From the NCBI RefSeq assembly GCF_007748115.1, contig NZ_CP036289.1:186001-250000 (forward strand): 64,000 nucleotides of DNA, read 5' to 3'. The DNA is from Bremerella volcania (GTDB taxonomy: Bacteria; Planctomycetota; Planctomycetia; Pirellulales; Pirellulaceae). Positions 1-64,000 of the stretch are shown one piece after another. The position numbers were made by a program, and so were the translations under genes. The notes under the pieces were generated by a model. That model was not told the origin of the DNA. It was given only the letters and a program-made list of their open reading frames with translations, and searched no databases. How positions within the stretch are numbered: position 1 is the stretch's first letter; every line of letters begins with the position of its first letter.

Positions 1-2738
1 TCCAGGAAGATTTCGCCGGTTTTCGCATTCCCGAACAGGCCAGGGCTGCCGGTTGTGTTGGGGACGTCGTCGACGACTTCCACCATCCACGCTTCCGGTT
101 CGGCCTCGTCCTTCTTCCAGGCTTTGCCTTGGGCCTTGGCGGTGCCATCATCCTGGTTGGAAACCTTTAACTTCAGGTGATACCATACGTTGGGTTCCAA
201 CTTGAAGTCGACATCCTGGGCGATACGCTGCTGGGTGATCCAAGTCAAAGCACGGGCCTTCGACTCGTTGCCCATCAAGATGAACTCGTAACCTTGGGCA
301 ATCAGGCCAATATCGGGAAGCTGACCTTCCAACTCTTGAGCCATCACGTCCGCTTCGATCGTGTAGTCGTGCAGGTCGGTGTGTCCCATCCACGACTGGC
401 TGCGGGTACCCTTGGGAATGGTCGTGATTTTGACCATAACCTTATTGCCATCTTCTTCACGCACGACGTGACGATAGCGGGCACCTACCCAGGTGATCGG
501 AGGTTCGCCTTTGCCGGTCTTCTCGTCGATGGCGATGCCGTCGAAGTCGAAGCTCCACGGCAACGGCGGAACGATTCGCAGGCGAGCATTCCCAGTCAAG
601 CCGTCAGCTTTCGCCGTGACGTATGCCGGAGCATGGCCGGCATCTTCGTTGGCCGTCAGCTTGCCGGAATCATCGATCTTGGCGGGACCTTCGACGCTAT
701 ATTCAACCGACTCGGCGTCCTTGACGAACTGACCACGCGAGTTGAAAAGCTTGACGCGGTAGTCGACTTCGGCACCCGGATAGATCAGCGTTTCGGCCGG
801 AATGACTTGGACGTGAGCCGGTTTCGGATCGTCGGATACCGGGGCTTCTTGCGGTTGTTCAGGCAGACCACTGAAGCCGGTTTCCTTGCCGTCTTGATTA
901 CCAACGCAGTACAGGGCGGTGGTCGTTGGGAAGTAGATACGTCCGTGGGCACAGATCGGCGAACCAAGTGCGTCCCCTTCAGGCAGGCGACCCTTGGTCA
1001 GGATATCGACGTTGCCGTCCTCTTGAATGCCCAGCACGTAGTAGCGGCCATTCTCGGTGATGGTGTAGATCTTGCCATCGGCGTACAGCGGCGAGGCGAA
1101 CATCTTAGTCCCCAGCGGGGTCTTCTTGAAGAGTTCTTCGCCCGTCTTCGGATCGAGCACGAACAGCTTGGCCCGGTCGTCGATGACGTACAGCTTATCG
1201 TTGACGTACAGCGGAGCGCTGCGGTTGCCGTTCAGTTCGACGACCTTCCAGTTCTGCCCACTCACCGAGATGTCGCCGGACTGGGTCGCGTCGACCGAAA
1301 CGACCGCGCCCATGGTGTTGTCGACGTCGATGACGATCTTGCCGTCGACTTCTTTCGTCTGGACGTTTTCTTCGCCTTGGGCCATGAAGACAGTGTCCCC
1401 TTCAATGATCGGGGTACCGTACAAACCGCGAGCCGCGAACGCGAAGCTCCAGTTGTGCTGGCCGGTGCGAGGTTGAATGCTCCAGATCTTGCCGTCGCCA
1501 GCACCGATCACGTACTGTGGAATGCCGTTAACGATCTTGATGCTGGGTGCACTGTAGGTCGTGTCGTAGGGGAGGGGAGTCGTTTCAGTAAACCAGACGA
1601 CTTCGCCAGTTTCCTTATTCATGCCCAAGAAGCGGTGCGCTGGCTTGGCCATGTCACCCCAGCCGATCACGATGCCGCTGATGATCACCAAGTCTTCGTA
1701 AACGATAGGGAAGTTGGTTCGGCCACCGTAGGTGGTCAGCATGCCGAACTCTTCGTGCATCTTGCGAAGCCAAACCGTTTTGCCGGTGTCGGCGTCGATG
1801 CATTGGAAGTGGCCTGCGACGCCCAGGGCGAAGACGGTGTTCGTTTCGGGGTCTGCCGTCACGGCCGACCAGCCAACGCGTTCGACCGGAACGTCCGAGA
1901 GATAAACGTTGAAGCGGTTTTCCCAGATCGTGTCGCCGGTCTTGGCGTCGACGCAGACGACGCGTTCCCCTTCCCGAGGCGTGCCTTGTTCGGCGGCGGC
2001 CAGCACGAACAGCTTGCCGTTCATCACCACCGGCGTGCTGCGGGTACCCAGGTCGTCGCGTTTCCAAAGGACGTTACTCCCTTCGCCCCCTTCGGGGTTC
2101 CAGGTATCCGGCAGGCCTGTTGCGCGGCTGATGCCGTTGAACTCAGGACCACGCCAGTAGAGCCAGTCTTGCGGATCGGCTGGGCTTTCGCTGGACGAAG
2201 CAGCAGTGGTCGTCTTCTTGGCGGAGGCGACTTCCACGACCGGAGCTTCCTTCTTGGTCATTTCCTCGGCAGCAGGTTTCTCTGCGTTGGTTTCTGCCGG
2301 GGCTTCTTCTTTGACCGCTTCTTCCTTCATCGCGGCATCAGCAGGCGTGTCGGTTGCCATCGGAGGCGTGAGTTGTTCACTGTTCTTAGCCGGAGTCGTT
2401 TCGACGGAATCGACGAGCGTCTTGCCAGGCTTCTCGTCGGGCGTGACAACCGGATTCAGTTCTTCGCTCGTCTTGGCCGGAACGACTTTCGACTCTTCAA
2501 CGGCTTCTTTCGTTTCGTCGACTGGCACTTCGTCTGGGCCAGGCAATTTCGACGGAGTCGTTGCGTTCGTGCTAGGAACCGTGGTGTTGGGATTCGGATT
2601 GAGCGTTGTGTTGTTCGTGGATGGACGCCCGGTCGGAGGTGGCGTGCAGCCAATCGTCAGGAGGGACAGCGAGAGGATGAATACCAACGTTGCCGAGGCC
2701 ACCGTTGGATGGAGCCGATGTGCATAGGGCCGGAACAT
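1..2738 (-). CDS. PQQ-like beta-propeller lipoprotein (3' end outside window)
   Basis: The minus frame from ATG at 2738 stays open to the window edge, giving 912 codons without a stop. The N-terminus has a hydrophobic stretch ending in a lipobox (LTIGC, Cys about residue 31), so an exported lipoprotein is expected. Residues about 32-190 are low-complexity Pro/Thr/Glu/Ala-rich linker. Then comes DWLYWRGPEFNG, the WRGP entry motif common in planctomycete PQQ-like propellers, followed by blade-type repeats (VVCVDAKTGDTIWENR, QCIDADTGKTVWLRK, LFVLDPKTGEELFKK). After the propeller there is an Ig-like/beta segment and a C-terminal region resembling a concanavalin/DUF1080-like fold (DYTIEADVM). Family knowledge: such proteins are periplasmic or surface scaffolds or dehydrogenase-like; no substrate can be assigned. 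A plus-strand open frame across this region is its shadow. Confidence 0.88.
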   Translation of the reverse strand, partial: MFRPYAHRLHPTVASATLVFILSLSLLTIGCTPPPTGRPSTNNTTLNPNPNTTVPSTNATTPSKLPGPDEVPVDETKEAVEESKVVPAKTSEELNPVVTPDEKPGKTLVDSVETTPAKNSEQLTPPMATDTPADAAMKEEAVKEEAPAETNAEKPAAEEMTKKEAPVVEVASAKKTTTAASSSESPADPQDWLYWRGPEFNGISRATGLPDTWNPEGGEGSNVLWKRDDLGTRSTPVVMNGKLFVLAAAEQGTPREGERVVCVDAKTGDTIWENRFNVYLSDVPVERVGWSAVTADPETNTVFALGVAGHFQCIDADTGKTVWLRKMHEEFGMLTTYGGRTNFPIVYEDLVIISGIVIGWGDMAKPAHRFLGMNKETGEVVWFTETTPLPYDTTYSAPSIKIVNGIPQYVIGAGDGKIWSIQPRTGQHNWSFAFAARGLYGTPIIEGDTVFMAQGEENVQTKEVDGKIVIDVDNTMGAVVSVDATQSGDISVSGQNWKVVELNGNRSAPLYVNDKLYVIDDRAKLFVLDPKTGEELFKKTPLGTKMFASPLYADGKIYTITENGRYYVLGIQEDGNVDILTKGRLPEGDALGSPICAHGRIYFPTTTALYCVGNQDGKETGFSGLPEQPQEAPVSDDPKPAHVQVIPAETLIYPGAEVDYRVKLFNSRGQFVKDAESVEYSVEGPAKIDDSGKLTANEDAGHAPAYVTAKADGLTGNARLRIVPPLPWSFDFDGIAIDEKTGKGEPPITWVGARYRHVVREEDGNKVMVKITTIPKGTRSQSWMGHTDLHDYTIEADVMAQELEGQLPDIGLIAQGYEFILMGNESKARALTWITQQRIAQDVDFKLEPNVWYHLKLKVSNQDDGTAKAQGKAWKKDEAEPEAWMVEVVDDVPNTTGSPGLFGNAKTGEIFL

Positions 2739-2963
2739 AGGGATCTCTAAAATCGTTGGGGGGAAGGTCGTAACGCAGCTTCAAGCTTATACCTGTTTAA
2801 ACGTGTATGCAAGGAATCTCCTGGTCGCATAGTCCAGGCGAGGGAGGAAAACCGTGCGGCTGCTAGCGGAATCAAAGGGAAAATTCAGCCACAGAGGGCA
2901 CAGAAATCGCTGAGAGAAGAGGGACAAAAATGGCCGTTTATACGGGGGAAAAGAGCTGGAAAC

Positions 2964-2998
2964 GGGTGCCACTGCTGGCTCGCCCAGCCGTGGCACCC
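2964..2998. repeat. Hairpin repeat, GTGCCACTG family, copy 1
   Basis: Imperfect inverted repeat: arms GGGTGCCACTGCTGG (2964-2978) and CCAGCCGTGGCACCC (2984-2998), one mismatch, 5-nt loop. It sits in the 330-bp gap between the PQQ lipoprotein and the cupin gene, which otherwise shows no gene. The arm core and the CAGCC that follows are shared with the hairpin at 15214-15242. Confidence 0.7.
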
Positions 2999-3070
2999 AG
3001 CCATTCATCTCACTCATGATCGCGGTAGCTAACTTCTGTTGTATCAGGCACTAGCGGCCACCGACGGGGA

Positions 3071-3436
3071 TTAGTCGAACCATTCGTCTTCGGGGTCGAA
3101 CTTGGGATAGACGATGTTCACAATCTTCATTTTTCCCAGGGCTCGGTGACGTGTGCCGGGTCGAATCATGATGCACATCCCGGGGTGCACGGGAATCATC
3201 TCATCGTCGAGTTGCATCTGGGCATCCTCGCCGCACTCGAGAAAGAAGTAGGTCTCGGTCAGCTTCTTATGGTAGTGGACTTTGGCATCGGTTGAGATCT
3301 CGGTGACGTGAATTGTCCCGGGGTAATCATCCACGTCGGCCAGACCGCGCTTGGCGGTTCCGCAGGGGCAAGGGACGCCTGGGATGTTGGCGAAATCGAC
3401 GACTTCATATCCCTTGGTCGATGGGGTCGAGGTCAT
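3071..3436 (-). CDS. Small cupin-domain protein
   Basis: 121 aa, ATG at 3436, TAA at 3071-3073. Single cupin barrel: motif 1 region around HVTEISTDAKVHYHKKLTE (metal-ligand type His/Glu) and motif 2 around PGMCIMIRPGTRHRALG (PG...H). No signal peptide, so cytoplasmic. Family knowledge: single-domain cupins of this size are metal-binding sugar isomerases, dioxygenases or ligand sensors; the substrate cannot be told. CPCG near residue 25 is an additional cysteine pair. Monocistronic. Confidence 0.85.
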   Translation of the reverse strand: MTSTPSTKGYEVVDFANIPGVPCPCGTAKRGLADVDDYPGTIHVTEISTDAKVHYHKKLTETYFFLECGEDAQMQLDDEMIPVHPGMCIMIRPGTRHRALGKMKIVNIVYPKFDPEDEWFD

Positions 3437-4069
3437 ACTGCCTCCGATGTGTGGCGGGCTGAAAGAGGAAATTTGGATGCGTTATGCCGCATATTCTACC
3501 TGCCACGTGGATGAGGGGCTACCGATAGCATTGCGTTAAGCTGTAGCGATTAGTGGCGACCTTTCAGGTTCGGTTGGCAAGCTGTAGCGACTGGCTCGCG
3601 TGAATAACCGTTAAGGTTTACCTGTCTTCCGTGGTGGGAAAAGTTCGTGCAATCGAAGATGTAAACCAAGTAGCTGAAATTGGTTCTGAGCGATCAAGCC
3701 TGCCTAGTCTTTCCGCCGATACCGATTTCCAGACATACCTGCACGAGGTGTCTATCAAACGGAATTCCCTCTGGCGGATCATGAGGGGCTGTCAAGTTTC
3801 GATGGGGAACATTCGGGTCAAGGATTGGCTCGACGGAACTTAGACAGAGGACTGTGGAGACGAAAGAAACCAAGAAGCTTTGCTCAATAGGTTCGACTAC
3901 ACGCTCAAACTTCCGAGGCCATGTTGTCCAACCCGCCATAAGGACAGCCCCAGAGGTGCGAGCAATCGCGGCGTGGTAGTCGCATACCGTGATTGTTCAC
4001 GAGAGCGCCGGCCTGGCGACAAAGAATATTGGGATCTGGAAGTCACCACTCAGAAGGAGAAATGACTCG
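3437..4069. other. Intergenic stretch without a supported gene
   Basis: About 630 bp between divergent genes. Short open frames on both strands (for example 3631-3843 plus and 3694-3939 minus) have no recognisable family and contradict each other. A 12-nt direct repeat AAGCTGTAGCGA occurs at 3538-3549 and 3579-3590. It presumably carries the promoters for both flanking genes, but no convincing hexamer pair stands out. Confidence 0.5.
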
Positions 4070-4954
4070 ATGAAATGGAACACTCTTTTGGCAACGCTGG
4101 TGCTCGCGTTTGTGTGTAGCCAAGCGAATGCCGCGGGACTTCTGAACCAAATGCTGGGAACCGGCTGCGGTTGCGATACGTCCTGCTGTCAAACCCCGAA
4201 ATGCTGCTCGCCTAAGCCGCGCTGCTGCATGCCAAAGCCGACCTGCTGTGCTCCGGTAGCCGCTACTTGCTGTGCTCCGGAACCAACCTGCTGTGCTCCA
4301 GAAGCTTGCGGATGTGCTCCAGAAGCCACCTGTGCTGCTCCTGAAGCTTGCGGTTGTGCCCCTGAAGCTTCGTGCTGTGCTCCTGAGCCCAGCTGTGCTG
4401 CTCCTTGCGGATGTGCCACCAGCTGCTGCAAGAAGAAGTGCTGCACTCCGCTGAAGGACGCTCTGAACAACCTGTTCTGCTGCAAGAAGTCTTGCTGCAA
4501 GAAGAGCTGTGGTTCGAGCTGTGGCTGTGGCGCTCCAGAAGCTTCGTGCTGTGCACCTGAAGCTACCTGTGCCGCTCCTGAAGCTTGTGGTTGCGACAGC
4601 GGTTGCGGTTGCGAACCAACCTGCGGCGCTCCAGCTTGCGGTTCGTGCTGCAAGAAGAGCTGCAGCCTGTTCGCTGGCAAGTGCGGCTGCAAGAAGAGCT
4701 GCACCCCGCTGAAGGACGCCATCGCTCGCTTGTTCTGCGTCAGCTGCTGCAAGAGCAGCTGCGGATGTGACACCGGTTGCGGTTGCGACGCTGGTTGCGA
4801 CAGCTGCGGTTCGTCGTGCGGTTGCGGTGCAACCTACTCGGCTCCAGTTGAAGCTGGTACTCCAACCGAAGCTGACATGATGCCACCGGCTCCAGTTCCG
4901 GCTGACACCATGACCTTCGTTCCAGCTCGCCGTCGTCTGGCTTCGGCTCGCTAA
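4070..4954 (+). CDS. Exported, extremely cysteine-rich repeat protein
   Basis: 294 aa from ATG at 4070; GAAGGAG lies about 11 nt upstream, and the longer in-frame start at 3989 would bury the signal peptide. Residues 1-22 form a Sec signal peptide (MKWNTLLATLVLAF..., AxA-like cleavage at ANA/A). The mature part has about 60 Cys, roughly one residue in five. Two repeat styles are visible: short CCAPE(A/P)xC(GC)APEA units (about residues 55-125 and 160-190), and a longer unit with CTPLKDA, a hydrophobic LF, then CC(K)KSC, seen twice (about 125-150 and 205-240). The last 40 residues are Pro-rich and Cys-free, ending RRRLASAR. Monocistronic, followed by a strong terminator. No family recognised. 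Disulfide cross-linking in the cell wall or metal binding are inferences. Confidence 0.85.
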   Translation: MKWNTLLATLVLAFVCSQANAAGLLNQMLGTGCGCDTSCCQTPKCCSPKPRCCMPKPTCCAPVAATCCAPEPTCCAPEACGCAPEATCAAPEACGCAPEASCCAPEPSCAAPCGCATSCCKKKCCTPLKDALNNLFCCKKSCCKKSCGSSCGCGAPEASCCAPEATCAAPEACGCDSGCGCEPTCGAPACGSCCKKSCSLFAGKCGCKKSCTPLKDAIARLFCVSCCKSSCGCDTGCGCDAGCDSCGSSCGCGATYSAPVEAGTPTEADMMPPAPVPADTMTFVPARRRLASAR

Positions 4955-4978
4955 GCCTAGCGAAGACAGCGTGAATAC

Positions 4979-5015
4979 AAAAAGCCTGGTTGGGGAAACT
5001 CAACCAGGCTTTTTT
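4979..5015 (+). terminator. Rho-independent terminator after the Cys-rich gene
   Basis: Arms AAAAAGCCTGGTTG (4979-4992) and CAACCAGGCTTTTT (5001-5014) are perfect complements with an 8-nt loop and a T-run. It starts 24 bp after the stop codon at 4954. Confidence 0.93.
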
Positions 5016-5030
5016 ATGCGCGCTGCCAAT

Positions 5031-5060
5031 CTTGTCCCCTCGCCCTTTCAGGGCTAGGAG
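5031..5060 (-). repeat. CCCCTC/AGCCCT intergenic element, copy A
   Basis: Read on the minus strand this is CTCCTAGCCCT, then a short GAAA loop, then AGGGCGAGGGGACAAG. The same order (CCTAGCCCT, loop, GGGGCGAGGGGACAAGA) is present at 37199-37240, and a diverged form at 59504-59546. Confidence 0.7.
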
Positions 5061-5077
5061 TGTCGATGCTCTCGCAA

Positions 5078-5100
5078 TTGGGTTACGCAGGGTAACCCAA
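5078..5100. repeat. Perfect 9-bp inverted repeat
   Basis: TTGGGTTAC (5078-5086), loop GCAGG, GTAACCCAA (5092-5100). It lies between two convergent genes and has no T-run, so it is not a standard terminator. Function unknown. Confidence 0.55.
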
Positions 5101-5120
5101 GGGAACTCCTCTGGGACTAC

Positions 5121-5158
5121 GCAAACAAAAGCGACTACGTCCGGAAAGACGTAGCCGC
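5121..5158 (-). terminator. Terminator of the sulfatase gene
   Basis: Arms GCGACTACGTC (5131-5141) and GACGTAGCCGC (5148-5158), one mismatch. On the minus strand the stem is followed by TTTTGTTTGC. It lies about 28 bp past the sulfatase stop. Confidence 0.8.
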
Positions 5159-5185
5159 TCGTTAAAAGTTCGCTCAGTTGATGCT

Positions 5186-6715
5186 TTAGTACTTGCCACC
5201 TTCGCGCGGCGTGTCGTCCTTGTACTTCTCGCGAAGCTCTTTCAGTTTCTCGTGCATCTTGGCTTGCACCTCGGCGTACTCCGGCTTGCCGTAAACGCTG
5301 TTCATTTCGCTGGGGTCTTCCTGCAGATCGAACAGCTCCCATTCGCCCAGTTGATAGTAATGGATCAACTTGTAGCGGCCGTCGAACACGCCGTAGTGCC
5401 GCGGCACGCTATGAGCGCCGGGGAATTCGTAGTAGTGGTAGTACAGTTCCTTGCGCGGCCAGTCCTTGGGAGTCTTGCCGTCGTTTTCCAAGATCGGCAA
5501 CAGGCTGAGCCCTTGCATGTCGCTGGGAATCTCCACGCCAGCGGCGGCGAGCATCGTTTCGGGGAAGTCGAGATTCATCACCAGCGCGTCGCTGACGGTC
5601 CCTGGTTTGACGTGGCCAGGCCAACGAACCAAGAGCGGCGTGCGGAACGATTCTTCGTACATCCAACGCTTGTCAAACCAGCCATGCTCTCCCAGGTAAA
5701 AACCTTGGTCCGAACTGTAAATGACCAGCGTGTTTTCCGACAGGCCCGTTTCATCCAGGTAGTCCAGTACCTGGCCGACCCCTTCGTCGACCGAGTCGAT
5801 GCAGCGGAGGTAGTCCTTGATGTAGCGTTGGAACTTCCAACGCGTCAGTTCCTTGCCTTCCAGCTTGGCATCTTCGAACGCCTTGTTCTTCGGGCCGTAG
5901 GCGGCGTCCCACACCTTTCGCTGCTCAGGCGTTAGACCGCGTTGCGTGGCAACCTTCAAGTCGTGCATGTTCATCGTTTTCGCGATGGTCATGTCCTGGT
6001 CGCGGGCACCACTGGCACGATTCTTATAGTCGTCCCACATGTTGGCAGGCTCTTCGAAGGTGACGTCGTTGTACTTGTTCAAATACTTCGGAGCCGGCAT
6101 CCAGTTGCGATGGGGTGCTTTGTGTTGGTACATCAGCAGAAACGGCTTGTTGGGATCGCGTTTCTCTTGCAGCCACTCCATGGCGATGTCGGTGATGATC
6201 TCGCTGGTGTGCCCTTCGTAGTTCTTCATGCCGTCCGAAGTACGCATCTTGGGGTTGTAGTAAGGACCCTGGCCTTGCAGAACGTTGAAGTAGTCGAAGC
6301 CGGTCGGTTCTGATCCCAAGTGCCACTTGCCAATAATGGCGGTCTGGTAGCCTGCTTTCTGCAACAGCTTGGGATACGTTTGCTGGCTTCCGTCGAAACG
6401 TGGCGTTTTGTTGTCGTAGAAACCGTTCAAGTGGCTGTACTTACCGGTCAGAATCACGGCCCGAGCGGGTCCACAGATGCTGTTGGTCACGTAGCAGTGA
6501 TCGAAACGCATTCCGTCTTTGGCGATGCGATCGATGTTGGGTGTCTGGTTGATCGCACCAGGGTAGGCCGAAATTGCCTGAAACGCGTGATCGTCGGACA
6601 TCATGAAGACGATGTTCGGCTTCTTGTCGGCTGCCTGCACGCTGCGATTGAGCCACGGGACGAGTGTCACCGCGATCAGAAAGAGGGGAAGAGAGTACCG
6701 AAATAAGTAGGTCAT
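5186..6715 (-). CDS. Secreted sulfatase (type I, formylglycine-dependent)
   Basis: 509 aa from ATG at 6715, chosen because a clean signal peptide follows ([16 protein letters not shown]...VQAA); an upstream in-frame ATG at 6793 would precede it. Metal ligands DD at 41-42 ([10 protein letters not shown]). The CxPxR catalytic motif is C81-G-P-A-R with a downstream LTGK, where Cys becomes formylglycine. A second metal site is [14 protein letters not shown]-terminal DUF4976-like tail ends the protein, usual length for the family. Family knowledge: hydrolyses sulfate esters of carbohydrates in the periplasm. The [12 protein letters not shown] segment recalls GlcNAc-6-sulfatase-type enzymes, but the substrate is not assignable. 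The next gene upstream encodes an FGE-fold protein. Confidence 0.93.
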
Positions 6716-7005
6716 GGAGATCTCCATACAAGCCGGTGGGAAGGGGAAGTGGTTTAACGAGATTGAACCACGGCTCGTGCGCGAATGCCCCAATGGGGCG
6801 AGCCTAAACGGAATGCCAACTATTGTGGTTACTACGGTTTACCGCGTCAATTCAACCCGACCCATTGGGATGGGGGGATCCGCGAGAAATCTTGCGCGAG
6901 ATAACGCACATCGCATCGGATGCCACCAAGACCGCGAGCTGAGATCCATCGGGACTGGCCACCACGCTCCATACGCTGGTGGATCTGTTCAAGCACGATT
7001 CGATC

Positions 7006-7041
7006 CACAAAAAAGCCCTCTCCCATGAACTGGGAGAGGGC
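7006..7041 (-). terminator. Terminator of the FGE-fold gene
   Basis: Arms GCCCTCTCCCA (7015-7025) and TGGGAGAGGGC (7031-7041), perfect, 5-nt loop, followed on the minus strand by TTTTTTGTGG. The arm sequence resembles the CCCTCTCCC core of the dispersed element seen at 37199. The rest of the gap 6716-7005 holds only the sulfatase upstream region. Confidence 0.88.
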
Positions 7042-7067
7042 GTGTGGATTGTGCATTTCAGAGAAAA

Positions 7068-8231
7068 CTACTCGGCCTTCTTAATGGCAGCCGGCAATTC
7101 GGGATCGACCAGACCCAGGACGCCACGTCCTTCGATAAGGCGGTCGCTGACGTCGAGATTCAGGAACTCGATCTCAGGGACGTAGAACTTCGCAGCTTCC
7201 TTCTTAGGGGTTTCTTCCAGTGGACGAATCACGCGGAAGCCAACCATCGTCGACGGATAGCTGGTGAACCACCATGGGCTCAGCGGAATGTTCGGGTCTT
7301 CTTCCTTCCAGTCGCTGTCGCTGCTACCCATCTTCGAGGCAGCACGAAGGTTCTCGGGGTCGTCATCCCAGCCACCACCTTTGACCATCAACGGATCAGG
7401 CTCGGTTGGCCAGGCAACCGTATCAAGGGCCTTCAGCTTCTTGCCTTCCAGGCGAGCGAAACCTTCGTCGCTGTACTGATCAAGAACCCATTCCCACACG
7501 TTGCCGTGCATGTCGTACAAGCCGTACTGGTTGGGCTTCTTTTCTTTGACCAGGTGGGGCGATTCGTCGGCGTTCCCATCGAACCAGGCATACTCGTCCA
7601 GTTTCTCGGGATCGTTGCCAAAGTGATAAGCCGTGTCTGTACCACCGCGGGCTGCGTATTCCCACTCGGCTTCGCTTGGCAGGCGATACTGCTGGCCGGT
7701 GATGCCGCTGAGCCACTTGGTGTACTGACGCGCCGAATAGTTCGTCATGGTGACGGCCGGCAGTTGTGGGTCTTCGCCGTATTCGTAGGTGAAGCTTGGC
7801 TCATAAAGGGGCGTCGGTGCCGTGATGGCATCGATGCGGTTGTCGTCGGTCACTGGGCGAACGCCTTCGGCTTTGAAGTCCTTGAACGACTCGTACAGGG
7901 CCATGTAGGGCTTGTACTGCTTCCAGGTCGTTTCGTGTTCGGCCATCCAGAAGGGAGGGACTTCGACTTCGATTTGAGGCGCTTCGGCTGCGGTGTGGCC
8001 CGCTTCCGATTCAGGACTGCCGAGCTTGAACTTGCCGCCTGGGATCGGAATCATCTTCAGCTTGGCATCGGTGCCAGGAATCGTGATTTCGTAGGGCACC
8101 ATGTAGCCGCTATCGATTTTCACGTAGGGACCCGACTCGGGTTTGGTGGGACTAATGCCAACTACTTCGGCGGCTGACGCGGACACAACCATGGTCGCTG
8201 CCACGGCCAGGGTCAAAGCAAACTTGTGCAT
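7068..8231 (-). CDS. Exported FGE-sulfatase-fold (SUMF1-like) protein lacking cysteine
   Basis: 387 aa, ATG at 8231, signal peptide MHKFALTLAVAATMVVSASAA. The formylglycine-generating-enzyme fold is clear: IPIPGGKFKLGS, PPFWMAEHETTWKQY, RLPSEAEWEYAARGG, YGLYDMHGNVWEWV, KGGGWDDDPENLRAA and a terminal GFRVIRP. Established knowledge: true FGEs need two active-site cysteines that bind copper near the C-terminal third. This sequence contains no Cys anywhere, so sulfatase-activating chemistry is not expected. It also has a cleavable signal, whereas planctomycete sulfatases should be modified before export. A C-terminal extension (about residues 340-387) follows the fold. It probably binds a ligand or partner; its position next to a sulfatase is suggestive only. 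Ends in its own terminator. Confidence 0.88.
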   Translation of the reverse strand: MHKFALTLAVAATMVVSASAAEVVGISPTKPESGPYVKIDSGYMVPYEITIPGTDAKLKMIPIPGGKFKLGSPESEAGHTAAEAPQIEVEVPPFWMAEHETTWKQYKPYMALYESFKDFKAEGVRPVTDDNRIDAITAPTPLYEPSFTYEYGEDPQLPAVTMTNYSARQYTKWLSGITGQQYRLPSEAEWEYAARGGTDTAYHFGNDPEKLDEYAWFDGNADESPHLVKEKKPNQYGLYDMHGNVWEWVLDQYSDEGFARLEGKKLKALDTVAWPTEPDPLMVKGGGWDDDPENLRAASKMGSSDSDWKEEDPNIPLSPWWFTSYPSTMVGFRVIRPLEETPKKEAAKFYVPEIEFLNLDVSDRLIEGRGVLGLVDPELPAAIKKAE

Positions 8232-8436
8232 ACGGTTCGTCTCTCTTGAAATCGAATACCCATCTCGAACGAGACGCTCGTTGGATTAGGGGCAGAGCGT
8301 GCTCGCATTGTTAACGCGGCACCCTGTATGGTAGGCGGGGGGTGCCAACGAATCACTCAGTATAGGCAGGATAAAGATCGTTTGCCGGTCCAATTGAGTG
8401 CATTCACGGAATTTCCCGCCCGGAGAGGGGCGAAAG

Positions 8437-10656
8437 TTATTTCGTGCCGGTTTCCAACTTTATGGCCACGGAATTACTGGCGGTATCTTCCCCGTTGCGC
8501 TTCGTTTTCGCGACCAGTTTCACATCGGCAAGCTGTTTTGCTTGGATACCAGTGGGCAACACGATTTCAATTTCGAAATCGTTTTTGTCGGCGGCAACCT
8601 CAACCGGAGCCGCTTTGGCCTCCTTCGGAAGCCCTTCGGCAACGATCGTGACCGCTTCGGCGAAGCCGCCTGCTCGCGAGATCTTTCCTTTCAGTCGGAC
8701 GATCGACTCGCCGGTCAGTGCCAGGAAGAGCGGTGATCCCATCGACAGGCGAACGGCTGCGGTCGTCGCCGATGCTTTGACCTGTTTCTTGTCATCCGAC
8801 AGGAGCTCACCCTTGACGGCAATGTCCCAGGCAATGTCTTTCAGTTCCTGAGGGACCGACAGCGAAAGGGTCATCTCCGATTGATCGGCGGCCAGCACTG
8901 GTTCGCCATCGAGCTTGATCGCTTTGGACAAGTCAGGCTTTCCTTTATCCTCAGGAATGACCTGTGACGTCACCAGCGAAAACCGAACCGGGCCTGTTTC
9001 CCCTTCGCCGCGCTGTACCTTGACCGTCAGCGGTGTCGATTGCCCAAGTCCGAGTGCGTTAGCTGCTGGTGCGCTGCTGTAAGCCAACGTGAGTTTGGGT
9101 TTTTGCAGAATGCCGATGCCGAGATTCTCCTGGGAAGCGGCCAGGCCGAAGCTGCCTGCGTCGGTGCCGATGGCGGCTACACGCGAAAGTTCTTGCTCCT
9201 TCGCTTTTGCTGTTCCCATGACCATGCCCACGGCGGCCTGCTTGGCGTCGGCCGAAGCGGTGAAGGTGACCAGCGCTCGATCGGCACGTGCCGGTATCTC
9301 GTTGAGCGAAACCTGAACACCTGCGGGCAGTTCGGGGAAGTTCAGTGCAATCGGCCCACCAAACCCACGACGCTGGGCAATGACTTCCATGACGGCGCTG
9401 CCGCTGGCCGGAATGTTAACGGCCGGGCTGGGGATGTGCAGATGAAAGTCGGCATGGTTGGCCGGTGTGACCGCGATGCGATACAAGTGCAGCGGACCGC
9501 CGGCTCGCGTCACGTCGTGGACTGATACTTTGATTTGCTTGACATCCTTGGGAACGTCAAACGTGGCGGCTGGATCGGGTGTGTTGTTTTGATCGTCGGA
9601 ACTGGCCAACATCCCGCCGTCAGGCTTGCGAATTTCGAGCACGGCATCGACCGGCGAATGAAGCCGCTGGGCGAAAACTTCCGCGCGGTACTTCATGCCT
9701 GGTGTGACGTCGACGAGAAAAGCGTCCTGCTCTTTCGGCTCGGAAAGGATGCTGCTGATTCCGATCGGAGCAGCGCCGACCGATGCGTCGGCAGGCGATT
9801 CGCCCGGGGGAATGGTTACCTCGGGAATACCGCTGACGTAGATCTTCGGCCGGGTGCCGCTGAAAGGAGTTGAGGAATCCAATTCTTCTGAGGATTCGGA
9901 GAACTGTTCGGGTATCAAACCGGGCCCTTGCTCGTCTTGAGACTGTAAAGCCAGCGGCAATTGCAAGTCGCGGGAGTAAATGAAGTGTCCGACCTTCAGA
10001 CGAAAATGCCCCGGCGAACCTCCTTTGAAGAGAACGTCTTGCAGCTTGATTGTATAGGTGCCGTCGGCAGGGAGTATGACCTCGACGCGGGCATCGCCTT
10101 GCAGGGTGACTTCGCGCGAGGAGTAAGCTAACTGCGTGCCACGCGCGTCAACGATGCTGACCAGCGGCTGCATTTTGCTTCCCAGTCGCTGAGCTTCGAC
10201 TTCAGCTATGACCCGCTGACCGGCTTTGCCGCTGAAGGTGGTCGACAGAAGCTGCGAGCCAGATAGGTTGCCACTGAGAGCGATCGGGAGCGTCTCGATC
10301 TTCTCGCTGAAGACGGCCTCTGGCAGTTGGTCGATTTCCAGGGTGATTGGTGCGCTGATTCCCGTCGCCGAAGCAACCCGCAGGTGACCATGCCTGGGCT
10401 CGACGTCGGCTGCCAGTTCGATCTCGAGTTCCAAACGCCCGGCATTCGACTCAGGCAGAACACGAAGGGCCTTGGCTGCAAAATCGAGTTTCACCTCGGT
10501 ATCAGGACTAAGCTGTTTGCCACGAAGGGTTAGACGCGTTGTCTGCCCGCTCGTGAGACCACGTAGCGAGACGTTATCGATCTGCGGAGCAGCAATCGCT
10601 TCCGACGCAACACACCAAGCGAGTGTGAGACCGACGAGTACTGAAGAGCGCACCAT
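8437..10656 (-). CDS. Exported PPC-domain/Ig-like beta protein
   Basis: 739 aa, ATG at 10656, signal peptide to about residue 22 (VASEAIA/A). It starts with an IPT/Ig-like unit (PQIDNVSLRGLTSGQTTRLTLRGKQL), then two segments of bacterial pre-peptidase C-terminal (PPC) type: residues about 110-210 (SEKIETLPIALSGNLSGSQL...YTIKLQD) and about 290-390 (FLVDVTPGMKYRAEVFAQR...LYRIAV). Long beta-rich C-terminal domains follow. No peptidase motif is present, so the PPC units are probably binding or surface modules. Family knowledge: multi-PPC exported proteins are frequent in Planctomycetes, usually uncharacterised. Head-to-tail with the DPFG lipoprotein 160 bp upstream; that gap shows nothing else. 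Confidence 0.85.
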   Translation of the reverse strand: MVRSSVLVGLTLAWCVASEAIAAPQIDNVSLRGLTSGQTTRLTLRGKQLSPDTEVKLDFAAKALRVLPESNAGRLELEIELAADVEPRHGHLRVASATGISAPITLEIDQLPEAVFSEKIETLPIALSGNLSGSQLLSTTFSGKAGQRVIAEVEAQRLGSKMQPLVSIVDARGTQLAYSSREVTLQGDARVEVILPADGTYTIKLQDVLFKGGSPGHFRLKVGHFIYSRDLQLPLALQSQDEQGPGLIPEQFSESSEELDSSTPFSGTRPKIYVSGIPEVTIPPGESPADASVGAAPIGISSILSEPKEQDAFLVDVTPGMKYRAEVFAQRLHSPVDAVLEIRKPDGGMLASSDDQNNTPDPAATFDVPKDVKQIKVSVHDVTRAGGPLHLYRIAVTPANHADFHLHIPSPAVNIPASGSAVMEVIAQRRGFGGPIALNFPELPAGVQVSLNEIPARADRALVTFTASADAKQAAVGMVMGTAKAKEQELSRVAAIGTDAGSFGLAASQENLGIGILQKPKLTLAYSSAPAANALGLGQSTPLTVKVQRGEGETGPVRFSLVTSQVIPEDKGKPDLSKAIKLDGEPVLAADQSEMTLSLSVPQELKDIAWDIAVKGELLSDDKKQVKASATTAAVRLSMGSPLFLALTGESIVRLKGKISRAGGFAEAVTIVAEGLPKEAKAAPVEVAADKNDFEIEIVLPTGIQAKQLADVKLVAKTKRNGEDTASNSVAIKLETGTK

Positions 10657-10818
10657 CAGGTGGGTTCCTTGTCGTTTAGGCGAGACCGCTCAAGCTGCGG
10701 CAGGGTGGGGCGGGATAAGGTTCGGAGTTATTGTCCGAGACGGAACGACGGTGCGTCAAGGAAAAACGCGACCGAAGTTCCGTGTGTACGAGATCAAGTT
10801 GTCTCGTCCAAGTTGTTT

Positions 10819-12495
10819 TTAGTTGCCGAACGGATCGGCAGCGGGCTCGCTGGTACCAAATGGATCGTTCGATGGAGCCGGGGCCGCACCGAATGGATCG
10901 TCGCTTGGCTGGGGCATCGGCTTTGGAGCTGGTGCCTCGCCAAATGGGTCGGCAGCTGGCTGCTCGGTGGCCGGAGCGGCTCCGAATGGGTCATTGCCTG
11001 CAGGGGGCGCCGCGCCGAATGGGTCGTTCGAAGGCTGCTTCATCTCGGGCATCGGTTCCGCACCAAAGGGATCGTCACTGGGAACCGTGTTCGAGGGAGC
11101 GGCGGAAGGGACACCGAACGGTTGTTCGTTCGTGCTCGGGTCGTTACCGAACGGATCGGCGCCCGGAGCTGGCTGAGCGCCAAATGGATCGTCGTCGGCT
11201 GGCATCGCACCCGGTTGGGATGCACCAGACGGAGGTCCCATGCCAGGCACCGAAGGAACTTTCACACTCGGAATCAACGCACTTCCCAGAGCACCAAACG
11301 CAGCGGAAACGGGATTCGGTTTGCTCTCGGTGGTTGCCGCACCCGCACCTGGGGCTGGTGCTGCCCCAAACGGATCGGTATCGGTCGGTGCGGCCATTGG
11401 ACTGGCCGGAGCGGGATTCGTGGCCGATCCTGGAGGGGACGTGCCACCAAACGGATCTGTGGTCATTTCGGGTTCCGATGGACTGGGCATCGGAGCGGCA
11501 CCAAATGGATCGTCCGAAGGTGCCGGAGCGGCGCCGAATGGATCGTCGGTCGGGGTGGTCGGAGCCCCGAACGGATCGGTATCAGTCGGTGCTGCCATCG
11601 GGCTGGCCGGAGCTGGGTTGGTGGCCGATCCTGGAGGGGAGGTGCCACCAAACGGATCTGTGGTCATTTCGGGCTCTGAAGGACTGGGCATCGGCGCGGC
11701 ACCAAATGGATCGTCGCTAGGCGTAGTGGCCGATGGGGCCGGTGCGGCACCAAACGGATCGTCGGTCGGGGTGGTCGGAGCGCCAAACGGATCGGTATCG
11801 GTCGGTGCGGCCATCGGGCTGGCCGGAGCTGGGTTGGTGGCCGATCCTGGAGGGGACGTGCCACCGAATGGATCTTCCGTCATTTCAGGTTCGGTCGGAC
11901 TGGGTTGAACGATCGGATCAGGCGTCATCGGAGTGGTCGCTGCGCCTGGCGAGCCGAATGGATCAGTTTCGTCCTCGGAGGGAACCGGAACCGATGGCTG
12001 CGTCGAGCTGGTGCGTTGTTGGCGATCTCGCAGAACTTCATCTTCGGCTCGCTTAAGGGCTTCGTAGCGTGCTCGTTCGCGTTCCTTCTTTTTCAGGTAG
12101 ACCTCCGTACGCACTTTGTCGCGGTAGTCTTCCAGCATGATTCGCTCGGAACCCTGGACGCGTTCGAGTGCCTTGCCCACGGGATAGACCTGACTGCGAT
12201 CGAGTTCCAACTCAGCACCCTTGGTGAAGTCGGCTTGTGCCTGGTCGGTGTTGCCAAGCTTGTAGTTGGCCAGACCCATGAAGTAATAGACACGCGGATC
12301 ATTGGTGCCTTCGGCGAGGACGGCTCCAAGAAGCTTTTCTGCTTCCAGATAGTCGCCTCGGTTGTACGCGTGCACACCGCGACCATACAAATCGACAAGA
12401 ACGGTGTCTTGAGCCGCTGCCTCTTGGGTCGTGCATGCAGTCAGAAGCAGGCTCAGGCAGGACAATAGCCCGCAGGCGATAACGTTCCTCGTCAT
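10819..12495 (-). CDS. TPR lipoprotein with about 20 DPFG repeats
   Basis: 558 aa from ATG at 12495; a TTG one codon upstream is also possible, and GGGAG lies about 10 nt before. Lipoprotein signal: LSCLSLLLTAC with the lipobox Cys near residue 21. Residues about 35-110 are two TPR-like helices pairs (GRGVHAYNRGDYLEAEKLLGA, VYYFMGLANYKLGNTDQA). A charged helical stretch about 125-160 (YLKKKERERARYEALK) is likely coiled coil. From about 180 to the end it is Pro/Ala/Thr-rich, with 20 copies of DPFG plus one QPFG, ending ADPFGN. Part of this region is a larger tandem repeat. Predicted outer/inner membrane-anchored scaffold; the repeats may be short linear binding motifs. No close family recognised beyond TPR. 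Confidence 0.85.
   Translation of the reverse strand: MTRNVIACGLLSCLSLLLTACTTQEAAAQDTVLVDLYGRGVHAYNRGDYLEAEKLLGAVLAEGTNDPRVYYFMGLANYKLGNTDQAQADFTKGAELELDRSQVYPVGKALERVQGSERIMLEDYRDKVRTEVYLKKKERERARYEALKRAEDEVLRDRQQRTSSTQPSVPVPSEDETDPFGSPGAATTPMTPDPIVQPSPTEPEMTEDPFGGTSPPGSATNPAPASPMAAPTDTDPFGAPTTPTDDPFGAAPAPSATTPSDDPFGAAPMPSPSEPEMTTDPFGGTSPPGSATNPAPASPMAAPTDTDPFGAPTTPTDDPFGAAPAPSDDPFGAAPMPSPSEPEMTTDPFGGTSPPGSATNPAPASPMAAPTDTDPFGAAPAPGAGAATTESKPNPVSAAFGALGSALIPSVKVPSVPGMGPPSGASQPGAMPADDDPFGAQPAPGADPFGNDPSTNEQPFGVPSAAPSNTVPSDDPFGAEPMPEMKQPSNDPFGAAPPAGNDPFGAAPATEQPAADPFGEAPAPKPMPQPSDDPFGAAPAPSNDPFGTSEPAADPFGN
11390..11900 (-). repeat. Tandem long repeats coding the DPFG region
   Basis: Three near-identical blocks start at about 11390, 11590 and 11810 on plus-strand coordinates. 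Each contains GGCCGATCCTGGAGGGGA and the codons for the peptide MTTDPFGGTSPPGSATN-PAPASPMAAPTDTDPFG (one copy has TE/ED variants). Spacing is about 200 and 220 bp, always a multiple that keeps frame. Confidence 0.85.
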
Positions 12496-12808
12496 CAATA
12501 AAAACTCCCTGGTACCGATCGGTTGGCCGCGCTCGAGGGGCGCTTCGTTTATGAGATTTGTTGGGAAGTGGACGTGCTCGTGGGGAAAATGGATTCGACA
12601 GGAGGCAATGATTCAGCTGAATCACGGACCACCTGTCCTTCGTCCTTGAAGAGTACCGCCTGCCACTCGAACGAGGGCAATCGGACCACCGGTTACCGTC
12701 CCTGGAAAAAGAACCACGGCTCACCGGTATCGTAGTTCGGTTGCTCCCAGATTGCAAGTTTTGGAAGCGAACCCGCCCATTTGGGGTAAGTTCTCAGGCG
12801 GTGGGGAC

Positions 12809-12855
12809 TTGCGACGCATGCGGTCATGTTATGATGACCGCGTACCGCGCGGTAC
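12809..12855 (+). promoter_or_regulatory. Two palindromes and a possible promoter before DUF2237 gene
   Basis: An inverted repeat GCGGTCAT (12820-12827) / ATGACCGC (12834-12841) is followed directly by the perfect 14-bp palindrome GTACCGCGCGGTAC (12842-12855). TATGAT at 12830-12835 is a fair -10 box, with TTGCGA at 12809-12814 (15-bp spacing, short). The palindromes overlap the expected transcription start, the position of a repressor operator. The rest of the gap 12496-12808 shows nothing firm. Confidence 0.45.
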
Positions 12856-12893
12856 GTACCCTGCTTGCACTCTATCTCAAGGCTGCTCCCGTA

Positions 12894-13256
12894 ATGGCGA
12901 AAAATGTCCTCGGAACCGATCTGCAAGACTGCAGCCAAGACCCTCTGACTGGCTTCTTTCGAGACGGATGTTGCCACACCGGGGCCGAAGACGTAGGGCT
13001 GCACATCGTCTGCAGTCAAGTCACGGCAGAGTTCCTGGAGTTCTCGAAAAGCGTCGGTAACGATCTTTCGACACCCCACCCCGAGTTCGGCTTCCCTGGC
13101 CTTAAACCGGGTAATCGCTGGTGTTTATGTGCTTTGAGGTGGAAGGAAGCCTTCGAGGCAGGGGTCGCCCCCTCGGTGGTTCTCGAGGCGACGCACATCT
13201 CGACCCTCGAATTTATCGACCTCGAAGACCTGCAAGAGCACGCCGTCGACGGCTGA
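12894..13256 (+). CDS. DUF2237 family protein
   Basis: 120 aa from ATG at 12894. The frame is open further upstream, but the family begins at MAKNVLGTDLQ. Highly conserved family signatures are visible: MAKNVLGTDLQDCS, DPLTGFFRDGCC, GAEDVGLHIVC, GNDLSTP, EFGFPGLKPGNRWCLC, RWKEAFEAGVAPSVVLEATH and a Leu/Glu-rich end. Four or more conserved Cys (CC, VC, WCLC) suggest metal or redox roles, but the function of DUF2237 is not established to my knowledge. Cytoplasmic, single gene. An overlapping minus-strand frame at 12693-13079 is rejected in favour of this gene. Confidence 0.93.
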   Translation: MAKNVLGTDLQDCSQDPLTGFFRDGCCHTGAEDVGLHIVCSQVTAEFLEFSKSVGNDLSTPHPEFGFPGLKPGNRWCLCALRWKEAFEAGVAPSVVLEATHISTLEFIDLEDLQEHAVDG

Positions 13257-13354
13257 TTGCCAGTCTTTCTCGACGAAATTGCTTTCCTGATGCCCGGTGG
13301 CTGTTAAAGTGCATTAGAGAAGCGTTTTGAATTCTTGCCGAAAGGTGGTGCTCG

Positions 13355-13753
13355 ATGGTTCGCTTGGCCGTGGCCCTCGCGTGTGTTGTAACTCTTTTGG
13401 GTAGTAATGCTTATGCCGAGGCCGCTCCGCCTGATCTAGCGGGCAAATACCAATGTGTGGGCACTTCCGACGCTGGGGGCAAATACGTCGGCGAGGTCAT
13501 CGTCCAAAAGGTGAACAAGGGCTATCGCATTACCTGGGTCGTCGGCAAAACGAAGTACGATGGGATTGGATTCGTCGACGAAGACCGTCTTAGCGTTGCC
13601 TGGACGTTGAATACGCCCAAAGGCGTGGCCATCGGGGTGGTCTCTTACAAGATCAAAGAGAACGGCACGCTGGTCGGAAAGTGGACCGACCCTTCACTGA
13701 AGGGAATCTACGATGAAACCCTGGTGCCGATCGTCGAGAATCGATTGATCTAA
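13355..13753 (+). CDS. Small exported beta-strand protein, unknown
   Basis: 132 aa, ATG at 13355, preceded by AAAGGTGG about 9 nt upstream. Signal peptide MVRLAVALACVVTLLGSNAYAEA. The mature part has alternating beta pattern: GKYQCVGTSDAGGKYVGEVIVQ, YRITWVVGKTKYDGIG, LSVAWTLNTPKGVAIGVVSYK, GTLVGKWTD. This looks like a small beta-barrel or lipocalin-like fold of about 105 residues. Such single-domain proteins recur in Planctomycetes; no function known. Convergent with the next gene, 21 bp apart. Confidence 0.8.
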   Translation: MVRLAVALACVVTLLGSNAYAEAAPPDLAGKYQCVGTSDAGGKYVGEVIVQKVNKGYRITWVVGKTKYDGIGFVDEDRLSVAWTLNTPKGVAIGVVSYKIKENGTLVGKWTDPSLKGIYDETLVPIVENRLI

Positions 13754-13774
13754 CTTGCGCTTGCCGCGCAGTGG

Positions 13775-15022
13775 CTACTGCTCTCGGGCCAACCGAATAG
13801 TCGGCGACTTGGGGGCATGGACCTGTTGGTACCATTCCTTCCAGGAAGCTGGGTTGTAGCCGAAGTCTTGTCCGTCGCACAGTTGCATCAGCGCCAGGTG
13901 CACGCCTTGGTTCTGCACGCGGACGATATCGTACGCGTTGCGGCTTCGCCCGAGAAACTCAGCCAGCGTCAGCATCCGGTAGGAAGCCTTCGGCCCTTCG
14001 ACGTCAAACCGCCGCTCAGGAGCCAGCGACGTATAGAAGTAGGTATACCGCGACGAATGCGAAGCCAGGTGCTGCGTCTGCAAGGCACCAGCCAGGGGAA
14101 ACACCGCGGTGGGGTAGTCGAGCTGGGCCAGAACGTAGGCTGCCCGGTTCACGATCGTGTTGTCGTAACTCTTCAAGTGATTGGCGAAGTACTCGACCAT
14201 CTGCGGGTCGCGCTGGGCGAGTACTTCCTGCAGGCACTTCTCGCGGTAGATGGGATTGTTCTGGAAGACCGCGTTCTCCATCAAAAAGGAACGAGCCGCC
14301 GGGCTGTTCATGCGACCGAGTGTTTCGAGATAGACAAACGCGAGATCCTGGTCGAGTTCTTCTCCCAACAACTGGATCAAACCAGGAATGGCATCGGGGT
14401 CGTCTAGTGTATCGAAGTCGATTTGTACTTCCGGGGCCGACGAACGCCCCAGTTGTTGCCGCCAGCGATGCAAACGAAGCTTCCAATCAATCCGCTTTTG
14501 CTTCTGGCGCTCTTGTGCGACCTGCAGCGCGGCCTGCTGCATCGTCATCCAGCGCCCTTCAAAGCGGACGTAACCGCGATCGGTCATGATCTCTTCGCGG
14601 CTGACCCATCGGCCGTCACGGCGCTCGTAGCCGAGTGCCTTACGGGCCGGTTGATAGTTCGGATCGAGCTGGAGAACTCGTTGGGCGTGGCGCTGGAAAG
14701 GAAGCTGCAACTCTTGCTGCTGACACCACTTGGCCAGTTTCCATTGGTCTCCGACCGTATCGGTAAAACGGGATGCGTAGTCGAAGTACTCGTCTTCGGT
14801 GACTTTGGGGGATTCGACCTGTTGCACCTGGTGGCTGGCCAGAACGACCGAGCCCACTCCTTCGACGATCAGTTCGACCTGGCCGCCGGCTGCGGCTTCC
14901 GAGTCTTGCCTGACAGCGGCTTCCAGTTGCCCCCCATTGGCAAGCTGCACGACCTGGGCGTGGGCGCATAGCGGCAGCCCGACTAGCCCAAGCAGACCCG
15001 CAATGATAGCACTCCAGTGCAA
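13775..15022 (-). CDS. Exported HEAT-like protein, planctomycete hypothetical
   Basis: 415 aa from TTG at 15022, with AGGAG about 10 nt before it. Signal peptide WSAIIAGLLGLVGLPLCAHAQ. Residues 25-110 carry an Ala/Gln-rich beta part. KALGYERRDGRWVSREEIMTDRGYVRFEGRWMT (about 130-165) is a repeated R-DGRWV/FEGRWM motif. A basic helical segment and armadillo/HEAT-like helices follow (about 205-330: DPDAIPGLIQLLGEELDQDLAFVYLETLGRM, VNRAAYVLAQLDYPTAVFPLAGAL). The end is NPASWKEWYQQ. No enzyme motif. Family common in Pirellulaceae, function unknown. Confidence 0.8.
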   Translation of the reverse strand: MHWSAIIAGLLGLVGLPLCAHAQVVQLANGGQLEAAVRQDSEAAAGGQVELIVEGVGSVVLASHQVQQVESPKVTEDEYFDYASRFTDTVGDQWKLAKWCQQQELQLPFQRHAQRVLQLDPNYQPARKALGYERRDGRWVSREEIMTDRGYVRFEGRWMTMQQAALQVAQERQKQKRIDWKLRLHRWRQQLGRSSAPEVQIDFDTLDDPDAIPGLIQLLGEELDQDLAFVYLETLGRMNSPAARSFLMENAVFQNNPIYREKCLQEVLAQRDPQMVEYFANHLKSYDNTIVNRAAYVLAQLDYPTAVFPLAGALQTQHLASHSSRYTYFYTSLAPERRFDVEGPKASYRMLTLAEFLGRSRNAYDIVRVQNQGVHLALMQLCDGQDFGYNPASWKEWYQQVHAPKSPTIRLAREQ

Positions 15023-15213
15023 ACGACCGCGCTCCTGTGATGAGAAGGAAACTCACCCTTCAAGATAGGCATTGATAGCACGATCGACAATGATTTCTCC
15101 CGGAAATGATATGGATTCGCTCCGCCGCTTTCCGCTATGGTCTCGCACCCCGCTATGCGCGCGGGGGCTGACAAGCAAGAAGTGAGAAGAGCATTGCGGG
15201 CATAAAACACCGG

Positions 15214-15242
15214 TGTGCCACTGGCGAGACGCCAGTGGCACA
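15214..15242. repeat. Perfect hairpin, GTGCCACTG family, copy 2
   Basis: Arms TGTGCCACTGGCG (15214-15226) and CGCCAGTGGCACA (15230-15242), perfect 13-bp stem, 3-nt loop AGA, followed by CAGCC. The same arm core and tail as at 2964-2998. It lies between divergent genes and has no T-run. Confidence 0.75.
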
Positions 15243-15295
15243 CAGCCTTCTTGGTTCTCAGAGAAGCGACAAAATAAGTCCACAGGAGATTTGCG

Positions 15296-16294
15296 GTGAG
15301 AAGGACGAGTGCCTTGCTATTGGCATTGATCGCTGGCGCCGGCGCTTGGTTCTTTTTCCAGAACTATCGCATCGAGGGAATCGACAACGTGGTGGTCGTC
15401 CCGCGCGATGCCACCACCGCCAAGTCTGCCGCACCTACCGCGGACCCGATGGTAGCCGTGCCGGCGATGGCGCGGAAACAAGATTCGATCCGCGTAGCCT
15501 CGTTCAATATCCAGGTCTTCGGCACGGCCAAGATGGAAAAACCGGAAGTGATGGCCCGGCTGGTCGAGATCATTCGCCAGTTCGATGTGGTCGCCATTCA
15601 GGAAATCCGCTCGATCGATCAAAGCCTGCTGTCGCGTTTCGTCGAGATGATCAACGCCAACGGCAGGCATTACGACTTCGTCATTGGCCCGCGTCTGGGT
15701 CGAACCGATAGCAAAGAGCAGTTCGCTTACGTCTTTGATACGGCCAGCCTGCAGGTCGATCGTTCGCAGGTCTACACCGTGGAAGATCCGCTGGACGTCT
15801 TGCACCGTGAACCACTAGTCGCGTGGTTTCGCGTGCGGGGACCCGACCCCAGTCAGGCATTCACTTTCACTTTGGTCAACGTGCATGTCGACCCGGACGA
15901 AGTGCAGCAAGAGATGGACGTGATGGACGATGTCTTTCGCGCGGTGCGTGATGATGCCCGCGGCGAAGACGACGTGATCCTACTGGGTGACTTCAACGCC
16001 AACGAATCGCAGTTCGGCCAGATCGCGACGATACCTGGCATTACCTGGGCGATCAGCGGCGTGAAGACCAACACGCGAGGAACCGAACTGTACGACAACC
16101 TCTTCATGCAGCGCAGCGCCACCAGCGAATACACCGGTCGCAACGGCGTGTTCGACTTCCTGCGTCAGTTCAACTTGACGCTGGCCGAAGGGCTGGAGGT
16201 ATCGGACCATCTACCGGTTTGGGCCGAGTTCAGCATCTACGAAAGAGGCTCGCCACACGGACCCGTGGCGGCGGTGCCTGCGAATACGAAGTAG
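15296..16294 (+). CDS. Membrane-anchored endonuclease/exonuclease/phosphatase (EEP) protein
   Basis: 332 aa from GTG at 15296; AGGAG at 15283 sets the start. The N-terminus (TSALLLALIAGAGAWFFF) is a signal anchor. EEP/DNase I-fold motifs in order: IRVASFNIQVFG (Asn metal ligand region), VVAIQEIRS (catalytic Glu), FVIGPRLGRTDSKEQFAYVFD, LVNVHVDPD (catalytic His/Asp region), VILLGDFNANES (GDFN) and a terminal SDHLPVWAEF (SDH). All catalytic motifs are intact. Family knowledge: Mg-dependent phosphodiesterase on nucleic acids, phosphoinositides or sphingomyelin. An extracytoplasmic site suggests nuclease or lipid hydrolase; the substrate is not known. Confidence 0.9.
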   Translation: MRRTSALLLALIAGAGAWFFFQNYRIEGIDNVVVVPRDATTAKSAAPTADPMVAVPAMARKQDSIRVASFNIQVFGTAKMEKPEVMARLVEIIRQFDVVAIQEIRSIDQSLLSRFVEMINANGRHYDFVIGPRLGRTDSKEQFAYVFDTASLQVDRSQVYTVEDPLDVLHREPLVAWFRVRGPDPSQAFTFTLVNVHVDPDEVQQEMDVMDDVFRAVRDDARGEDDVILLGDFNANESQFGQIATIPGITWAISGVKTNTRGTELYDNLFMQRSATSEYTGRNGVFDFLRQFNLTLAEGLEVSDHLPVWAEFSIYERGSPHGPVAAVPANTK

Positions 16295-16303
16295 GTGGAA
16301 CGA

Positions 16304-16552
16304 TTAATTTCGCCGATAGATTCTCGGTGGCATGCGAGTGTCGACGTCACCGGTAAGCCCCATGTATGCGTACATGAATCCGACCACGATCATAGGGGCC
16401 CCTAAGAGGAGGCCTGCTGCACCATAGACGATTCGCAGCCACAGTTCATCGCCGATCCATCCGAAAATGACTTGGCTAAGGCAAACAGCCAAGACTCCCA
16501 ATCCGGCCAGCATGCCCTTAAGTCCATTCCAGAATAGATCAAATCTTCCCAT
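16304..16552 (-). CDS. Small two-helix membrane protein
   Basis: 82 aa, ATG at 16552. Two hydrophobic segments (about residues 13-32, LKGMLAGLGVLAVCLSQVIF, and 42-65, with YGAAGLLLGAPMIVVGFMYAY). C-terminal polar tail TRMPPRIYRRN. No family recognised. Convergent with the EEP gene, stop codons 9 bp apart. Confidence 0.65.
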   Translation of the reverse strand: MGRFDLFWNGLKGMLAGLGVLAVCLSQVIFGWIGDELWLRIVYGAAGLLLGAPMIVVGFMYAYMGLTGDVDTRMPPRIYRRN

Positions 16553-16697
16553 CGCGTTCCTCAGCTAAGTCCCAATCTGACTTGACTGCTTAACCTGATG
16601 CGAACGGCATTGATGCACATTCTCTCACGATTCTCAGGCGAGGTATCTCCCCTGAGAATCGGTGAGGAATGGTAACGTCAGATTTTAGTCGCTGCTG

Positions 16698-17036
16698 TTA
16701 AGCATGCACGCCAGCCATCTTATGGCATTGTTCGCCACACTCGCGACATGCTTTCGCACATTTCTGGCAGTGGTCCATATCATGCTTTTCGCATTCGGCG
16801 GCGCAAGCTTCGCAGATATCGGCACAAATACGGCAAATTTCCGCCGCAAATTGCGAATCGCGGCTCAGGTAGGCGGCGGCGGTCCAGCAGATTTGCGAAC
16901 AATCGCGATCGGTGCGGATACACTCGGCCATTTTGGTCACATCGGACTCACTCAGGCAGGAATCGGCGCAGAGTTCGCATGCTTGAGCGCATTCAATACA
17001 AGCTCGGATACAGTCTGCGTATTTCGAGTGTGACAT
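16698..17036 (-). CDS. Cytosolic copper-storage protein, Csp3-like four-helix bundle
   Basis: 112 aa, ATG at 17036, no signal peptide. 19 Cys arranged in CxxxC and CxxC ladders on predicted helices (C9-C27, C39-C50, C68-C82, C90-C104), plus His residues in the last helix. This is the DUF326/four-helix-bundle copper-binding family. Established knowledge: Csp proteins line a bundle core with Cys to hold many Cu(I) ions; the lack of a signal peptide matches the cytosolic Csp3 group. Monocistronic; no obvious CsoR/CueR site seen. The 128 bp upstream contains an imperfect AACCGCTGT/ACAGTGGTT hairpin around 17109-17130. Confidence 0.92.
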   Translation of the reverse strand: MSHSKYADCIRACIECAQACELCADSCLSESDVTKMAECIRTDRDCSQICWTAAAYLSRDSQFAAEICRICADICEACAAECEKHDMDHCQKCAKACRECGEQCHKMAGVHA

Positions 17037-17164
17037 CAGTTCCTCCTTTCCCAGGGAGATGGAGACAGTTCAACTTGGGGTCGACTTAACGACCGGTTTC
17101 GTAGGGCAGCAACCGCTGTGCCAACAGTGGTTTGATGTTCTGGATCCAAGCGATATCAGTTTCC

Positions 17165-18154
17165 CTAGTCCAGCCACTCTTCACGAAACACACGTGCTAG
17201 CGCATCACTCTCGGTCGCTTCCACCGCCGCTTCCGTTCGCTGGCGGAGGTCACCCAGCGGGCCGTTGAGTCGTAGCGCTTTCACTGCGTCGGCGGCGGTG
17301 CGGATGTCTCGCTTGTCGACCAGTGACAGGAGAAAGTCTTGCGACTCGGTCGTTCGCAACAGACCAATACAGAGAAGCAGGCTTTCGCGAACGTTCAATT
17401 CGGCCCGGCGTCCCCAGACGCTACGGAGAATGTCGAATGTGCCTGGCAGGCGGGCTTCACCCAGGGCCAAGGCCGTTTGTACGCACTGATCGGCGTCATG
17501 GGAAGTGAGAAACGTTTGGACGAATGCGAGTCCCTCTTCGCGGTCCGCTTTCAGCAGGGCCGAGCAGCATTCGCCGTGGACTTCGGCCTGGCTGTCGCCG
17601 GTGAGCAACTTCAAACGCAATAGGGGAGCCGCATCGACCTGGCCCAAAGTTCCCAGGGCTTGAGCCGCACCCAGGCGTGCTTCCGGCCACGCGTCGCACA
17701 GCAGAACGGCACAGCGGTTGAGCACTTCCATCGCCGGTGCGAAGTGGACTAGTCCGATGGCGCACGCGCCGCGCAGCTCGGCGGCCGTGTCGATCTCGCC
17801 TTTCCAGTGGGGTTCGATTTGTTTGTACGTGATGCCGTCGCGGAAGACCTCCATGTCGGCGTGTTCGATCTGCACGAGGGCCTTCACGATGGCCGTTTTG
17901 CCGAGGCAGCCAGGGTCTTTCTTAAGCGGGTTCCGTTTGAGTCGCCAGTACGCTTTGACCAGGTCGGCCGTACAGGATGCGTCTTCCGCCTCGGTGATCA
18001 TCTCGGCTGCCCGCTGCACGGTGCGGTTGGATGCGTGCGATAACGCGGCCTGAAGCAACTTCCTGGCCTCGTTCGTCGAGAGAGGCTCCTCACCGCGAGC
18101 CAGGCTCCGTAGTTGGTCTGTGATGGGGGCGTCGGTCATGTCAGCGCTGGCCAT
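17165..18154 (-). CDS. HEAT-repeat protein (cytoplasmic)
   Basis: About 329 aa from ATG at 18154. Frames extend to 18364, but the extra N-terminus is low-quality Arg/Ser-rich; ATGs at 18190 and 18139 are alternatives. Series of helical repeats from residue about 60: ELRGACAIGLVHFAPAMEVLNRC, WPEARLGAAQALGTLGQVDAAPLL, EVHGECCSALLKADREEGLAFV, QCVQTALALGEARLPGTFDIL, VRESLLLCIGLLRTTESQDFLL, IRTAADAVKALR. These are HEAT/PBS-lyase-like repeats. No catalytic residues. Role unknown, probably protein-protein contact. Upstream lies the glycosyltransferase, about 260 bp away. Confidence 0.78.
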   Translation of the reverse strand: MASADMTDAPITDQLRSLARGEEPLSTNEARKLLQAALSHASNRTVQRAAEMITEAEDASCTADLVKAYWRLKRNPLKKDPGCLGKTAIVKALVQIEHADMEVFRDGITYKQIEPHWKGEIDTAAELRGACAIGLVHFAPAMEVLNRCAVLLCDAWPEARLGAAQALGTLGQVDAAPLLRLKLLTGDSQAEVHGECCSALLKADREEGLAFVQTFLTSHDADQCVQTALALGEARLPGTFDILRSVWGRRAELNVRESLLLCIGLLRTTESQDFLLSLVDKRDIRTAADAVKALRLNGPLGDLRQRTEAAVEATESDALARVFREEWLD

Positions 18155-18417
18155 GAAGTTTTTGGAAGCGACGTTCGTCTTCGTCGGCATCGCTGTTCTG
18201 ATTGTTGAGTCGGTAAGCGGACGGCCGGAACTTGAACGCGTAGGCAAGTGCCGTATCGAAGTATTCCTTGGCATTCGTACTTCATGCGAAGCGTTTCCGC
18301 CTGGAAGAGATGGCGAACGATTTTTTAAGCTTTCAGCGGGCCCCAATCTCGATGAATGGTTCATCCTACGATTATTTGCCGGAGAATCGATACAAGAAAC
18401 TTCGCGGGCGTTTTCGA

Positions 18418-19701
18418 TCAGATCGCTTGGTTTCGTTGACGATGCTCGAAGTTAACAACTGTTTGTTTGGTTTCGAGGGCCTGTTCGATCAGTTTCGCGG
18501 CCATCTCCAGGCCATCGTAGCTGGCCAGGGTCGCGGCGAACTCGTTGGCTTTCTGCTGAAACGAATCGTCGTGCAACATACGATCCAGCTCCCTTTGCAG
18601 GCGCTTGGTGGTGACGCTACGAACGGGGATCACGCGGCCATTGCCCAGGTACTCGGCCCGCTTGGCTACGCCCGGCTGATCGTTGGTGACCGGTAGACAA
18701 AGCATCGGCACGCCGTGCGACAGACACTCGAGCGCCGTGTTCATGCCGGCGTGCGTGATCACCAGCGTAGCCTTTTCCAGAAGACGAAGCTGCGGGGCTT
18801 TCTCGACCAGCAGAACGTTCTCGGGGATGGGGCCAGGGACGTCGACTTGTCCGCCTCCTTTGCTGAGGACGACCTGCATCGGCAAGTCACGCACGGCATC
18901 GATGATGCTCCGGAAAACATGGCTGACGGCGTTCTGCAGCGTTCCCATCGAAGCATAGATGAGCGGCCTGCCATCGAGCCAGTCCCAGGGGAAATCGATC
19001 GACGTGTCATCGCGTTCGGCGCGGTGCCACGGTCCAGTATAGTGCAGCCGCTCGGGATACTTGGTACGAGGGTATTCAAAGAAGGCCGGTTGCTGGGCGA
19101 GATGTACCAGGGCTTTATCGTTATTTCGAATGAGCTTCAGCGGATCGACGCCAACTTTCTTTTCCGCCGCAAACAGGCGATACGCCCACAGTACCAGGTG
19201 TTTGGCAATCTCGTTGCGTGCTCGCCCGTAGAGGTCGGTTCGGTAATCCCAAGGCAGTGGCGGTGGGGGCATGTACGGATCCCAGTAGACAGCCAGGGCA
19301 TTGCACGCGACCGCATAGGGAATCGCTGCTTCTTCCGCCTGGATCGCGGCCGCTGGCGCGACCTGGTCGATCACCAGCCCGTCGAAGGGAATTGCCTCGA
19401 ACGCCTCGCCGATGTAGCGCCGGACGAGTTTCGCTTGAATGCCGAAGATCTTACCGGTCATCATCATCCCTTGGATGCCGGACGTCTTGCCGAGTTCGCG
19501 GAACGATTGCTCGAGCCGGTCGTTCAGCTCGTCGTGGGGACCCAACGCATAGAAAGGAAGGCCACTGCGCCGGACGATGCTTTCGGCCATCTGGCAGCCC
19601 AGGAACGTCACCTCGTGGCCGCGACGCTGAAGCTCGCAGCCGAGCGTAGTCATCGGATTCAGATGCCCAGGCACCTCGGGGCAGTGCAGACCGATTCTCA
19701 T
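18418..19701 (-). CDS. GT1 glycosyltransferase, CrtX/MGT-like
   Basis: 427 aa, ATG at 19701. GT-B fold: N-terminal MRIGLHCPEVPGHLNPMTTLGCELQRRGHEVTFLG (substrate domain) and C-terminal nucleotide-sugar domain with PLIYASMGTLQN, VLLVEKAPQLRLLEKATLVITHAGMNT and the plant/bacterial GT1 signature GVPMLCLPVTNDQPGVAKRAEYLGNG. The HAGMNT...DQPGVA block is like zeaxanthin/hydroxycarotenoid glucosyltransferases and macrolide glycosyltransferases. Predicted soluble, UDP-sugar dependent. Many Pirellulaceae are carotenoid-pigmented, which would fit, but no crt gene is visible here. Start overlaps the preceding gene's stop by 4 bp (ATGA), so translation is coupled. Confidence 0.9.
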   Translation of the reverse strand: MRIGLHCPEVPGHLNPMTTLGCELQRRGHEVTFLGCQMAESIVRRSGLPFYALGPHDELNDRLEQSFRELGKTSGIQGMMMTGKIFGIQAKLVRRYIGEAFEAIPFDGLVIDQVAPAAAIQAEEAAIPYAVACNALAVYWDPYMPPPPLPWDYRTDLYGRARNEIAKHLVLWAYRLFAAEKKVGVDPLKLIRNNDKALVHLAQQPAFFEYPRTKYPERLHYTGPWHRAERDDTSIDFPWDWLDGRPLIYASMGTLQNAVSHVFRSIIDAVRDLPMQVVLSKGGGQVDVPGPIPENVLLVEKAPQLRLLEKATLVITHAGMNTALECLSHGVPMLCLPVTNDQPGVAKRAEYLGNGRVIPVRSVTTKRLQRELDRMLHDDSFQQKANEFAATLASYDGLEMAAKLIEQALETKQTVVNFEHRQRNQAI

Positions 19702-20219
19702 GGCTTGAGACGTTCCCGAACTTTCGACATCAATTCGGCGATGTTGCGGGGGTTCTGGCCTAGGTCTCCTTTGCCGACGCGCGATTGGCTGGTGACCGTG
19801 ATTTGAACGCCATCTTCCGCGTCGTTCAGGTAAACGCGAATGTCGTCGGTGAACTTGAGCAGCTTCGTCGTGCGGGTCGCATTGACAATCGTGCGTTTAC
19901 CTTCGGTGGTGATGCTTTCGATGCTCCAGTCTTCCAGCTTCACGATTGCGTCGGTTACCAGCGCGGTGGCTTTGTCCCGGTCGCCGGGGACCACCAGCGG
20001 CTGCAGCAGCGGGTTCGGGTCGCTTTTCCTGGTTTCGGCGTGATTGGTCGTCAGGTCACGCGACCAATCGTCGACGTACAGTGAGAGAACGACGATCGGA
20101 CCGACGATCAATATTGCCAAAAGGCCGAGAGCAACATACAGCCAGATCATTCGTCGAGCTTTCTTCGGAGTTTGTGAGTCGGACGCTGGGCTTTTCTTCT
20201 TCTTTCGCTTCTTCGCCAC
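19698..20219 (-). CDS. DUF1499 family membrane-anchored protein
   Basis: 173 aa from GTG at 20219. A Lys-rich start (MAKKRKKKK) precedes one transmembrane helix (about residues 24-48, MIWLYVALGLLAILIVGPIVVLSLY). The extracytoplasmic domain has the DUF1499 signature: DWSIESITTEGKRTIVNATRTTKLLKFTDDIRVYLND...VTSQSRVGKGDLGQNPRNIAELMSKV. Function of DUF1499 unknown. Four-base overlap with the glycosyltransferase start and 3-bp gap after the exonuclease stop suggest one transcript of three genes. Confidence 0.88.
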   Translation of the reverse strand: MAKKRKKKKSPASDSQTPKKARRMIWLYVALGLLAILIVGPIVVLSLYVDDWSRDLTTNHAETRKSDPNPLLQPLVVPGDRDKATALVTDAIVKLEDWSIESITTEGKRTIVNATRTTKLLKFTDDIRVYLNDAEDGVQITVTSQSRVGKGDLGQNPRNIAELMSKVRERLKP

Positions 20220-20222
20220 GAT

Positions 20223-21053
20223 TTACTCCCCGGAGTCTGCATCCCAGGGATTTTCCCAGTCACCCCAGCCTTCTAAATAGGCTTGATAGATGGGCGTTTC
20301 GCTGGCCCGATTCTTGAGCCAGGTCTTGGTTTGTTGGATCAAATCCTGCTCACGATCGAGCGTGATTTTCCCGAGCAAGACGCAACAGCGCAGGAAGACG
20401 AAGTACGTATCCAGCACGTCGCAGCGGCAGTACTCGTTGATCTCTTCGAGCTTCCCTTCGTGATACAAGTCTTGCACCATGTGCCCTTCGATTTCCATCT
20501 TTCCAGGCTTGCCTAAAAGGTTCGCGGCCAGGTTCAGTCCGCCGGTGAAGCGACTGGCCCCGTAGTTGGTCAGCACATCGTACAGATCGAAATGGGAATC
20601 GTTGTTGTAGCGATATCGCGATTGCTCGAAGTTCTTGGCGTTCAAATTGAACCAATCCGGCACGCTTAATCCGAACCGAAACGCGGCTAGCTCCATCAAC
20701 GGAATATCAAACGCGCGTCCGTTGAAGGTCACGAAGGTCGGTCGGCGGTACGCTTTCCAGCCTCGCCAGAAGTGGTCGGTGATGGTCGGTGGGCGAAACT
20801 TGGGCGCATCCAATACCACCTGGTCGATCAGGTTCAGTTCGATGTCGAGCTTGGCGATCGCCACCGAAACAGGCATCTGGTAGGTATAGGGTATGAAGTC
20901 GCTTCCCTTTTCTTCCAGCAGTTCGGCTCGAAAGCGATTGACGGCCTCTTCCGGCGAGAGCCCCTCGTCGGGATACTTCAGCCGGGAAACGAGGTTGCCA
21001 TCGGCGACCGATTCCACATCGAACACCAAGTATCGAACCGCCGCTTCCGCCAT
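20223..21053 (-). CDS. Predicted 3'-5' exonuclease, PolB-like (DnaQ superfamily)
   Basis: 276 aa from ATG at 21053, chosen because AAAGGG lies about 7 nt upstream and homologues begin near the ExoI motif; an open frame extends to 21098. ExoI: YLVFDVESVAD (Asp, Glu). ExoII: PTFVTFNGRAFDIPLME (Asn-Gly-x-x-FD). ExoIII: EINEYCRCDVLDTYFVFLR (Y...CxxDVxDTY), the final Asp. This is the stand-alone PolB-related exonuclease family (PF10108-like). Likely acts on ssDNA or structured nucleic acid in the cytoplasm. First gene of the exonuclease-DUF1499-GT transcript. Confidence 0.88.
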   Translation of the reverse strand: MAEAAVRYLVFDVESVADGNLVSRLKYPDEGLSPEEAVNRFRAELLEEKGSDFIPYTYQMPVSVAIAKLDIELNLIDQVVLDAPKFRPPTITDHFWRGWKAYRRPTFVTFNGRAFDIPLMELAAFRFGLSVPDWFNLNAKNFEQSRYRYNNDSHFDLYDVLTNYGASRFTGGLNLAANLLGKPGKMEIEGHMVQDLYHEGKLEEINEYCRCDVLDTYFVFLRCCVLLGKITLDREQDLIQQTKTWLKNRASETPIYQAYLEGWGDWENPWDADSGE

Positions 21054-21206
21054 TGCGCTACCCTTTTCACCAAGAAATGCTTGAAATTCCTTTCCCACAT
21101 CAACAACGTATCACAACGCCTGGGGAATAACGACGGAGGGTGTTGGATTCCGCTCGGTTTCACTAAGCTGAAGGGAACACACCTAGCGTCCTCTAAAGGA
21201 ACCTCC

Positions 21207-22457
21207 ATGAGCCGCGATCGTTTACTCCAGCGATTTCTTAAATACACCCAAATCGACACGACTGCTGGCCACCCGGGCGGCAAGTACCCCAGCAGCGACG
21301 GGCAACTAGTTCTCGGCAAACTGCTGACCGACGAGCTATTGAAGATGGGAGTCGTCGATGCGGTGCAAGACGAACATGGTCTCGTGTACGCAACGGTGCA
21401 AGGAAAAGTGATGGGGTGCCCGGTCGTGGCGCTCAATTCGCACGTCGATACTTCTCCGGAAACAACCGGGGCCAATGTCAAACCCCAGGTAATTGAAAGC
21501 TATGCCGGCGGAGACATTCCGCTGCCAGGCGATCCGACGAAGGTGATCACCGTTCGCGATAACCCCGAGCTGAACGATCTGCATGGCTGCACGCTGATCA
21601 CTACCGACGGCACAACGCTACTGGGCGGCGACGATAAGGCAGGCATCGCCGTCATCATGGAAGTGGCCCAACGGATACTGGAAGGGAAGGGGCCTGACGT
21701 TGGGACCCTGAAGATCTTGTTTACCTGCGACGAAGAAATCGGCCATGGAGTCGATCACGTCGACCTGAAGAAGCTCGGCGCCGACGTGTGCTACACCTTG
21801 GATGGTCCTGGTGCGAACGAACTGAACGAAGAGACGTTTTCGGCGGACCTGGCCACCATTACCGTGAAGGGGGTGAACATTCATCCTTCAATCGCCAAAG
21901 GACGCATGGTCAACTCCGTCCGCGCGGCGAGCGCCTTGGTGGCAAAGCTGCCGACCGATCGACTTTCCCCGGAAACGACCGACCAGCGCGATGGCTTCAT
22001 CCATCCCTACATCATCGAAGGGGGCGTCGCGGAAACGACCGTTCAGTGCATTCTTCGCAGCTTTGAAACCGAAGAGCTGGAAGCTCAGGCTCAGCTCATT
22101 CGCGACCTGGCCAAGCAGGTCGAAGGAGAGTTTCCCGGCTGCGAGATTCACGTGGCCGTCACACCGCAGTATCGAAATCTAAGAGACGGCTTGGAAAAGG
22201 AACCCCGCGCCGTGCCGATCGCAGAGAAAGCACATCGCGCGCTGGAGCGGCCTTGCAGCAAACGCGTCATTCGCGGGGGTACCGATGGTTCGCAGTTGAC
22301 CGCGATGGGATTGCCGACACCGAATCTTTCGACCGGACAACATAACCCGCACTCGCCGCTGGAGTGGGCCTGTTTGGACGAGATGGAGCAAGCGGTCGAG
22401 TTGGTGCTGAAGATGCTGGAGCTTTGGGCGAGCGAACCCAAGTCTGCCGCAAGCTAA
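21207..22457 (+). CDS. pepT: Peptidase T (tripeptide aminopeptidase)
   Basis: 416 aa from ATG at 21207; AAAGGA lies about 8 nt upstream. The frame is open far upstream, but PepT homologues begin here (MSRDRLLQRFLKYTQIDT). M20 zinc peptidase motifs: NSHVDTSPE (H79, D81), LLGGDDKAG (Asp ligand), TCDEEIGHG (catalytic Glu-Glu), and the C-terminal IRGGTDGS...GLPTPNLSTGQHNPHS with the last His ligand. Length is normal. Family knowledge: di-zinc enzyme releasing N-terminal residues from tripeptides in the cytoplasm. Divergent from the exonuclease gene. Confidence 0.95.
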   Translation: MSRDRLLQRFLKYTQIDTTAGHPGGKYPSSDGQLVLGKLLTDELLKMGVVDAVQDEHGLVYATVQGKVMGCPVVALNSHVDTSPETTGANVKPQVIESYAGGDIPLPGDPTKVITVRDNPELNDLHGCTLITTDGTTLLGGDDKAGIAVIMEVAQRILEGKGPDVGTLKILFTCDEEIGHGVDHVDLKKLGADVCYTLDGPGANELNEETFSADLATITVKGVNIHPSIAKGRMVNSVRAASALVAKLPTDRLSPETTDQRDGFIHPYIIEGGVAETTVQCILRSFETEELEAQAQLIRDLAKQVEGEFPGCEIHVAVTPQYRNLRDGLEKEPRAVPIAEKAHRALERPCSKRVIRGGTDGSQLTAMGLPTPNLSTGQHNPHSPLEWACLDEMEQAVELVLKMLELWASEPKSAAS

Positions 22458-22680
22458 AAGGATCGCTTGCCTAAGTAATCCAGGTTACGCAACGCTAGCT
22501 GCTAGCCTGGCTTCTTAGCATCGTTCTGCCAGCGGCATCGTCGGTTTTGAGGCAAAACAGGTAAACTTGTGACCGCATTTGGTCCGAATTATTCCAACGT
22601 GAGCCCCGGCCAACTAGCCCTACCTAGCGTACCTTGGTCTTCCCCCTGAGTGTCAGGCCGCGGCAGAAGGATAAGTTTCT

Positions 22681-23580
22681 GTGCTGAAAGTCTCGATCGT
22701 CATCCCGAGCGTTGACAACGCTCACCGACTGGAAACGACCTTGATCTCGCTGCTGGAGAATTGTCCGAGCGAGTGCGAGATTGTCGTGCCTCATTCTGGC
22801 TACTACGACGACCCCTACGATATTGCTGATGAAGTCCGCCTGATCGAAGTTCCCGCGGCTCGTAACGAAGTCGAACTGTTGGCGGTTGCCTGGTCGATGT
22901 GCAAGGCTCCGATCGTCCACACCTTGGCCACTGGGGCGACCGTGGAAGCAGGCTGGCTGGAAGAAGCCCTCGCTGGTTTCCAGCGCCCAGAGGTGATGGC
23001 CGTTGCCCCGCAGTCGCACTACAACGACTCCAACGAACCTGTTCAGGGGGTCCTGGCCGATGACTTCGGTCTGCGTGCCGCCGCCTCGGCAGCTACCATG
23101 CAAGCACCGATGCTGCAGGCAGGCTTCTATCGCTATTCGTTGCTAGCAGCGGTGGGTGGTTTCTGTACGCGGATGGAGCAAGTTGCCGACCTCGATATTG
23201 GTCTTTGGATTGCCGAAGCAGGGGGTCGGTGCGAAGTGGCAACTGGTTCGCATGTTTACTTGAACGAGCCCAACGATCTGGGCCGCGTGACCGCCGATCG
23301 GATTCGTCTGGCAAGGACACTGCAGTTGCGGCATCAAGAGTGGTTCGCGTCTCGCGGCAAGACAGGCGGCAAATTGGGCTGGCTGTCGCGTAGCGTGGGA
23401 AGTGGGTCTATTGCCACGATGATGTCCGCTCTAACCGCGAAAGCGGATGCCAAGGCTGCCCTGCATCGCCTGCCAGACTTGGACGACGTACGGGCCGTGA
23501 TTGAAGGCCGCGATCAGACCTTCCGCTTCGATCCACGCAACGATCATCCTGGTCCGCGGCTACATCGTAGTGCTGCCTAG
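22681..23580 (+). CDS. GT2-family glycosyltransferase-like protein
   Basis: 299 aa from GTG at 22681. GT-A beginning: VLKVSIVIPSVDNAHRLETTLISLLENCPSECEIVVPH. PAARNEVELLAVAWSMCKAPIVHTLATGATVEAGWLEEAL follows, but the usual DxD is replaced (LATGATVE), while VADLDIGLWIAEAGGRC resembles the acceptor-site ED/DxxL block. The metal-binding motif is therefore uncertain. C-terminal about 90 residues are basic and of unknown role. The 220-bp gap before it shows no gene; its CTAGCTGCTAGC palindrome has no known role. Confidence 0.72.
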   Translation: MLKVSIVIPSVDNAHRLETTLISLLENCPSECEIVVPHSGYYDDPYDIADEVRLIEVPAARNEVELLAVAWSMCKAPIVHTLATGATVEAGWLEEALAGFQRPEVMAVAPQSHYNDSNEPVQGVLADDFGLRAAASAATMQAPMLQAGFYRYSLLAAVGGFCTRMEQVADLDIGLWIAEAGGRCEVATGSHVYLNEPNDLGRVTADRIRLARTLQLRHQEWFASRGKTGGKLGWLSRSVGSGSIATMMSALTAKADAKAALHRLPDLDDVRAVIEGRDQTFRFDPRNDHPGPRLHRSAA

Positions 23581-23608
23581 GCCAGCTGATCTGCAGAACG
23601 CAATAGCA

Positions 23609-23643
23609 TAAAAAAACGCGTCCAGAAAACCTGGACGCGTTTA
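23609..23643. terminator. Bidirectional terminator
   Basis: Arms AAACGCGTCCAG (23614-23625) and CTGGACGCGTTT (23631-23642), perfect, 5-nt loop, A-run before and T-rich after. Placed between convergent genes, 28 bp from each stop, so it can serve both. Confidence 0.9.
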
Positions 23644-23671
23644 TGATTTCTTGTTTTGCCAAGCCGCCAAG

Positions 23672-24778
23672 TTACACGCTGGCAACTTCCGATTCTTCGA
23701 CGTCGGCTTCGTCTTCTTCGCTCTTGACGGCGTAGAAGAGATCACGGGTCGCGGTCAGCAACTGGCAAGCTTCGGCTTCGCCTGGCTTCTCTTCGATCTT
23801 GCGGCATAGCGATTCAAGGATCGCACGACCTTCTGGCCAGCGAACGGCCATGATCTTCTGGCAATCTTCCAGAAGCTGGTAAATGCGTGCTCGCGTGACG
23901 CCCAGGTTGCGGGCCTGCATGCGAACGCTCTGCGGAGCTGATTCGATACCGAGACGACCAGCGGCCAGGTCATGAACCGTTTGGCCGGCGTCGGTCAAGA
24001 TCTGCTGCAGCATCGGACGCGTAAGGCGATCCATGACTTCGCTACGGCTGACCGGCGCTTCGCTGGTCAGGCGATCCAATCCCCAAGTTTCGAGGACCGG
24101 CACCATTTTGGGACGCAGGGCGATTGCCAGGTGTGGCTGGCCTTGGGCGAGGTCGAGCGTTTCGTGAACGCGGTAGAAGACTTCGAGAACGACGCGGACG
24201 CGCTTCTCGCCATGCGTCTTCAGGCGGCGAATCTCGGCCAGGCTATGACCCATGTAGAACTCGAGTGGCGTGTTCCAAATGACGGTTGGCAGATCGGTCA
24301 GCGTTGGAGCCAGGCGGCCAAGACGTTCGTTACCCAGATTGTGACGACGAACTGTTTCTCGCCAGCGAAGCCACAAGACTTCCGAGACGAGGGATGGATC
24401 GAACTTGCCGTCAGCATCCAGCGGGCTCTTGGTCGAGAAGTTGTCGTCAGCCGGGGCTTCCTTGGCGGCAGCCTGGGAAGGCTCGAAACCGGCGTCTTCC
24501 TTGGTGGCACGGTTCAGCAGCGTGACCAGCGAGCTGATCTTCTTCTGACCGATACCCGGGGTTGCCGAGAGTTCGTCGAATGGCGTTGCCAACAGGTCGC
24601 CGATCGTGCGGCCGAGAAACGCCAGTGGCAAGCGACGATCGTTGGGAAGGGCCCAGTAAGCCAGCGGCTTGTCGAGACGATCCGAGTACTTCTTATCTTC
24701 GAGAAGGCGTTGTTTGACCTCATCGAAACTATTGATCAGCTGGAAGTCTTCCGCTGAAGTGATCTTATTAAAACGCAT
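23672..24778 (-). CDS. Helix-hairpin-helix plus HTH-like protein, unknown
   Basis: 368 aa, ATG at 24778. N-terminal half has a helix-hairpin-helix like signal, FDELSATPGIGQKKISSLVTLLNRA (about residues 68-92). The middle (about 130-230) is helical with repeated LxxLP/RRLKTHGEKRVRVVLEVFYRVHE. Near the end, QSVRMQARNLGVTRARIYQLLEDCQKIMAVRWPEGR (about 285-320) reads like a helix-turn-helix and resembles sigma-region-4/RNA polymerase alpha-CTD style elements. The tail is acidic (EEDEADVEESEV). No known family recognised; DNA binding is inferred. It sits behind a 520-bp AT-rich upstream region, unlike any other gene here. Confidence 0.75.
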   Translation of the reverse strand: MRFNKITSAEDFQLINSFDEVKQRLLEDKKYSDRLDKPLAYWALPNDRRLPLAFLGRTIGDLLATPFDELSATPGIGQKKISSLVTLLNRATKEDAGFEPSQAAAKEAPADDNFSTKSPLDADGKFDPSLVSEVLWLRWRETVRRHNLGNERLGRLAPTLTDLPTVIWNTPLEFYMGHSLAEIRRLKTHGEKRVRVVLEVFYRVHETLDLAQGQPHLAIALRPKMVPVLETWGLDRLTSEAPVSRSEVMDRLTRPMLQQILTDAGQTVHDLAAGRLGIESAPQSVRMQARNLGVTRARIYQLLEDCQKIMAVRWPEGRAILESLCRKIEEKPGEAEACQLLTATRDLFYAVKSEEDEADVEESEVASV

Positions 24779-25300
24779 GTGTAAAGCCTCTTCTAAAGTC
24801 CTTCCAACAACTTGGGTCTGGTTGGGTTTGGCACCTTAGGGGGAAGTGCCTAGGGTTAAAAGTGCAGGAGGTGTTCCGGAGTCTCCTGGTTAACGATATC
24901 CCGTGAAATGTAATTGTAACCTCTCACAAAAGAATTTCGCTACCTAAGAAACTTATTATTTCGAGATTTGACAAAAAGACAACATTTTTTGAGTGCGGCA
25001 GTCCGTGCATGGACAATTAATTACCACGAAGCATAGCTCATAGACGTAAAGCATGGGAATTAAAAAGGTTATGGAGCCAATCTGGAATATCATAAAAAAT
25101 GTTAATTAAGAGTTGAAACACCGTCTCGGCGATTGGGTTTCTGTTAAAAATCTCTATTCAAGTGAAAAATATCTATGAGCACGTTGTGATCACCATTTCG
25201 TAAGGCGGGATACTCCCAAGTTCGATCTCGATTTATGGCATAGAATTTCGCGCAGTAGCGGCGATCTCGAACAATTGAAAAAATCGTTACAATTGGCGGC
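24779..25300. other. AT-rich intergenic region
   Basis: About 520 bp between two divergent starts, visibly richer in A/T than the neighbourhood, with A- and T-tracts around 24950-25100. No open frame with family support; the minus frame 25144-25431 is antisense to the monooxygenase start. Likely a large regulatory region for the HhH/HTH gene; no operator recognised. Confidence 0.5.
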
Positions 25301-26620
25301 ATGACCTCGCAGCATGATTTTCGTGTTCTTGTAATTGGCGCAGGACCATCCGGGCTTGTTGCGCTAAAAAACCTGCGCCAACTCGGAATTGACGCCGTTG
25401 CGGTCGACCGTAATTCGGATATCGGAGGCAATTGGAATATCCAATCGCCCCATAGCAGCGTCTATGAATCGACTCATTTGATCTCCTCGAAGGGGATGAC
25501 TCAGTTCGTCGATTGCCCGATGCCAGAGGAATATCCTGAGTATCCCAGCCACCGCGAAGTGCTGGCATATTTACACTTTTACGCAGAACGCTTTGAGTTG
25601 GATCGCTTTGTTCGGAAAAAAACTTCGGTTCTTTCCATTAAAAAACGGGACAATGCCTGGCAGATTGAGCTGCAGGAAGAAGGAAATCCCGGGAAAGCCA
25701 CCGAATCGTTCGATGCCGTGGTCATCGCCAACGGCCACCATGCCAAACCCATGATGCCGACTATTGCTGGCCAGTTTACCGGCGAGTTACTGCACGCTCA
25801 CGGCTATAAGCATCATCGCCAGTTGGAAGGAAAGCGGGTTCTTGTCGTCGGAGCGGGCAACAGCGGCTGCGATATAGCGGTCGAAGCCGCCATTCATGGT
25901 CAGTCCGCGGCGATCAGCATGCGCCGCGGTTACCACTTCTTCCCCAAGTTCATTCGCGGTAAGCCTGCCGACGTGGTGGGGGATCGGGTTCGCCGCTGGC
26001 CGATTCCACGATCCTGGCAGCGAAGACTCTCGCAGTTTGTGGTCGACTGGACGATTGGCAAGCCGCAGCGATACGGCCTGCCTAAGCCTGAGCATGGCTT
26101 GTTTGATGCCCACCCGATCATCAATTCGCAGCTTCCTTACTATGCGGGGCACGGGAAGTTACAGGTCTTCCCTGACGTTCGTTCGATGGACGGCGAGTCG
26201 ATCGAGTTCACCGACGGTCAGCGGGAAGCGTTCGACCTGGTCGTCTTCGCAACCGGGTATCAGTTGGAGTTTCCTTTTATTGAGCAGGACCTGCTCAACA
26301 CACATAACGGAGTCCCCAAGCTGTACCTGCACGCGTTTCATCCGACCGACGATACGCTGTTTGTGGCCGGCATGATCCAGCCCAACAGCGGTCAGTGGCA
26401 ATTAACCGATCTACAAACGCAGATCATTGCCCGTTTTCTGAAAGCAAAGCACGAAGGTCGCCCGGTTGCTGAGTCGTTCCGGGTCCAAAAGCAGTCCGGC
26501 GGAACAGGTATCCGTTCGCGCGACCACTTCCTGGCGACGGCACGGCATCGACTGGAGGTCGATTACTTCGATTACCGGAAAACGCTGACGAAGATCTTGC
26601 GTCGATTTGAACTGTCGTAG
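25301..26620 (+). CDS. Flavin-containing monooxygenase (FMO-like)
   Basis: 439 aa, ATG at 25301. FAD-binding [17 protein letters not shown] (residues about 9-25). FMO fingerprint FxGxxxHxxxY present as [11 protein letters not shown] (about 158-168). NADPH-binding [18 protein letters not shown] (about 175-192) and the ATG motif VVFATGYQ (about 310). WN close to IGGNWN fits FMO motif 2. Family knowledge: Class B flavoprotein monooxygenase oxidising soft nucleophiles (N or S) with NADPH and O2; FMO group rather than Baeyer-Villiger, whose longer fingerprint is absent. Substrate unknown. Followed after 88 bp by a sulfatase. Confidence 0.93.
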
Positions 26621-26708
26621 AATCGGCGCGTGCGTTGCGGTCCGCTTCGGTCTAGAATGCAATTCTTCGATTGCACTCGCCGAATCCCTCTTTCTGGACA
26701 GCCCCAAC

Positions 26709-28346
26709 ATGATGCGACGCACCTTACTGCTTGTGCTGATGGCCCTGTGCCTGACGAGCTTTGCTAACCGAATTCACGCGGAAGAAACCAAACGCCCCAA
26801 CATCTTGTTTGCCTTTGCGGATGACTGGGGGAAGCAGGCCAGCATTTACGGCCAGTTGGAGCCTGGCGGCATCAACGACGTGGTGAAGACACCCCACTTC
26901 GATGCGCTGTCCAAGCGGGGTGTGCTCTTCAAGAACGCATTCGTGAATGCTCCATCGTGCACGCCTTGCCGTAGCTCGCTTCTTTCAGGGCAGTACTTCT
27001 GGCGAACCGGCCGCGGTGCCATTCTTCGTGGTGCGGTTTGGGATCCGACGATCCCCAGTTATCCGCTGCTCCTTAAAGATGGCGGTTACCACATTGGCGA
27101 AACATACAAGGTATGGAGCCCCGGTACACCGAACGATGCACCGTACGGCAGCGGAAAGTATGGCTATCAAAAGGCGGGCAGTTCTTTCAATCAGTTCTCG
27201 CAACGCGCGACCGCTTTGATGTCCAGCGGCAAGTCGGCGGATGAAGCGAAAGAAGAGCTTTACCAACAGGTCCGCGGCAACTTCGCCGACTTTCTGAAAG
27301 ATCGTCAGGAGGGGCAACCGTTCTGTTACTGGTTCGGTCCGACCAATGTGCATCGCAAGTGGGTCGCCGGCAGTGGCAAGAAGCTGTGGGGAATCAATCC
27401 TGACGACCTGAAGGGGAAGATGCCAGCCTTCTTGCCAGACGTTCCGGTCGTTCGCCAAGACCTGGCCGATTACCTGGGCGAGATCCAAGCATTTGATGCG
27501 GCGTTGGGGATTCTCATCGAGCAGTTGAAAGAAGCAGGCGAACTCGACAACACGCTGATCGTCGTTAGTGGTGACCATGGCCCGCCAGGCTTCCCACAAG
27601 GGAAGTGCAACTTGTACGACTTCGGCACGCATGTCGCGCTGGCGGTTGCGGGGCCTGGGGTTCATGGTGGCCGTGTGGTCGATGACTTTACGATTCTGCC
27701 AGACCTGGCTCCTACGTTCCTGGAAGCCGGCGGTCAGGAGATCCCCGAGGTGATGACCGCTAAGAGCTTGTGGCCGGTATTGAAGTCCGACAAAGAAGGC
27801 CTCGTCGATCCGGCTCGCACCGCGGCTTTTACCGGACGTGAACGTCATGTCGAAATGGCTCGCGAAGGGAACCTGCCTTACCCGATGCGAGCCATTCAAA
27901 CGGCCGACTATCAGTTGATCATCAACTTTAAGCCCGACCGCTGGCCGATGGGGGATCCATACAATCTAGGTACTGACAATCCACCAACGCAGGATGAACT
28001 GGTCAACAAGACGTTCGTGACCTTCCCGGATGACGACGCCGGTCCTACCAAGGCGTTCATGGTCATGCATCGCGCCGATCCCGAAGTGAAGCCGATTTTC
28101 GATCGCTGCTTTGGGAAACGATCGGCCGTGGAACTGTACGACCTGAAGAACGATCCGGATCAGATGACCAACGTCGCGGATGATCCGAAGTATGAGAAGG
28201 TTAAAGCAGAACTGACGGCCCGGTTGATGGAAGAATTGAAGACCAGCGGCGATCCTCGCCTGGTGGATGAGGGCAAGTTCTTCGAGACGCCCCCGATGGC
28301 AGGTCCGCTGACAGGCGACGGCCCGAAACCGAATCGGAAGCGGTAA
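26709..28346 (+). CDS. Secreted sulfatase with C-T-P-C-R motif
   Basis: 545 aa from ATG at 26709 (a second ATG follows at once); the upstream frame to 26607 would overlap the monooxygenase. Signal peptide [26 protein letters not shown] at 38-39 (FAFADDW), catalytic motif C84-T-P-C-R with SSLLSGQ, metal site [14 protein letters not shown]. The [20 protein letters not shown] block is like heparan N-sulfatase (SGSH-like) enzymes. An extra Cys within CTPCR is unusual. Periplasmic sulfate-ester or sulfamidate hydrolase; substrate not assigned. Convergent with another sulfatase sharing a terminator. Confidence 0.92.
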
Positions 28347-28355
28347 GCCCCAACG

Positions 28356-28390
28356 AAAAAAGCCAGGAGCGGTGCACTCCTGGCTTTTTC
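28356..28390. terminator. Bidirectional terminator between two sulfatases
   Basis: Arms AAAAAGCCAGGAG (28357-28369) and CTCCTGGCTTTTT (28377-28389), perfect, 7-nt loop; T-run on the plus strand, and A-run read as T on the minus strand. Confidence 0.92.
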
Positions 28391-28417
28391 TTTTCGGGAG
28401 CAATTGCAGCAGGCAGC

Positions 28418-29899
28418 TTACTTGCCCGCTTCGATCTGGGCCAGCAGCTTCTTTAGCTGCTCGAACTTTTCGGGGTTCGCTTTGGCGACGTCGTTTTCTT
28501 CGCCAGCATCTTCCGAGAGGTCATACAACGTGTAGCCTTGGTTTTTATTTTTGCCTTGGCGTACCAGCTTCCAGTTCCCCTTTCGCAGGCCGATGCCGCG
28601 GGGCGATTCTTCGACCACGTAGTCGCGACCCTTGGCATAGGCTTCACCTAGCAATGTCGCTTCCAGCGGCTCACTATCGGGCAGTGCCCCGGCCGGAACT
28701 TTCTGGCCGACGATCTCGGCGAAGGTGGCACCCAGGTCGGTGGTCGTGATCATCTTGTCCGAGGTTTGACCTGGCTTCACGACGGCGGGCCATTTGACGA
28801 TGAACGGCGTACGGCAGCCACCTTCAAACGGCGTGTACTTGCCACCGCGATACGGTCCGGCTGGCAGGTGATCGCCCAGCTTTTCGACGGCACCATCTTT
28901 GTAACCGTCGTCCAGTACCGGGCCGTTGTCGCTGCAGAAAACAATCAACGTGTTGTCGGTCAGGTTCAACTCGTCGAGGGTCTTCACCAGTTCGCCGACA
29001 CACCAGTCGAGCTGCACGATGGCGTCGCCACGCAGTCCGAGGGAAGTCTTACGCTGGAAACGTTCGTGCGGCATTCGTGGGACGTGCAGGTCGTGGGAAG
29101 CAAAGAACAGGAAGAAAGGTTCGTCTTTGTTGGCACGGATCCATTCGTTCGACTTCTTGACCCATTCGTCGGCCAGGTCTTCATCGCGCCAGCGAGCCGC
29201 ATGCCCACCGGTAAAGAAACCGATACGGCCGATGCCGTTATGGATGGTGTTGTTGTGCCCGTGGCTCCAATCGAGCTTCAGCGTTTCGCGTGCCGTCACG
29301 CCGGTGGGCTGGTCGTTAGGGTTCTTGTTACCGACCCACAGAGGATCGCTCGGATCGAGATCCCGCACGCGATGGTTTTCGACGTAAACGCTAGGCACGC
29401 GATCGTTGGTGGTGGGCAACAGGAAGCAGTAGTCGAAGCCTAGTTCCAGCGGGCCTGGCTTCAGTTCTCCATTCCAATCAGGACCATCTCCTTCACCCAG
29501 ACCTAAGTGCCACTTGCCAACGACAGCCGTTTTGTAGCCAGCATCTTGTAGGACTTCTGGTGTGGTCTTGGTGCCTGGTTTGATGATCGAGGTCGCGTTC
29601 GGCGGAGCAATGCCGGTCCCGTTCTGACGGAACGCATACATGCCGGTCAGAAAGGCAAACCGCGTTGGCGTACAGGTCGAAGTCGAGCAGTAGCCGCTGG
29701 TGAACTTCAAGCCATCGTTGGCCAGCGCGTCGATGTGGGGCGTAGCAAGGGCCTGGGCTCCGTAGCATCCGACGTCACCGTAGCCGAGGTCATCGGCCAT
29801 GATCACGATGATGTTGGGCTTTTTGGTTTCTGCCGAGGCAAACGACGTCATCACGCAGGCCAGCAACAGGCCGGCCCAAACAGGCACAAGAGACTTCAT
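28418..29899 (-). CDS. Secreted arylsulfatase
   Basis: 493 aa from ATG at 29899 (signal peptide MKSLVPVWAGLLLACVMTSFASA; the upstream ATG at 29968 is not needed). PNIIVIMADDLGYGDVGCYG carries the first metal Asp pair. Catalytic C76-T-P-T-R-FAFLTG. Metal site IVFCSDNGPV, and GKWHLG lysine/His motif. C-terminal domain ends in LLAQIEAGK. Arylsulfatase A-like type I sulfatase, exported. Substrate not known. The 280 bp upstream of the start shows no gene. Confidence 0.94.
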   Translation of the reverse strand: MKSLVPVWAGLLLACVMTSFASAETKKPNIIVIMADDLGYGDVGCYGAQALATPHIDALANDGLKFTSGYCSTSTCTPTRFAFLTGMYAFRQNGTGIAPPNATSIIKPGTKTTPEVLQDAGYKTAVVGKWHLGLGEGDGPDWNGELKPGPLELGFDYCFLLPTTNDRVPSVYVENHRVRDLDPSDPLWVGNKNPNDQPTGVTARETLKLDWSHGHNNTIHNGIGRIGFFTGGHAARWRDEDLADEWVKKSNEWIRANKDEPFFLFFASHDLHVPRMPHERFQRKTSLGLRGDAIVQLDWCVGELVKTLDELNLTDNTLIVFCSDNGPVLDDGYKDGAVEKLGDHLPAGPYRGGKYTPFEGGCRTPFIVKWPAVVKPGQTSDKMITTTDLGATFAEIVGQKVPAGALPDSEPLEATLLGEAYAKGRDYVVEESPRGIGLRKGNWKLVRQGKNKNQGYTLYDLSEDAGEENDVAKANPEKFEQLKKLLAQIEAGK

Positions 29900-30181
29900 G
29901 AGCGAGATTCTTCCAGATGGGGTGAAGGGGGAATTCAGAACGGAAGCACGATGGTCTATTCTAGTCACAACTGACGCGAGATATCTAATCGATCAGGGCA
30001 CCTTCTAGGGGAGATTGATTCCAAGAGACACGTGGTGGAGTTTTTCAGCCACAATAGTAGTTGTCTGACGGACAAAAATTTTCCGGACGAAAGTCGAATT
30101 ATTGCCTTATCGTTCGACTATGGGTTGTCAGCCACTGCCTGCTGCGTGGCGGAAACTATCCCTTTCCCAGAGCGCTAAACG

Positions 30182-30538
30182 ATGAAATACATTCTTCTCA
30201 TGTACCACACCGAAGGGGTCTTTACGCAAGAAGAGCTAACCCAAGAGATGCAGAATGCCATTGGTCTGTGTGAAGAGCTGGTCGCCAAAGGACAGTTTGT
30301 GGGGGCCTCGCCATTGGAGACGATCAGCACGGCAACCAGTCTGACTGCCAAATCGGGACGCACCGAAGTCCGCGACGGGCCGTTTGCCGAAACGAAAGAA
30401 CAACTCGGGGGCTACGTGATCGTGGACGTCCCGAACCTGGACCAAGCGATCGCGATTGCGGAAAGGTTTCCGGCTGCCAAGCGAGGGACGGTCGAGATCC
30501 GCCCGCTGTTTCCGCTGGAAGGTATCCCCGTCGCTTGA
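30182..30538 (+). CDS. YCII-related (DGPF) protein
   Basis: 118 aa, ATG at 30182. MKYILLMYHTEGVFTQEE start and the family hallmark DGPFAETKEQLGGYVIVDVPN (residues about 62-83) plus AIAIAERFPAA and a terminal EIRPLFPL. Ferredoxin-like alpha/beta barrel dimer. Family knowledge: often encoded with ECF sigma factors, function unclear; no sigma factor lies next to it here. Monocistronic. Confidence 0.93.
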   Translation: MKYILLMYHTEGVFTQEELTQEMQNAIGLCEELVAKGQFVGASPLETISTATSLTAKSGRTEVRDGPFAETKEQLGGYVIVDVPNLDQAIAIAERFPAAKRGTVEIRPLFPLEGIPVA

Positions 30539-30610
30539 CGCGTCCAGCAAGAAAAGACCATGCCCAAGCGCGAGGGACGTGGGCATGGCAATGGTTGGTA
30601 GCCAGGGTCG

Positions 30611-31057
30611 CTAGCCTTGGTTTTTGAAGACCATGACCTGAACAATCGTCTTGGCGCGGTTCTTGTCCATCTCGAGCTTGATCATCAGGTCGTCGATAAA
30701 CTCTTTTTCATCCGGCTCGACAACCCCGTCGGCCAGCACGATATCGCACGCGTTGGCGAAGGCCGTTTCGCGGAGTTCTGGAGGAATCGCCGGCACGGCT
30801 GCCGCGATCAGCTTCTCAGGACCACCTCGTTTGAGGACGCCCATCAGGCGATCCATCATCGAATTGAATTTGTGCGGCGGCACATGCTGATACATCTTCA
30901 TACGAACCAAGGTGGTGACCAATGTACCTACTTCTTCGTCGGCAATGTGGCCATCGCATGCGGATGCGGCCAGGAGTGTGCCTGCGAAACCTTCTTGTGG
31001 TCCGAACTGTTCCGGAGCGAAGGACGAATCGTCTAATACATCATCGAAAAGTGACAT
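30611..31057 (-). CDS. TerB-like protein, copy 1
   Basis: 148 aa, ATG at 31057. All-helical TerB/DjlA N-terminal-like domain with two mirrored acidic loops: ASACDGHIADEEVGTLVTTLVRM (about 32-54) and CDIVLADGVVEPDEKEFIDDLMIKLEM (about 105-131). Asp/Glu residues in these loops bind metal in characterised TerB. It ends KTIVQVMVFKNQG. Cytoplasmic. Head-to-tail with a paralogue 55 bp upstream. Role in tellurite/stress response is known for some relatives; no other ter genes are here. Confidence 0.88.
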   Translation of the reverse strand: MSLFDDVLDDSSFAPEQFGPQEGFAGTLLAASACDGHIADEEVGTLVTTLVRMKMYQHVPPHKFNSMMDRLMGVLKRGGPEKLIAAAVPAIPPELRETAFANACDIVLADGVVEPDEKEFIDDLMIKLEMDKNRAKTIVQVMVFKNQG

Positions 31058-31112
31058 GAATAAGATCCCAATCGGCGGAAGGTTGGAAGTTCGCGAGAGC
31101 GATACCGGATCG

Positions 31113-31556
31113 CTAACCTTTATTTTTGATGACCATCACTTCGGCGATCGTTTTGGCCGTTTTGCTATCGAACTGCAGTTTCTCGCGCAGTCGATCAATG
31201 AAGGCCTTCTCGTCGGGTTCGACGACTCCGTCGGCCAGCACGATATCACAGGCATTGGCGAACGCTGCCTTGGCGAGTTCCTTAGGGAGCGTTTCCGTGC
31301 AGGAATCGATCAACGCATCGACCCCTTTCTTCTTCATGAAGCCGTGCAGTTTGTTCAAGGTCTTGCCGTACTGCCGGCCGTCGTATCGCTGGAACAGTTT
31401 CATGCGTACCAGGCAAGTGATCAGGCCGTCGACTTCTTCTTCGGCGATGTGTCCGTCACATCCGCTGGCCCCCATAAGGATTCCGGCAAACGATTCTTGA
31501 GGAGTCAGCTTTGAGGAACCTTCCATTCCTCCGAATAACGAGTCAAGTAATCCCAT
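31113..31556 (-). CDS. TerB-like protein, copy 2
   Basis: 147 aa from ATG at 31556 (MGLLDSLFGG); an ATG at 31580 would add 8 residues. Same layout as its neighbour: GASGCDGHIAEEEVDGLITCLVRMKLFQ and ANACDIVLADGVVEPDEKAFIDRLREKLQF, ending KTIAEVMVIKNKG. The NACDIVLADGVVEPDEK block is identical in both, so the pair is a tandem duplication. Probably co-transcribed (55-bp gap). Gap 31557-31761 shows no gene. Confidence 0.88.
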   Translation of the reverse strand: MGLLDSLFGGMEGSSKLTPQESFAGILMGASGCDGHIAEEEVDGLITCLVRMKLFQRYDGRQYGKTLNKLHGFMKKKGVDALIDSCTETLPKELAKAAFANACDIVLADGVVEPDEKAFIDRLREKLQFDSKTAKTIAEVMVIKNKG

Positions 31557-31761
31557 CGTCTGGATGCCCTTTATCGACAATTGCTTTAGTAGATACGTCG
31601 TAAGATGAGAACGATTTGGAAAAGTGATGCCGCATGAGTGCGTCGGTAGACATCGTACAAAAGAAATTATCGTGTTGCCTCAAAAATCCGGGGGAAAATA
31701 AGGGTGCAGATTCAGGCAATCTTGCTTGTGGGTGAATGTCTCCGCCGAATTCAATTCGAGC

Positions 31762-33153
31762 CTACGTTCCCAAAAACAACTGCTCGAAGATGCCCACGAT
31801 GCTGAATCCAAAGGAACCGGCGATCGCATAGCCAATGAACAAGGCATACAGGAAACATAGGAAGTACGATTTGGCTCGCGTCAACTGGCGACGATGCCAA
31901 AGCACGAGCAAGGTGATGGCGGAAAGCGTGACCAGGAGCAGACGCAGGTCGACCAGTCCCTCGATCGGTTTGCCATCTTGCACCAACTGCACCGGCTGCC
32001 AGCCAATCAAATAAGAATTGACCAGCAGCGGAATCGACAGACAGATGCAAATGTCGAAGATGTTCGAGCCAAAGACGTTCGACACGGCACCGGAGTCATC
32101 ACCGCGCATCGCGGCTCCGATCGAGAGAAACGTGTCCGGGACACTCGATGCGGCGGCAGCAAGAATCACCGCCACGAAGAAGACCGGTACGTTCAAGACG
32201 TGCGCCGTTTCGTTGGTAACTTCGACTAGCCAGTAACATGAGATGGCCGCGATCCCCGTGCAGACCAGAAGAACGATCGTCGCGGTGAGGCCGTTAAGCG
32301 GAATGTCGAACATCCCGTACAAGGCCCCAGCCGAGTCTGTTTCGTCTTCTTCATCTTCATCGGCCGAGCTTTTGATCTTCTCGACCAGCATGTGCGTGGC
32401 TTTGATGTTCTCTTCCTGCAGCGTCGCCACGATCTGCTCGGTGGGCGTGTCGTGACCGACTTCGCCCAGATGGGCATGAATCGCATCCATCGCCCGCTGA
32501 TAACGCTTGGCATCGACAAACAAGTGAACGATGTAGCCGACGTACATCCCGATGAAGACCAGTCCCATCCACCAATGCATTTGATCGTTGAACAAGAAGG
32601 CGATTAGCACGAGTTCGCAGGCCATGAACCACATGCCATCCCGGGAGATGACTTCGGGTTCGACATCCACAGTTGGCTGCGACTTGCGATAGATCGAAAT
32701 GACGATGCCGCAAAACGCCGGGATCAAGATCATGTTGTAGACGGCACTGCCGGCACACGTAGCCAGGGTGCTGCCGTACCCTTCGGCTCCGGTCTGGGCC
32801 ATCTCGGTGACGGAATCACTTTTCACGCTCATCACCGCCACGACGACGAAGAAGATGCCGCTAAACAGTTCCGGCATGCTGCTGGCGACGGCATCAAGCG
32901 TCGCACCGCGCACCGAGCCTGGTAGCCGTAGCTTCTCGCCCACCCACTGGGCCGCATCGGCGAAAGGATCGCAGGCTTGCCAGATGACGATCGAGATCAA
33001 CACGACCTGAATGATCAGGAATCCGATTTGAATGTTAAGTACCCAAGGAGAAAAGACGATCAGCAGGACGAGCGAGGCGATGGTGACGCCAATGGCAATC
33101 CAGTCGGGTCCCCCTTTATCTTCCTGATTGCTCGGATCGACATCCTGACTCAT
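31762..33153 (-). CDS. Na+/Ca2+ exchanger-like membrane protein (CaCA superfamily)
   Basis: 463 aa from ATG at 33153, after which an acidic leader precedes the first helix; the open frame starts at 33183. About ten hydrophobic helices in two halves. Alpha-repeat signatures: first half AVASSMPELFSGIFFVVVAVMS (about residues 92-113) with CAGSAVYNMILIPAF; second half AAAASSVPDTFLSIGAAMRGD with SNVFGSNIFDICICLSIPLL. The alpha repeats with SS-P-E/D and GS-xx-N-I/M match the CaCA family. A cytosolic loop (about 225-285) is acidic (SSADEDEEDETDS). Likely exchanges Na+ or H+ for Ca2+; ion specificity is inferred. Confidence 0.9.
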   Translation of the reverse strand: MSQDVDPSNQEDKGGPDWIAIGVTIASLVLLIVFSPWVLNIQIGFLIIQVVLISIVIWQACDPFADAAQWVGEKLRLPGSVRGATLDAVASSMPELFSGIFFVVVAVMSVKSDSVTEMAQTGAEGYGSTLATCAGSAVYNMILIPAFCGIVISIYRKSQPTVDVEPEVISRDGMWFMACELVLIAFLFNDQMHWWMGLVFIGMYVGYIVHLFVDAKRYQRAMDAIHAHLGEVGHDTPTEQIVATLQEENIKATHMLVEKIKSSADEDEEDETDSAGALYGMFDIPLNGLTATIVLLVCTGIAAISCYWLVEVTNETAHVLNVPVFFVAVILAAAASSVPDTFLSIGAAMRGDDSGAVSNVFGSNIFDICICLSIPLLVNSYLIGWQPVQLVQDGKPIEGLVDLRLLLVTLSAITLLVLWHRRQLTRAKSYFLCFLYALFIGYAIAGSFGFSIVGIFEQLFLGT

Positions 33154-33207
33154 GCACGGCTCCTGGAGGCGTGCAAGCGGCACGCCGGTGAGGGGAAAGG
33201 TGGGGAT

Positions 33208-34140
33208 TTACTTCAGTGGAAGGTAGATCTTTGTCCGCAGTTGATCAATCGGGGTCTCGTCTGGATTGTTCTCGTAGATCTCAAACGCACTGCAACTGCG
33301 TTGCTTCAGCTTTTTATAGCGCACATGCTGATTGGCGGCGCTCCAACCGTTGCCCAAGTGATTGTAATCCCCTAAGTGCTCGACGCAGAAGGCCTTGGTT
33401 TGGGGACAAGACCATTTTTCGAGCGGTGCCGGTACTTCGATATCGCCTGCCGGCAGGATCGTGCCGACAGTGAACTCGCACGTTTGCTTACCGATATGGA
33501 ACTTGTGGTACGCCGCCATCAGTTGTCCCTCGCTGGGCAGATTATGCTTCGCGTACAGATTCATCATCTCTCCGATGGCTCCCTGCATGGTCCCGCCGAT
33601 ATCTTTCAGCGAACAGGAACGTCGCAGACCGGCCATATGAATGGGGCCTACTTCTTCGATGCCGAGGACATTGGTCTTACTGTTAATCGTGCCGGTCTCG
33701 ATCCACTCTTTGAGCATCTTGAGACCTCGGTCGTAGTCCATTCCGATGAAGCCCTTCATCATGCCGGTCATCCAGAACATGAACCAGGGAAGGGAGCCAT
33801 CCATGTGCCAGGTAAGCTTGGTGCCCAGCCCGGACGGCTCGACGTCGAACGCAACGTTCGACTTCGAGGCGAACGGTTTCAGAAAACGAATCTCATCTTC
33901 GATGCGCCGATTAGGGTCGAGCTTGATGTGCTCGATTTCGCCGGCTCCGACGACGTCGCCTGACCACTTGTAGAGAGAGCCTTTCGAGTTCGAGTTCTCG
34001 CTGACGGTTACCTCGGCATCGGGTTCCGCGCACAGCCAAGGAGACCAGGTCGTCCACGTTGCGTAGTCGACGACCTTCTCGTAGACCGTTTGCGGAGGCG
34101 CGGCAATCTCGATCGACTTTTCGACATGGAAGCGCGGCAT
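33208..34140 (-). CDS. SRPBCC domain fused to GyrI-like effector-binding domain
   Basis: 310 aa, ATG at 34140. Residues 1-150: polyketide-cyclase/SRPBCC hydrophobic-ligand fold (FHVEKSIEIAAPPQTVYEKVVDYATWTTWSPWL, LTWHMDGSLPWFMFWMTGMMKGFIGMDYDRGLKMLKEW). Residues 165-310: GyrI-like/AraC effector-binding fold (AFCVEHLGDYNHLGNGWSAANQHVRY, SCSAFEIYENNPDETPIDQLRTKIYLPLK). The combination is a known architecture. No DNA-binding domain, so probably binds a small hydrophobic ligand. Divergent pair with no direct partner; the ArsR gene lies 133 bp upstream on the same strand. Confidence 0.88.
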   Translation of the reverse strand: MPRFHVEKSIEIAAPPQTVYEKVVDYATWTTWSPWLCAEPDAEVTVSENSNSKGSLYKWSGDVVGAGEIEHIKLDPNRRIEDEIRFLKPFASKSNVAFDVEPSGLGTKLTWHMDGSLPWFMFWMTGMMKGFIGMDYDRGLKMLKEWIETGTINSKTNVLGIEEVGPIHMAGLRRSCSLKDIGGTMQGAIGEMMNLYAKHNLPSEGQLMAAYHKFHIGKQTCEFTVGTILPAGDIEVPAPLEKWSCPQTKAFCVEHLGDYNHLGNGWSAANQHVRYKKLKQRSCSAFEIYENNPDETPIDQLRTKIYLPLK

Positions 34141-34273
34141 CGTTGATTCCTTACAGCGGATAGGATGGCTCGGGGACCCGACTTGATTCGTTTATGCGGG
34201 CTAGGAGGCTTGGAGAAGTTCCGATTATGGAATTCCCTGCTAGCTGCGTCAAAGATTTTCGCGCGGAAAGAAA

Positions 34274-34597
34274 CTATTCACAATCGAGGTCGAAGGAACA
34301 GCAGCCAAAGTCGATGCGGCGGACCTGGGCCATCGATTCATCTTTGCCTACGGCGGCAACATCGGGATGTAGCGAGTAAATCACGAAACGGCCCTGCTTC
34401 TCGGTCTGGACGACGTCCGCGTGCCGCAACACTCCTAGATGATGCGAGACCTTCACGATCTCTTCCCCCAGGGCTTCCGACAGTTGGCTGACGTTCATCG
34501 GACCGGAGAAGAGGTGTTCGACGATCCGCAGGCGATCAGGATCCGCGAGGGCCTTCAACCGACCAGCGCAAAGCTCGTATTCACGTTTCTTTTTCAT
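34274..34597 (-). CDS. ArsR/SmtB-family transcriptional regulator
   Basis: 107 aa, ATG at 34597. Winged HTH: GRLKALADPDRLRIVEHLFSGPMNVSQLSEALGEEIVKVSHHLGVLRHADVVQTEKQGRFVIYSL. Recognition helix around VKVSHHLGVLRHA. No ELCVCD metal site at alpha3, but there is Cys10 and a Cys-rich tail FGCCSFDLDCE, which could be a C-terminal metal or redox site. Could regulate itself or the SRPBCC-GyrI gene downstream. Confidence 0.92.
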   Translation of the reverse strand: MKKKREYELCAGRLKALADPDRLRIVEHLFSGPMNVSQLSEALGEEIVKVSHHLGVLRHADVVQTEKQGRFVIYSLHPDVAAVGKDESMAQVRRIDFGCCSFDLDCE

Positions 34598-34820
34598 GGA
34601 ATCTCGGATGTTCCAGGCAATCGTGGTTGGCTAGGACGGTTCGGAGAGGTGCATCGGATTGTAGATGCATTCATCTTATTTCGCTAGGTGATCACTTTTC
34701 GCTAGAGTTACTCTGCCTCTCGGCCCATATGAAAGACAATTGGTTTCATTTCATTTCGAGTTCGTCTTGCACGTCGTGTCGGTCTATGATCGAGAATAAC
34801 TCCCGTCGGACGAAACTGGG

Positions 34821-36284
34821 ATGAAGATTGTTCCTCAAGCACTGACGCGCCAAATGTTGTCTCTCAAAAAGCTGCTAAATTATTCGAACCGCCTGCAACA
34901 CAGCCTCTGGTTTGTGCCTGTTCTTTGCACGTTAGGGGGCGTTATGGTCGCCATCCTCATGCTGTGGCTCGACCATACGTTGAAAAGATCTTGGGAAGAT
35001 TTTTTCTGGCTGGAAACCACAGCCAATGGCGCCCAGACCGTTCTGTCGACGATCGCCGGCGGAATGATCACCGTGGCAGGCATCGTGTTGTCGATGGAGA
35101 TGGTCACGCTTTCGATCACTTCTTCGCAATTTGGCTCGCGCGTCCTGCGCAGCCGATTGGGAGATCGGACAACCCAGTGGACGATTGGGGCGTTCATGGG
35201 CACCGCCGTCTATAGCCTGGTGGTGCTGAAGATGGTACGGAAGCTGGGCGAAGACAACTTCTTCATCCCCCATCTGTCCGTGATGGCGGCAATTTTATTT
35301 GCCCTGGGGAGTCTGATGATCTTGCTCTATTTCATCCACCACGTCGCGATGATCGCCCAGGCGCCTGAGATTGTGGCGAGCCTGGCCACTGACTTGCGGC
35401 ATTCGATGGAGCGGATTTTTCCTGACAAAATTGGCGATCCACCGCCGAAGGTGAACTCGCATCTCCGCGAGGTGACCGATGAGGAGTGGGACTCGCTGAA
35501 GAACGGCATCACTATCGAGTCGACTCGCGAAGGATACATACAGGGAATTGAAGGGGACGACCTGATTGCATTGGCTGTTCAGCACAACTTGATCATTGAG
35601 CTTCCCAAACGTCCCGGAGACTTTCTTTCCACCGGCGAAACAATGGCCCGAGTCGCAGTACAGGAAAAGATTGACCAGACCAAGGTCGCCCACGCGATCA
35701 ACGAAGCCTTCTTTATCGGCAATAATCGTACGCCATGGCAAGATGTGAACTGCTCGGTACACGAACTGTCGCAGATGGGTGTCCGCGCCCTGAGCCCAGG
35801 CATCAACGATCCGTACACGGCGGTTAATTGTATCGATCGCCTTTCTTCAGCGTTGGCTCAGCTTTCCCAACGGCAAATGCCGGCGGCGAATCGCTTCGAC
35901 CATGATGGGCATCTTCGCTTGATCGTCGACCGTCAAACGTTCTCGAGCGTGATGCACGCGGCCTTCGATCAAATACGCAGCTATGCCGTAAACAGCGCGG
36001 CCGTGTCGCAGCGTTTGATGGAAGGTTATCAGCGTATTGCGGATGCCGTAACGCATGAAGACCATGCCGCGGATGTGCTGCATCAAGCACGGCTTACGAT
36101 GGAAGGGGCACTGGAACAGCCGCATCATCCGGCCGACCTGAAGATCATTCAGGAGCAGTACGAGCGGCTGACCAAACAGCTAGAACCGCTGCTGGAGAAA
36201 AAGGAAGATCCCCAGGCCGATCAAAACCCAGTCGATGAGGAATCGAACGAAGAAGGGGAGGCAAGCGGCGAAGTGATTGGGTAG
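34821..36284 (+). CDS. DUF2254 membrane protein
   Basis: 487 aa, ATG at 34821. Four transmembrane segments in the first 180 residues (HSLWFVPVLCTLGGVMVAIL, TVLSTIAGGMITVAGIVLSM, GAFMGTAVYSLVVLKMV, MAAILFALGSLMILLYF). The conserved motif ITSSQFGSRVLRSRLGDRTTQWTIGAFMG between helices 2 and 3 is the DUF2254 hallmark. A long cytosolic alpha-beta C-terminal half (residues 190-450) ends in an acidic tail. Function unknown; family widespread in Gram-negative bacteria. Monocistronic. Confidence 0.9.
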   Translation: MKIVPQALTRQMLSLKKLLNYSNRLQHSLWFVPVLCTLGGVMVAILMLWLDHTLKRSWEDFFWLETTANGAQTVLSTIAGGMITVAGIVLSMEMVTLSITSSQFGSRVLRSRLGDRTTQWTIGAFMGTAVYSLVVLKMVRKLGEDNFFIPHLSVMAAILFALGSLMILLYFIHHVAMIAQAPEIVASLATDLRHSMERIFPDKIGDPPPKVNSHLREVTDEEWDSLKNGITIESTREGYIQGIEGDDLIALAVQHNLIIELPKRPGDFLSTGETMARVAVQEKIDQTKVAHAINEAFFIGNNRTPWQDVNCSVHELSQMGVRALSPGINDPYTAVNCIDRLSSALAQLSQRQMPAANRFDHDGHLRLIVDRQTFSSVMHAAFDQIRSYAVNSAAVSQRLMEGYQRIADAVTHEDHAADVLHQARLTMEGALEQPHHPADLKIIQEQYERLTKQLEPLLEKKEDPQADQNPVDEESNEEGEASGEVIG

Positions 36285-36421
36285 GCTGCATCCCCATGGT
36301 GAAGCCTCGAAAAATCTTTCTGTCCTAACGATCACTCTTTTTCGCTGTTAACTGGTGAGCGGATGTCGTATTCCCTTGGTTCCTTCTCCCGCCAAGCTCG
36401 TAAGAAGCGAGAATATAGCCG

Positions 36422-37183
36422 ATGATTCAACTCAAAGATCTCTGCAAATCGTGGGACGGAGGCCAGACCTTCGCGGTCAAGAATGTCTCGCTCGAAGTGC
36501 CTCAGGGTAAAGTCCTCGCGCTTCTCGGCGGCAGCGGAAGTGGCAAAAGCACGACCGTGAAGATGATCAATCGCCTGATCGAGCCCACCTCTGGCAGCAT
36601 CCTGGTGGGCGGCGAAGATATCACCCACCAAGATCCCGTCCAGCTTCGTCGCCGGATCGGTTACGTATTTCAAAGCATCGGGCTCTTGCCGCACATGAAC
36701 GTGGCCGACAACGTGACGCTGCTCTTGAAGCTGCAAGGTGTTCCTGCCGACCAGCGAACGGCCAAAGCCAACGAGCTATTGGACATGGTCGATCTGCCAC
36801 ACCAGACGTTCGCCAAACGACTACCAAGCGAACTCTCAGGCGGGCAGCGTCAAAGGGTCGGGTTTGCCCGAGCGTTGGCAGCCGAGCCGAAAGTGATGCT
36901 GCTGGACGAACCGTTCGGGGCGCTTGATCCGGTGACCCGCGATACGCTGCAAATCGAATTTAGTCGTATTCAACGTTCCCTCGGGTTGACGGCCGTGATC
37001 GTCACCCACGATATGGCCGAAGCGTTGCTGCTGGCGGACATCATTGCCGTGATGAACGTGGGCGAGATCTTGCGGATTGGCACCCCCAAAGAGCTTCTGC
37101 AAGATCCCGGCGATGACTATGTGGCCAAGCTACTGGAAACGCCACGCCGTCATGGTGAACTCGTACGAGAATTGAGCGCCTAA
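36422..37183 (+). CDS. ABC transporter ATP-binding protein (OpuA/EgtUA type)
   Basis: 253 aa, ATG at 36422. Walker A GGSGSGKST (about 36-44), Q-loop YVFQSIGLL, signature LSGGQRQRVGFARAL (about 139-153), Walker B VMLLDEPFGALDP, H-loop VIVTHDMAEALLLADI. Closest to quaternary-amine importers. It lacks the C-terminal CBS pair that osmotically gated OpuA/OpuC ATPases carry. Partner permease/binding protein is the next gene, 66 bp downstream, giving a two-gene importer. Confidence 0.93.
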   Translation: MIQLKDLCKSWDGGQTFAVKNVSLEVPQGKVLALLGGSGSGKSTTVKMINRLIEPTSGSILVGGEDITHQDPVQLRRRIGYVFQSIGLLPHMNVADNVTLLLKLQGVPADQRTAKANELLDMVDLPHQTFAKRLPSELSGGQRQRVGFARALAAEPKVMLLDEPFGALDPVTRDTLQIEFSRIQRSLGLTAVIVTHDMAEALLLADIIAVMNVGEILRIGTPKELLQDPGDDYVAKLLETPRRHGELVRELSA

Positions 37184-37198
37184 TTTTTTGACTCAAAA

Positions 37199-37240
37199 CC
37201 CCTCACCTAGCCCTCTCCCCTCAGGGGCGAGGGGACAAGA
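37199..37240 (+). repeat. CCCCTC/AGCCCT intergenic element, copy B
   Basis: CCCCTCACCTAGCCCTCT (37199-37216), then CCCC TCA GGGG and CGAGGGGACAAGA (to 37240), able to fold into an imperfect hairpin. It occupies most of the 66-bp gap between the ABC ATPase and permease genes. Related copies at 5031-5060 and 59504-59546. Confidence 0.7.
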
Positions 37241-37249
37241 TATAGAGCC

Positions 37250-38812
37250 ATGTTCGATGCTGATTTCTGGAGCCGTGTGCCGTATCAACTGAGTTTTCTG
37301 CCGGACCGACTTGGCGGGCACGTCTTCCTGGCGTTCACTTCGATCCTTGCCGGCGTGCTGATCAGCATTCCGCTGGGGATCTTTTGTGCGCGAAGGCCCA
37401 AGTGGGAACAGGTCGCGGTAACGATTGCCAATATCATTCAAACGATTCCTGGTATGGCATTGCTGGCAATCATGGTGTTTGCCTTGGATCGCACAGGCGT
37501 CCTGCCTGCCTGGATCGCCTTGGTGCTTTACAGCATTCTGCCGATCTTGCGAAACACGATCGCCGGCATGAAGACGGTCGACCCTGGCTGTATCGAAGCG
37601 GCGGACGGCATCGGTTTGAACAAATGGCAGCGGCTGCGAGTCGTCGAATTACCGCTGGCATCGCCCACAATCATCGCTGGGATTCGTACGGCTTCGGCCT
37701 GGGTCGTAGGGGCCGCGACGTTGGCATACCCGGTCGGAGCAACGAGCCTGGGGGACTACATCTTCGCCGGTTTGCAAACGACTAATCCGGTGGCCTTGTT
37801 TGTCGGCTGCGTGTTCTCTGCCGGACTGGCCCTGCTTTTGGATATGCTGCTGGGGGGGCTCGAACGGGCCTCGCAGCGACGCAGCAAGGCCTGGGCGTTG
37901 GGTTCGATCGGCGGGATGGTAGCCGTCGCGCTGAGTCCCCTTTTTCTGAAAGCCATGCAGCCGCAGCCGACACTGACGCCAAGCGATCGCTTGGCTGAGG
38001 CCAGCGAGTTTATCCAGGAGAAGCCGTACGTGATCGGCGGCAAACCGTTCACTGAGCAGTATATTCTGATCGAACACCTGAAAGAAACGCTGAACGAAGC
38101 GAACCGCGATACGGAAGTCAAGGCGGGTCTCGGGTCGACGGTCGTACTGCAGTCGCTGCAACGTGGCGAGATCGACTGCTATGTGGACTACTCCGGAACG
38201 TTGTGGGCCAATGAAATGAAACGCGCCGATAACGTCTCGTCGGCGGAAATGTTGATCGATATTGCCACCGACTTGAAAGAGAGCAGCGGGGTGCTCACGC
38301 TCGGGCCGCTTGGCTTCAGCAACGACTACGTCTTCGCCATGCGAAAGGAACAAGCGGAAGAACTGGGGATCCAATCGCTGGAAGACCTGGTTGTCCACGC
38401 CGGTGATTTGACGGCCGCATGTGAGATCGAATTCTGGTCGCGCCCCGAATGGAAGAACGTGCAATCGCAATATGGTTTGCAGTTCGGTGAAACGAAGTCA
38501 ATGGATGCAACGTTGATGTACGGGGCACTGCTTCGGGGGGACGCGGACGTCATCGTGGGATATCGCACCGATGGCCGCTTGGCCACCGACGAGATCATTG
38601 AGTTGAGCGATCCACGGTTCGTCTTGCCTCCTTATGACGCGGTGCTTTTGGTTTCGCCTCGGCTGGCCAAAGATCGTGCCGCGACCGAGCGTCTGCGGAA
38701 GATGGTCAATACGATCTCAACCGAACAAATGCGAGGCGCGAACGGAATGGTCGACATCGAGAAGAAATCGGTGGTAGAAGCCGCAAAAACTTTAGATCCT
38801 CCGACCATGTAA
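37250..38812 (+). CDS. Fused permease-substrate-binding protein of Opu/EgtU importer
   Basis: 520 aa, ATG at 37250. Residues 1-225: permease with six helices and the EAA-type loop DPGCIEAADGIGLNKWQRLRVVELPLASP (about 117-145). Residues about 245-515: OpuAC-type periplasmic binding domain (VIGGKPFTEQYILIEHLKETL, GLGSTVVLQSLQRGEIDCYVDYSGTLWANEM, FSNDYVFAMR, DADVIVGYRTDGRLA). Fusion is known for OpuABC, BilEB and EgtUBC. Partner ATPase is the preceding gene. Substrate could be betaine/choline, bile-acid-like compounds or ergothioneine; motifs do not decide. Confidence 0.9.
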   Translation: MFDADFWSRVPYQLSFLPDRLGGHVFLAFTSILAGVLISIPLGIFCARRPKWEQVAVTIANIIQTIPGMALLAIMVFALDRTGVLPAWIALVLYSILPILRNTIAGMKTVDPGCIEAADGIGLNKWQRLRVVELPLASPTIIAGIRTASAWVVGAATLAYPVGATSLGDYIFAGLQTTNPVALFVGCVFSAGLALLLDMLLGGLERASQRRSKAWALGSIGGMVAVALSPLFLKAMQPQPTLTPSDRLAEASEFIQEKPYVIGGKPFTEQYILIEHLKETLNEANRDTEVKAGLGSTVVLQSLQRGEIDCYVDYSGTLWANEMKRADNVSSAEMLIDIATDLKESSGVLTLGPLGFSNDYVFAMRKEQAEELGIQSLEDLVVHAGDLTAACEIEFWSRPEWKNVQSQYGLQFGETKSMDATLMYGALLRGDADVIVGYRTDGRLATDEIIELSDPRFVLPPYDAVLLVSPRLAKDRAATERLRKMVNTISTEQMRGANGMVDIEKKSVVEAAKTLDPPTM

Positions 38813-38838
38813 AAAAGGCGTCGAATCTTAATGCGGAC

Positions 38839-39750
38839 ATGTCTGGGGCAACTACTTTCGTATCATTCAACCAATCCCTCATTTTGCTCCTATCGGTGCA
38901 CCGGGAATCAGGGCACAATGACAAGATTGCCCAGCGGGCTCCGTCTTCCTTCTACGAGAACAATCTCTTGACACCATTTGAAACGGTCGATTGCTACGAC
39001 TATCCCAAGTATTGGGACCTATCTTTCCAAGACGAAACGGAGCTGGAGTGCGACTTCTTTGAAGATGTATTCAAACGTTTCGGTCAAGGAGACACACATC
39101 GCGTGCTGGACATCGGATGCGGAGGAGGACGCAATGTTGTTGAGATGGCGACACGCGGCTTCAAAATGCTGGGCTTGGACAATAACGAGGCCTCTCTAGC
39201 CTATCTTGCTCGACAACTTTACGAGAAGGATTTAAACGCCGAGACCGTGTCGACCGATATGGCCGACTTCCAGATCGAACCCCCTCTCGACGCAGCACTG
39301 TGCACGTTCAACACGTTTCGGCATTTACTGACCGAGGAGCAGGCCGAAAGCCATTTGCATTGCGTGGCACGTGCTCTGCGACCCGGCGGGCTTTATGTCT
39401 TGGGCTTTCACATCTTGCAAGACTACGACGATCCGGAGTGTGAGGAACATTGGACCAACCGGGACGGCGATGTCGAAGTGACGACCACGTTGGAAGTGGT
39501 TCAGTCGTGTCGGGAAGAACGACTGGAAACACTGCTGTTTCATCTGCAGGTTCGCGACGGTGAAAAACAACTACGACTGAAAGCCGAGTATCCTTACCGA
39601 ATCTATAACCCAACGCAGTTTCGAGATTTGCTGGCGAAGGTGCCAGAGTTTGAAATCTGCGAGGTATACGACTTCAACTACGACATCGACGATCCGATGC
39701 CGTTTGACGATGAAATCAGCGACGCGGTTTTCGTGCTGCGAAAGATTTAG
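38839..39750 (+). CDS. Class I SAM-dependent methyltransferase
   Basis: 303 aa if started at ATG 38839. The true start may be the TTG at 38968 (giving LTPFETVDCYDYPKYWD), because relatives begin near that block and the first 40 residues look poor. SAM motif I VLDIGCGGGRNVVEMATRG (about 89-107), motif II LGLDNNEASL, motif III DAALCTFNTFRHL, motif IV ALRPGGLYVLGFHIL. The C-terminal lid DDPMPFDDEISDAVFVLRKI. Substrate unknown. 26 bp after the importer gene, possibly co-transcribed. Confidence 0.85.
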   Translation: MSGATTFVSFNQSLILLLSVHRESGHNDKIAQRAPSSFYENNLLTPFETVDCYDYPKYWDLSFQDETELECDFFEDVFKRFGQGDTHRVLDIGCGGGRNVVEMATRGFKMLGLDNNEASLAYLARQLYEKDLNAETVSTDMADFQIEPPLDAALCTFNTFRHLLTEEQAESHLHCVARALRPGGLYVLGFHILQDYDDPECEEHWTNRDGDVEVTTTLEVVQSCREERLETLLFHLQVRDGEKQLRLKAEYPYRIYNPTQFRDLLAKVPEFEICEVYDFNYDIDDPMPFDDEISDAVFVLRKI

Positions 39751-39789
39751 CCAACTGAGCAAATGCTTATGAAGCAGCGCGCATTAAAG

Positions 39790-39817
39790 AGGTCCGACGA
39801 GTCATCTCGCCGGACCT
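39790..39817. terminator. Probable terminator between convergent genes
   Basis: Arms AGGTCCGACGAG (39790-39801) and CTCGCCGGACCT (39806-39817), one mismatch, 4-nt loop TCAT. Only a short T-tract on the plus strand (TTTGTCGTT) so efficiency is doubtful. Confidence 0.6.
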
Positions 39818-39845
39818 TTGTCGTTGTGGCCATCGCACGCCGTGA

Positions 39846-40973
39846 CTAGTCGGCATCTTTCTGCAGATGAGCCAAGGCCAACAGGCAGTATCCGGTAACC
39901 AGATTCGGATCGCCTTCCATCCAACGCTCGGCCTTTTCGTTGACCCAACTGCCGTTCTCCTGCTGGCGGCTGATCAGCTCGTCGGTGAACTCCTTCCGCC
40001 AGTCATGCTTCTTCCCATCTGCCGTGACGAACTCGTCTTCGCCGTAGGCTTCCAAGGCTTTAGCGACGGTATGGTAGTAATAATACAGACCGGTATCGCC
40101 CATGCCGGGGTTTTGCTCGGTGTCGTAGTTCTTACCAAGCCAGGCAACGGCCGCTTTAACTCGTTGGTCGTCCTTGTCGACGCCAGCGTAGATCATGCTT
40201 TTCAGACCGGCATAGGTCATCGAGCCGTAGCTACGCAGGCCACCATTTTCGGTTTGGCCGGCCTGGCTGCTGCCGCCAGCGGCGATCGTGTAGTAGAAGC
40301 CACCATCGGGGTTCTTCGGAGCGAACTCGAATTGGTTATGCGGCGATTCCAGGTTCTGGCAGCGGCTGACGAAGATCAGCGCCTTTTGCATGGCAGGATC
40401 GTCGGCACTCGTGCCGCTCTCTTTCAAGGCCTCCATCAGAAAGGTGGTGTTCGACATGTCGGGACGCGAGTGACCGCCGTAGCCGGCGCCGCCGTAGAAC
40501 GCGTCGTCTTCGCTCTTGCCTTCCTCGTTGTCCCATTGCAGTCCTTTGAGGAACTTGTTGGCATCGGCGATCAGCTTGTCGTACTGACCTTCGTTGTTGG
40601 CGGCGATGAAGGTCAACAAGCTCAGGCACGTTTCATAGTTGCGATGACTGGTACCTTCCAGGTAGATACCGCCATCTTCTTTCACGTGCTTTTCCAGGGC
40701 AGCCAGACCTTTTTTGACGGCCGGATCGAGCGGGGTACGTCCGTGTTCCAACAAACCGAGCGTGCAAATCGCGGTAACGCCGATACCAGCGTTGCTGCTG
40801 AATGTGCCGTCGGGGGCCTGACCTTGAGTGGTCAAGTAGTTCACGGCGTTCTGGACGGCCTTTTCGTAGGCAGCGTTGTCGGCGGCATGAACGACGGCCG
40901 GCGAAATCAACAGCGAAGCCAAAAGCAACATTGCCAGGCAAAAACGTAAGGGATTCACGAGCAGTTGAGACAT
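39846..40973 (-). CDS. Exported prenyltransferase/squalene-oxidase-repeat protein
   Basis: 375 aa from ATG at 40973. GAGGTCTCC lies just upstream, and the open frame to 41363 is artefactual because it runs through groES. Signal peptide LNPLRFCLAMLLLASLLISPAVVHAA-like (residues 8-30). The fold is an (alpha/alpha)6 toroid with QGxxDGxF-type motifs: YLTTQGQAPDGTFSSNAGIGVTAICTLGLLEHG, NPDGGFYYT, GSMTYAGLKSMIYAGV, SRQQENGSWVNE. No DxDD or catalytic Zn motif, so not a cyclase; such exported relatives are common in Planctomycetes and unassigned. Confidence 0.87.
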   Translation of the reverse strand: MSQLLVNPLRFCLAMLLLASLLISPAVVHAADNAAYEKAVQNAVNYLTTQGQAPDGTFSSNAGIGVTAICTLGLLEHGRTPLDPAVKKGLAALEKHVKEDGGIYLEGTSHRNYETCLSLLTFIAANNEGQYDKLIADANKFLKGLQWDNEEGKSEDDAFYGGAGYGGHSRPDMSNTTFLMEALKESGTSADDPAMQKALIFVSRCQNLESPHNQFEFAPKNPDGGFYYTIAAGGSSQAGQTENGGLRSYGSMTYAGLKSMIYAGVDKDDQRVKAAVAWLGKNYDTEQNPGMGDTGLYYYYHTVAKALEAYGEDEFVTADGKKHDWRKEFTDELISRQQENGSWVNEKAERWMEGDPNLVTGYCLLALAHLQKDAD

Positions 40974-41260
40974 GTAGGAGACCTCTATCTCTAGGGAAAA
41001 TAAGTCAACTCGGATGACGAAGCCAGGCGTCATCGGGCGGGTTGCTAGGTGCTCGTTGCTGCCCAAAAGCGATGGCAGACCGCACAGGGGAGTCGATTGG
41101 CAGAGCATCGACCCAAATTGGCACCGTTGCGAAGCCCAGGGTGAACCACGACGTTCACCATGAAACCAAGCAGGGAACAAATAATTGTAGACCGAGAAAC
41201 CGAAATTAACCACTCTGCGGCGAGATGTTGGCCGCACACCAGCGGATTCTCGGTGATCTC

Positions 41261-41296
41261 TTTCGCTAACCCTTTTAAAACCAAGGGTTAGCGAAA
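41261..41296. repeat. Perfect 14-bp hairpin downstream of groES
   Basis: Arms TTTCGCTAACCCTT (41261-41274) and AAGGGTTAGCGAAA (41283-41296), loop TTAAAACC. It lies 42 bp after the groES stop on the minus strand. No T-run follows on that strand (GAAAGAG), so intrinsic termination would rely on the stem itself; may be an mRNA 3' stabiliser. The rest of the gap 40974-41260 shows nothing. Confidence 0.7.
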
Positions 41297-41337
41297 ATAT
41301 ACGGCGCCGGAATGTGTGGAGGAACGGTTCGAAATGT

Positions 41338-41625
41338 CTAGCCGCGGACAGCCAGGATGTCACTTTCGGCCATGATGAGGAGTTCCTCCCCTTCCACTTT
41401 GATTTCCGTACCGGCCCAGCTGCTGAAGATCACTTGGTCGCCTTCTTTGACGCTCAGTGGTGCCTTGGTACCGTCTTTCAGGACATGACCATCACCAACG
41501 CTCAGGACACGACCCTGTTTCGGCTTTTCTTGAGCACTGCCTGGCAAGACGATGCCGCCGGCTGTGGTTTCTTCCGATTCCATTCGCCGCACGACCACAT
41601 TAGCTCCCAGGGGAACAACTTTCAT
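41338..41625 (-). CDS. groS: Co-chaperonin GroES (Hsp10)
   Basis: 95 aa, ATG at 41625. [46 protein letters not shown] shows the mobile-loop region ([14 protein letters not shown], contacts GroEL) and [32 protein letters not shown], the canonical beta barrel. No groEL beside it. No CIRCE inverted repeat found in the upstream 190 bp. Planctomycetes frequently carry several groES/groEL copies, so this could be a separate one. Confidence 0.95.
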
Positions 41626-41816
41626 ACTTGCTTCAACTCCGGCTCAAAACAAAAAGGGGCACGCAAAGTCGCAAAAGATGCAAGGAATGATTCTGACACG
41701 CCGATGGATGCGTTTCAAGAAGTGACTATCTAGAGAATGGAAGCATGGGACCCGCTAAGGGGTAGATAAGTGCGGCTTGTGGGGGATTGGTAAAAAATCC
41801 TGTCAGACACAGGTCG

Positions 41817-42503
41817 TTAAACAGGCTCTTGGATGCCTGATTCCGGCAGATAACAGGCCAACGGGCAGCCTTGGCACTTGGGTGTTTTGCGGCAAAATTC
41901 GTTGCCAGTGCGGACAATCAGCGCATGAAACTCGTTGTAATGCTCGACTTCGCTGGGTACCTGACTAACGAAGTGATCTTGGAGCTGGTGATAGTCGGCC
42001 TCCCACTCAATCCAGCCATGCCGCTTTAAAATGCGAGCCGTGTAGGCATCTACCACGAATGTTTTCAAGTTGCCGGCATAAAGAAGAATCGAGTCCGCCG
42101 TTTCCGGGCCAATTCCGTTGATGCTGAGAAGCTCCTCACGAAGCGTCATCACATCGTGCGAGAACATCCACTCCAGGTCCCCGTCGTACCGGGTGACGAC
42201 GTGATCGATCAGATTGGCCAGTCGTTTCGCTTTCAAGCGATAATACCCCGAAGGGCGGATGATTTCGGCCAGTTCTTCCTGCCGGGTCGCATGCAGTCGA
42301 TCCAGGTTCAGCAGACCTTCCTCTTTCAGGTTGGCGATCGCCTTCTCGACGTTCTTCCAAGAGGTATTCTGGGTCAGCACGGCACCGATCATGATTTCCA
42401 GCGGCGACTCACCAGGCCACCAGTCTTGCGGGCCGTAATGCTCTAAAAGCTTTTCAAAGACGGTATTTAAGGAAACGTTCGAGTCGCTCAACAGAGAATC
42501 CAC
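41817..42503 (-). CDS. Endonuclease III-fold DNA glycosylase, MagIII-like
   Basis: 228 aa from GTG at 42503. HhH-GPD superfamily: EIMIGAVLTQNTSWKNVEKAI (about 36-56), helix-hairpin-helix SINGIGPETADSILLYAGN (about 126-144), then FVVDAYTARILKRHGW with the catalytic Asp. The Nth catalytic Lys (GRKTAN) is Glu here (GPETAD), so lyase activity is not expected. The motif resembles 3-methyladenine glycosylase III (GIGKESADAILCY in H. pylori MagIII). Cys cluster C-x5-C-x2-C-x3-C at the end (CRKTPKCQGCPLAC) is shorter than the usual C-x6-C-x2-C-x5-C. Likely monofunctional base-excision enzyme. Confidence 0.88.
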   Translation of the reverse strand: MDSLLSDSNVSLNTVFEKLLEHYGPQDWWPGESPLEIMIGAVLTQNTSWKNVEKAIANLKEEGLLNLDRLHATRQEELAEIIRPSGYYRLKAKRLANLIDHVVTRYDGDLEWMFSHDVMTLREELLSINGIGPETADSILLYAGNLKTFVVDAYTARILKRHGWIEWEADYHQLQDHFVSQVPSEVEHYNEFHALIVRTGNEFCRKTPKCQGCPLACYLPESGIQEPV

Positions 42504-42603
42504 ACAGGCAAAGGATCGATTGGGGGAGGCGATGTCCGGTCGTAACAGTTGTTCCAGTCAGGCGACGAGGAATCAAGTGCTGCTGGCATAAGTTCCGACG
42601 GGA

Positions 42604-43395
42604 ATGTATGTGGAAACCTCGCTAGACCAACGATTGCCAGCAAAGAACGAGCGCATGTCCGCCCCGGAAGTGGAACTGGAACCTCAAGAGATCAACTATT
42701 GGCAGGCCACCGCTCGCCCGCTGACGAGTTTGATCTTCGTGCTGCCGATGCTGGCCGTCTACGAAGCCGGCGTGTTGATGCTGGGGCCTGATGCGATTCG
42801 CAACGGGGTCGATGTCTGGCTGCGGCAATTCCTGGGCTTGATGGGACTGGGGCAGTATTTCCTACTGCCGGTGCTGACGATTGCCATTCTTCTGTCGTGG
42901 CATCATTTGAAGTCGTATCCGTGGCAATTCCGGCCGACCAATCTGCCACTAATGGCCGCGGAATCGATGGTGCTGGGACTATTGCTATTATGCCTGGCTC
43001 ACTTTCAAGCGTCGGTCATGCAGATGCAGGTCGTTGCGGCCAATGCCGGTCCGGAAGTCGATGTGACTACCAAGCAGGTCGTCGCTTACTTCGGGGCAGG
43101 CATCTACGAAGAACTGTTGTTTCGCTTGATGCTGATCCCGGTGCTGATCGTTTTCATTCAGGGATTCGCGTTCCCTAAGCTGGTGGCAACCTTCGCCGCC
43201 ATGCTCATCAGCAGCCTGGTCTTTGCCGCGGCGCATTACAACTTCTTCGTCGCTGGCGGCGATCCGATTGACGGCTATACGTTTCTGTTTCGTTTATCGG
43301 CCGGGCTGATCTTCGCGTCGATCTTTGCCCTGCGGGGGTTTGGCATCGCGGCGGGATCGCATGCGATGTACGACGTGCTGGTGGCGTTTTCTTAG
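42604..43395 (+). CDS. CPBP-family intramembrane metalloprotease (CAAX/Abi type)
   Basis: 263 aa from ATG at 42604; ATG at 42655 (MSAPEVELEPQ) is equally likely. About six to eight helices. Catalytic motifs: YEELLFRLML (EExxxR), FAAAHYNFF (His), and GSHAMYDV (HxxxD-like) in the last helix. Family knowledge: eukaryotic CAAX endopeptidase-like and bacteriocin-immunity-type membrane proteases. Single gene, 100 bp after the divergent glycosylase. Role unknown. Confidence 0.88.
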   Translation: MYVETSLDQRLPAKNERMSAPEVELEPQEINYWQATARPLTSLIFVLPMLAVYEAGVLMLGPDAIRNGVDVWLRQFLGLMGLGQYFLLPVLTIAILLSWHHLKSYPWQFRPTNLPLMAAESMVLGLLLLCLAHFQASVMQMQVVAANAGPEVDVTTKQVVAYFGAGIYEELLFRLMLIPVLIVFIQGFAFPKLVATFAAMLISSLVFAAAHYNFFVAGGDPIDGYTFLFRLSAGLIFASIFALRGFGIAAGSHAMYDVLVAFS

Positions 43396-43469
43396 TACGC
43401 TGTGGTTTCGGTTATTTGCGTGACGGATCGAGTTCTATTGGGGTATAACTATCCCCATGGAGGCATGCC

Positions 43470-44354
43470 ATGCACGAAACCGAAGGTGTTCCGTCGCGTC
43501 GTTCGTTTTTCCAACTGAGGATCAGTAGTGCCCTCTTTTTGCTGCTGCTGATCGGCCTGGGCTTGGGGTGGTGGTCGGACCATACGCGTTTGTCGCAGCA
43601 GTTGGCGAAGTCGGAGCTCGAGCGCGACATCAAAGCGAGTCAAATCACGCTCTTGAACTCGTACAGTGTGAACCCGTTCGGCAGCACACCGAATGTATTT
43701 CTAACGCGGAGCAGGCGAACCTTTTCGTTCACCGCGAAATCGCCGGAGCATTTCATTGAACTCATCCGCGATGTGCGAACCGACCTCAATGCAGGCGATT
43801 GGGCAGAGGCCTTACAGAAAGCGGGGGATGACTATGACGCGACCGTCGAGAAGCTCATTCAACTCCTGTCAGATCCCGAGGATCGGATTCGCCGGAATGC
43901 GTGCATCGTGCTTGCGGGGCAGTACGACAACCAGATTCGCGAGAAGATGCAAAAGCATCACCCCGAGCTGGTCAGAAAGCTGTTAGACATCATCAAGCTG
44001 GGTACTCCCACCGATTCGGACACCCTCGATGCGATTAAATTATTGGGAATGATCGGGCCAGATGCCGAGAGTGCGGTGGGGGCATTGGCGATCATCTCGC
44101 ACGATGAAAAGCACCCGCAAGCAGTCTTCGCCACCATCGCAATTGGAAACATTCGATCTGGTTCCGATCCCGGGCCCAGACTGATCGAGCTGCTCAGCGC
44201 GGGTAACCCCGCTCAAGACGCCGCAGTAATAGCCCTTCTCGATATTCGCCCGGCAGACGAAGTGCGAGTCCTGTTAGAGGAACTCTATTACACCAGGCAG
44301 AAGGATGCCGATAAAATCGCGATTGCGGGTTTGATCTTGCGGGCCGGGCTTTAG
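43470..44354 (+). CDS. Membrane-anchored HEAT-like protein
   Basis: 294 aa, ATG at 43470. One transmembrane helix (about residues 18-35, ISSALFLLLLIGLGLGWW), a short coiled-coil (HTRLSQQLAKSELERDIKAS) and then alpha-helical repeats of HEAT type: IQLLSDPEDRIRRNACIVLAGQYD, LVRKLLDIIKLGTPTDSDTLDAIKLLGMIGPDAESAVGALAII, QAVFATIAIGNIRSGSDPGPRLIELLSAGNPAQDAAVIALLDI. No enzyme motif. Same design (TM, coiled coil, helical repeats) as the genes at 45378 and 46013 further on, suggesting related roles. Confidence 0.75.
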   Translation: MHETEGVPSRRSFFQLRISSALFLLLLIGLGLGWWSDHTRLSQQLAKSELERDIKASQITLLNSYSVNPFGSTPNVFLTRSRRTFSFTAKSPEHFIELIRDVRTDLNAGDWAEALQKAGDDYDATVEKLIQLLSDPEDRIRRNACIVLAGQYDNQIREKMQKHHPELVRKLLDIIKLGTPTDSDTLDAIKLLGMIGPDAESAVGALAIISHDEKHPQAVFATIAIGNIRSGSDPGPRLIELLSAGNPAQDAAVIALLDIRPADEVRVLLEELYYTRQKDADKIAIAGLILRAGL

Positions 44355-44701
44355 AGCGGCTTCCCATCTCAAGAAATAACTCGACCGCAGCCATCATCGA
44401 ATCAACCCCCGATGATTCGACGTGGCCACGGTCGATGCCTTCCATCTGCCTGAGTATCTCCCCCAAGACCCAGGCAAATTGTCGATCGTTCGGTACCTTG
44501 GATCTTACCGACCGATCCTCCCCTCGTTGTATCGTCTCGCGGCCGCGAGTAAGTGACCCGTTTCCCCGTCGAGCCAAGCAGGTTATCTGGATATCTCCAC
44601 CCTGGTTGCTTCGAATCGGTGAAAAATGTGGAAAGAAGCTGTCTTGGCCATTAAAACTAGTACGAACATCCCCCCTCAGAACTCGTTAGGAACTTCCGGA
44701 A
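44355..44701. other. Intergenic stretch, no supported gene
   Basis: 346 bp. A minus-strand frame (44194-44577) and a plus-strand frame (44435-44689) exist but contradict each other and match no family. I see no hairpin with a T-run. Confidence 0.45.
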
Positions 44702-45349
44702 GTGGCCACGATTTCGACCCAGGATCTATCGCAGCTGCCAGGCGTGGCGAAGCTTGAAGCCCTGCTTCAATCGTTGGCCATGCTCGAGGCCATCCTGTGC
44801 CCCGAGTGGGAATACCGCTACTACTCGTTCAACGCCAAGTGGGGAAAAGGAGAGCGGATGGGATCGATGCGAAATGGAAGCGGCGACGAATTCTTTGCCT
44901 TGTTCAACAAATACGGTTGCTTCCTGAAAGGATATGAGCACGAGTGCCAGTTTGCGAAGCGGCCCGAGCTTGGCAGTCAGCTCTACGAAGGCGTACCGCA
45001 GCCGTTGAAAGGAGGCGTGACCGAGCCTGCGTTCTCTCCGGAGAACGTCACGTTCTGCCTCTGGCGGGCCGCGGATGGTTCGCACTGGGAACATGCCGAC
45101 TTCAAGCTTCCCAAGGGAAAAGACCCGGACGGATCGGCGTACCTTCTGTCGCATCTGGACGGCAACCCGGAAACGTATTGCCAGTTCGCCGAAGAGTACT
45201 ACGAGGTGGAGGTCGATCCGGAGATCGTAGCGGCAATCTACGAGCATCAGCCCCTGACCAAGCCAATGGCGACCGGCTTGAATGCTGACGCCGATTGGAA
45301 AGACATCAAGGCGGATGCGAAGAGATCGCTTACCCGCTGTAGGGCTTGA
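44702..45349 (+). CDS. Hypothetical cytoplasmic protein
   Basis: 215 aa from GTG at 44702. No signal or TM helix. Aromatic/charged: LCPEWEYRYYSFNAKWGKGERMGSMRNGSGDEFFALFNKYGCFLKGYEHEC (about 31-82), FCLWRAADGSHWEHADFKLPKGKDPDGSAYLLSHLDGNPETYCQFAEEYYEVEVD. The pattern is reminiscent of immunity/SMI1-like or bacterial hypothetical proteins found next to toxins, but nothing identifies it. Next gene starts 28 bp after. Confidence 0.72.
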   Translation: MATISTQDLSQLPGVAKLEALLQSLAMLEAILCPEWEYRYYSFNAKWGKGERMGSMRNGSGDEFFALFNKYGCFLKGYEHECQFAKRPELGSQLYEGVPQPLKGGVTEPAFSPENVTFCLWRAADGSHWEHADFKLPKGKDPDGSAYLLSHLDGNPETYCQFAEEYYEVEVDPEIVAAIYEHQPLTKPMATGLNADADWKDIKADAKRSLTRCRA

Positions 45350-45377
45350 CGCGTTTTCAATCGGCAATGGAAATGGA

Positions 45378-46016
45378 ATGAGTGAGATCGAACAGGACGA
45401 ATCACGACAGCCCGCCAAGCGAGCCCAGTTTCCGCTTTGGTTTTTGTTGTTCGTCCTACCCACAATTGCCGGTCTGGGGATTGCGATCTACACGAATTGG
45501 CACGAACAGGCCAGAACGCGGGCGGACCTCATCGCTCAAAGGGCTGTCCTGCTCGAAAGGGTCGCGACGCTGGAATCGGAGATTGCGTTGGTCGAGCAGA
45601 TTAGCCGCCAGATTCAACAGCGTGCCGACCGCTGGAAATCAACCGAAGCCGTGGTCGATTACCTTACGCGATATAATCAACTAGAAGGACGCTCAGGCGA
45701 CGAAAGCATTTCTGCATGGGACGAGTCGCGTTGTTTCTTTGTGCAGGCAGACGAGCAGAAACTCCATCGCCTGATGAAACGGATCCAGGAAGAATATCCC
45801 AAAGGTGACGTCAGCAACCAGTTCCTGCTGTTGGACTTCGCAGTGCGTATTCCCCAGTTCTCGCCTGACTATACGGCTGCATTGGCCGAAGATGCACGGC
45901 AACTGGCGGAAATGGTCCCGAGTGATGGGGATCCGCTTCTCAAAAAACAATCGATACGGCTTCGCGAGGCGTTTGGCCTCCCGGTTTCGCCCGTCGAGTA
46001 TGGGGACGCGCCATGA
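45378..46016 (+). CDS. TM plus coiled-coil protein
   Basis: 212 aa from ATG at 45378 (frame also open to 45282). One TM helix about residues 22-42 (PLWFLLFVLPTIAGLGIAIY), then a long coiled coil (ARTRADLIAQRAVLLERVATLESEIALVEQISRQIQQRADRW). C-terminal part is helical and of unknown fold. Translationally coupled to the next gene: its TGA overlaps the next ATG (ATGA at 46013). Confidence 0.72.
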   Translation: MSEIEQDESRQPAKRAQFPLWFLLFVLPTIAGLGIAIYTNWHEQARTRADLIAQRAVLLERVATLESEIALVEQISRQIQQRADRWKSTEAVVDYLTRYNQLEGRSGDESISAWDESRCFFVQADEQKLHRLMKRIQEEYPKGDVSNQFLLLDFAVRIPQFSPDYTAALAEDARQLAEMVPSDGDPLLKKQSIRLREAFGLPVSPVEYGDAP

Positions 46017-46855
46017 GCGGTTCTCCCGCGAATAATACGTATCTATGGCTGGGCGGTATATCGGCCGTCATCATCGTAGCGCTGGCAGGCGTACTGTTCG
46101 GCCAAATGCGTTTCATCGCTCAGCAGAACCATCAGCTGATGATTGAGAATCAACGGATTGAAATTCAACTCGACCAGCTTAAAACGCGTTTCGACATGCA
46201 TGGTGCCCAAGTCGTCGCGAAGCTCGATTCGGGGCTGCCGTTGGTATCGGCGGCTGATTACCGCACGCTCAACATCCAGGACGAACTCAAGGGGCCGATC
46301 ATGGGTGCCCTCATCCGTCAATTGAAGGACGATCGCTTCTTCGTCAAGTTGAACGGGCTCACCGGACTGGCCGCTATGGCGCCAGATCTAGGGCGTCGTG
46401 AAATCTTCGCACCGATGGTCGTACCCGCCGTGATTCCCACACTGAAAGACGAGCGGCTGCGCGTCTGGGGGATGAGCGTGCTCAACCAATACCAGCGCCA
46501 TGCCGCGGCCGCGGCACCCATGGTTTTGGAAACGTGTGACGCCACGCGTTGGATCCGTGTTACGTCTTCCATCAAAGATGCGCGGATCATGGACCCTCAA
46601 TGCGACTACATGCCCCTTTTAATTCGACACATCGAACAAAGTGAAGACGACTGGAAAATCACCCTCGTCCGCTTGCAGCACGGCTTCACGGACGAGGAAG
46701 TATTGCAGGCCTATGAAGGGGCGCTGGAACAAGCGTCAAATGAGAAGCTGAAACGTCGCTATTCCGGCATCGTGCGTTACTTGAAGAACCAGCCGCCAAC
46801 AGGTTCCGCTCCGCCACCACCACGCAGTGTTGAATCGTATATTGAAGAAGATTGA
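46013..46855 (+). CDS. TM plus HEAT-like protein
   Basis: 280 aa, ATG at 46013, overlapping the previous stop by four bases. TM helix about residues 11-31 (LWLGGISAVIIVALAGVLFG), coiled coil (IENQRIEIQLDQLKTRF), then HEAT-like repeats (GPIMGALIRQLKDDRFFVKLNGLTGLAAMAPDL, MVVPAVIPTLKDERLRVWGMSVLNQYQ, VLQAYEGALEQASNEKLKRRYSGIVRYL) and a Pro-rich tail. Together with the preceding gene, a coupled membrane pair. Confidence 0.75.
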   Translation: MSGSPANNTYLWLGGISAVIIVALAGVLFGQMRFIAQQNHQLMIENQRIEIQLDQLKTRFDMHGAQVVAKLDSGLPLVSAADYRTLNIQDELKGPIMGALIRQLKDDRFFVKLNGLTGLAAMAPDLGRREIFAPMVVPAVIPTLKDERLRVWGMSVLNQYQRHAAAAAPMVLETCDATRWIRVTSSIKDARIMDPQCDYMPLLIRHIEQSEDDWKITLVRLQHGFTDEEVLQAYEGALEQASNEKLKRRYSGIVRYLKNQPPTGSAPPPPRSVESYIEED

Positions 46856-47225
46856 CGACGCCCTGCCCGTCGACTCTGATGTGAATTCGCTCTAAGTCAA
46901 CAGGCGAATTGACCATTCGTTAGAGGTCATTTCGCGTGGCTTTCCAGCTCAGCTTTGTAGTGGTTACTCGGCACAAAATAATCGCTTCGTAAGCCGCTGT
47001 CTGGCAACCACTTAGCTCTTCCGTTAATTGGCTTCCCCCTAGTAGTTCCGCGCCCTCAAATTTGGTACATTACGGTGTGCATTTTGGAAGGCTTTTCTCC
47101 GCTGGGGAAACGTGGTTTTTCTCGGTGTTTTTGCCCTTTTTCAGCACACTTGCAACCTCGCAGATTGACGGTCGCGCCGGGCCCTTTTTCCCGCCGCGCA
47201 GGATAACCTCCGAAAGGACGCTCAC
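46856..47225. other. Upstream region of gyrA
   Basis: 370 bp, no open frame of merit. Only loosely promoter-like AT stretches; no strong hexamer pair or repeat seen. Near the gyrA start, GAAAGGACG gives a fair ribosome site. Confidence 0.4.
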
Positions 47226-50027
47226 TTGGCAACGGACGGTAATAACCCCAACGGTAATGGTAGTGATGGCGGGTCGCCGGAAGACCCCACAAAACTGTTC
47301 ACAATGTCGATTGAGGACGAGCTCAAGGAGAGCTACCTCACCTACGCGATGAGCGTCATCGTCAGCCGCGCCTTGCCGGATGTTCGCGACGGGCTGAAGC
47401 CTTCGCAGCGGCGCATTCTGGTGGCGATGAACGACCTGAACCTCACTCCGGGGGCATCGCGGGTCAAATGCGCCAAGATCAGTGGTGACACTTCGGGTAA
47501 CTACCACCCGCACGGTGAATCGGTCATCTATCCGACCCTCGTTCGTATGGCCCAGGACTGGAACATGCGTTACGTGCTGGTCGACAAGCAGGGGAACTTC
47601 GGTTCGATTGCCGGTCTGCCTCCGGCGGCCATGCGATATACCGAAGCCCGCATGTCGAACTTTGCCAATCTTCTGCTGGAAGACCTGAAGCTCGACACGG
47701 TCGACTTCGTGCCGACCTACGACGAAGCTCGTACCGAGCCAACCGTCTTGCCGAGCAAGTTCCCGAACCTGCTGGTCAACGGGGCTAATGGGATCGCGGT
47801 CGGTATGGCGACCTCGATTCCGCCCAATAACCTGCGCGAGATCTGCCGAGCCGTCATCCAGTTGATCGACGACCCAGGCACGACGATCGACGAGATTCTC
47901 AACATCGTTCAAGGGCCTGACTTCCCGACCGGCGGCATCATCTGTGGCCGGGCAGCGATTCGCCAAGGCTACAAGACCGGGCGCAGCACGATCGTCGTTC
48001 GTTCGCACACGACGATCGAACATGCCAAGAGCGGCGCAAAGATCATCATTCACGACATCCCTTACCAGCAGACGCGCGACCGCGTCGAAGAAAAGATCGC
48101 TTCGCTGGTCAACGAAGGACGCATCCAGGGAATTCGCTCGGTCAGCAACCTTTCCGACCTGCAAGAGCCAGTGCGGATCGTCATCGAGCTGAAGCGGGAC
48201 GCCGATCCCGATATCGTCCTGAATCAGCTCTATCAATTCTCGCCGATTCAGGACTCGTTCTCGATCATCCTGTTGGCATTGGTCGACGGCAAGCCGCGAA
48301 CGATGTCGATCAAGGAAATGCTGGAGGAATTCATCCGCCACCGCGTGACGGTCATTCGCCGCCGCACACAATTCCTGTTGGCCAAGGCACGGCAGCGCAA
48401 GCACACCATCGAAGGTTTGCTGCTGGCTCTGGCCGACATCGACGAAATCATTCGCATCATTCGTTCGTCCAGCACTCAGGCCGAAGCGAAGCAGCGTTTG
48501 ATGGGAGTCGAATGCCCCGCCTCAATGATGGCCCGGGCACTCGGTGAGAAAGGTTTCGCTCAGTTCCAGATGGAACGTGGCGAATCGGACGTCTACTTCC
48601 TGACCTCGGTCCAAACCGACGCGATCCTGCGAATGACGCTGGGTCAGTTGGTGAACCTGGAACAGGAAAAACTGGCCGGCGAACACGCCAAGCTGCTGGA
48701 AGAAATCGCCGAGTATCTGCGTATCTTGTCGGACGAAGCCAACATCCTGGCCATCATCCGCGAGCAGATGGAAGAGATCGACCGTCGCTTTGGGGACGAT
48801 CGTCGCACCGAGATCTCGCACGAAGAGATCGGCAACATCGATCTGGAAGACCTCATCGAAGAAGAAACGATGGTGGTCTCGATCAGCACCAAGGGCTACA
48901 TCAAACGAACTCCGGCCAGCATCTACAAGGCCCAACGTCGCGGCGGCAAAGGGATCAAGGGTGCCAAGAGCGAAGAGGAAGATCCAATTCGCCACCTGTT
49001 CGTCGCCTCGACCCACGCCTACGTGCTCTTCTTCACCACGAAGGGGAAAGTGCTGTGGCAGAAGGTGTACGACCTGCCGAACCTCAGCCGCGAAAGCCGC
49101 GGCCGCGCCGTGGTCAACCTGCTTCAGTTGGAAGAGGGCGAACACATCGCCGACTGCCGTGCCGTGCGTGACTTCGACATGCCTGACCACTGCCTGGTGA
49201 TGGCTACCCGCAAGGGACTGGTCAAGAAGACCTTGCTCGAAGCATACAGCCGCCCGAAGAAGAATGGCATCATCGCGATCAAGCTGAAAGAAGACGACGA
49301 ATTGATCGACGTCGCCATCACCAAACCGGGCGACGAGCTGGTCCTTTCCACCGAGAAGGGGATGGCCATCCGTTTCCGCGAGAGCGATGCCCGAGCCATG
49401 GGGCGTAACTCAAGCGGCGTGAAGGGCATCAACCTTTCCAAAGGGGACAGCCTGGTCGGGATGGTCGTAGCCGACCCAGACGCTCAATTGCTGACCGTTT
49501 GCGAACACGGCTACGGTAAGCGGACCAACTTCGGCCCTGGTCTGGCGGTCGAAGACGAAGGTAGCGACGCCGACGCCGATGCGGATGATAACGGATCGGA
49601 AGAAGAATCGACTTCCAGCAGCGCTCGTTACCGTACGCAGAAGCGTGGTGGTAAGGGGCTGCGAGACATCAAGACGACCGCCCGTAATGGCAAGGTCGTG
49701 GCGGTCGCTCGCGTCGATGATTCCGATGAAGTGTTGATGATGACCGCTCGCGGTAAGATCCAGCGTATTTCCGCCGCCGAGATCAGCATGGTCGGCCGCA
49801 ACACGCAAGGCGTTCGCATCATGTCGATGGACGAAGGAGACAGCCTGGCCGCCGTCGTGCGTGTTCCGAAAGAAGATACGGACGACGAAGTGGATGAAAT
49901 CGCAGCTCCGGCATCGCCAGCCCCTGAGGACGTTCCTCAGGCAAGTGAACAGCCCGCCGCCGAAGAATCGACCGACGAAGACCCTGCTTCCCAAGACTCA
50001 GCTTCCGAAGAGAGTGGCGAGGAGTAA
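47226..50027 (+). CDS. gyrA: DNA gyrase subunit A
   Basis: 933 aa from TTG at 47226; AAAGGA about 8 nt upstream. Breakage-reunion domain with catalytic Tyr138 ([11 protein letters not shown]) and Arg before it, [17 protein letters not shown] quinolone region (Ser at the E. coli S83 position; Pro at the D87 position). CTD beta-pinwheel has the GyrA box QRRGGKG (about 580) that defines gyrase over topoisomerase IV. Between pinwheel blades there is an acidic low-complexity insertion ([21 protein letters not shown], about 780-800) followed by a second box-like QKRGGKG. Acidic C-terminal tail. GyrB not here. Gmd starts 6 bp later. Confidence 0.95.
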
Positions 50028-51919
<1,892 letters not shown>

Positions 51920-51954
51920 TCAGCGGAGGCTGTGGATAATTCGCGCTACCATGG

Positions 51955-52719
51955 CTATCCAGTCGGCCAATACGCATCAACGTATTTGTGATCCTCATCA
52001 CGGGTCAGGTGCTTCTCTAGACTCACAAACCCAATCTCGCGGAGCAGGTCGTGCACTTCGTTCATAAGATCCAGCGCGTTGACTGTTTCGAGAATAAGTA
52101 GACCGCGTGGGGCAAGCATTTCGTAAAAGCGCCGGATCGAGTCGCGCCAGTATGGCTTCTTCGACCTTCTCAAACTATTCCGGCAGTAAATGAAATCGAA
52201 CGGGCCTGTACATGCAGACCGGTCGAGCCAATCCGCATGGATAAAAGAAACGGATCCGCCGACGCCCTTGAGATTTTGAAGACTCTCAAGTGATTTCTTT
52301 GGATCGTCAATCAGCGTGTAAGAGCCACGGTAGTCGCGGGATGGTTCCCAGTTGCGGATACATTGCGCGAGTTCCTCGTCGGATGGATTCTGCTTCGCGG
52401 AGATTTGAATGGCTTGCTCACACGTATCCAACGCCACGACGTGAAATCCCCAAGCTTTCAAGACGTAGGGCAGGGCGCTGATTCCACAGCCAGCATCCAG
52501 GAATCTGATTTCGTCTTTACCATCCCGGACCGGAAGCTTGCCAATCCGCGAAAGCGTATATATTAAGCGATCGCAGTCCCGCCATACCACGAGCTTTCGC
52601 CGTATCGGGTCTTGCCGGTCCGCTAACAGGTCGCGGTAGTAGTCCGACCAATAACCAGGCTGATTCCATTGATCGATGGAGTCACAATTCCACGGGGACC
52701 CTTTGAACTGTTCGGTCAT
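51955..52719 (-). CDS. SAM-dependent methyltransferase
   Basis: 254 aa, ATG at 52719. Motif I EIRFLDAGCGISALPYVLKAWGFHVVALD, motif III FDFIYCRNSLRRS, motif IV APRGLLILETVNALD. N-terminus DSIDQWNQPGYWSDYYRDLL is an added helix. Substrate unknown. Convergent with the reductase gene, 35 bp apart. Confidence 0.85.
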   Translation of the reverse strand: MTEQFKGSPWNCDSIDQWNQPGYWSDYYRDLLADRQDPIRRKLVVWRDCDRLIYTLSRIGKLPVRDGKDEIRFLDAGCGISALPYVLKAWGFHVVALDTCEQAIQISAKQNPSDEELAQCIRNWEPSRDYRGSYTLIDDPKKSLESLQNLKGVGGSVSFIHADWLDRSACTGPFDFIYCRNSLRRSKKPYWRDSIRRFYEMLAPRGLLILETVNALDLMNEVHDLLREIGFVSLEKHLTRDEDHKYVDAYWPTG

Positions 52720-52803
52720 GGATCATTGTGCTTCTGTGGTTAGATGACATTGGCAATCGAGCCATAGCCATCTGGAGATGGGATAGAGTGTATTCTTGGC
52801 GGT

Positions 52804-53204
52804 TCATTCCGGCGGTAAAAGATTATAGAGTATCGAACCTGAGAAAGCGAGTTCCGACTTGACAGCATCGAAACTGGCAGCAATTTCATCACGTGTCTCA
52901 AATCCAAATTTCTGGAGAGTTGCTCCCACGAACGTTAGCAATCGAGATTGGTCGAACCCGTCAATCTGGCCATTCTCGCCGAAGTCAAAGTCACCCTCCG
53001 TCCTTTCTCAGAGCGGACGGTGCATCCAACACCGTGACAGAAATAGTCGCGGCCGTCAGGTAGCTTTCCCGTTTGGGGAAATCCGTCGGGTGGCCAATCG
53101 TAATCACGAGTTGGAAGAGTCGCACCTGCATCGGCCAGCGCATGAACGCAGTCAGCAACCGCTGTTTGATACGACGCAATCAGATTGGCCAGACGTGAAT
53201 CCAT
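52804..53204 (-). pseudogene. Frameshifted DUF6896-like gene
   Basis: The minus frame from ATG 53204 gives MDSRLANLIASYQTAVADC...DYDWPPDGFPQTGKLPDGRDYFCHGVGCTVRSEKGR. Just after that (near 52990-52996) it enters a wrong frame. Reading one frame over continues naturally: DFDFGENGQIDGFDQSRLLTF, then GATLQKFGFETRDEIAAS, then SILYNLLPPE with TGA at 52804-52806. Restoring a single G (GTGGAC instead of GTGAC) rejoins both halves, about 133 aa. YFCHGxGC and DFDFGxxGxIDGFD are the DUF6896 signature. Immunity-like small family. Either decay or a sequencing indel. Confidence 0.8.
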
Positions 53205-53373
53205 GCGTTGCCACCTAAACTGATGCCAGCGAGTGAGAAGGCGAGCAGAGGTTTTGTCACTGCGAGCAGCCAGCGCTCTGGCGTTTGTTTCTAAAAGGAT
53301 ATGCGAACTGCGAGCTGTGGGGAAGAAAAATGACACTAAGGCAACTTCCGTGCAAACCTCCGCGTCCGCGCTG

Positions 53374-54150
53374 CTACTGGTTTTGTGCTGCCAGCGCCAC
53401 ACCACGCATCACCAGGTAATCGACCGTTTCGATATCCAGGTCCATCCACGGGGCCAGGTAATTCACATCACCGCCGCTGAAGAAGATTTGCGGAGGCTCG
53501 TCCGAGTTCAGCTGATCGGAGACGCGGCGGATGGTTTCTCGGACGGCGCCGACCGAGCCCCAGAAGAGTCCGCTTTGCATGGCCTGGGTTGTATCGGTAC
53601 CGATCGCAACCGGCTGGTTTTCCAGGTCGACTGTTATTTGCGGCAGCGCGTCGGTTTGCGAGGCCAGTGCTTTCGCGCTGGTCCGCATGCCAGGCAGAAT
53701 GGCACCGCCGACGAATGCTCCTTCGGCCGAGACTACATCGATGGTGATCGCCGTGCCGGCGTCGACTACGATTGCCGGTCGATCTTTCTGCCGCATATGA
53801 TTCGCGGCAACGGCCGCGGCAAGCCGATCCAAGCCGACTTTTTCCGGGGCGGGAATCGCAATCTCGATTGGCAGCTTCTGGTAATCGAAGGCAACGAACG
53901 AGCTGACGCGTGGCTCAATCTTCGAGAACGCTTCGAGCGAAGCGAGTGCCGAGCGATGCACGCTGACGGTGTACCAGGGAAGGGTGGCGTCGGTGAGCCA
54001 GTTACGCAGACCCTGGATATCAGACGAATAAGTCGAATACGAGAAGGTCGAGACCGGCGGCGTGACCTCTTCCGCACGGAAGTTTTCGAAGCGGGCAAAG
54101 TGTACCCGTGTGTTGCCAATGTCGACGGCGATGAGCGACTCAACCGGCAC
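53374..54150 (-). CDS. coaX: Type III pantothenate kinase
   Basis: 258 aa from GTG at 54150, which overlaps the obg stop (TAGTG); an open frame to 54324 would overlap obg. ASKHA fold: LIAVDIGNTRVHFARF (phosphate 1), PEKVGLDRLAAAVAAN, IVVDAGTAITIDVVSAEGAFVGGAILPGM (phosphate 2/adenosine), FFSGGDVNYLAPW. First step of CoA synthesis, Pan to 4'-phosphopantothenate; type III needs a monovalent cation. Co-transcribed with obg. Confidence 0.94.
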   Translation of the reverse strand: MPVESLIAVDIGNTRVHFARFENFRAEEVTPPVSTFSYSTYSSDIQGLRNWLTDATLPWYTVSVHRSALASLEAFSKIEPRVSSFVAFDYQKLPIEIAIPAPEKVGLDRLAAAVAANHMRQKDRPAIVVDAGTAITIDVVSAEGAFVGGAILPGMRTSAKALASQTDALPQITVDLENQPVAIGTDTTQAMQSGLFWGSVGAVRETIRRVSDQLNSDEPPQIFFSGGDVNYLAPWMDLDIETVDYLVMRGVALAAQNQ

Positions 54151-55160
54151 TAGGCGTCCTCCGTTTCGTTCTTGGCGGCCTCCAGTTGCTGGGCGACCTG
54201 CCGAATCATCTCGTTCAGTCCTTGGCCGGTGACCGCCGAAATCAGAAAGACATCGCGACCCAGTTCTTCTTGGAGTGTCGCCCGAAACTCTTCCGCACCA
54301 GGAAGCTCGGCCTTGGTGACGCACGTTACTTCCGGGCGGGCGGCAAGCTTGGGATTGTAGGCTTCCAGCTCTTTACGAATGGAATGGTAGTTCTCCAGCG
54401 GGTCGGTTCCATCGACCGGAGCTGGCTCGACAAGGTGAACCAGGAGGCCTGCCCGTTCGACGTGACGCAGGAACTCGTGCCCTAGCCCAACCCCTTCCGC
54501 GGCGCCTTCGATTAGACCGGGAATATCAGCCAGGATGAAACTGGTGTCCATGTCGATCTGCACCTGGCCAAGATTGGGGAACTTGGTGGTGAAGGGGTAG
54601 TCGGCAATTTCGGGGCGTGCACGGGAAAGCCGCGAAAGGAGCGTGCTTTTGCCGGCGTTTGGTTTACCGATAAGGCCCACGTCGGCGATCGACTTCAGCT
54701 CGAGTGTCAGCAGTCGCTTCTCGCCGGGATCGCCTGGCTGGCATTCTCTGGGGGCGCGATTGGTGCTTGATTTGAAGCTGAGATTGCCGCGTCCACCCTT
54801 GCCGCCGCGTGCGGCGATGAGTTGATCTCCGTCCTTGGCGAGATCTTTCAGCACGAAGTTTTCTTTGGCATCGATCACCACGGTCCCCGGAGGAACCTTG
54901 ATGACCATGTCTTCTCCTTTGCGACCGGTGCGGTTGGCGCCACTCCCGTGGCCGCCCCGTTTGCCGCGCCAATGATGTTGGTGGGCAAGTTGTACCAGGC
55001 TGTTCACGCCTTCTTCGGCAACGATGATGATGCTGCCGCCGTCGCCACCGTCACCGCCGTCGGGACCACCCTTGGGGATATATCGCTCGCGGCGGAAGCT
55101 GGAACAACCATTACCTCCAGCCCCGGCTTCGACTTGGATTTGTACCCGATCGACGAACAT
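54150..55160 (-). CDS. obg: Ribosome-assembly GTPase Obg/CgtA
   Basis: 336 aa, ATG at 55160. N-terminal glycine-rich Obg fold ([39 protein letters not shown], 5-43). G domain: G1 GKPNAGKST (about 167-175), G3 [10 protein letters not shown]4 position as TKAE ([11 protein letters not shown]) and G5 SAVTGQGL. No C-terminal OCT extension; the protein stops soon after the G domain. Binds the 50S precursor. Upstream: rpmA with a terminator-like hairpin between. Confidence 0.95.
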
Positions 55161-55188
55161 AGATGGATTTTCGTGCCTGGCGCTTTGC

Positions 55189-55223
55189 GAATAAAAATAG
55201 GGATGGCCGACTGACCATCCCTA
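55189..55223 (-). terminator. Terminator/attenuator between rpmA and obg
   Basis: Arms TAGGGATGG (55198-55206) and CCATCCCTA (55215-55223), perfect, 8-nt loop. On the minus strand the stem leads into TTTTTATTC. 38 bp before obg. Confidence 0.75.
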
Positions 55224-55283
55224 CTGTGTTTTCTCTTGTGCGAATCGTTCGCCTAAGCTTCCCAGCGGGGAAGGGCGAGCCGC

Positions 55284-55535
55284 CTAGTTGGCTTCAACCA
55301 CGATGTTAACGCGGCGGCTGCCTTGGTCGAACATAACCGTGCCGTCCGACAGAGCGAACAGGGTGTAATCCTTGCCCATGCCGACGTTCTTACCGGCGCG
55401 GAACTTGGTACCCAATTGGCGAACGAGAATGCTGCCAGCCTTAACCGTTTGGCCGCCGTACTTCTTCACGCCGCGATACTGTGGGTTGGAATCGCGACCG
55501 TTACGGCTAGAACCTTGACCTTTCTTATGGGCCAT
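55284..55535 (-). CDS. rpmA: 50S ribosomal protein L27
   Basis: 83 aa, ATG at 55535. [67 protein letters not shown] is canonical L27: flexible Lys/Gly N-terminal arm reaching the peptidyl-transferase centre. The usual upstream partner rplU (L21) is not present in this direction; the next upstream gene is a different exported protein. Confidence 0.97.
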
Positions 55536-55650
55536 GACATCTGCTCCTGAGGTATCTTATGAGGCCGCATCGTGAGGGGCGGCAATCGCTTACTAGGTGG
55601 ATCTCTTCAATTCCCAGGCGACTATATCGCCGCTAAGGGAAACTAGTTTT

Positions 55651-56658
55651 TTATCGGAAGATCCACTCGTAGTCAACCTCCCCAGGCGAACCGAGGCGGA
55701 TTTCCCGCTCGTTTTCGTCCAGGCGGTCGCCAGGACGCCAGAAGTTGAGCTTCAGCGTCTTTTGCTTGTACTGGCGATAAGAAAGGGGGTTAGAGCTAGC
55801 ATCGTAGTTTGTATCGGCGTCTTCGTAGCGAAACGCGTTGGTCAGGCCATCGATGTAGATGCTGAAGAAGTCGGTGTCCGGGTCGACGTCTTCCCAGGTT
55901 ACCACGCCCCAGATGCTGTTATCCTTGTCGGCGGTGGTCACGGGGATGTCAAAACGACTGATCTCGACCGAGTTATAGAGCTTGCTACCGCCTGTTTCTC
56001 GCTCGGCAATCTTTTCGATCGCCGCCGGGATAATGCGGTCCAGGTACTCCTTCTTCTCTTTAGTATCCTTCGTTTCCAGGACGAAGCGGGGGAAGAAACG
56101 GATCGGGGCGGATGGGAGGTCGTCGATCTGTTGAACTTCGAACTTCACGTTGCCGAACTGGTCTTTTACCGGCACGTGACGCAGTGGGTTCCCGTTGTTG
56201 GTCACCTTGTAGACCATGTACCAAACCAACTTCCTCTGTAGTTTACCACTGGGCTGGGGAACGCCCACTTCGATCATACGGACCGGTTTGAACGAGAATT
56301 CCAGGCCCCAGACATCGCGGCGGAAGATGACGTTGCTGGCCATCGACTTCAAAGTTCGCGTGTCGGCAAGGTAGTTCGGGGTCCAATCCAGGTTCGGAAT
56401 ACCCTGCAAGATGTCGCGATATTGCTCGGGGCTCGAGTATGTGTCTTGAGCGCTGAACTTCATCGGAATCGTCGTCATCACGCCGTCGACGAACTTTCGA
56501 TTGGGCGGATTGGCTTGTGCCAGGCGAATCGCGTTCGCGGCGACGTCCGTATTCTCTTCCGGAGCTGCTGCCGCGGCATACGAAGACGGCATGGCCAACG
56601 ATGCCGTTAGCATCGCCAGAACAAGCAGAAACGAAGTGCGAATGGAAGCAACTGTCAT
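55651..56658 (-). CDS. Exported planctomycete conserved hypothetical
   Basis: 335 aa from ATG at 56658 (signal peptide TVASIRTSFLLVLAMLTASLAMPSSYA); the frame extends to 56706. LARLGRLD-like features absent; visible blocks: FRRDVWGLEFSFKPVRMIEVGVP, KLVWYMVYKVTNNG, RFFPRFVLETKD, YLDRIIPAAIEKIAERE, SIWGVVTWEDVDPDTDFFSIYIDGLTNAFRYED, LKLNFWRPGDRLDENEREIRLGSPG. A planctomycete-restricted family as far as I know, function unknown. Fold probably beta-sandwich. Stops 115 bp upstream of rpmA. Confidence 0.85.
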   Translation of the reverse strand: MTVASIRTSFLLVLAMLTASLAMPSSYAAAAAPEENTDVAANAIRLAQANPPNRKFVDGVMTTIPMKFSAQDTYSSPEQYRDILQGIPNLDWTPNYLADTRTLKSMASNVIFRRDVWGLEFSFKPVRMIEVGVPQPSGKLQRKLVWYMVYKVTNNGNPLRHVPVKDQFGNVKFEVQQIDDLPSAPIRFFPRFVLETKDTKEKKEYLDRIIPAAIEKIAERETGGSKLYNSVEISRFDIPVTTADKDNSIWGVVTWEDVDPDTDFFSIYIDGLTNAFRYEDADTNYDASSNPLSYRQYKQKTLKLNFWRPGDRLDENEREIRLGSPGEVDYEWIFR

Positions 56659-56862
56659 GCGGAAAACGCCTGGAGATTGGAAAAGGGACTCACGATCCAA
56701 GCACAACGGTGCCGGCCGAATTTATCTCAAAGTCTAATATAGTTGCCCAAATTAACAGGCGTCAAGTTTTTGGGCCTTTTGAAGTTAGGAAGTTGTCGAA
56801 TGGTCCGAGCGAGGTAGTCTACGGTTCGTGATTTACTTGCCAATCGGTTTGGCTCGTAATGA

Positions 56863-57999
56863 TTATGCCGATACTTCCAGCATTCGCTCCAGTGCTACCC
56901 GCGACCACTTGGCCGTTTCGTCATCGACGTAGATTTCGTTCACCGGCGTGCCAGCGGCCAGATTTTCCAGCGACCAGCAAAGGTGAGCCAGATCGATGCG
57001 GTACATCGTCGCGCACATGCATACCACCGGGCTGAGGAAGTGGATTTCCTGCTCGGGGTGCTCCTTCTTAAGTCGATTGACCAAATGAAGTTCGGTCCCG
57101 ATCGCCCACTTCGTGCCAGCTGGAGCCTTGCGCACCGTTTCGATGATCTTCCCGGTCGAGCCGGAGACGTCCGCGATTTCGTTGACTTCGCGCATGCATT
57201 CCGGGTGGACGAGGATCTTGATTCCCGGGTGATTCCGACGGAACGCGTCGACATGTTCCTTCTTGAACATCTGGTGCACGCTACAGTGCCCTTGCCATAG
57301 AATCACTTTGCTATCAACGAGTTGCGCCTCGGTACTGCCGCCTAGGTCACCTGCGTATGGGTTCCACACCGGCATCTGATCTTCGGTGATGCCCATGGTC
57401 AGCGCCGTGTTGCGGCCGAGGTGCTGATCGGGGAAGAACAGCACGCGGCTGGTGCGACTGAATGCCCATTTCAGGGCTTTGTCGGCGTTGCTCGAAGTGC
57501 ACACGATGCCGCCGTGCTTGCCCACGAACGACTTAAGGCTGGCCGCTGAATTGATGTAAGTAACTGGTGTGATGTCATTTGTGTCGATTACTTCCCCCAG
57601 GTCATCCCACGCATTTTCGACCTGGTCGATGGCGGCCATATCGGCCATCGAGCAGCCTGCGGCCATATCGGGCAGCACGACCGTGACGCGTTGGCCGTTA
57701 CGCTCCTCGATCTTTTCGGGGCGATTGGCCAGGATGTCGGCCGTTTCGGCCATGAAGTGCACGCCACAGAAGACGATGTAGCGACAATCGCTGCTTTCGG
57801 CGGCCATCTTGCTGAGCTGATAGCTGTCGCCGCGAAGATCAGACAACTCAATCACTTCGTCCTGCTGATAGTGATGTCCCAGGATCAGGAGCTTGCTACC
57901 CAGGTCTTCACGGACCTTTTGGATTCGCGTGGTCAGCTCTTCGTTGGAAAGGGATCGATAGGGGGCAAAATCGAAGGATCCCAGGGAAACGGTCGACAT
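56863..57999 (-). CDS. nadA: Quinolinate synthase A
   Basis: 378 aa, ATG at 57999. Motifs: LILGHHYQQDEVIELSDLRGDSYQL (His ligand/substrate), CRYIVFCGVHFMAETADIL (Cys), VLPDMAAGCSMADM, VYINSAA-type loop (VTYINSAASLKSFVG), VLFFPDQHLGRNTA, VHPECMREVNEIADVSGSTGKIIE (Cys, S-T-G), and VVCMCATMYRI (Cys). These three Cys bind the [4Fe-4S] cluster. Makes quinolinate from iminoaspartate and DHAP in NAD synthesis. nadB/nadC not adjacent. Monocistronic. Confidence 0.95.
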   Translation of the reverse strand: MSTVSLGSFDFAPYRSLSNEELTTRIQKVREDLGSKLLILGHHYQQDEVIELSDLRGDSYQLSKMAAESSDCRYIVFCGVHFMAETADILANRPEKIEERNGQRVTVVLPDMAAGCSMADMAAIDQVENAWDDLGEVIDTNDITPVTYINSAASLKSFVGKHGGIVCTSSNADKALKWAFSRTSRVLFFPDQHLGRNTALTMGITEDQMPVWNPYAGDLGGSTEAQLVDSKVILWQGHCSVHQMFKKEHVDAFRRNHPGIKILVHPECMREVNEIADVSGSTGKIIETVRKAPAGTKWAIGTELHLVNRLKKEHPEQEIHFLSPVVCMCATMYRIDLAHLCWSLENLAAGTPVNEIYVDDETAKWSRVALERMLEVSA

Positions 58000-58278
58000 G
58001 ATGGTTCTCGCAGGTGCCAGGCGTCCGCCAGCAGGCGGTTGGCTGGGGTATTGAGGGCCACAAAGGGCCTGAAACTACCGCTTATTATAGACATCGACCC
58101 TGAGCTAACCCACCCACGCTAAGCCCCAGTGAGACCTTATATTACGGCCAAGTTCGACCTAATCCGGTCGGATCAGCCGAACTGACCTACCGTAAGTAGG
58201 GCTATTTTCTTAGGTTAGGGGCAACTGCAGAGGTAGCGGTATCAGCTGAAAACCGTCCTTCTGCAGCCGGTTGTGAAC

Positions 58279-58307
58279 TTGTGAGGGTGAGATTAGCTGG
58301 GTATACT
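58279..58307 (+). promoter_or_regulatory. Sigma70-like promoter of the acyl cassette
   Basis: TTGTGA (58279-58284), 17-bp spacer, TATACT (58302-58307), about 70 bp before the first FabZ-like ATG. The remaining divergent gap 58000-58278 shows no gene. Confidence 0.6.
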
Positions 58308-58376
58308 GCTAAGCTTTAATTTCCCATCGCTAGGTCCTTAAGTGCTTACGAAAAATCGTGTCGCTAGTGAGCTGAG

Positions 58377-58856
58377 ATGAAGTTCAGTCTGATCGATCAA
58401 ATCTCGGAGATTCATCCCGGCGAACGAATTTCGGCGATTAAGTGTTTAAGCTTGGCCGAAGAGTACCTCCAGGATCACTTTCCGCGGTTTCCGGTCATGC
58501 CCGGCGTGTTGATGTTGGAAGCGATGACTCAGACCGGGGCCTGGTTGGTTCGCGTGACGAACAACTTCAGCCACAGCCTGACCGTGCTGAAAGAAGCACG
58601 CAACGTGAAGTACGGCAACTTTGTCGAACCTGGCGAGATGCTGATCGTCAAAGCGGAACTGGTCAAGATGGATGGCAATTTGGCTTCGCTTAAGGTTTCC
58701 GGCGAATTGGCGGGAAACGTCGCGGTTAGTTCGCGCATCGTATTGGAAAGCTATAACTCTTCCGGTACCGACGAGCCCAACATCACCGATCAAAATGCGA
58801 TTCGGCAACTAAAACAACAATACGAACTGCTCTATCGTCAACACTCGGCGGTTTAG
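58377..58856 (+). CDS. FabZ-like 3-hydroxyacyl-ACP dehydratase (first copy)
   Basis: 159 aa, ATG at 58377. Hot-dog fold: LQDHFPRFPVMPGVLMLEAMTQTGAWLVR with catalytic His (about residue 38) and a Glu/Gln-type residue in the helix. LKEARNVKYGNFVEPGEMLIVKAELVK is the second strand block. C-terminal helical extension (DQNAIRQLKQQYELLYRQHSAV) is longer than usual. Dehydrates 3-hydroxyacyl-ACP. First of a four-gene set; 100 bp before the ACP start. Confidence 0.9.
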   Translation: MKFSLIDQISEIHPGERISAIKCLSLAEEYLQDHFPRFPVMPGVLMLEAMTQTGAWLVRVTNNFSHSLTVLKEARNVKYGNFVEPGEMLIVKAELVKMDGNLASLKVSGELAGNVAVSSRIVLESYNSSGTDEPNITDQNAIRQLKQQYELLYRQHSAV

Positions 58857-58956
58857 GCAGTCCACTGGGTCGCTCGTGCGGCCACATAGCCCCATGTCGG
58901 GCAAATTTTCAAGCAATCAATTAGCCAGTCTTTTCCCAGTCGGAGAGCAAGAAATT

Positions 58957-59343
58957 ATGGCACCCTCGGATGACGAAGTTTTTGAAAAGGTCCGCGAAGC
59001 CTTGGTAGACGCGTTGGGCGTTGACGAGGAAGAAGTGGTACCAGAGGCCACCATGGTCGGCGATCTGGGTGCCGAGTCGATTGACTTCCTGGATATCGTG
59101 TTCCGCCTGGAGAAAGCGTTCGGAATCACCATTCCGCGTGACGAACTGTTCCCGGAAGACATTCTAACCAACGCCGAGTACGTCCAAGGCGGCAAGGTCA
59201 CCGACGAAGGTCTGGCCGAACTGAAGAAGCGCATGCCATTTGCCGATCTCAGCAAGTTTGAAGCGAACCCAGTCGTGTCGGACTTCGGCAACCTGCTGAC
59301 CGTCAACGATATGTGCAGCTACGTCAAGTCGAAGCTGGCCTAA
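58957..59343 (+). CDS. Acyl carrier protein-like protein
   Basis: 128 aa from ATG at 58957; GGAGAG about 10 nt upstream, and the frame open to 58876 is not needed. Phosphopantetheine site GAESIDFLDIVFRLEKAFGI with Ser about residue 41. Acidic helix-I (VFEKVREALVDALGVDEEEV). Longer than standard ACP (about 80): an extra 45-residue C-terminal part (FADLSKFEANPVVSDFGNLLTVNDMCSYVKSKLA). Partners are the surrounding FabZ-like and KAS proteins. Confidence 0.9.
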   Translation: MAPSDDEVFEKVREALVDALGVDEEEVVPEATMVGDLGAESIDFLDIVFRLEKAFGITIPRDELFPEDILTNAEYVQGGKVTDEGLAELKKRMPFADLSKFEANPVVSDFGNLLTVNDMCSYVKSKLA

Positions 59344-59365
59344 GTAACCGAGTTCCTTCCCATTC

Positions 59366-59388
59366 CCTCTCTCTCAAAGCGAGAGAGG
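59366..59388. repeat. 8-bp hairpin after the ACP gene
   Basis: CCTCTCTC (59366-59373) and GAGAGAGG (59381-59388), loop TCAAAGC. No T-run, so a processing or pausing signal at most. The 226-bp gap to the next FabZ-like gene also contains the CCCCTC element. Confidence 0.5.
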
Positions 59389-59503
59389 AGAACGCGTAGG
59401 GACGATTCGCGTCGCGTGCTTCCAGGATACGAAGTACGCGAAGAAACCAAGCCGAATCCATCGGCATCAGCGGGATCGAGTTGCGGAGCAAATTTGTCGT
59501 TGC

Positions 59504-59546
59504 CCCCTCGCCCCAGCCCTCTTCCTAACGTGTTGAGGGGATAAGA
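59504..59546 (+). repeat. CCCCTC/AGCCCT intergenic element, copy C
   Basis: CCCCTCGCCCCAGCCCTCT, then TCCTAACGTGTT, then GAGGGGATAAGA. The first block matches the 37199 copy in all but a few positions, and the second (GAGGGGAYAAGA) is the same tail. Confidence 0.6.
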
Positions 59547-59569
59547 AAGAAGCCTGAGGGACGGTCGGG

Positions 59570-60115
59570 ATGCGTTGGTTTTGGATCGACAAGTTCATTG
59601 AGTTTAAAAGTGGCGAGTCGGCCAAAGCGGTGAAGTGCGTCTCGTTGGCCGAAGACCATCTCCATGATCACTTTCGCTACCTGCCGGTCATGCCGCATTC
59701 GCTGGTGATCGAAGGGATTGCTCAGACCGGCGGTTTGCTTGCCGGCGAAGTTTACGACTTCCGCGAACGTGTCGTTCTGGCCAAAGTAGCCAAGGCCATC
59801 TTTCATGGCACGGCTCATCCTGGTGATCAGTTGACCTATACGGCGACGATGAACGACATCCGCGAGAACGGAGCGTACGTCTCGGCGACCAGTCACATCG
59901 GCGATCAGTTGCACGCTGAGGTCGAATTGTTTTTCGCCCACCTCAACGACAAAGACCAGCAGCGCGAGCTGTTCTTCCCGGCCGACCTGCTATCAATGCT
60001 ACGCTTGCTTGGCCTTTATGAAGTCGGTCTGGCCAAAGATGGTTCCCCGCTTCAACCACCCGATTACATGATTCAAGCGGAAATCGAACTAACGAAAACC
60101 CCCTCGATTTCGTAG
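59570..60115 (+). CDS. FabZ-like dehydratase (second copy)
   Basis: 181 aa, ATG at 59570. LHDHFRYLPVMPHSLVIEGIAQTGGLLAGEVYDFRERVVLAKVAKAIF: His about residue 39 and Glu in SLVIEG correspond to the FabZ His-Glu pair; HPGDQLTYTATM follows. Similar to the first copy but diverged (PH for PG). C-terminal extension FFPADLLSMLRLLGLYEVGL. Possibly a different chain-length or double-bond position, or half of a heterodimer. No obvious signal peptide. Confidence 0.87.
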   Translation: MRWFWIDKFIEFKSGESAKAVKCVSLAEDHLHDHFRYLPVMPHSLVIEGIAQTGGLLAGEVYDFRERVVLAKVAKAIFHGTAHPGDQLTYTATMNDIRENGAYVSATSHIGDQLHAEVELFFAHLNDKDQQRELFFPADLLSMLRLLGLYEVGLAKDGSPLQPPDYMIQAEIELTKTPSIS

Positions 60116-60273
60116 CCAGCAAAGCCCAAAGCTGGTGCAATCGCTGGCAGCTTGACGAAACCTTCGCAAGCTGCGACGCGACCCAGCCGATATAGCGAAC
60201 TACAATAAGTGTGTGAGCCAGGCCGTACGAGTTCTGGACGCCCCTAATGCCTTCGGCGCGGAGAGAATCTTCT

Positions 60274-61566
60274 ATGACTAGGCGAGTCGTTGTCACCGGT
60301 GTCGGCATGGTGAATCCCATGGGACACGATGTGGAAACGGTCTGGAAAGGCTTGAAAGAGGGCGCTTCCGGCGTTGGCTACACCACCATCTTTGACGCCT
60401 CGAACTTCCCCACCAAGATCTCGGCGGAAGTCAAGAATTGGGACGTGACCAAGTGCGGTGAGAAGATCGCCGACTGGGAAAAAGCTGGTCGTCATACGCG
60501 CTTCGCCGTAGGTGCCGCCAAGCAGGCCGTGGAATCTTCCGGCGTCCTGGACAGCATCAAGGATCCGACCCGCTTTGGCGTCTACTTGGGATGTGGCGAA
60601 GGGGATCAGGATTTTCACACCTTCACCAACATGGTGGTCGCCGCGATCAGCAGCGGCAATGGCGACTGGGACAAGTCGGCATTCATCACCAAGGGCCTGG
60701 CCACGCTCGACTCGCAGCGCGAGATGGAACAAGACCCCAGCATGCCTTGTGGTCACCTGGCATCGTTGTTCAACGCCCAAGGGCCTAACCTGAACTGCTT
60801 GACTGCCTGTGCCGCTTCAAGCCAGGCCATTGGCGAAGCGCGTGAACTGATCAAGCGTGGTACGTGCGACGTGATGCTCTCAGGCGGAGCACACTCGATG
60901 ATCCATCCTTTTGGCGTCACCGGTTTCAACTTGCTGACCGCCCTGTCGACCCGCAACGACGAGCCCACCAAGGCATCGCGCCCTTTCGATCGAGAACGCG
61001 ACGGCTTCGTGCTGGGCGAAGGAGCCTCGATGGTCGTGCTCGAAGAACTCGAACATGCCAAGGCCCGCGGCGCGACGATCTTTGGCGAGATCATTGGCTA
61101 CGGCACCACGGCCGATGCGTTCCGCATTACCGACACCCATCCGGAAGGACGCGGGGGTATCGCCTGCATGAAGATGGCGATGGAAGACGCCGGTATCGGT
61201 CCAGAACAGGTCAACTACGTCAACGCCCACGGCACCAGCACCACGGTGAACGACAAGGTCGAAACGCTGTGCTGCAAGGAAGCGTTTGGCGAAGAGTGGG
61301 CCAAGAAGATCCCGGTCTCCAGTACCAAGAGCATGATGGGGCATTTGATTGCCGCAGCTGGCGTGACCGAAGCGATCGTCTGCATGTTGGCCATTCGTGA
61401 CAACGTCCTTCCGCCAACGATCAACTACGAGAATCCAGACGACAACTGCGATCTCGATTATGTGCCCAATGTGGCCCGCGAGGCGAAGGTCGATATCGCC
61501 CTGAACAACAGTTTTGGGTTCGGCGGCCAAAACATCACGCTCGCCCTTAGTCGTTTCAAAGACTAA
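60274..61566 (+). CDS. Beta-ketoacyl-ACP synthase (KAS II/FabF-type)
   Basis: 430 aa from ATG at 60274; ATG at 60247 would add 9 residues. Thiolase fold with catalytic Cys in LNCLTACAASSQAIGEA, His in NAHGTSTTVNDKVE, Lys/His in SSTKSMMGHLIAAAGVTEA, and GFGGQNITLAL glycine loop. Insertions around VVAAISSGNGDWDKSAFI differ from standard FabF. Condenses malonyl-ACP with an acyl-ACP. Last gene of the set, followed by a terminator. Confidence 0.93.
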   Translation: MTRRVVVTGVGMVNPMGHDVETVWKGLKEGASGVGYTTIFDASNFPTKISAEVKNWDVTKCGEKIADWEKAGRHTRFAVGAAKQAVESSGVLDSIKDPTRFGVYLGCGEGDQDFHTFTNMVVAAISSGNGDWDKSAFITKGLATLDSQREMEQDPSMPCGHLASLFNAQGPNLNCLTACAASSQAIGEARELIKRGTCDVMLSGGAHSMIHPFGVTGFNLLTALSTRNDEPTKASRPFDRERDGFVLGEGASMVVLEELEHAKARGATIFGEIIGYGTTADAFRITDTHPEGRGGIACMKMAMEDAGIGPEQVNYVNAHGTSTTVNDKVETLCCKEAFGEEWAKKIPVSSTKSMMGHLIAAAGVTEAIVCMLAIRDNVLPPTINYENPDDNCDLDYVPNVAREAKVDIALNNSFGFGGQNITLALSRFKD

Positions 61567-61588
61567 GTCAACGAAGCCCATTCACTTC

Positions 61589-61624
61589 AAGCCGCGATCC
61601 ACCCAGTGGACTCGCGGCTTTTTT
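61589..61624 (+). terminator. Terminator of the acyl cassette
   Basis: Stem AAGCCGCGA + TCCAC / GTGGA + TCGCGGCTT with a one-base bulge, followed by TTTTTTGTG. Confidence 0.88.
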
Positions 61625-61908
61625 GTGTCGATGCGTCCCAAATTTTTGGGCAGAAGCGGACTGCTAAAATGGCGATGCAGTTTATCCGCATTGCCCGTCT
61701 TGTAGGTGGAAGGCGTTTCTGCGGTGGGGTGTCTTTCTATCTCCTCGCACGGCACTATTTTCGTGTGGAAATCCGTATTCCGAAAGCGCCGCTGGTGGAT
61801 ACGATTTTCCATAGACGTATCTACACATGATTCTTATAATAATGGGCTACCTTCCCCTTAAACCTGCCTTAATCCCTCGTTATCTTCCCCAAGTAGGAGT
61901 TCTCTTCC
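61625..61908. other. Upstream region of the DUF1592 gene
   Basis: No supported gene. TATAAT at 61835-61840 is a perfect -10 hexamer, but no good -35 lies 16-18 bp before it, so the promoter call is weak. TAGGAGT at about 61895 is a good ribosome site for the next gene. Confidence 0.4.
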
Positions 61909-64000
61909 ATGTCACGGCTCCCAGGCGGGCTCCGTACATTCGGGCCGTTCCCAATCGTTTTGTCTCTTCTCTGCACGCTGATTGCGTCGCAGGCATGGGG
62001 AGCAAAACGCGCGGAGATGGCTGAGTCGTACAGCGCCACGGTAGTGCCGTTTATGAAGAGTTACTGCCTGGATTGCCACTCAGGCGACTCCGCCGAGGCA
62101 GGGCTCGATTTGGAAAAGTTCCGCTCGTGGGAAGAGGTCACCACCACCGGTCGGAAGAAATGGGCATCGGTGTTGGACATGTTGGTCACCGGGAGCATGC
62201 CCCCAAAAGACTACGATCAACCTGCCGGCGAAGAACTGCAAGACGTACTGAAGTGGGTGCAGGACGCGCTGTCGATGGTCGATTGCGATGGCCCCGTGAA
62301 TCCCGGCCGTGAGACCATCCGCCGCTTAAATCGTATTGAATATGAGAATACGATTCGTGATCTGGTCGGCATCCAATACAAGGCCACCGAATCGTTCCCG
62401 GCCGATGACGTTGGGTACGGCTTTGACAACATCGGCGACGTGCTGTCGACGTCTCCGCTTCTGTTTGAAAAGTTCTACCAAGCCGCTGATGAGATTGCTT
62501 CGCGCGCAATCATCACGGATAAGAGCCAGCTGATTCCTAAGAGCGAGTTGCCGCTGGCCAAGTTCAAGTTGAAGTACGGCAATCCCTCGGGACGGCAGCT
62601 GACGTTTCCTTCCAACAACACCGGCAGCTATGAACTGGATGTCGAACCCGGTATGTATACCGTGGCCATTTATGCTCATGCCAGCCAGTCGGGAGATGAG
62701 CCCGCCAAACTGGGAGTTCGTCTCGGTGACAAGGAGAAGCGAACGTTCGCAGTCAGTAACGAGCGTCCCAGCGACCACCCGATGGAAATCAAAATGCGGG
62801 TTCCTCGCGGAAAGCTTCCTTTGGAAGTTGCTTTTCTCAACGATCATTACGATCCGGGCAATCCCAATCCCAACCGCCGCGACCGAAACCTGTTCATCAA
62901 TCGAATCGAACTGCGTGGGCCCGATACAAACCTCGATGATCGGTATCCCGAGTCGCATAAGAAGATCATCTTCGTGAGCCCTGGTCAGCAGGGATTAGAC
63001 GAGAAGCAAGCCGCTCAGCAGGTGATTGCGCGATTCGCGTCCCGAGCGTTCCGTCGACCTGTCACCAAGGGGGAGATGGAGCGGCTGATGATCCTCTACG
63101 AAATGGCGAAGGAGGACGGGCTGAACTACGAGGCATCGATTCGCGAAGTCGTCGTTGGCGTGTTGTGTTCCCCTCACTTCCTCTTCAAAGTCGAGGAAAC
63201 GCCTGAGGGAAGCGAAGGCACGCAGCCGCTGACCGACTATCAGTTGGCGACCCGCTTGAGTTACTTCCTGTGGAGCACCATGCCCGACGAGGAACTGCTG
63301 CAGCAGGCCTGGAAGGGAACGCTCCGGCAGAACCTCGACGTGCAAGTCGAGCGGATGCTGGCCGATCCGAAAGCAAAACAACTCACCGAGAACTTCGCCG
63401 GGCAGTGGCTTGAAATGCGAAAGCTCGAGATCGTTCAGCCCGATCGGAATCGCTTCGGCAGCTTCAATCACAAGCTTGCCGCCGATATGCGTACCGAAAC
63501 GGAAATGTTCTTCCAGTCGATCATCGATGAAGATCGCAGCGTGCTCGATCTTTTGGGTGCGGATTACACGTTCCTGAATCAACGTCTGGCCGAGCACTAT
63601 GGAATCGGTAGCGTCAAAGGAGATCACTTCCGACGTGTCGAGCTAGGCGATGGTCGTCGAGGCGGCATTCTCACCCAAGCCAGCGTGCTGACGGTGACCT
63701 CCAATCCAACACGCACGAGCCCGGTGAAGCGTGGCAAGTGGATTCTCGACAATGTACTCGGTACGCCCCCGCCTGAAGCGCCGGCCGATGTGCCATCGCT
63801 GGAATCACAAAAGAAGCTGACCGGCAGCCTACGTGAACAGATGAAGCAGCATCGCGAGAACGCGGCTTGTGCTTCGTGCCATGCCCGCATGGATCCGATT
63901 GGTTTCGCTTTGGAAAACTACGATGCGATCGGCAGATGGCGGACCAAGGACGCCGGCTTCGCCATCGACGCAACTGGTGAGATGCCTGGCGGACGCAAGG
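61909..64000 (+). CDS. Planctomycete c-type-cytochrome/DUF1587-DUF1592-DUF1588 protein (3' end outside window)
   Basis: Open from ATG 61909 to the edge (697 codons); absent from a simple open-frame list because no stop is reached. Signal peptide to about residue 31. Haem motif CLDCH at 53-57 (planctomycete cytochrome C domain), then DUF1587 (RRLNRIEYENTIRDLVG), a carbohydrate-binding-like DUF1595/beta part, DUF1592 (LTDYQLATRLSYFLWSTMPDEELLQQA), and DUF1588 with a second CASCHARMDPIGFALENYDAIGRWR. Normally paired with a DUF1552 gene downstream; outside the window. Function unproven; exported, haem-binding. Confidence 0.93.
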   Translation, partial: MSRLPGGLRTFGPFPIVLSLLCTLIASQAWGAKRAEMAESYSATVVPFMKSYCLDCHSGDSAEAGLDLEKFRSWEEVTTTGRKKWASVLDMLVTGSMPPKDYDQPAGEELQDVLKWVQDALSMVDCDGPVNPGRETIRRLNRIEYENTIRDLVGIQYKATESFPADDVGYGFDNIGDVLSTSPLLFEKFYQAADEIASRAIITDKSQLIPKSELPLAKFKLKYGNPSGRQLTFPSNNTGSYELDVEPGMYTVAIYAHASQSGDEPAKLGVRLGDKEKRTFAVSNERPSDHPMEIKMRVPRGKLPLEVAFLNDHYDPGNPNPNRRDRNLFINRIELRGPDTNLDDRYPESHKKIIFVSPGQQGLDEKQAAQQVIARFASRAFRRPVTKGEMERLMILYEMAKEDGLNYEASIREVVVGVLCSPHFLFKVEETPEGSEGTQPLTDYQLATRLSYFLWSTMPDEELLQQAWKGTLRQNLDVQVERMLADPKAKQLTENFAGQWLEMRKLEIVQPDRNRFGSFNHKLAADMRTETEMFFQSIIDEDRSVLDLLGADYTFLNQRLAEHYGIGSVKGDHFRRVELGDGRRGGILTQASVLTVTSNPTRTSPVKRGKWILDNVLGTPPPEAPADVPSLESQKKLTGSLREQMKQHRENAACASCHARMDPIGFALENYDAIGRWRTKDAGFAIDATGEMPGGRK

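Follow-up and report, generated by a model that had tools for sequence, protein, structure and literature searches.

A cysteine-rich, probably exported protein of Bremerella volcania belongs to a widespread gene family with a conserved cysteine-free tail

The window, i.e., the whole stretch of 64,000 nucleotides of Bremerella volcania DNA that was analysed, contains at 4070-4954, on the forward strand, a real reading frame for a Cys-rich protein, which is under purifying selection, with its Cys residues kept more than the others, and which is one gene of a widespread family rather than an isolated gene. The explanation preferred here, to which a probability of roughly 0.55 is given, is that the product would be exported, would stay largely unfolded, and would cross-link the cell envelope through disulfides, in the manner of the keratin-associated proteins or of chlamydial OmcA/OmcB, with the location and the disulfides both presumed. 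The features of the gene and its protein are the following, in the numbering of the window:

4070..4954, forward strand: gene of the Cys-rich, probably exported protein, 294 aa and stop (ORF, Cys count, congener alignment)
4070..4135, forward strand: signal-like N-terminus MKWNTLLATLVLAFVCSQANAA, residues 1-22 (read by eye in the sequence itself and in 29 members)
4139..4159, forward strand: LLNQMLG element, residues 24-30, straight after the signal (member alignments)
4166..4825, forward strand: Cys-rich core, residues 33-252, with 61 Cys in 220 aa (composition; the number of units differs between congeners)
4445..4477, forward strand: putative helix module 1, TPLKDALNNLF, residues 126-136 (member alignments; helix at 127-133 in a low-confidence model)
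4703..4735, forward strand: putative helix module 2, TPLKDAIARLF, residues 212-222 (member alignments; helix at 213-222 in a low-confidence model)
4826..4951, forward strand: Cys-free C-terminal tail with MPPAPVPADTMTFVPARRRL, residues 253-294, 42 residues (tail model, member loci)

The first-pass annotation of this DNA had described a frame with about 60 cysteines, one in about five residues of the mature part, arranged in two types of repeat, and this description is borne out, with exact coordinates. The 294-aa protein has 62 Cys, 61 of which fall within the 272 residues past residue 22 (22%, by composition count), and given that the usual Cys content of proteins is around 1%, this richness is not a matter of chance. 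The repeats consist of CCAPE/CAAPE/CGCAPE-type units, with nine matches to a loose pattern, and a duplicated CTPLKDAxxxLF unit, represented by CTPLKDALNNLF (residues 125-136) and CTPLKDAIARLF (residues 211-222), each of which is followed by Cys clusters. The signal-like N-terminus, as read by eye, agrees with the export that had been proposed, and cleavage would probably occur near ANA. Anchoring through a lipid, as in a lipoprotein, was considered and rejected, given that the lone signal Cys (AFVC) has no lipobox around it and is substituted in several members of the 29-member alignment, in both cases as read by eye.

A helix between the Cys clusters had also been anticipated, and the AlphaFold2 model, built on a 29-row alignment (mean pLDDT 44.8, pTM 0.16), places helices, with very low confidence, at residues 2-28, which cover the signal and LLNQM, and at 127-133 and 213-222, which are the two TPLKDA modules and the sole internal helices predicted. 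The model would agree with a Cys-rich chain that is unfolded except for short helices, but it is taken as a hint only.

The constraint on the gene is apparent from the comparison with eight congeners, in which dN/dS ranges from 0.12 to 0.28, and 428 of the 451 aligned Cys residues are kept, in comparison with 1526 of the 1742 other residues. The ribosome-binding region is also conserved. The first-pass annotation had proposed a check for copies with varying numbers of units, and the congener alignment does indeed reveal units gained and lost within the genus. It had further considered the gene to be possibly highly expressed, which stands in so far as its codon adaptation, of 0.689, falls within the range of 12 ribosomal genes (0.577-0.747, each left out in turn), but this is suggestive only. 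Codon adaptation is a weak proxy for expression here, given that EF-G reaches just 0.568, and that four of the 38 other ORFs in the window (mean 0.584, sd 0.064) exceed the Cys-rich gene; a YTV gene has a value of 0.765.

A search with the single sequence was made in 199 genomes of the same GTDB family, which includes Blastopirellula and, presumably, Rhodopirellula, and returned matches in 73 genomes, representing 37 of the 68 genera, although L030 and some of the other matches are different Cys-rich proteins. Both ends are conserved in the 29-member alignment, with a variable middle, and, besides the N-terminus, the best-conserved part is the Cys-free C-terminal tail, with the consensus PPAPxVDPSAYxPxxRRVVxAS...R. 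A model of this tail only (18 rows, 34 positions) found the tail at E<=0.05 in 150 of the 199 genomes, which represent 56 of the 68 genera, and at E<=0.001 in 144 of the 199; among the 144 better genomes, 117 have a match at E<=0.05. The six matches with E between 0.001 and 0.05 may be due to chance. One match was found in 127 of the 150 genomes, and two in the other 23, with three second matches, among the matches listed, having E values of 0.0058 to 0.0105. A Cys-rich protein is present at each of the 30 best-scoring tail loci, and in all 18 of the larger regions around tail matches, where some of the genomes overlap the 30 best. Another member lies at L143:5986-6831, on the reverse strand, with its tail at G130:C1:4048088-4048186. 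The tail model found no match at E<=0.05 in 49 of the 199 genomes (27 of the 144 better ones), so the Cys-rich protein is not a universal need.

In a sample of the phylum, with 392 genomes, the tail was matched in all ten genomes of the same GTDB family, and weakly (E 1e-5 to 2e-4) in four of the 382 genomes outside it. One of these four, which comes from the same order but a different family (L172, in genome G566), encodes a full-length member, with 63 Cys in frame and the same ends, which means that the gene family extends past the GTDB family.

The anatomy of the family was described from 46 distinct members, among which Blastopirellula marina DSM 3645 (L047) is represented, following the removal of two chance-level matches (L015, L016), three other Cys-rich proteins without the tail (L030, L048, L049), and three entries that were the same protein as another (L046 = L019, L047 = L027, L156 = L033). 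These members have 198-395 aa, with 26-81 Cys after residue 23 and 37-63 terminal Cys-free residues, and their layout is constant, i.e., a signal, an LLxxML-type element, a variable Cys-rich core, at least one LLxxLF-type module, and the tail. The signal-like N-terminus is seen in all 29 of the aligned members, in which L24 and L25 are invariant, but as the starts of these members were set by a pattern that requires the leucine element, independent support for this element comes from the other 17 members only, which all have it even though their starts were set without this requirement. The LLxxLF-type modules are found in all 46 cores, in comparison with the 11.7 expected when each core is shuffled. 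The ranges of length and Cys number, together with the odd number of Cys in 28 of the 46 members, would ill suit a single conserved and closed intramolecular disulfide fold, although, as this proportion is close to half, it cannot tell a network from metal binding.

The first-pass annotation knew of no named family with this layout, and none was found, given that the 294-aa protein returned nothing from Pfam, NCBIfam, or the PDB sequences (0 Pfam families at E<=10), and that none of the 29 members matched a Pfam or NCBIfam model (E<=0.1). The search was not blind to Cys-rich sequences, since a YTV ORF from the same genome, with 63 Cys, scored at once in Pfam (E 3.2e-117, in 10 stretches). The YTV domain (PF07639) and the OmcA/OmcB Pfam models were not matched by the protein (E<=10) or by the 29 members (E<=0.1), nor did either match the metallothionein models of Pfam or NCBIfam.

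One of the closest comparisons is with the YTV cell-wall proteins, which are likewise signal-bearing, Cys-rich, repetitive, and planctomycete-specific, and the protein described here has both the signal (by eye) and the high Cys content of these proteins, in addition to the signal, LLxxML-type element, Cys-rich core with LLxxLF-type module, and PPAP...RR tail of its own family. The absence of the YTV domain sets the family apart, however, and none of the three separate YTV ORFs in the same genome, one of which has 63 Cys, ends in the family tail (by eye). From these sequence comparisons, the proteins appear to constitute, next to YTV, a second family of Cys-rich exported proteins, with no Pfam or NCBIfam model, and this unnamed family is found in about three of every four genomes sampled from the GTDB family, usually as a single copy.

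Cys-rich exported envelope proteins are also known from the same superphylum, in the chlamydial OmcA and OmcB, whose outer-membrane complex is believed, in the portion of the source available, to replace peptidoglycan (PMC2811131). The Cys-rich tail family is set apart from them by description, rather than by aligned sequences, and has no Pfam match in common with them, and no relationship is asserted. The repeats, the LLxxLF-type modules, and the RR tail are not known as features of OmcA or OmcB. The keratin-associated proteins (high-sulfur KAPs), in turn, have CCxPx-type repeats in variable numbers and are cross-linked by disulfides, but they are animal, intracellular proteins, and the likeness to the Cys-rich tail family in the repeats and the variation of the units is accompanied by no Pfam match and is not evidence of a relationship.

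The surroundings of the gene are conserved as well, and comprise the following features:

3071..3436, reverse strand: divergent cupin gene, 121 aa, a conserved neighbour (assigned through the Cupin_2 counterpart in L046)
1..2738, reverse strand: PQQ/BamB-like beta-propeller gene, a conserved neighbour, which extends beyond the window start (assigned through counterparts)
3605..4069, forward strand: long conserved intergenic/leader region of about 460 nt (alignment of upstream sequences)
3815..3831, forward strand: inverted repeat GGGTCAAGGATTGGCTC, about 255 nt before the start, a possible RNA hairpin or operator (pairing kept)
3957..4013, forward strand: block conserved in three genera, GCGA.CA.TCGCGGCGTGG...CCGTGA.TGTTCACG (upstream alignment)
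4980..5015, forward strand: Rho-independent terminator hairpin, with a GAAA loop and a T run (fold test)

A strong terminator had been noted at the outset, and the hairpin withstands the fold test (z -5.48, equalled by none of 200 shuffles), although a simple terminator scanner did not list it. The idea of a stand-alone gene derived from it is valid for the layout, in which the gene lies alone in its transcription unit, but not for the locus, given that the divergent neighbours, which had been overlooked together with the Cys-free tail, are conserved in most of the loci compared. In 21 loci, i.e., the window, L046, L047, and 18 regions from long-contig genomes with tail hits (where the L156 gene is the L033 gene), tblastn found the small divergent cupin upstream of the Cys-rich gene in 16 and the PQQ/BamB-like genes in 14. 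In five loci neither is found upstream, and in one of these five PQQ is matched on the downstream side. The tblastn count for the cupin was used in place of a cluster-based count of 12/21, which had overlooked short cupin ORFs. The cupin counterpart in L046 matches Cupin_2 with E 1.3e-5 and 25.3 bits, which is under the curated cut-off of 27.2, and the propeller counterpart there matches PQQ_2 with E 3.7e-25; the propeller gene of the window is 55% identical to its counterpart in L047. The downstream genes are less constant, with the commonest cluster found in 4 of the 21 loci. The gene, while alone by layout, thus occupies an old place.

The leader at 3605-4069 has blocks conserved in three genera, and its single-base alignment gaps suggest that it is non-coding. 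Of the 15 more distant loci, L031 to L045, 10 have the inverted repeat as well, between roughly -170 and -290, and it is missing from the other five (L035-L038 and L043). It pairs in all 11 distinct sequences, although these had been selected by a pattern that favours pairing, and covariation was not detected in them, as none of the pairs had a change in both of its bases and the score was reached by 179 of 500 shuffles. Few further copies of the motif exist in the genome, namely two at up to two mismatches, versus one for a control pattern. Predicted folding of the leader is not clearly better than that of shuffled sequence (z -1.02 and -1.05), and no RNA element is claimed. A riboswitch was rejected after an Rfam search of the window at 3001-5300 (E<=1) returned just four matches, far under the gathering scores, all of which sit at the gene end or the terminator.

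The main rival to the reading as a disulfide cross-linker, although an unlikely one, is metal binding, in which the protein would be an exported metal-sequestering one, either metallothionein-like in the periplasm or a copper store, with the thiolate clusters of the core binding soft metal ions. A Cys content of 22% past the signal, the Lys residues that adjoin the Cys clusters, the free variation in repeat number, and a divergent neighbour that, being a cupin, is possibly a metal protein would all be compatible with this, as would the 390 CC and 364 CxC neighbours found across the 46 cores. When these neighbouring Cys are set against shuffled expectation, however, CC falls to a fraction of 0.70, CxC to 0.87, and CxxC, a spacing frequently found where metals are bound or redox chemistry takes place, to 0.47, while Cx3C reaches 2.27 and Cx5C 2.53. 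The protein is also probably exported to where thiols tend to oxidise, its relatives lack any match to the known models, as described above, and the few neighbours scanned, a small sample, included no recognisable metal transporter or metal regulator. The depletion of CxxC, which is the usual redox-active pair, also weighs on a very improbable alternative, in which the high thiol content of a probably exported protein would serve as a periplasmic redox buffer, or a sponge for oxidative stress, with cycled thiols, and in which the conserved tail and the helices would be left unexplained. In the plain counts of Cys pairs by distance, the ratios to expectation are 1.43 at 6 residues, 1.25 at 7, and 1.18 at 14, and, as this period of six to seven residues is faint, a strict seven-residue unit is not claimed.

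It is quite unlikely, in turn, that the protein is a surface or holdfast adhesin or a matrix protein, i.e., disulfide-rich secreted material for attachment or for rosettes, rather than for the wall. A sessile, budding life style, the signal, the repeats with a number that varies between species, and the short hydrophobic helices with a conserved tail would be appropriate to such material, while a dispensable trait would be consistent with the 49 genomes, out of 199, in which the tail had no match. The usual single copy, stable tail, and kept neighbourhood look more like those of a household component, on the other hand, and there is no anchoring or adhesion domain that Pfam recognises.

In the case of the envelope disulfide cross-linker, the signal, composition, free Cys number, lack of a predicted fold, and depletion of CxxC together suggest cross-linking by composition. 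The Cys-rich protein would be secreted by means of the signal read from its sequence, its Cys would be oxidised outside the cytoplasm, and the Cys-rich units would then form many inter-molecular disulfides, to give an insoluble mesh, as the keratin-associated proteins do in hair. The short LLxxLF-type helices may be the points at which the chains meet each other or the membrane, and the conserved, Cys-free Pro/Arg tail may be a peptide by which the protein is docked to, or sorted towards, a partner in the envelope. The core itself would work through its composition, and not through any single fixed fold, given that the number and spacing of the Cys are free to vary while the composition and the tail are kept. 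A more specific version, which is doubtful, is that the Pirellulales possess a protein dedicated to scaffolding the envelope through disulfides, usually encoded in a single copy and separate from YTV, with an unfolded core of variable units and a tail that is an address peptide for an envelope partner, perhaps the adjoining PQQ/BamB-like propeller.

The disulfide machinery of the genome is mixed, with a single VKOR match, to an ORF (G000:C1:3324990-3325382, L160) that has one CxxC motif, CFLC, and no match to PF01323 (DSBA) in the genome searched; the disulfide pathway of Bremerella volcania may be unusual.

The integrity of planctomycete cells has long been debated, in terms of a disulfide-rich protein wall, peptidoglycan, or both, and the Cys-rich family adds a concrete gene and protein to this question, with the tail as a handle on the binding partner. 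In the parts of the published sources available, an SDS-resistant protein wall is described in planctomycetes (PMC3422733), as are Cys-rich YTV wall proteins (PMC8567305, PMC5287468), which are major constituents of the SDS-boiled walls of Gemmata (PMC5287468) and the top wall proteins of Tuwongella (PMC8567305), and the genes essential to Planctopirus limnophila include one for a YTV protein (PMC10632474). A niche for Cys-rich envelope proteins therefore exists, and the wall network imagined in the first-pass annotation is plausible by analogy with this literature. The wall proteins named in the portions of the planctomycete papers covered are YTV proteins, and these portions give no account of the Cys-rich tail family and no proteomic, biochemical, or localisation record of any of its members, although the protein may figure under a locus tag in other published work.

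The same genome also encodes small CCAPEP-repeat proteins (around G000:C1:4993102-4993506 and 5003503-5003700), which similarly have a signal-like N-terminus, CCAPEP units, and basic modules that contain LF, but they are shorter, with stricter CCAPEP units and no PPAP...RR tail, and one of them ends in a Pro/Ala/Glu-rich stretch without RR. Their two loci are about 10 kb apart, at L007:7983-8510 (G000:C1:4993 kb), whose protein has no Pfam match, and at L007:18234-18881 (G000:C1:5003 kb). An open frame of 151 codons, with 17 Cys and a signal-like start (L055, G000:C1:4984861), lies near both of these genes, which suggests a cluster of Cys-rich genes at 4.98-5.00 Mb. In another family of the class, two loci (L100 and L102) encode Cys-rich proteins with HEAT-like repeats in mid-protein (by eye) and a PAPPEEPxAYxP-like end, which is perhaps a distant analogue of the tail. 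Within the window itself, a further repeat protein, encoded on the reverse strand at 10819-12498, is rich in DDPFGAAP units and has a lipoprotein-like signal (LLTACTT).
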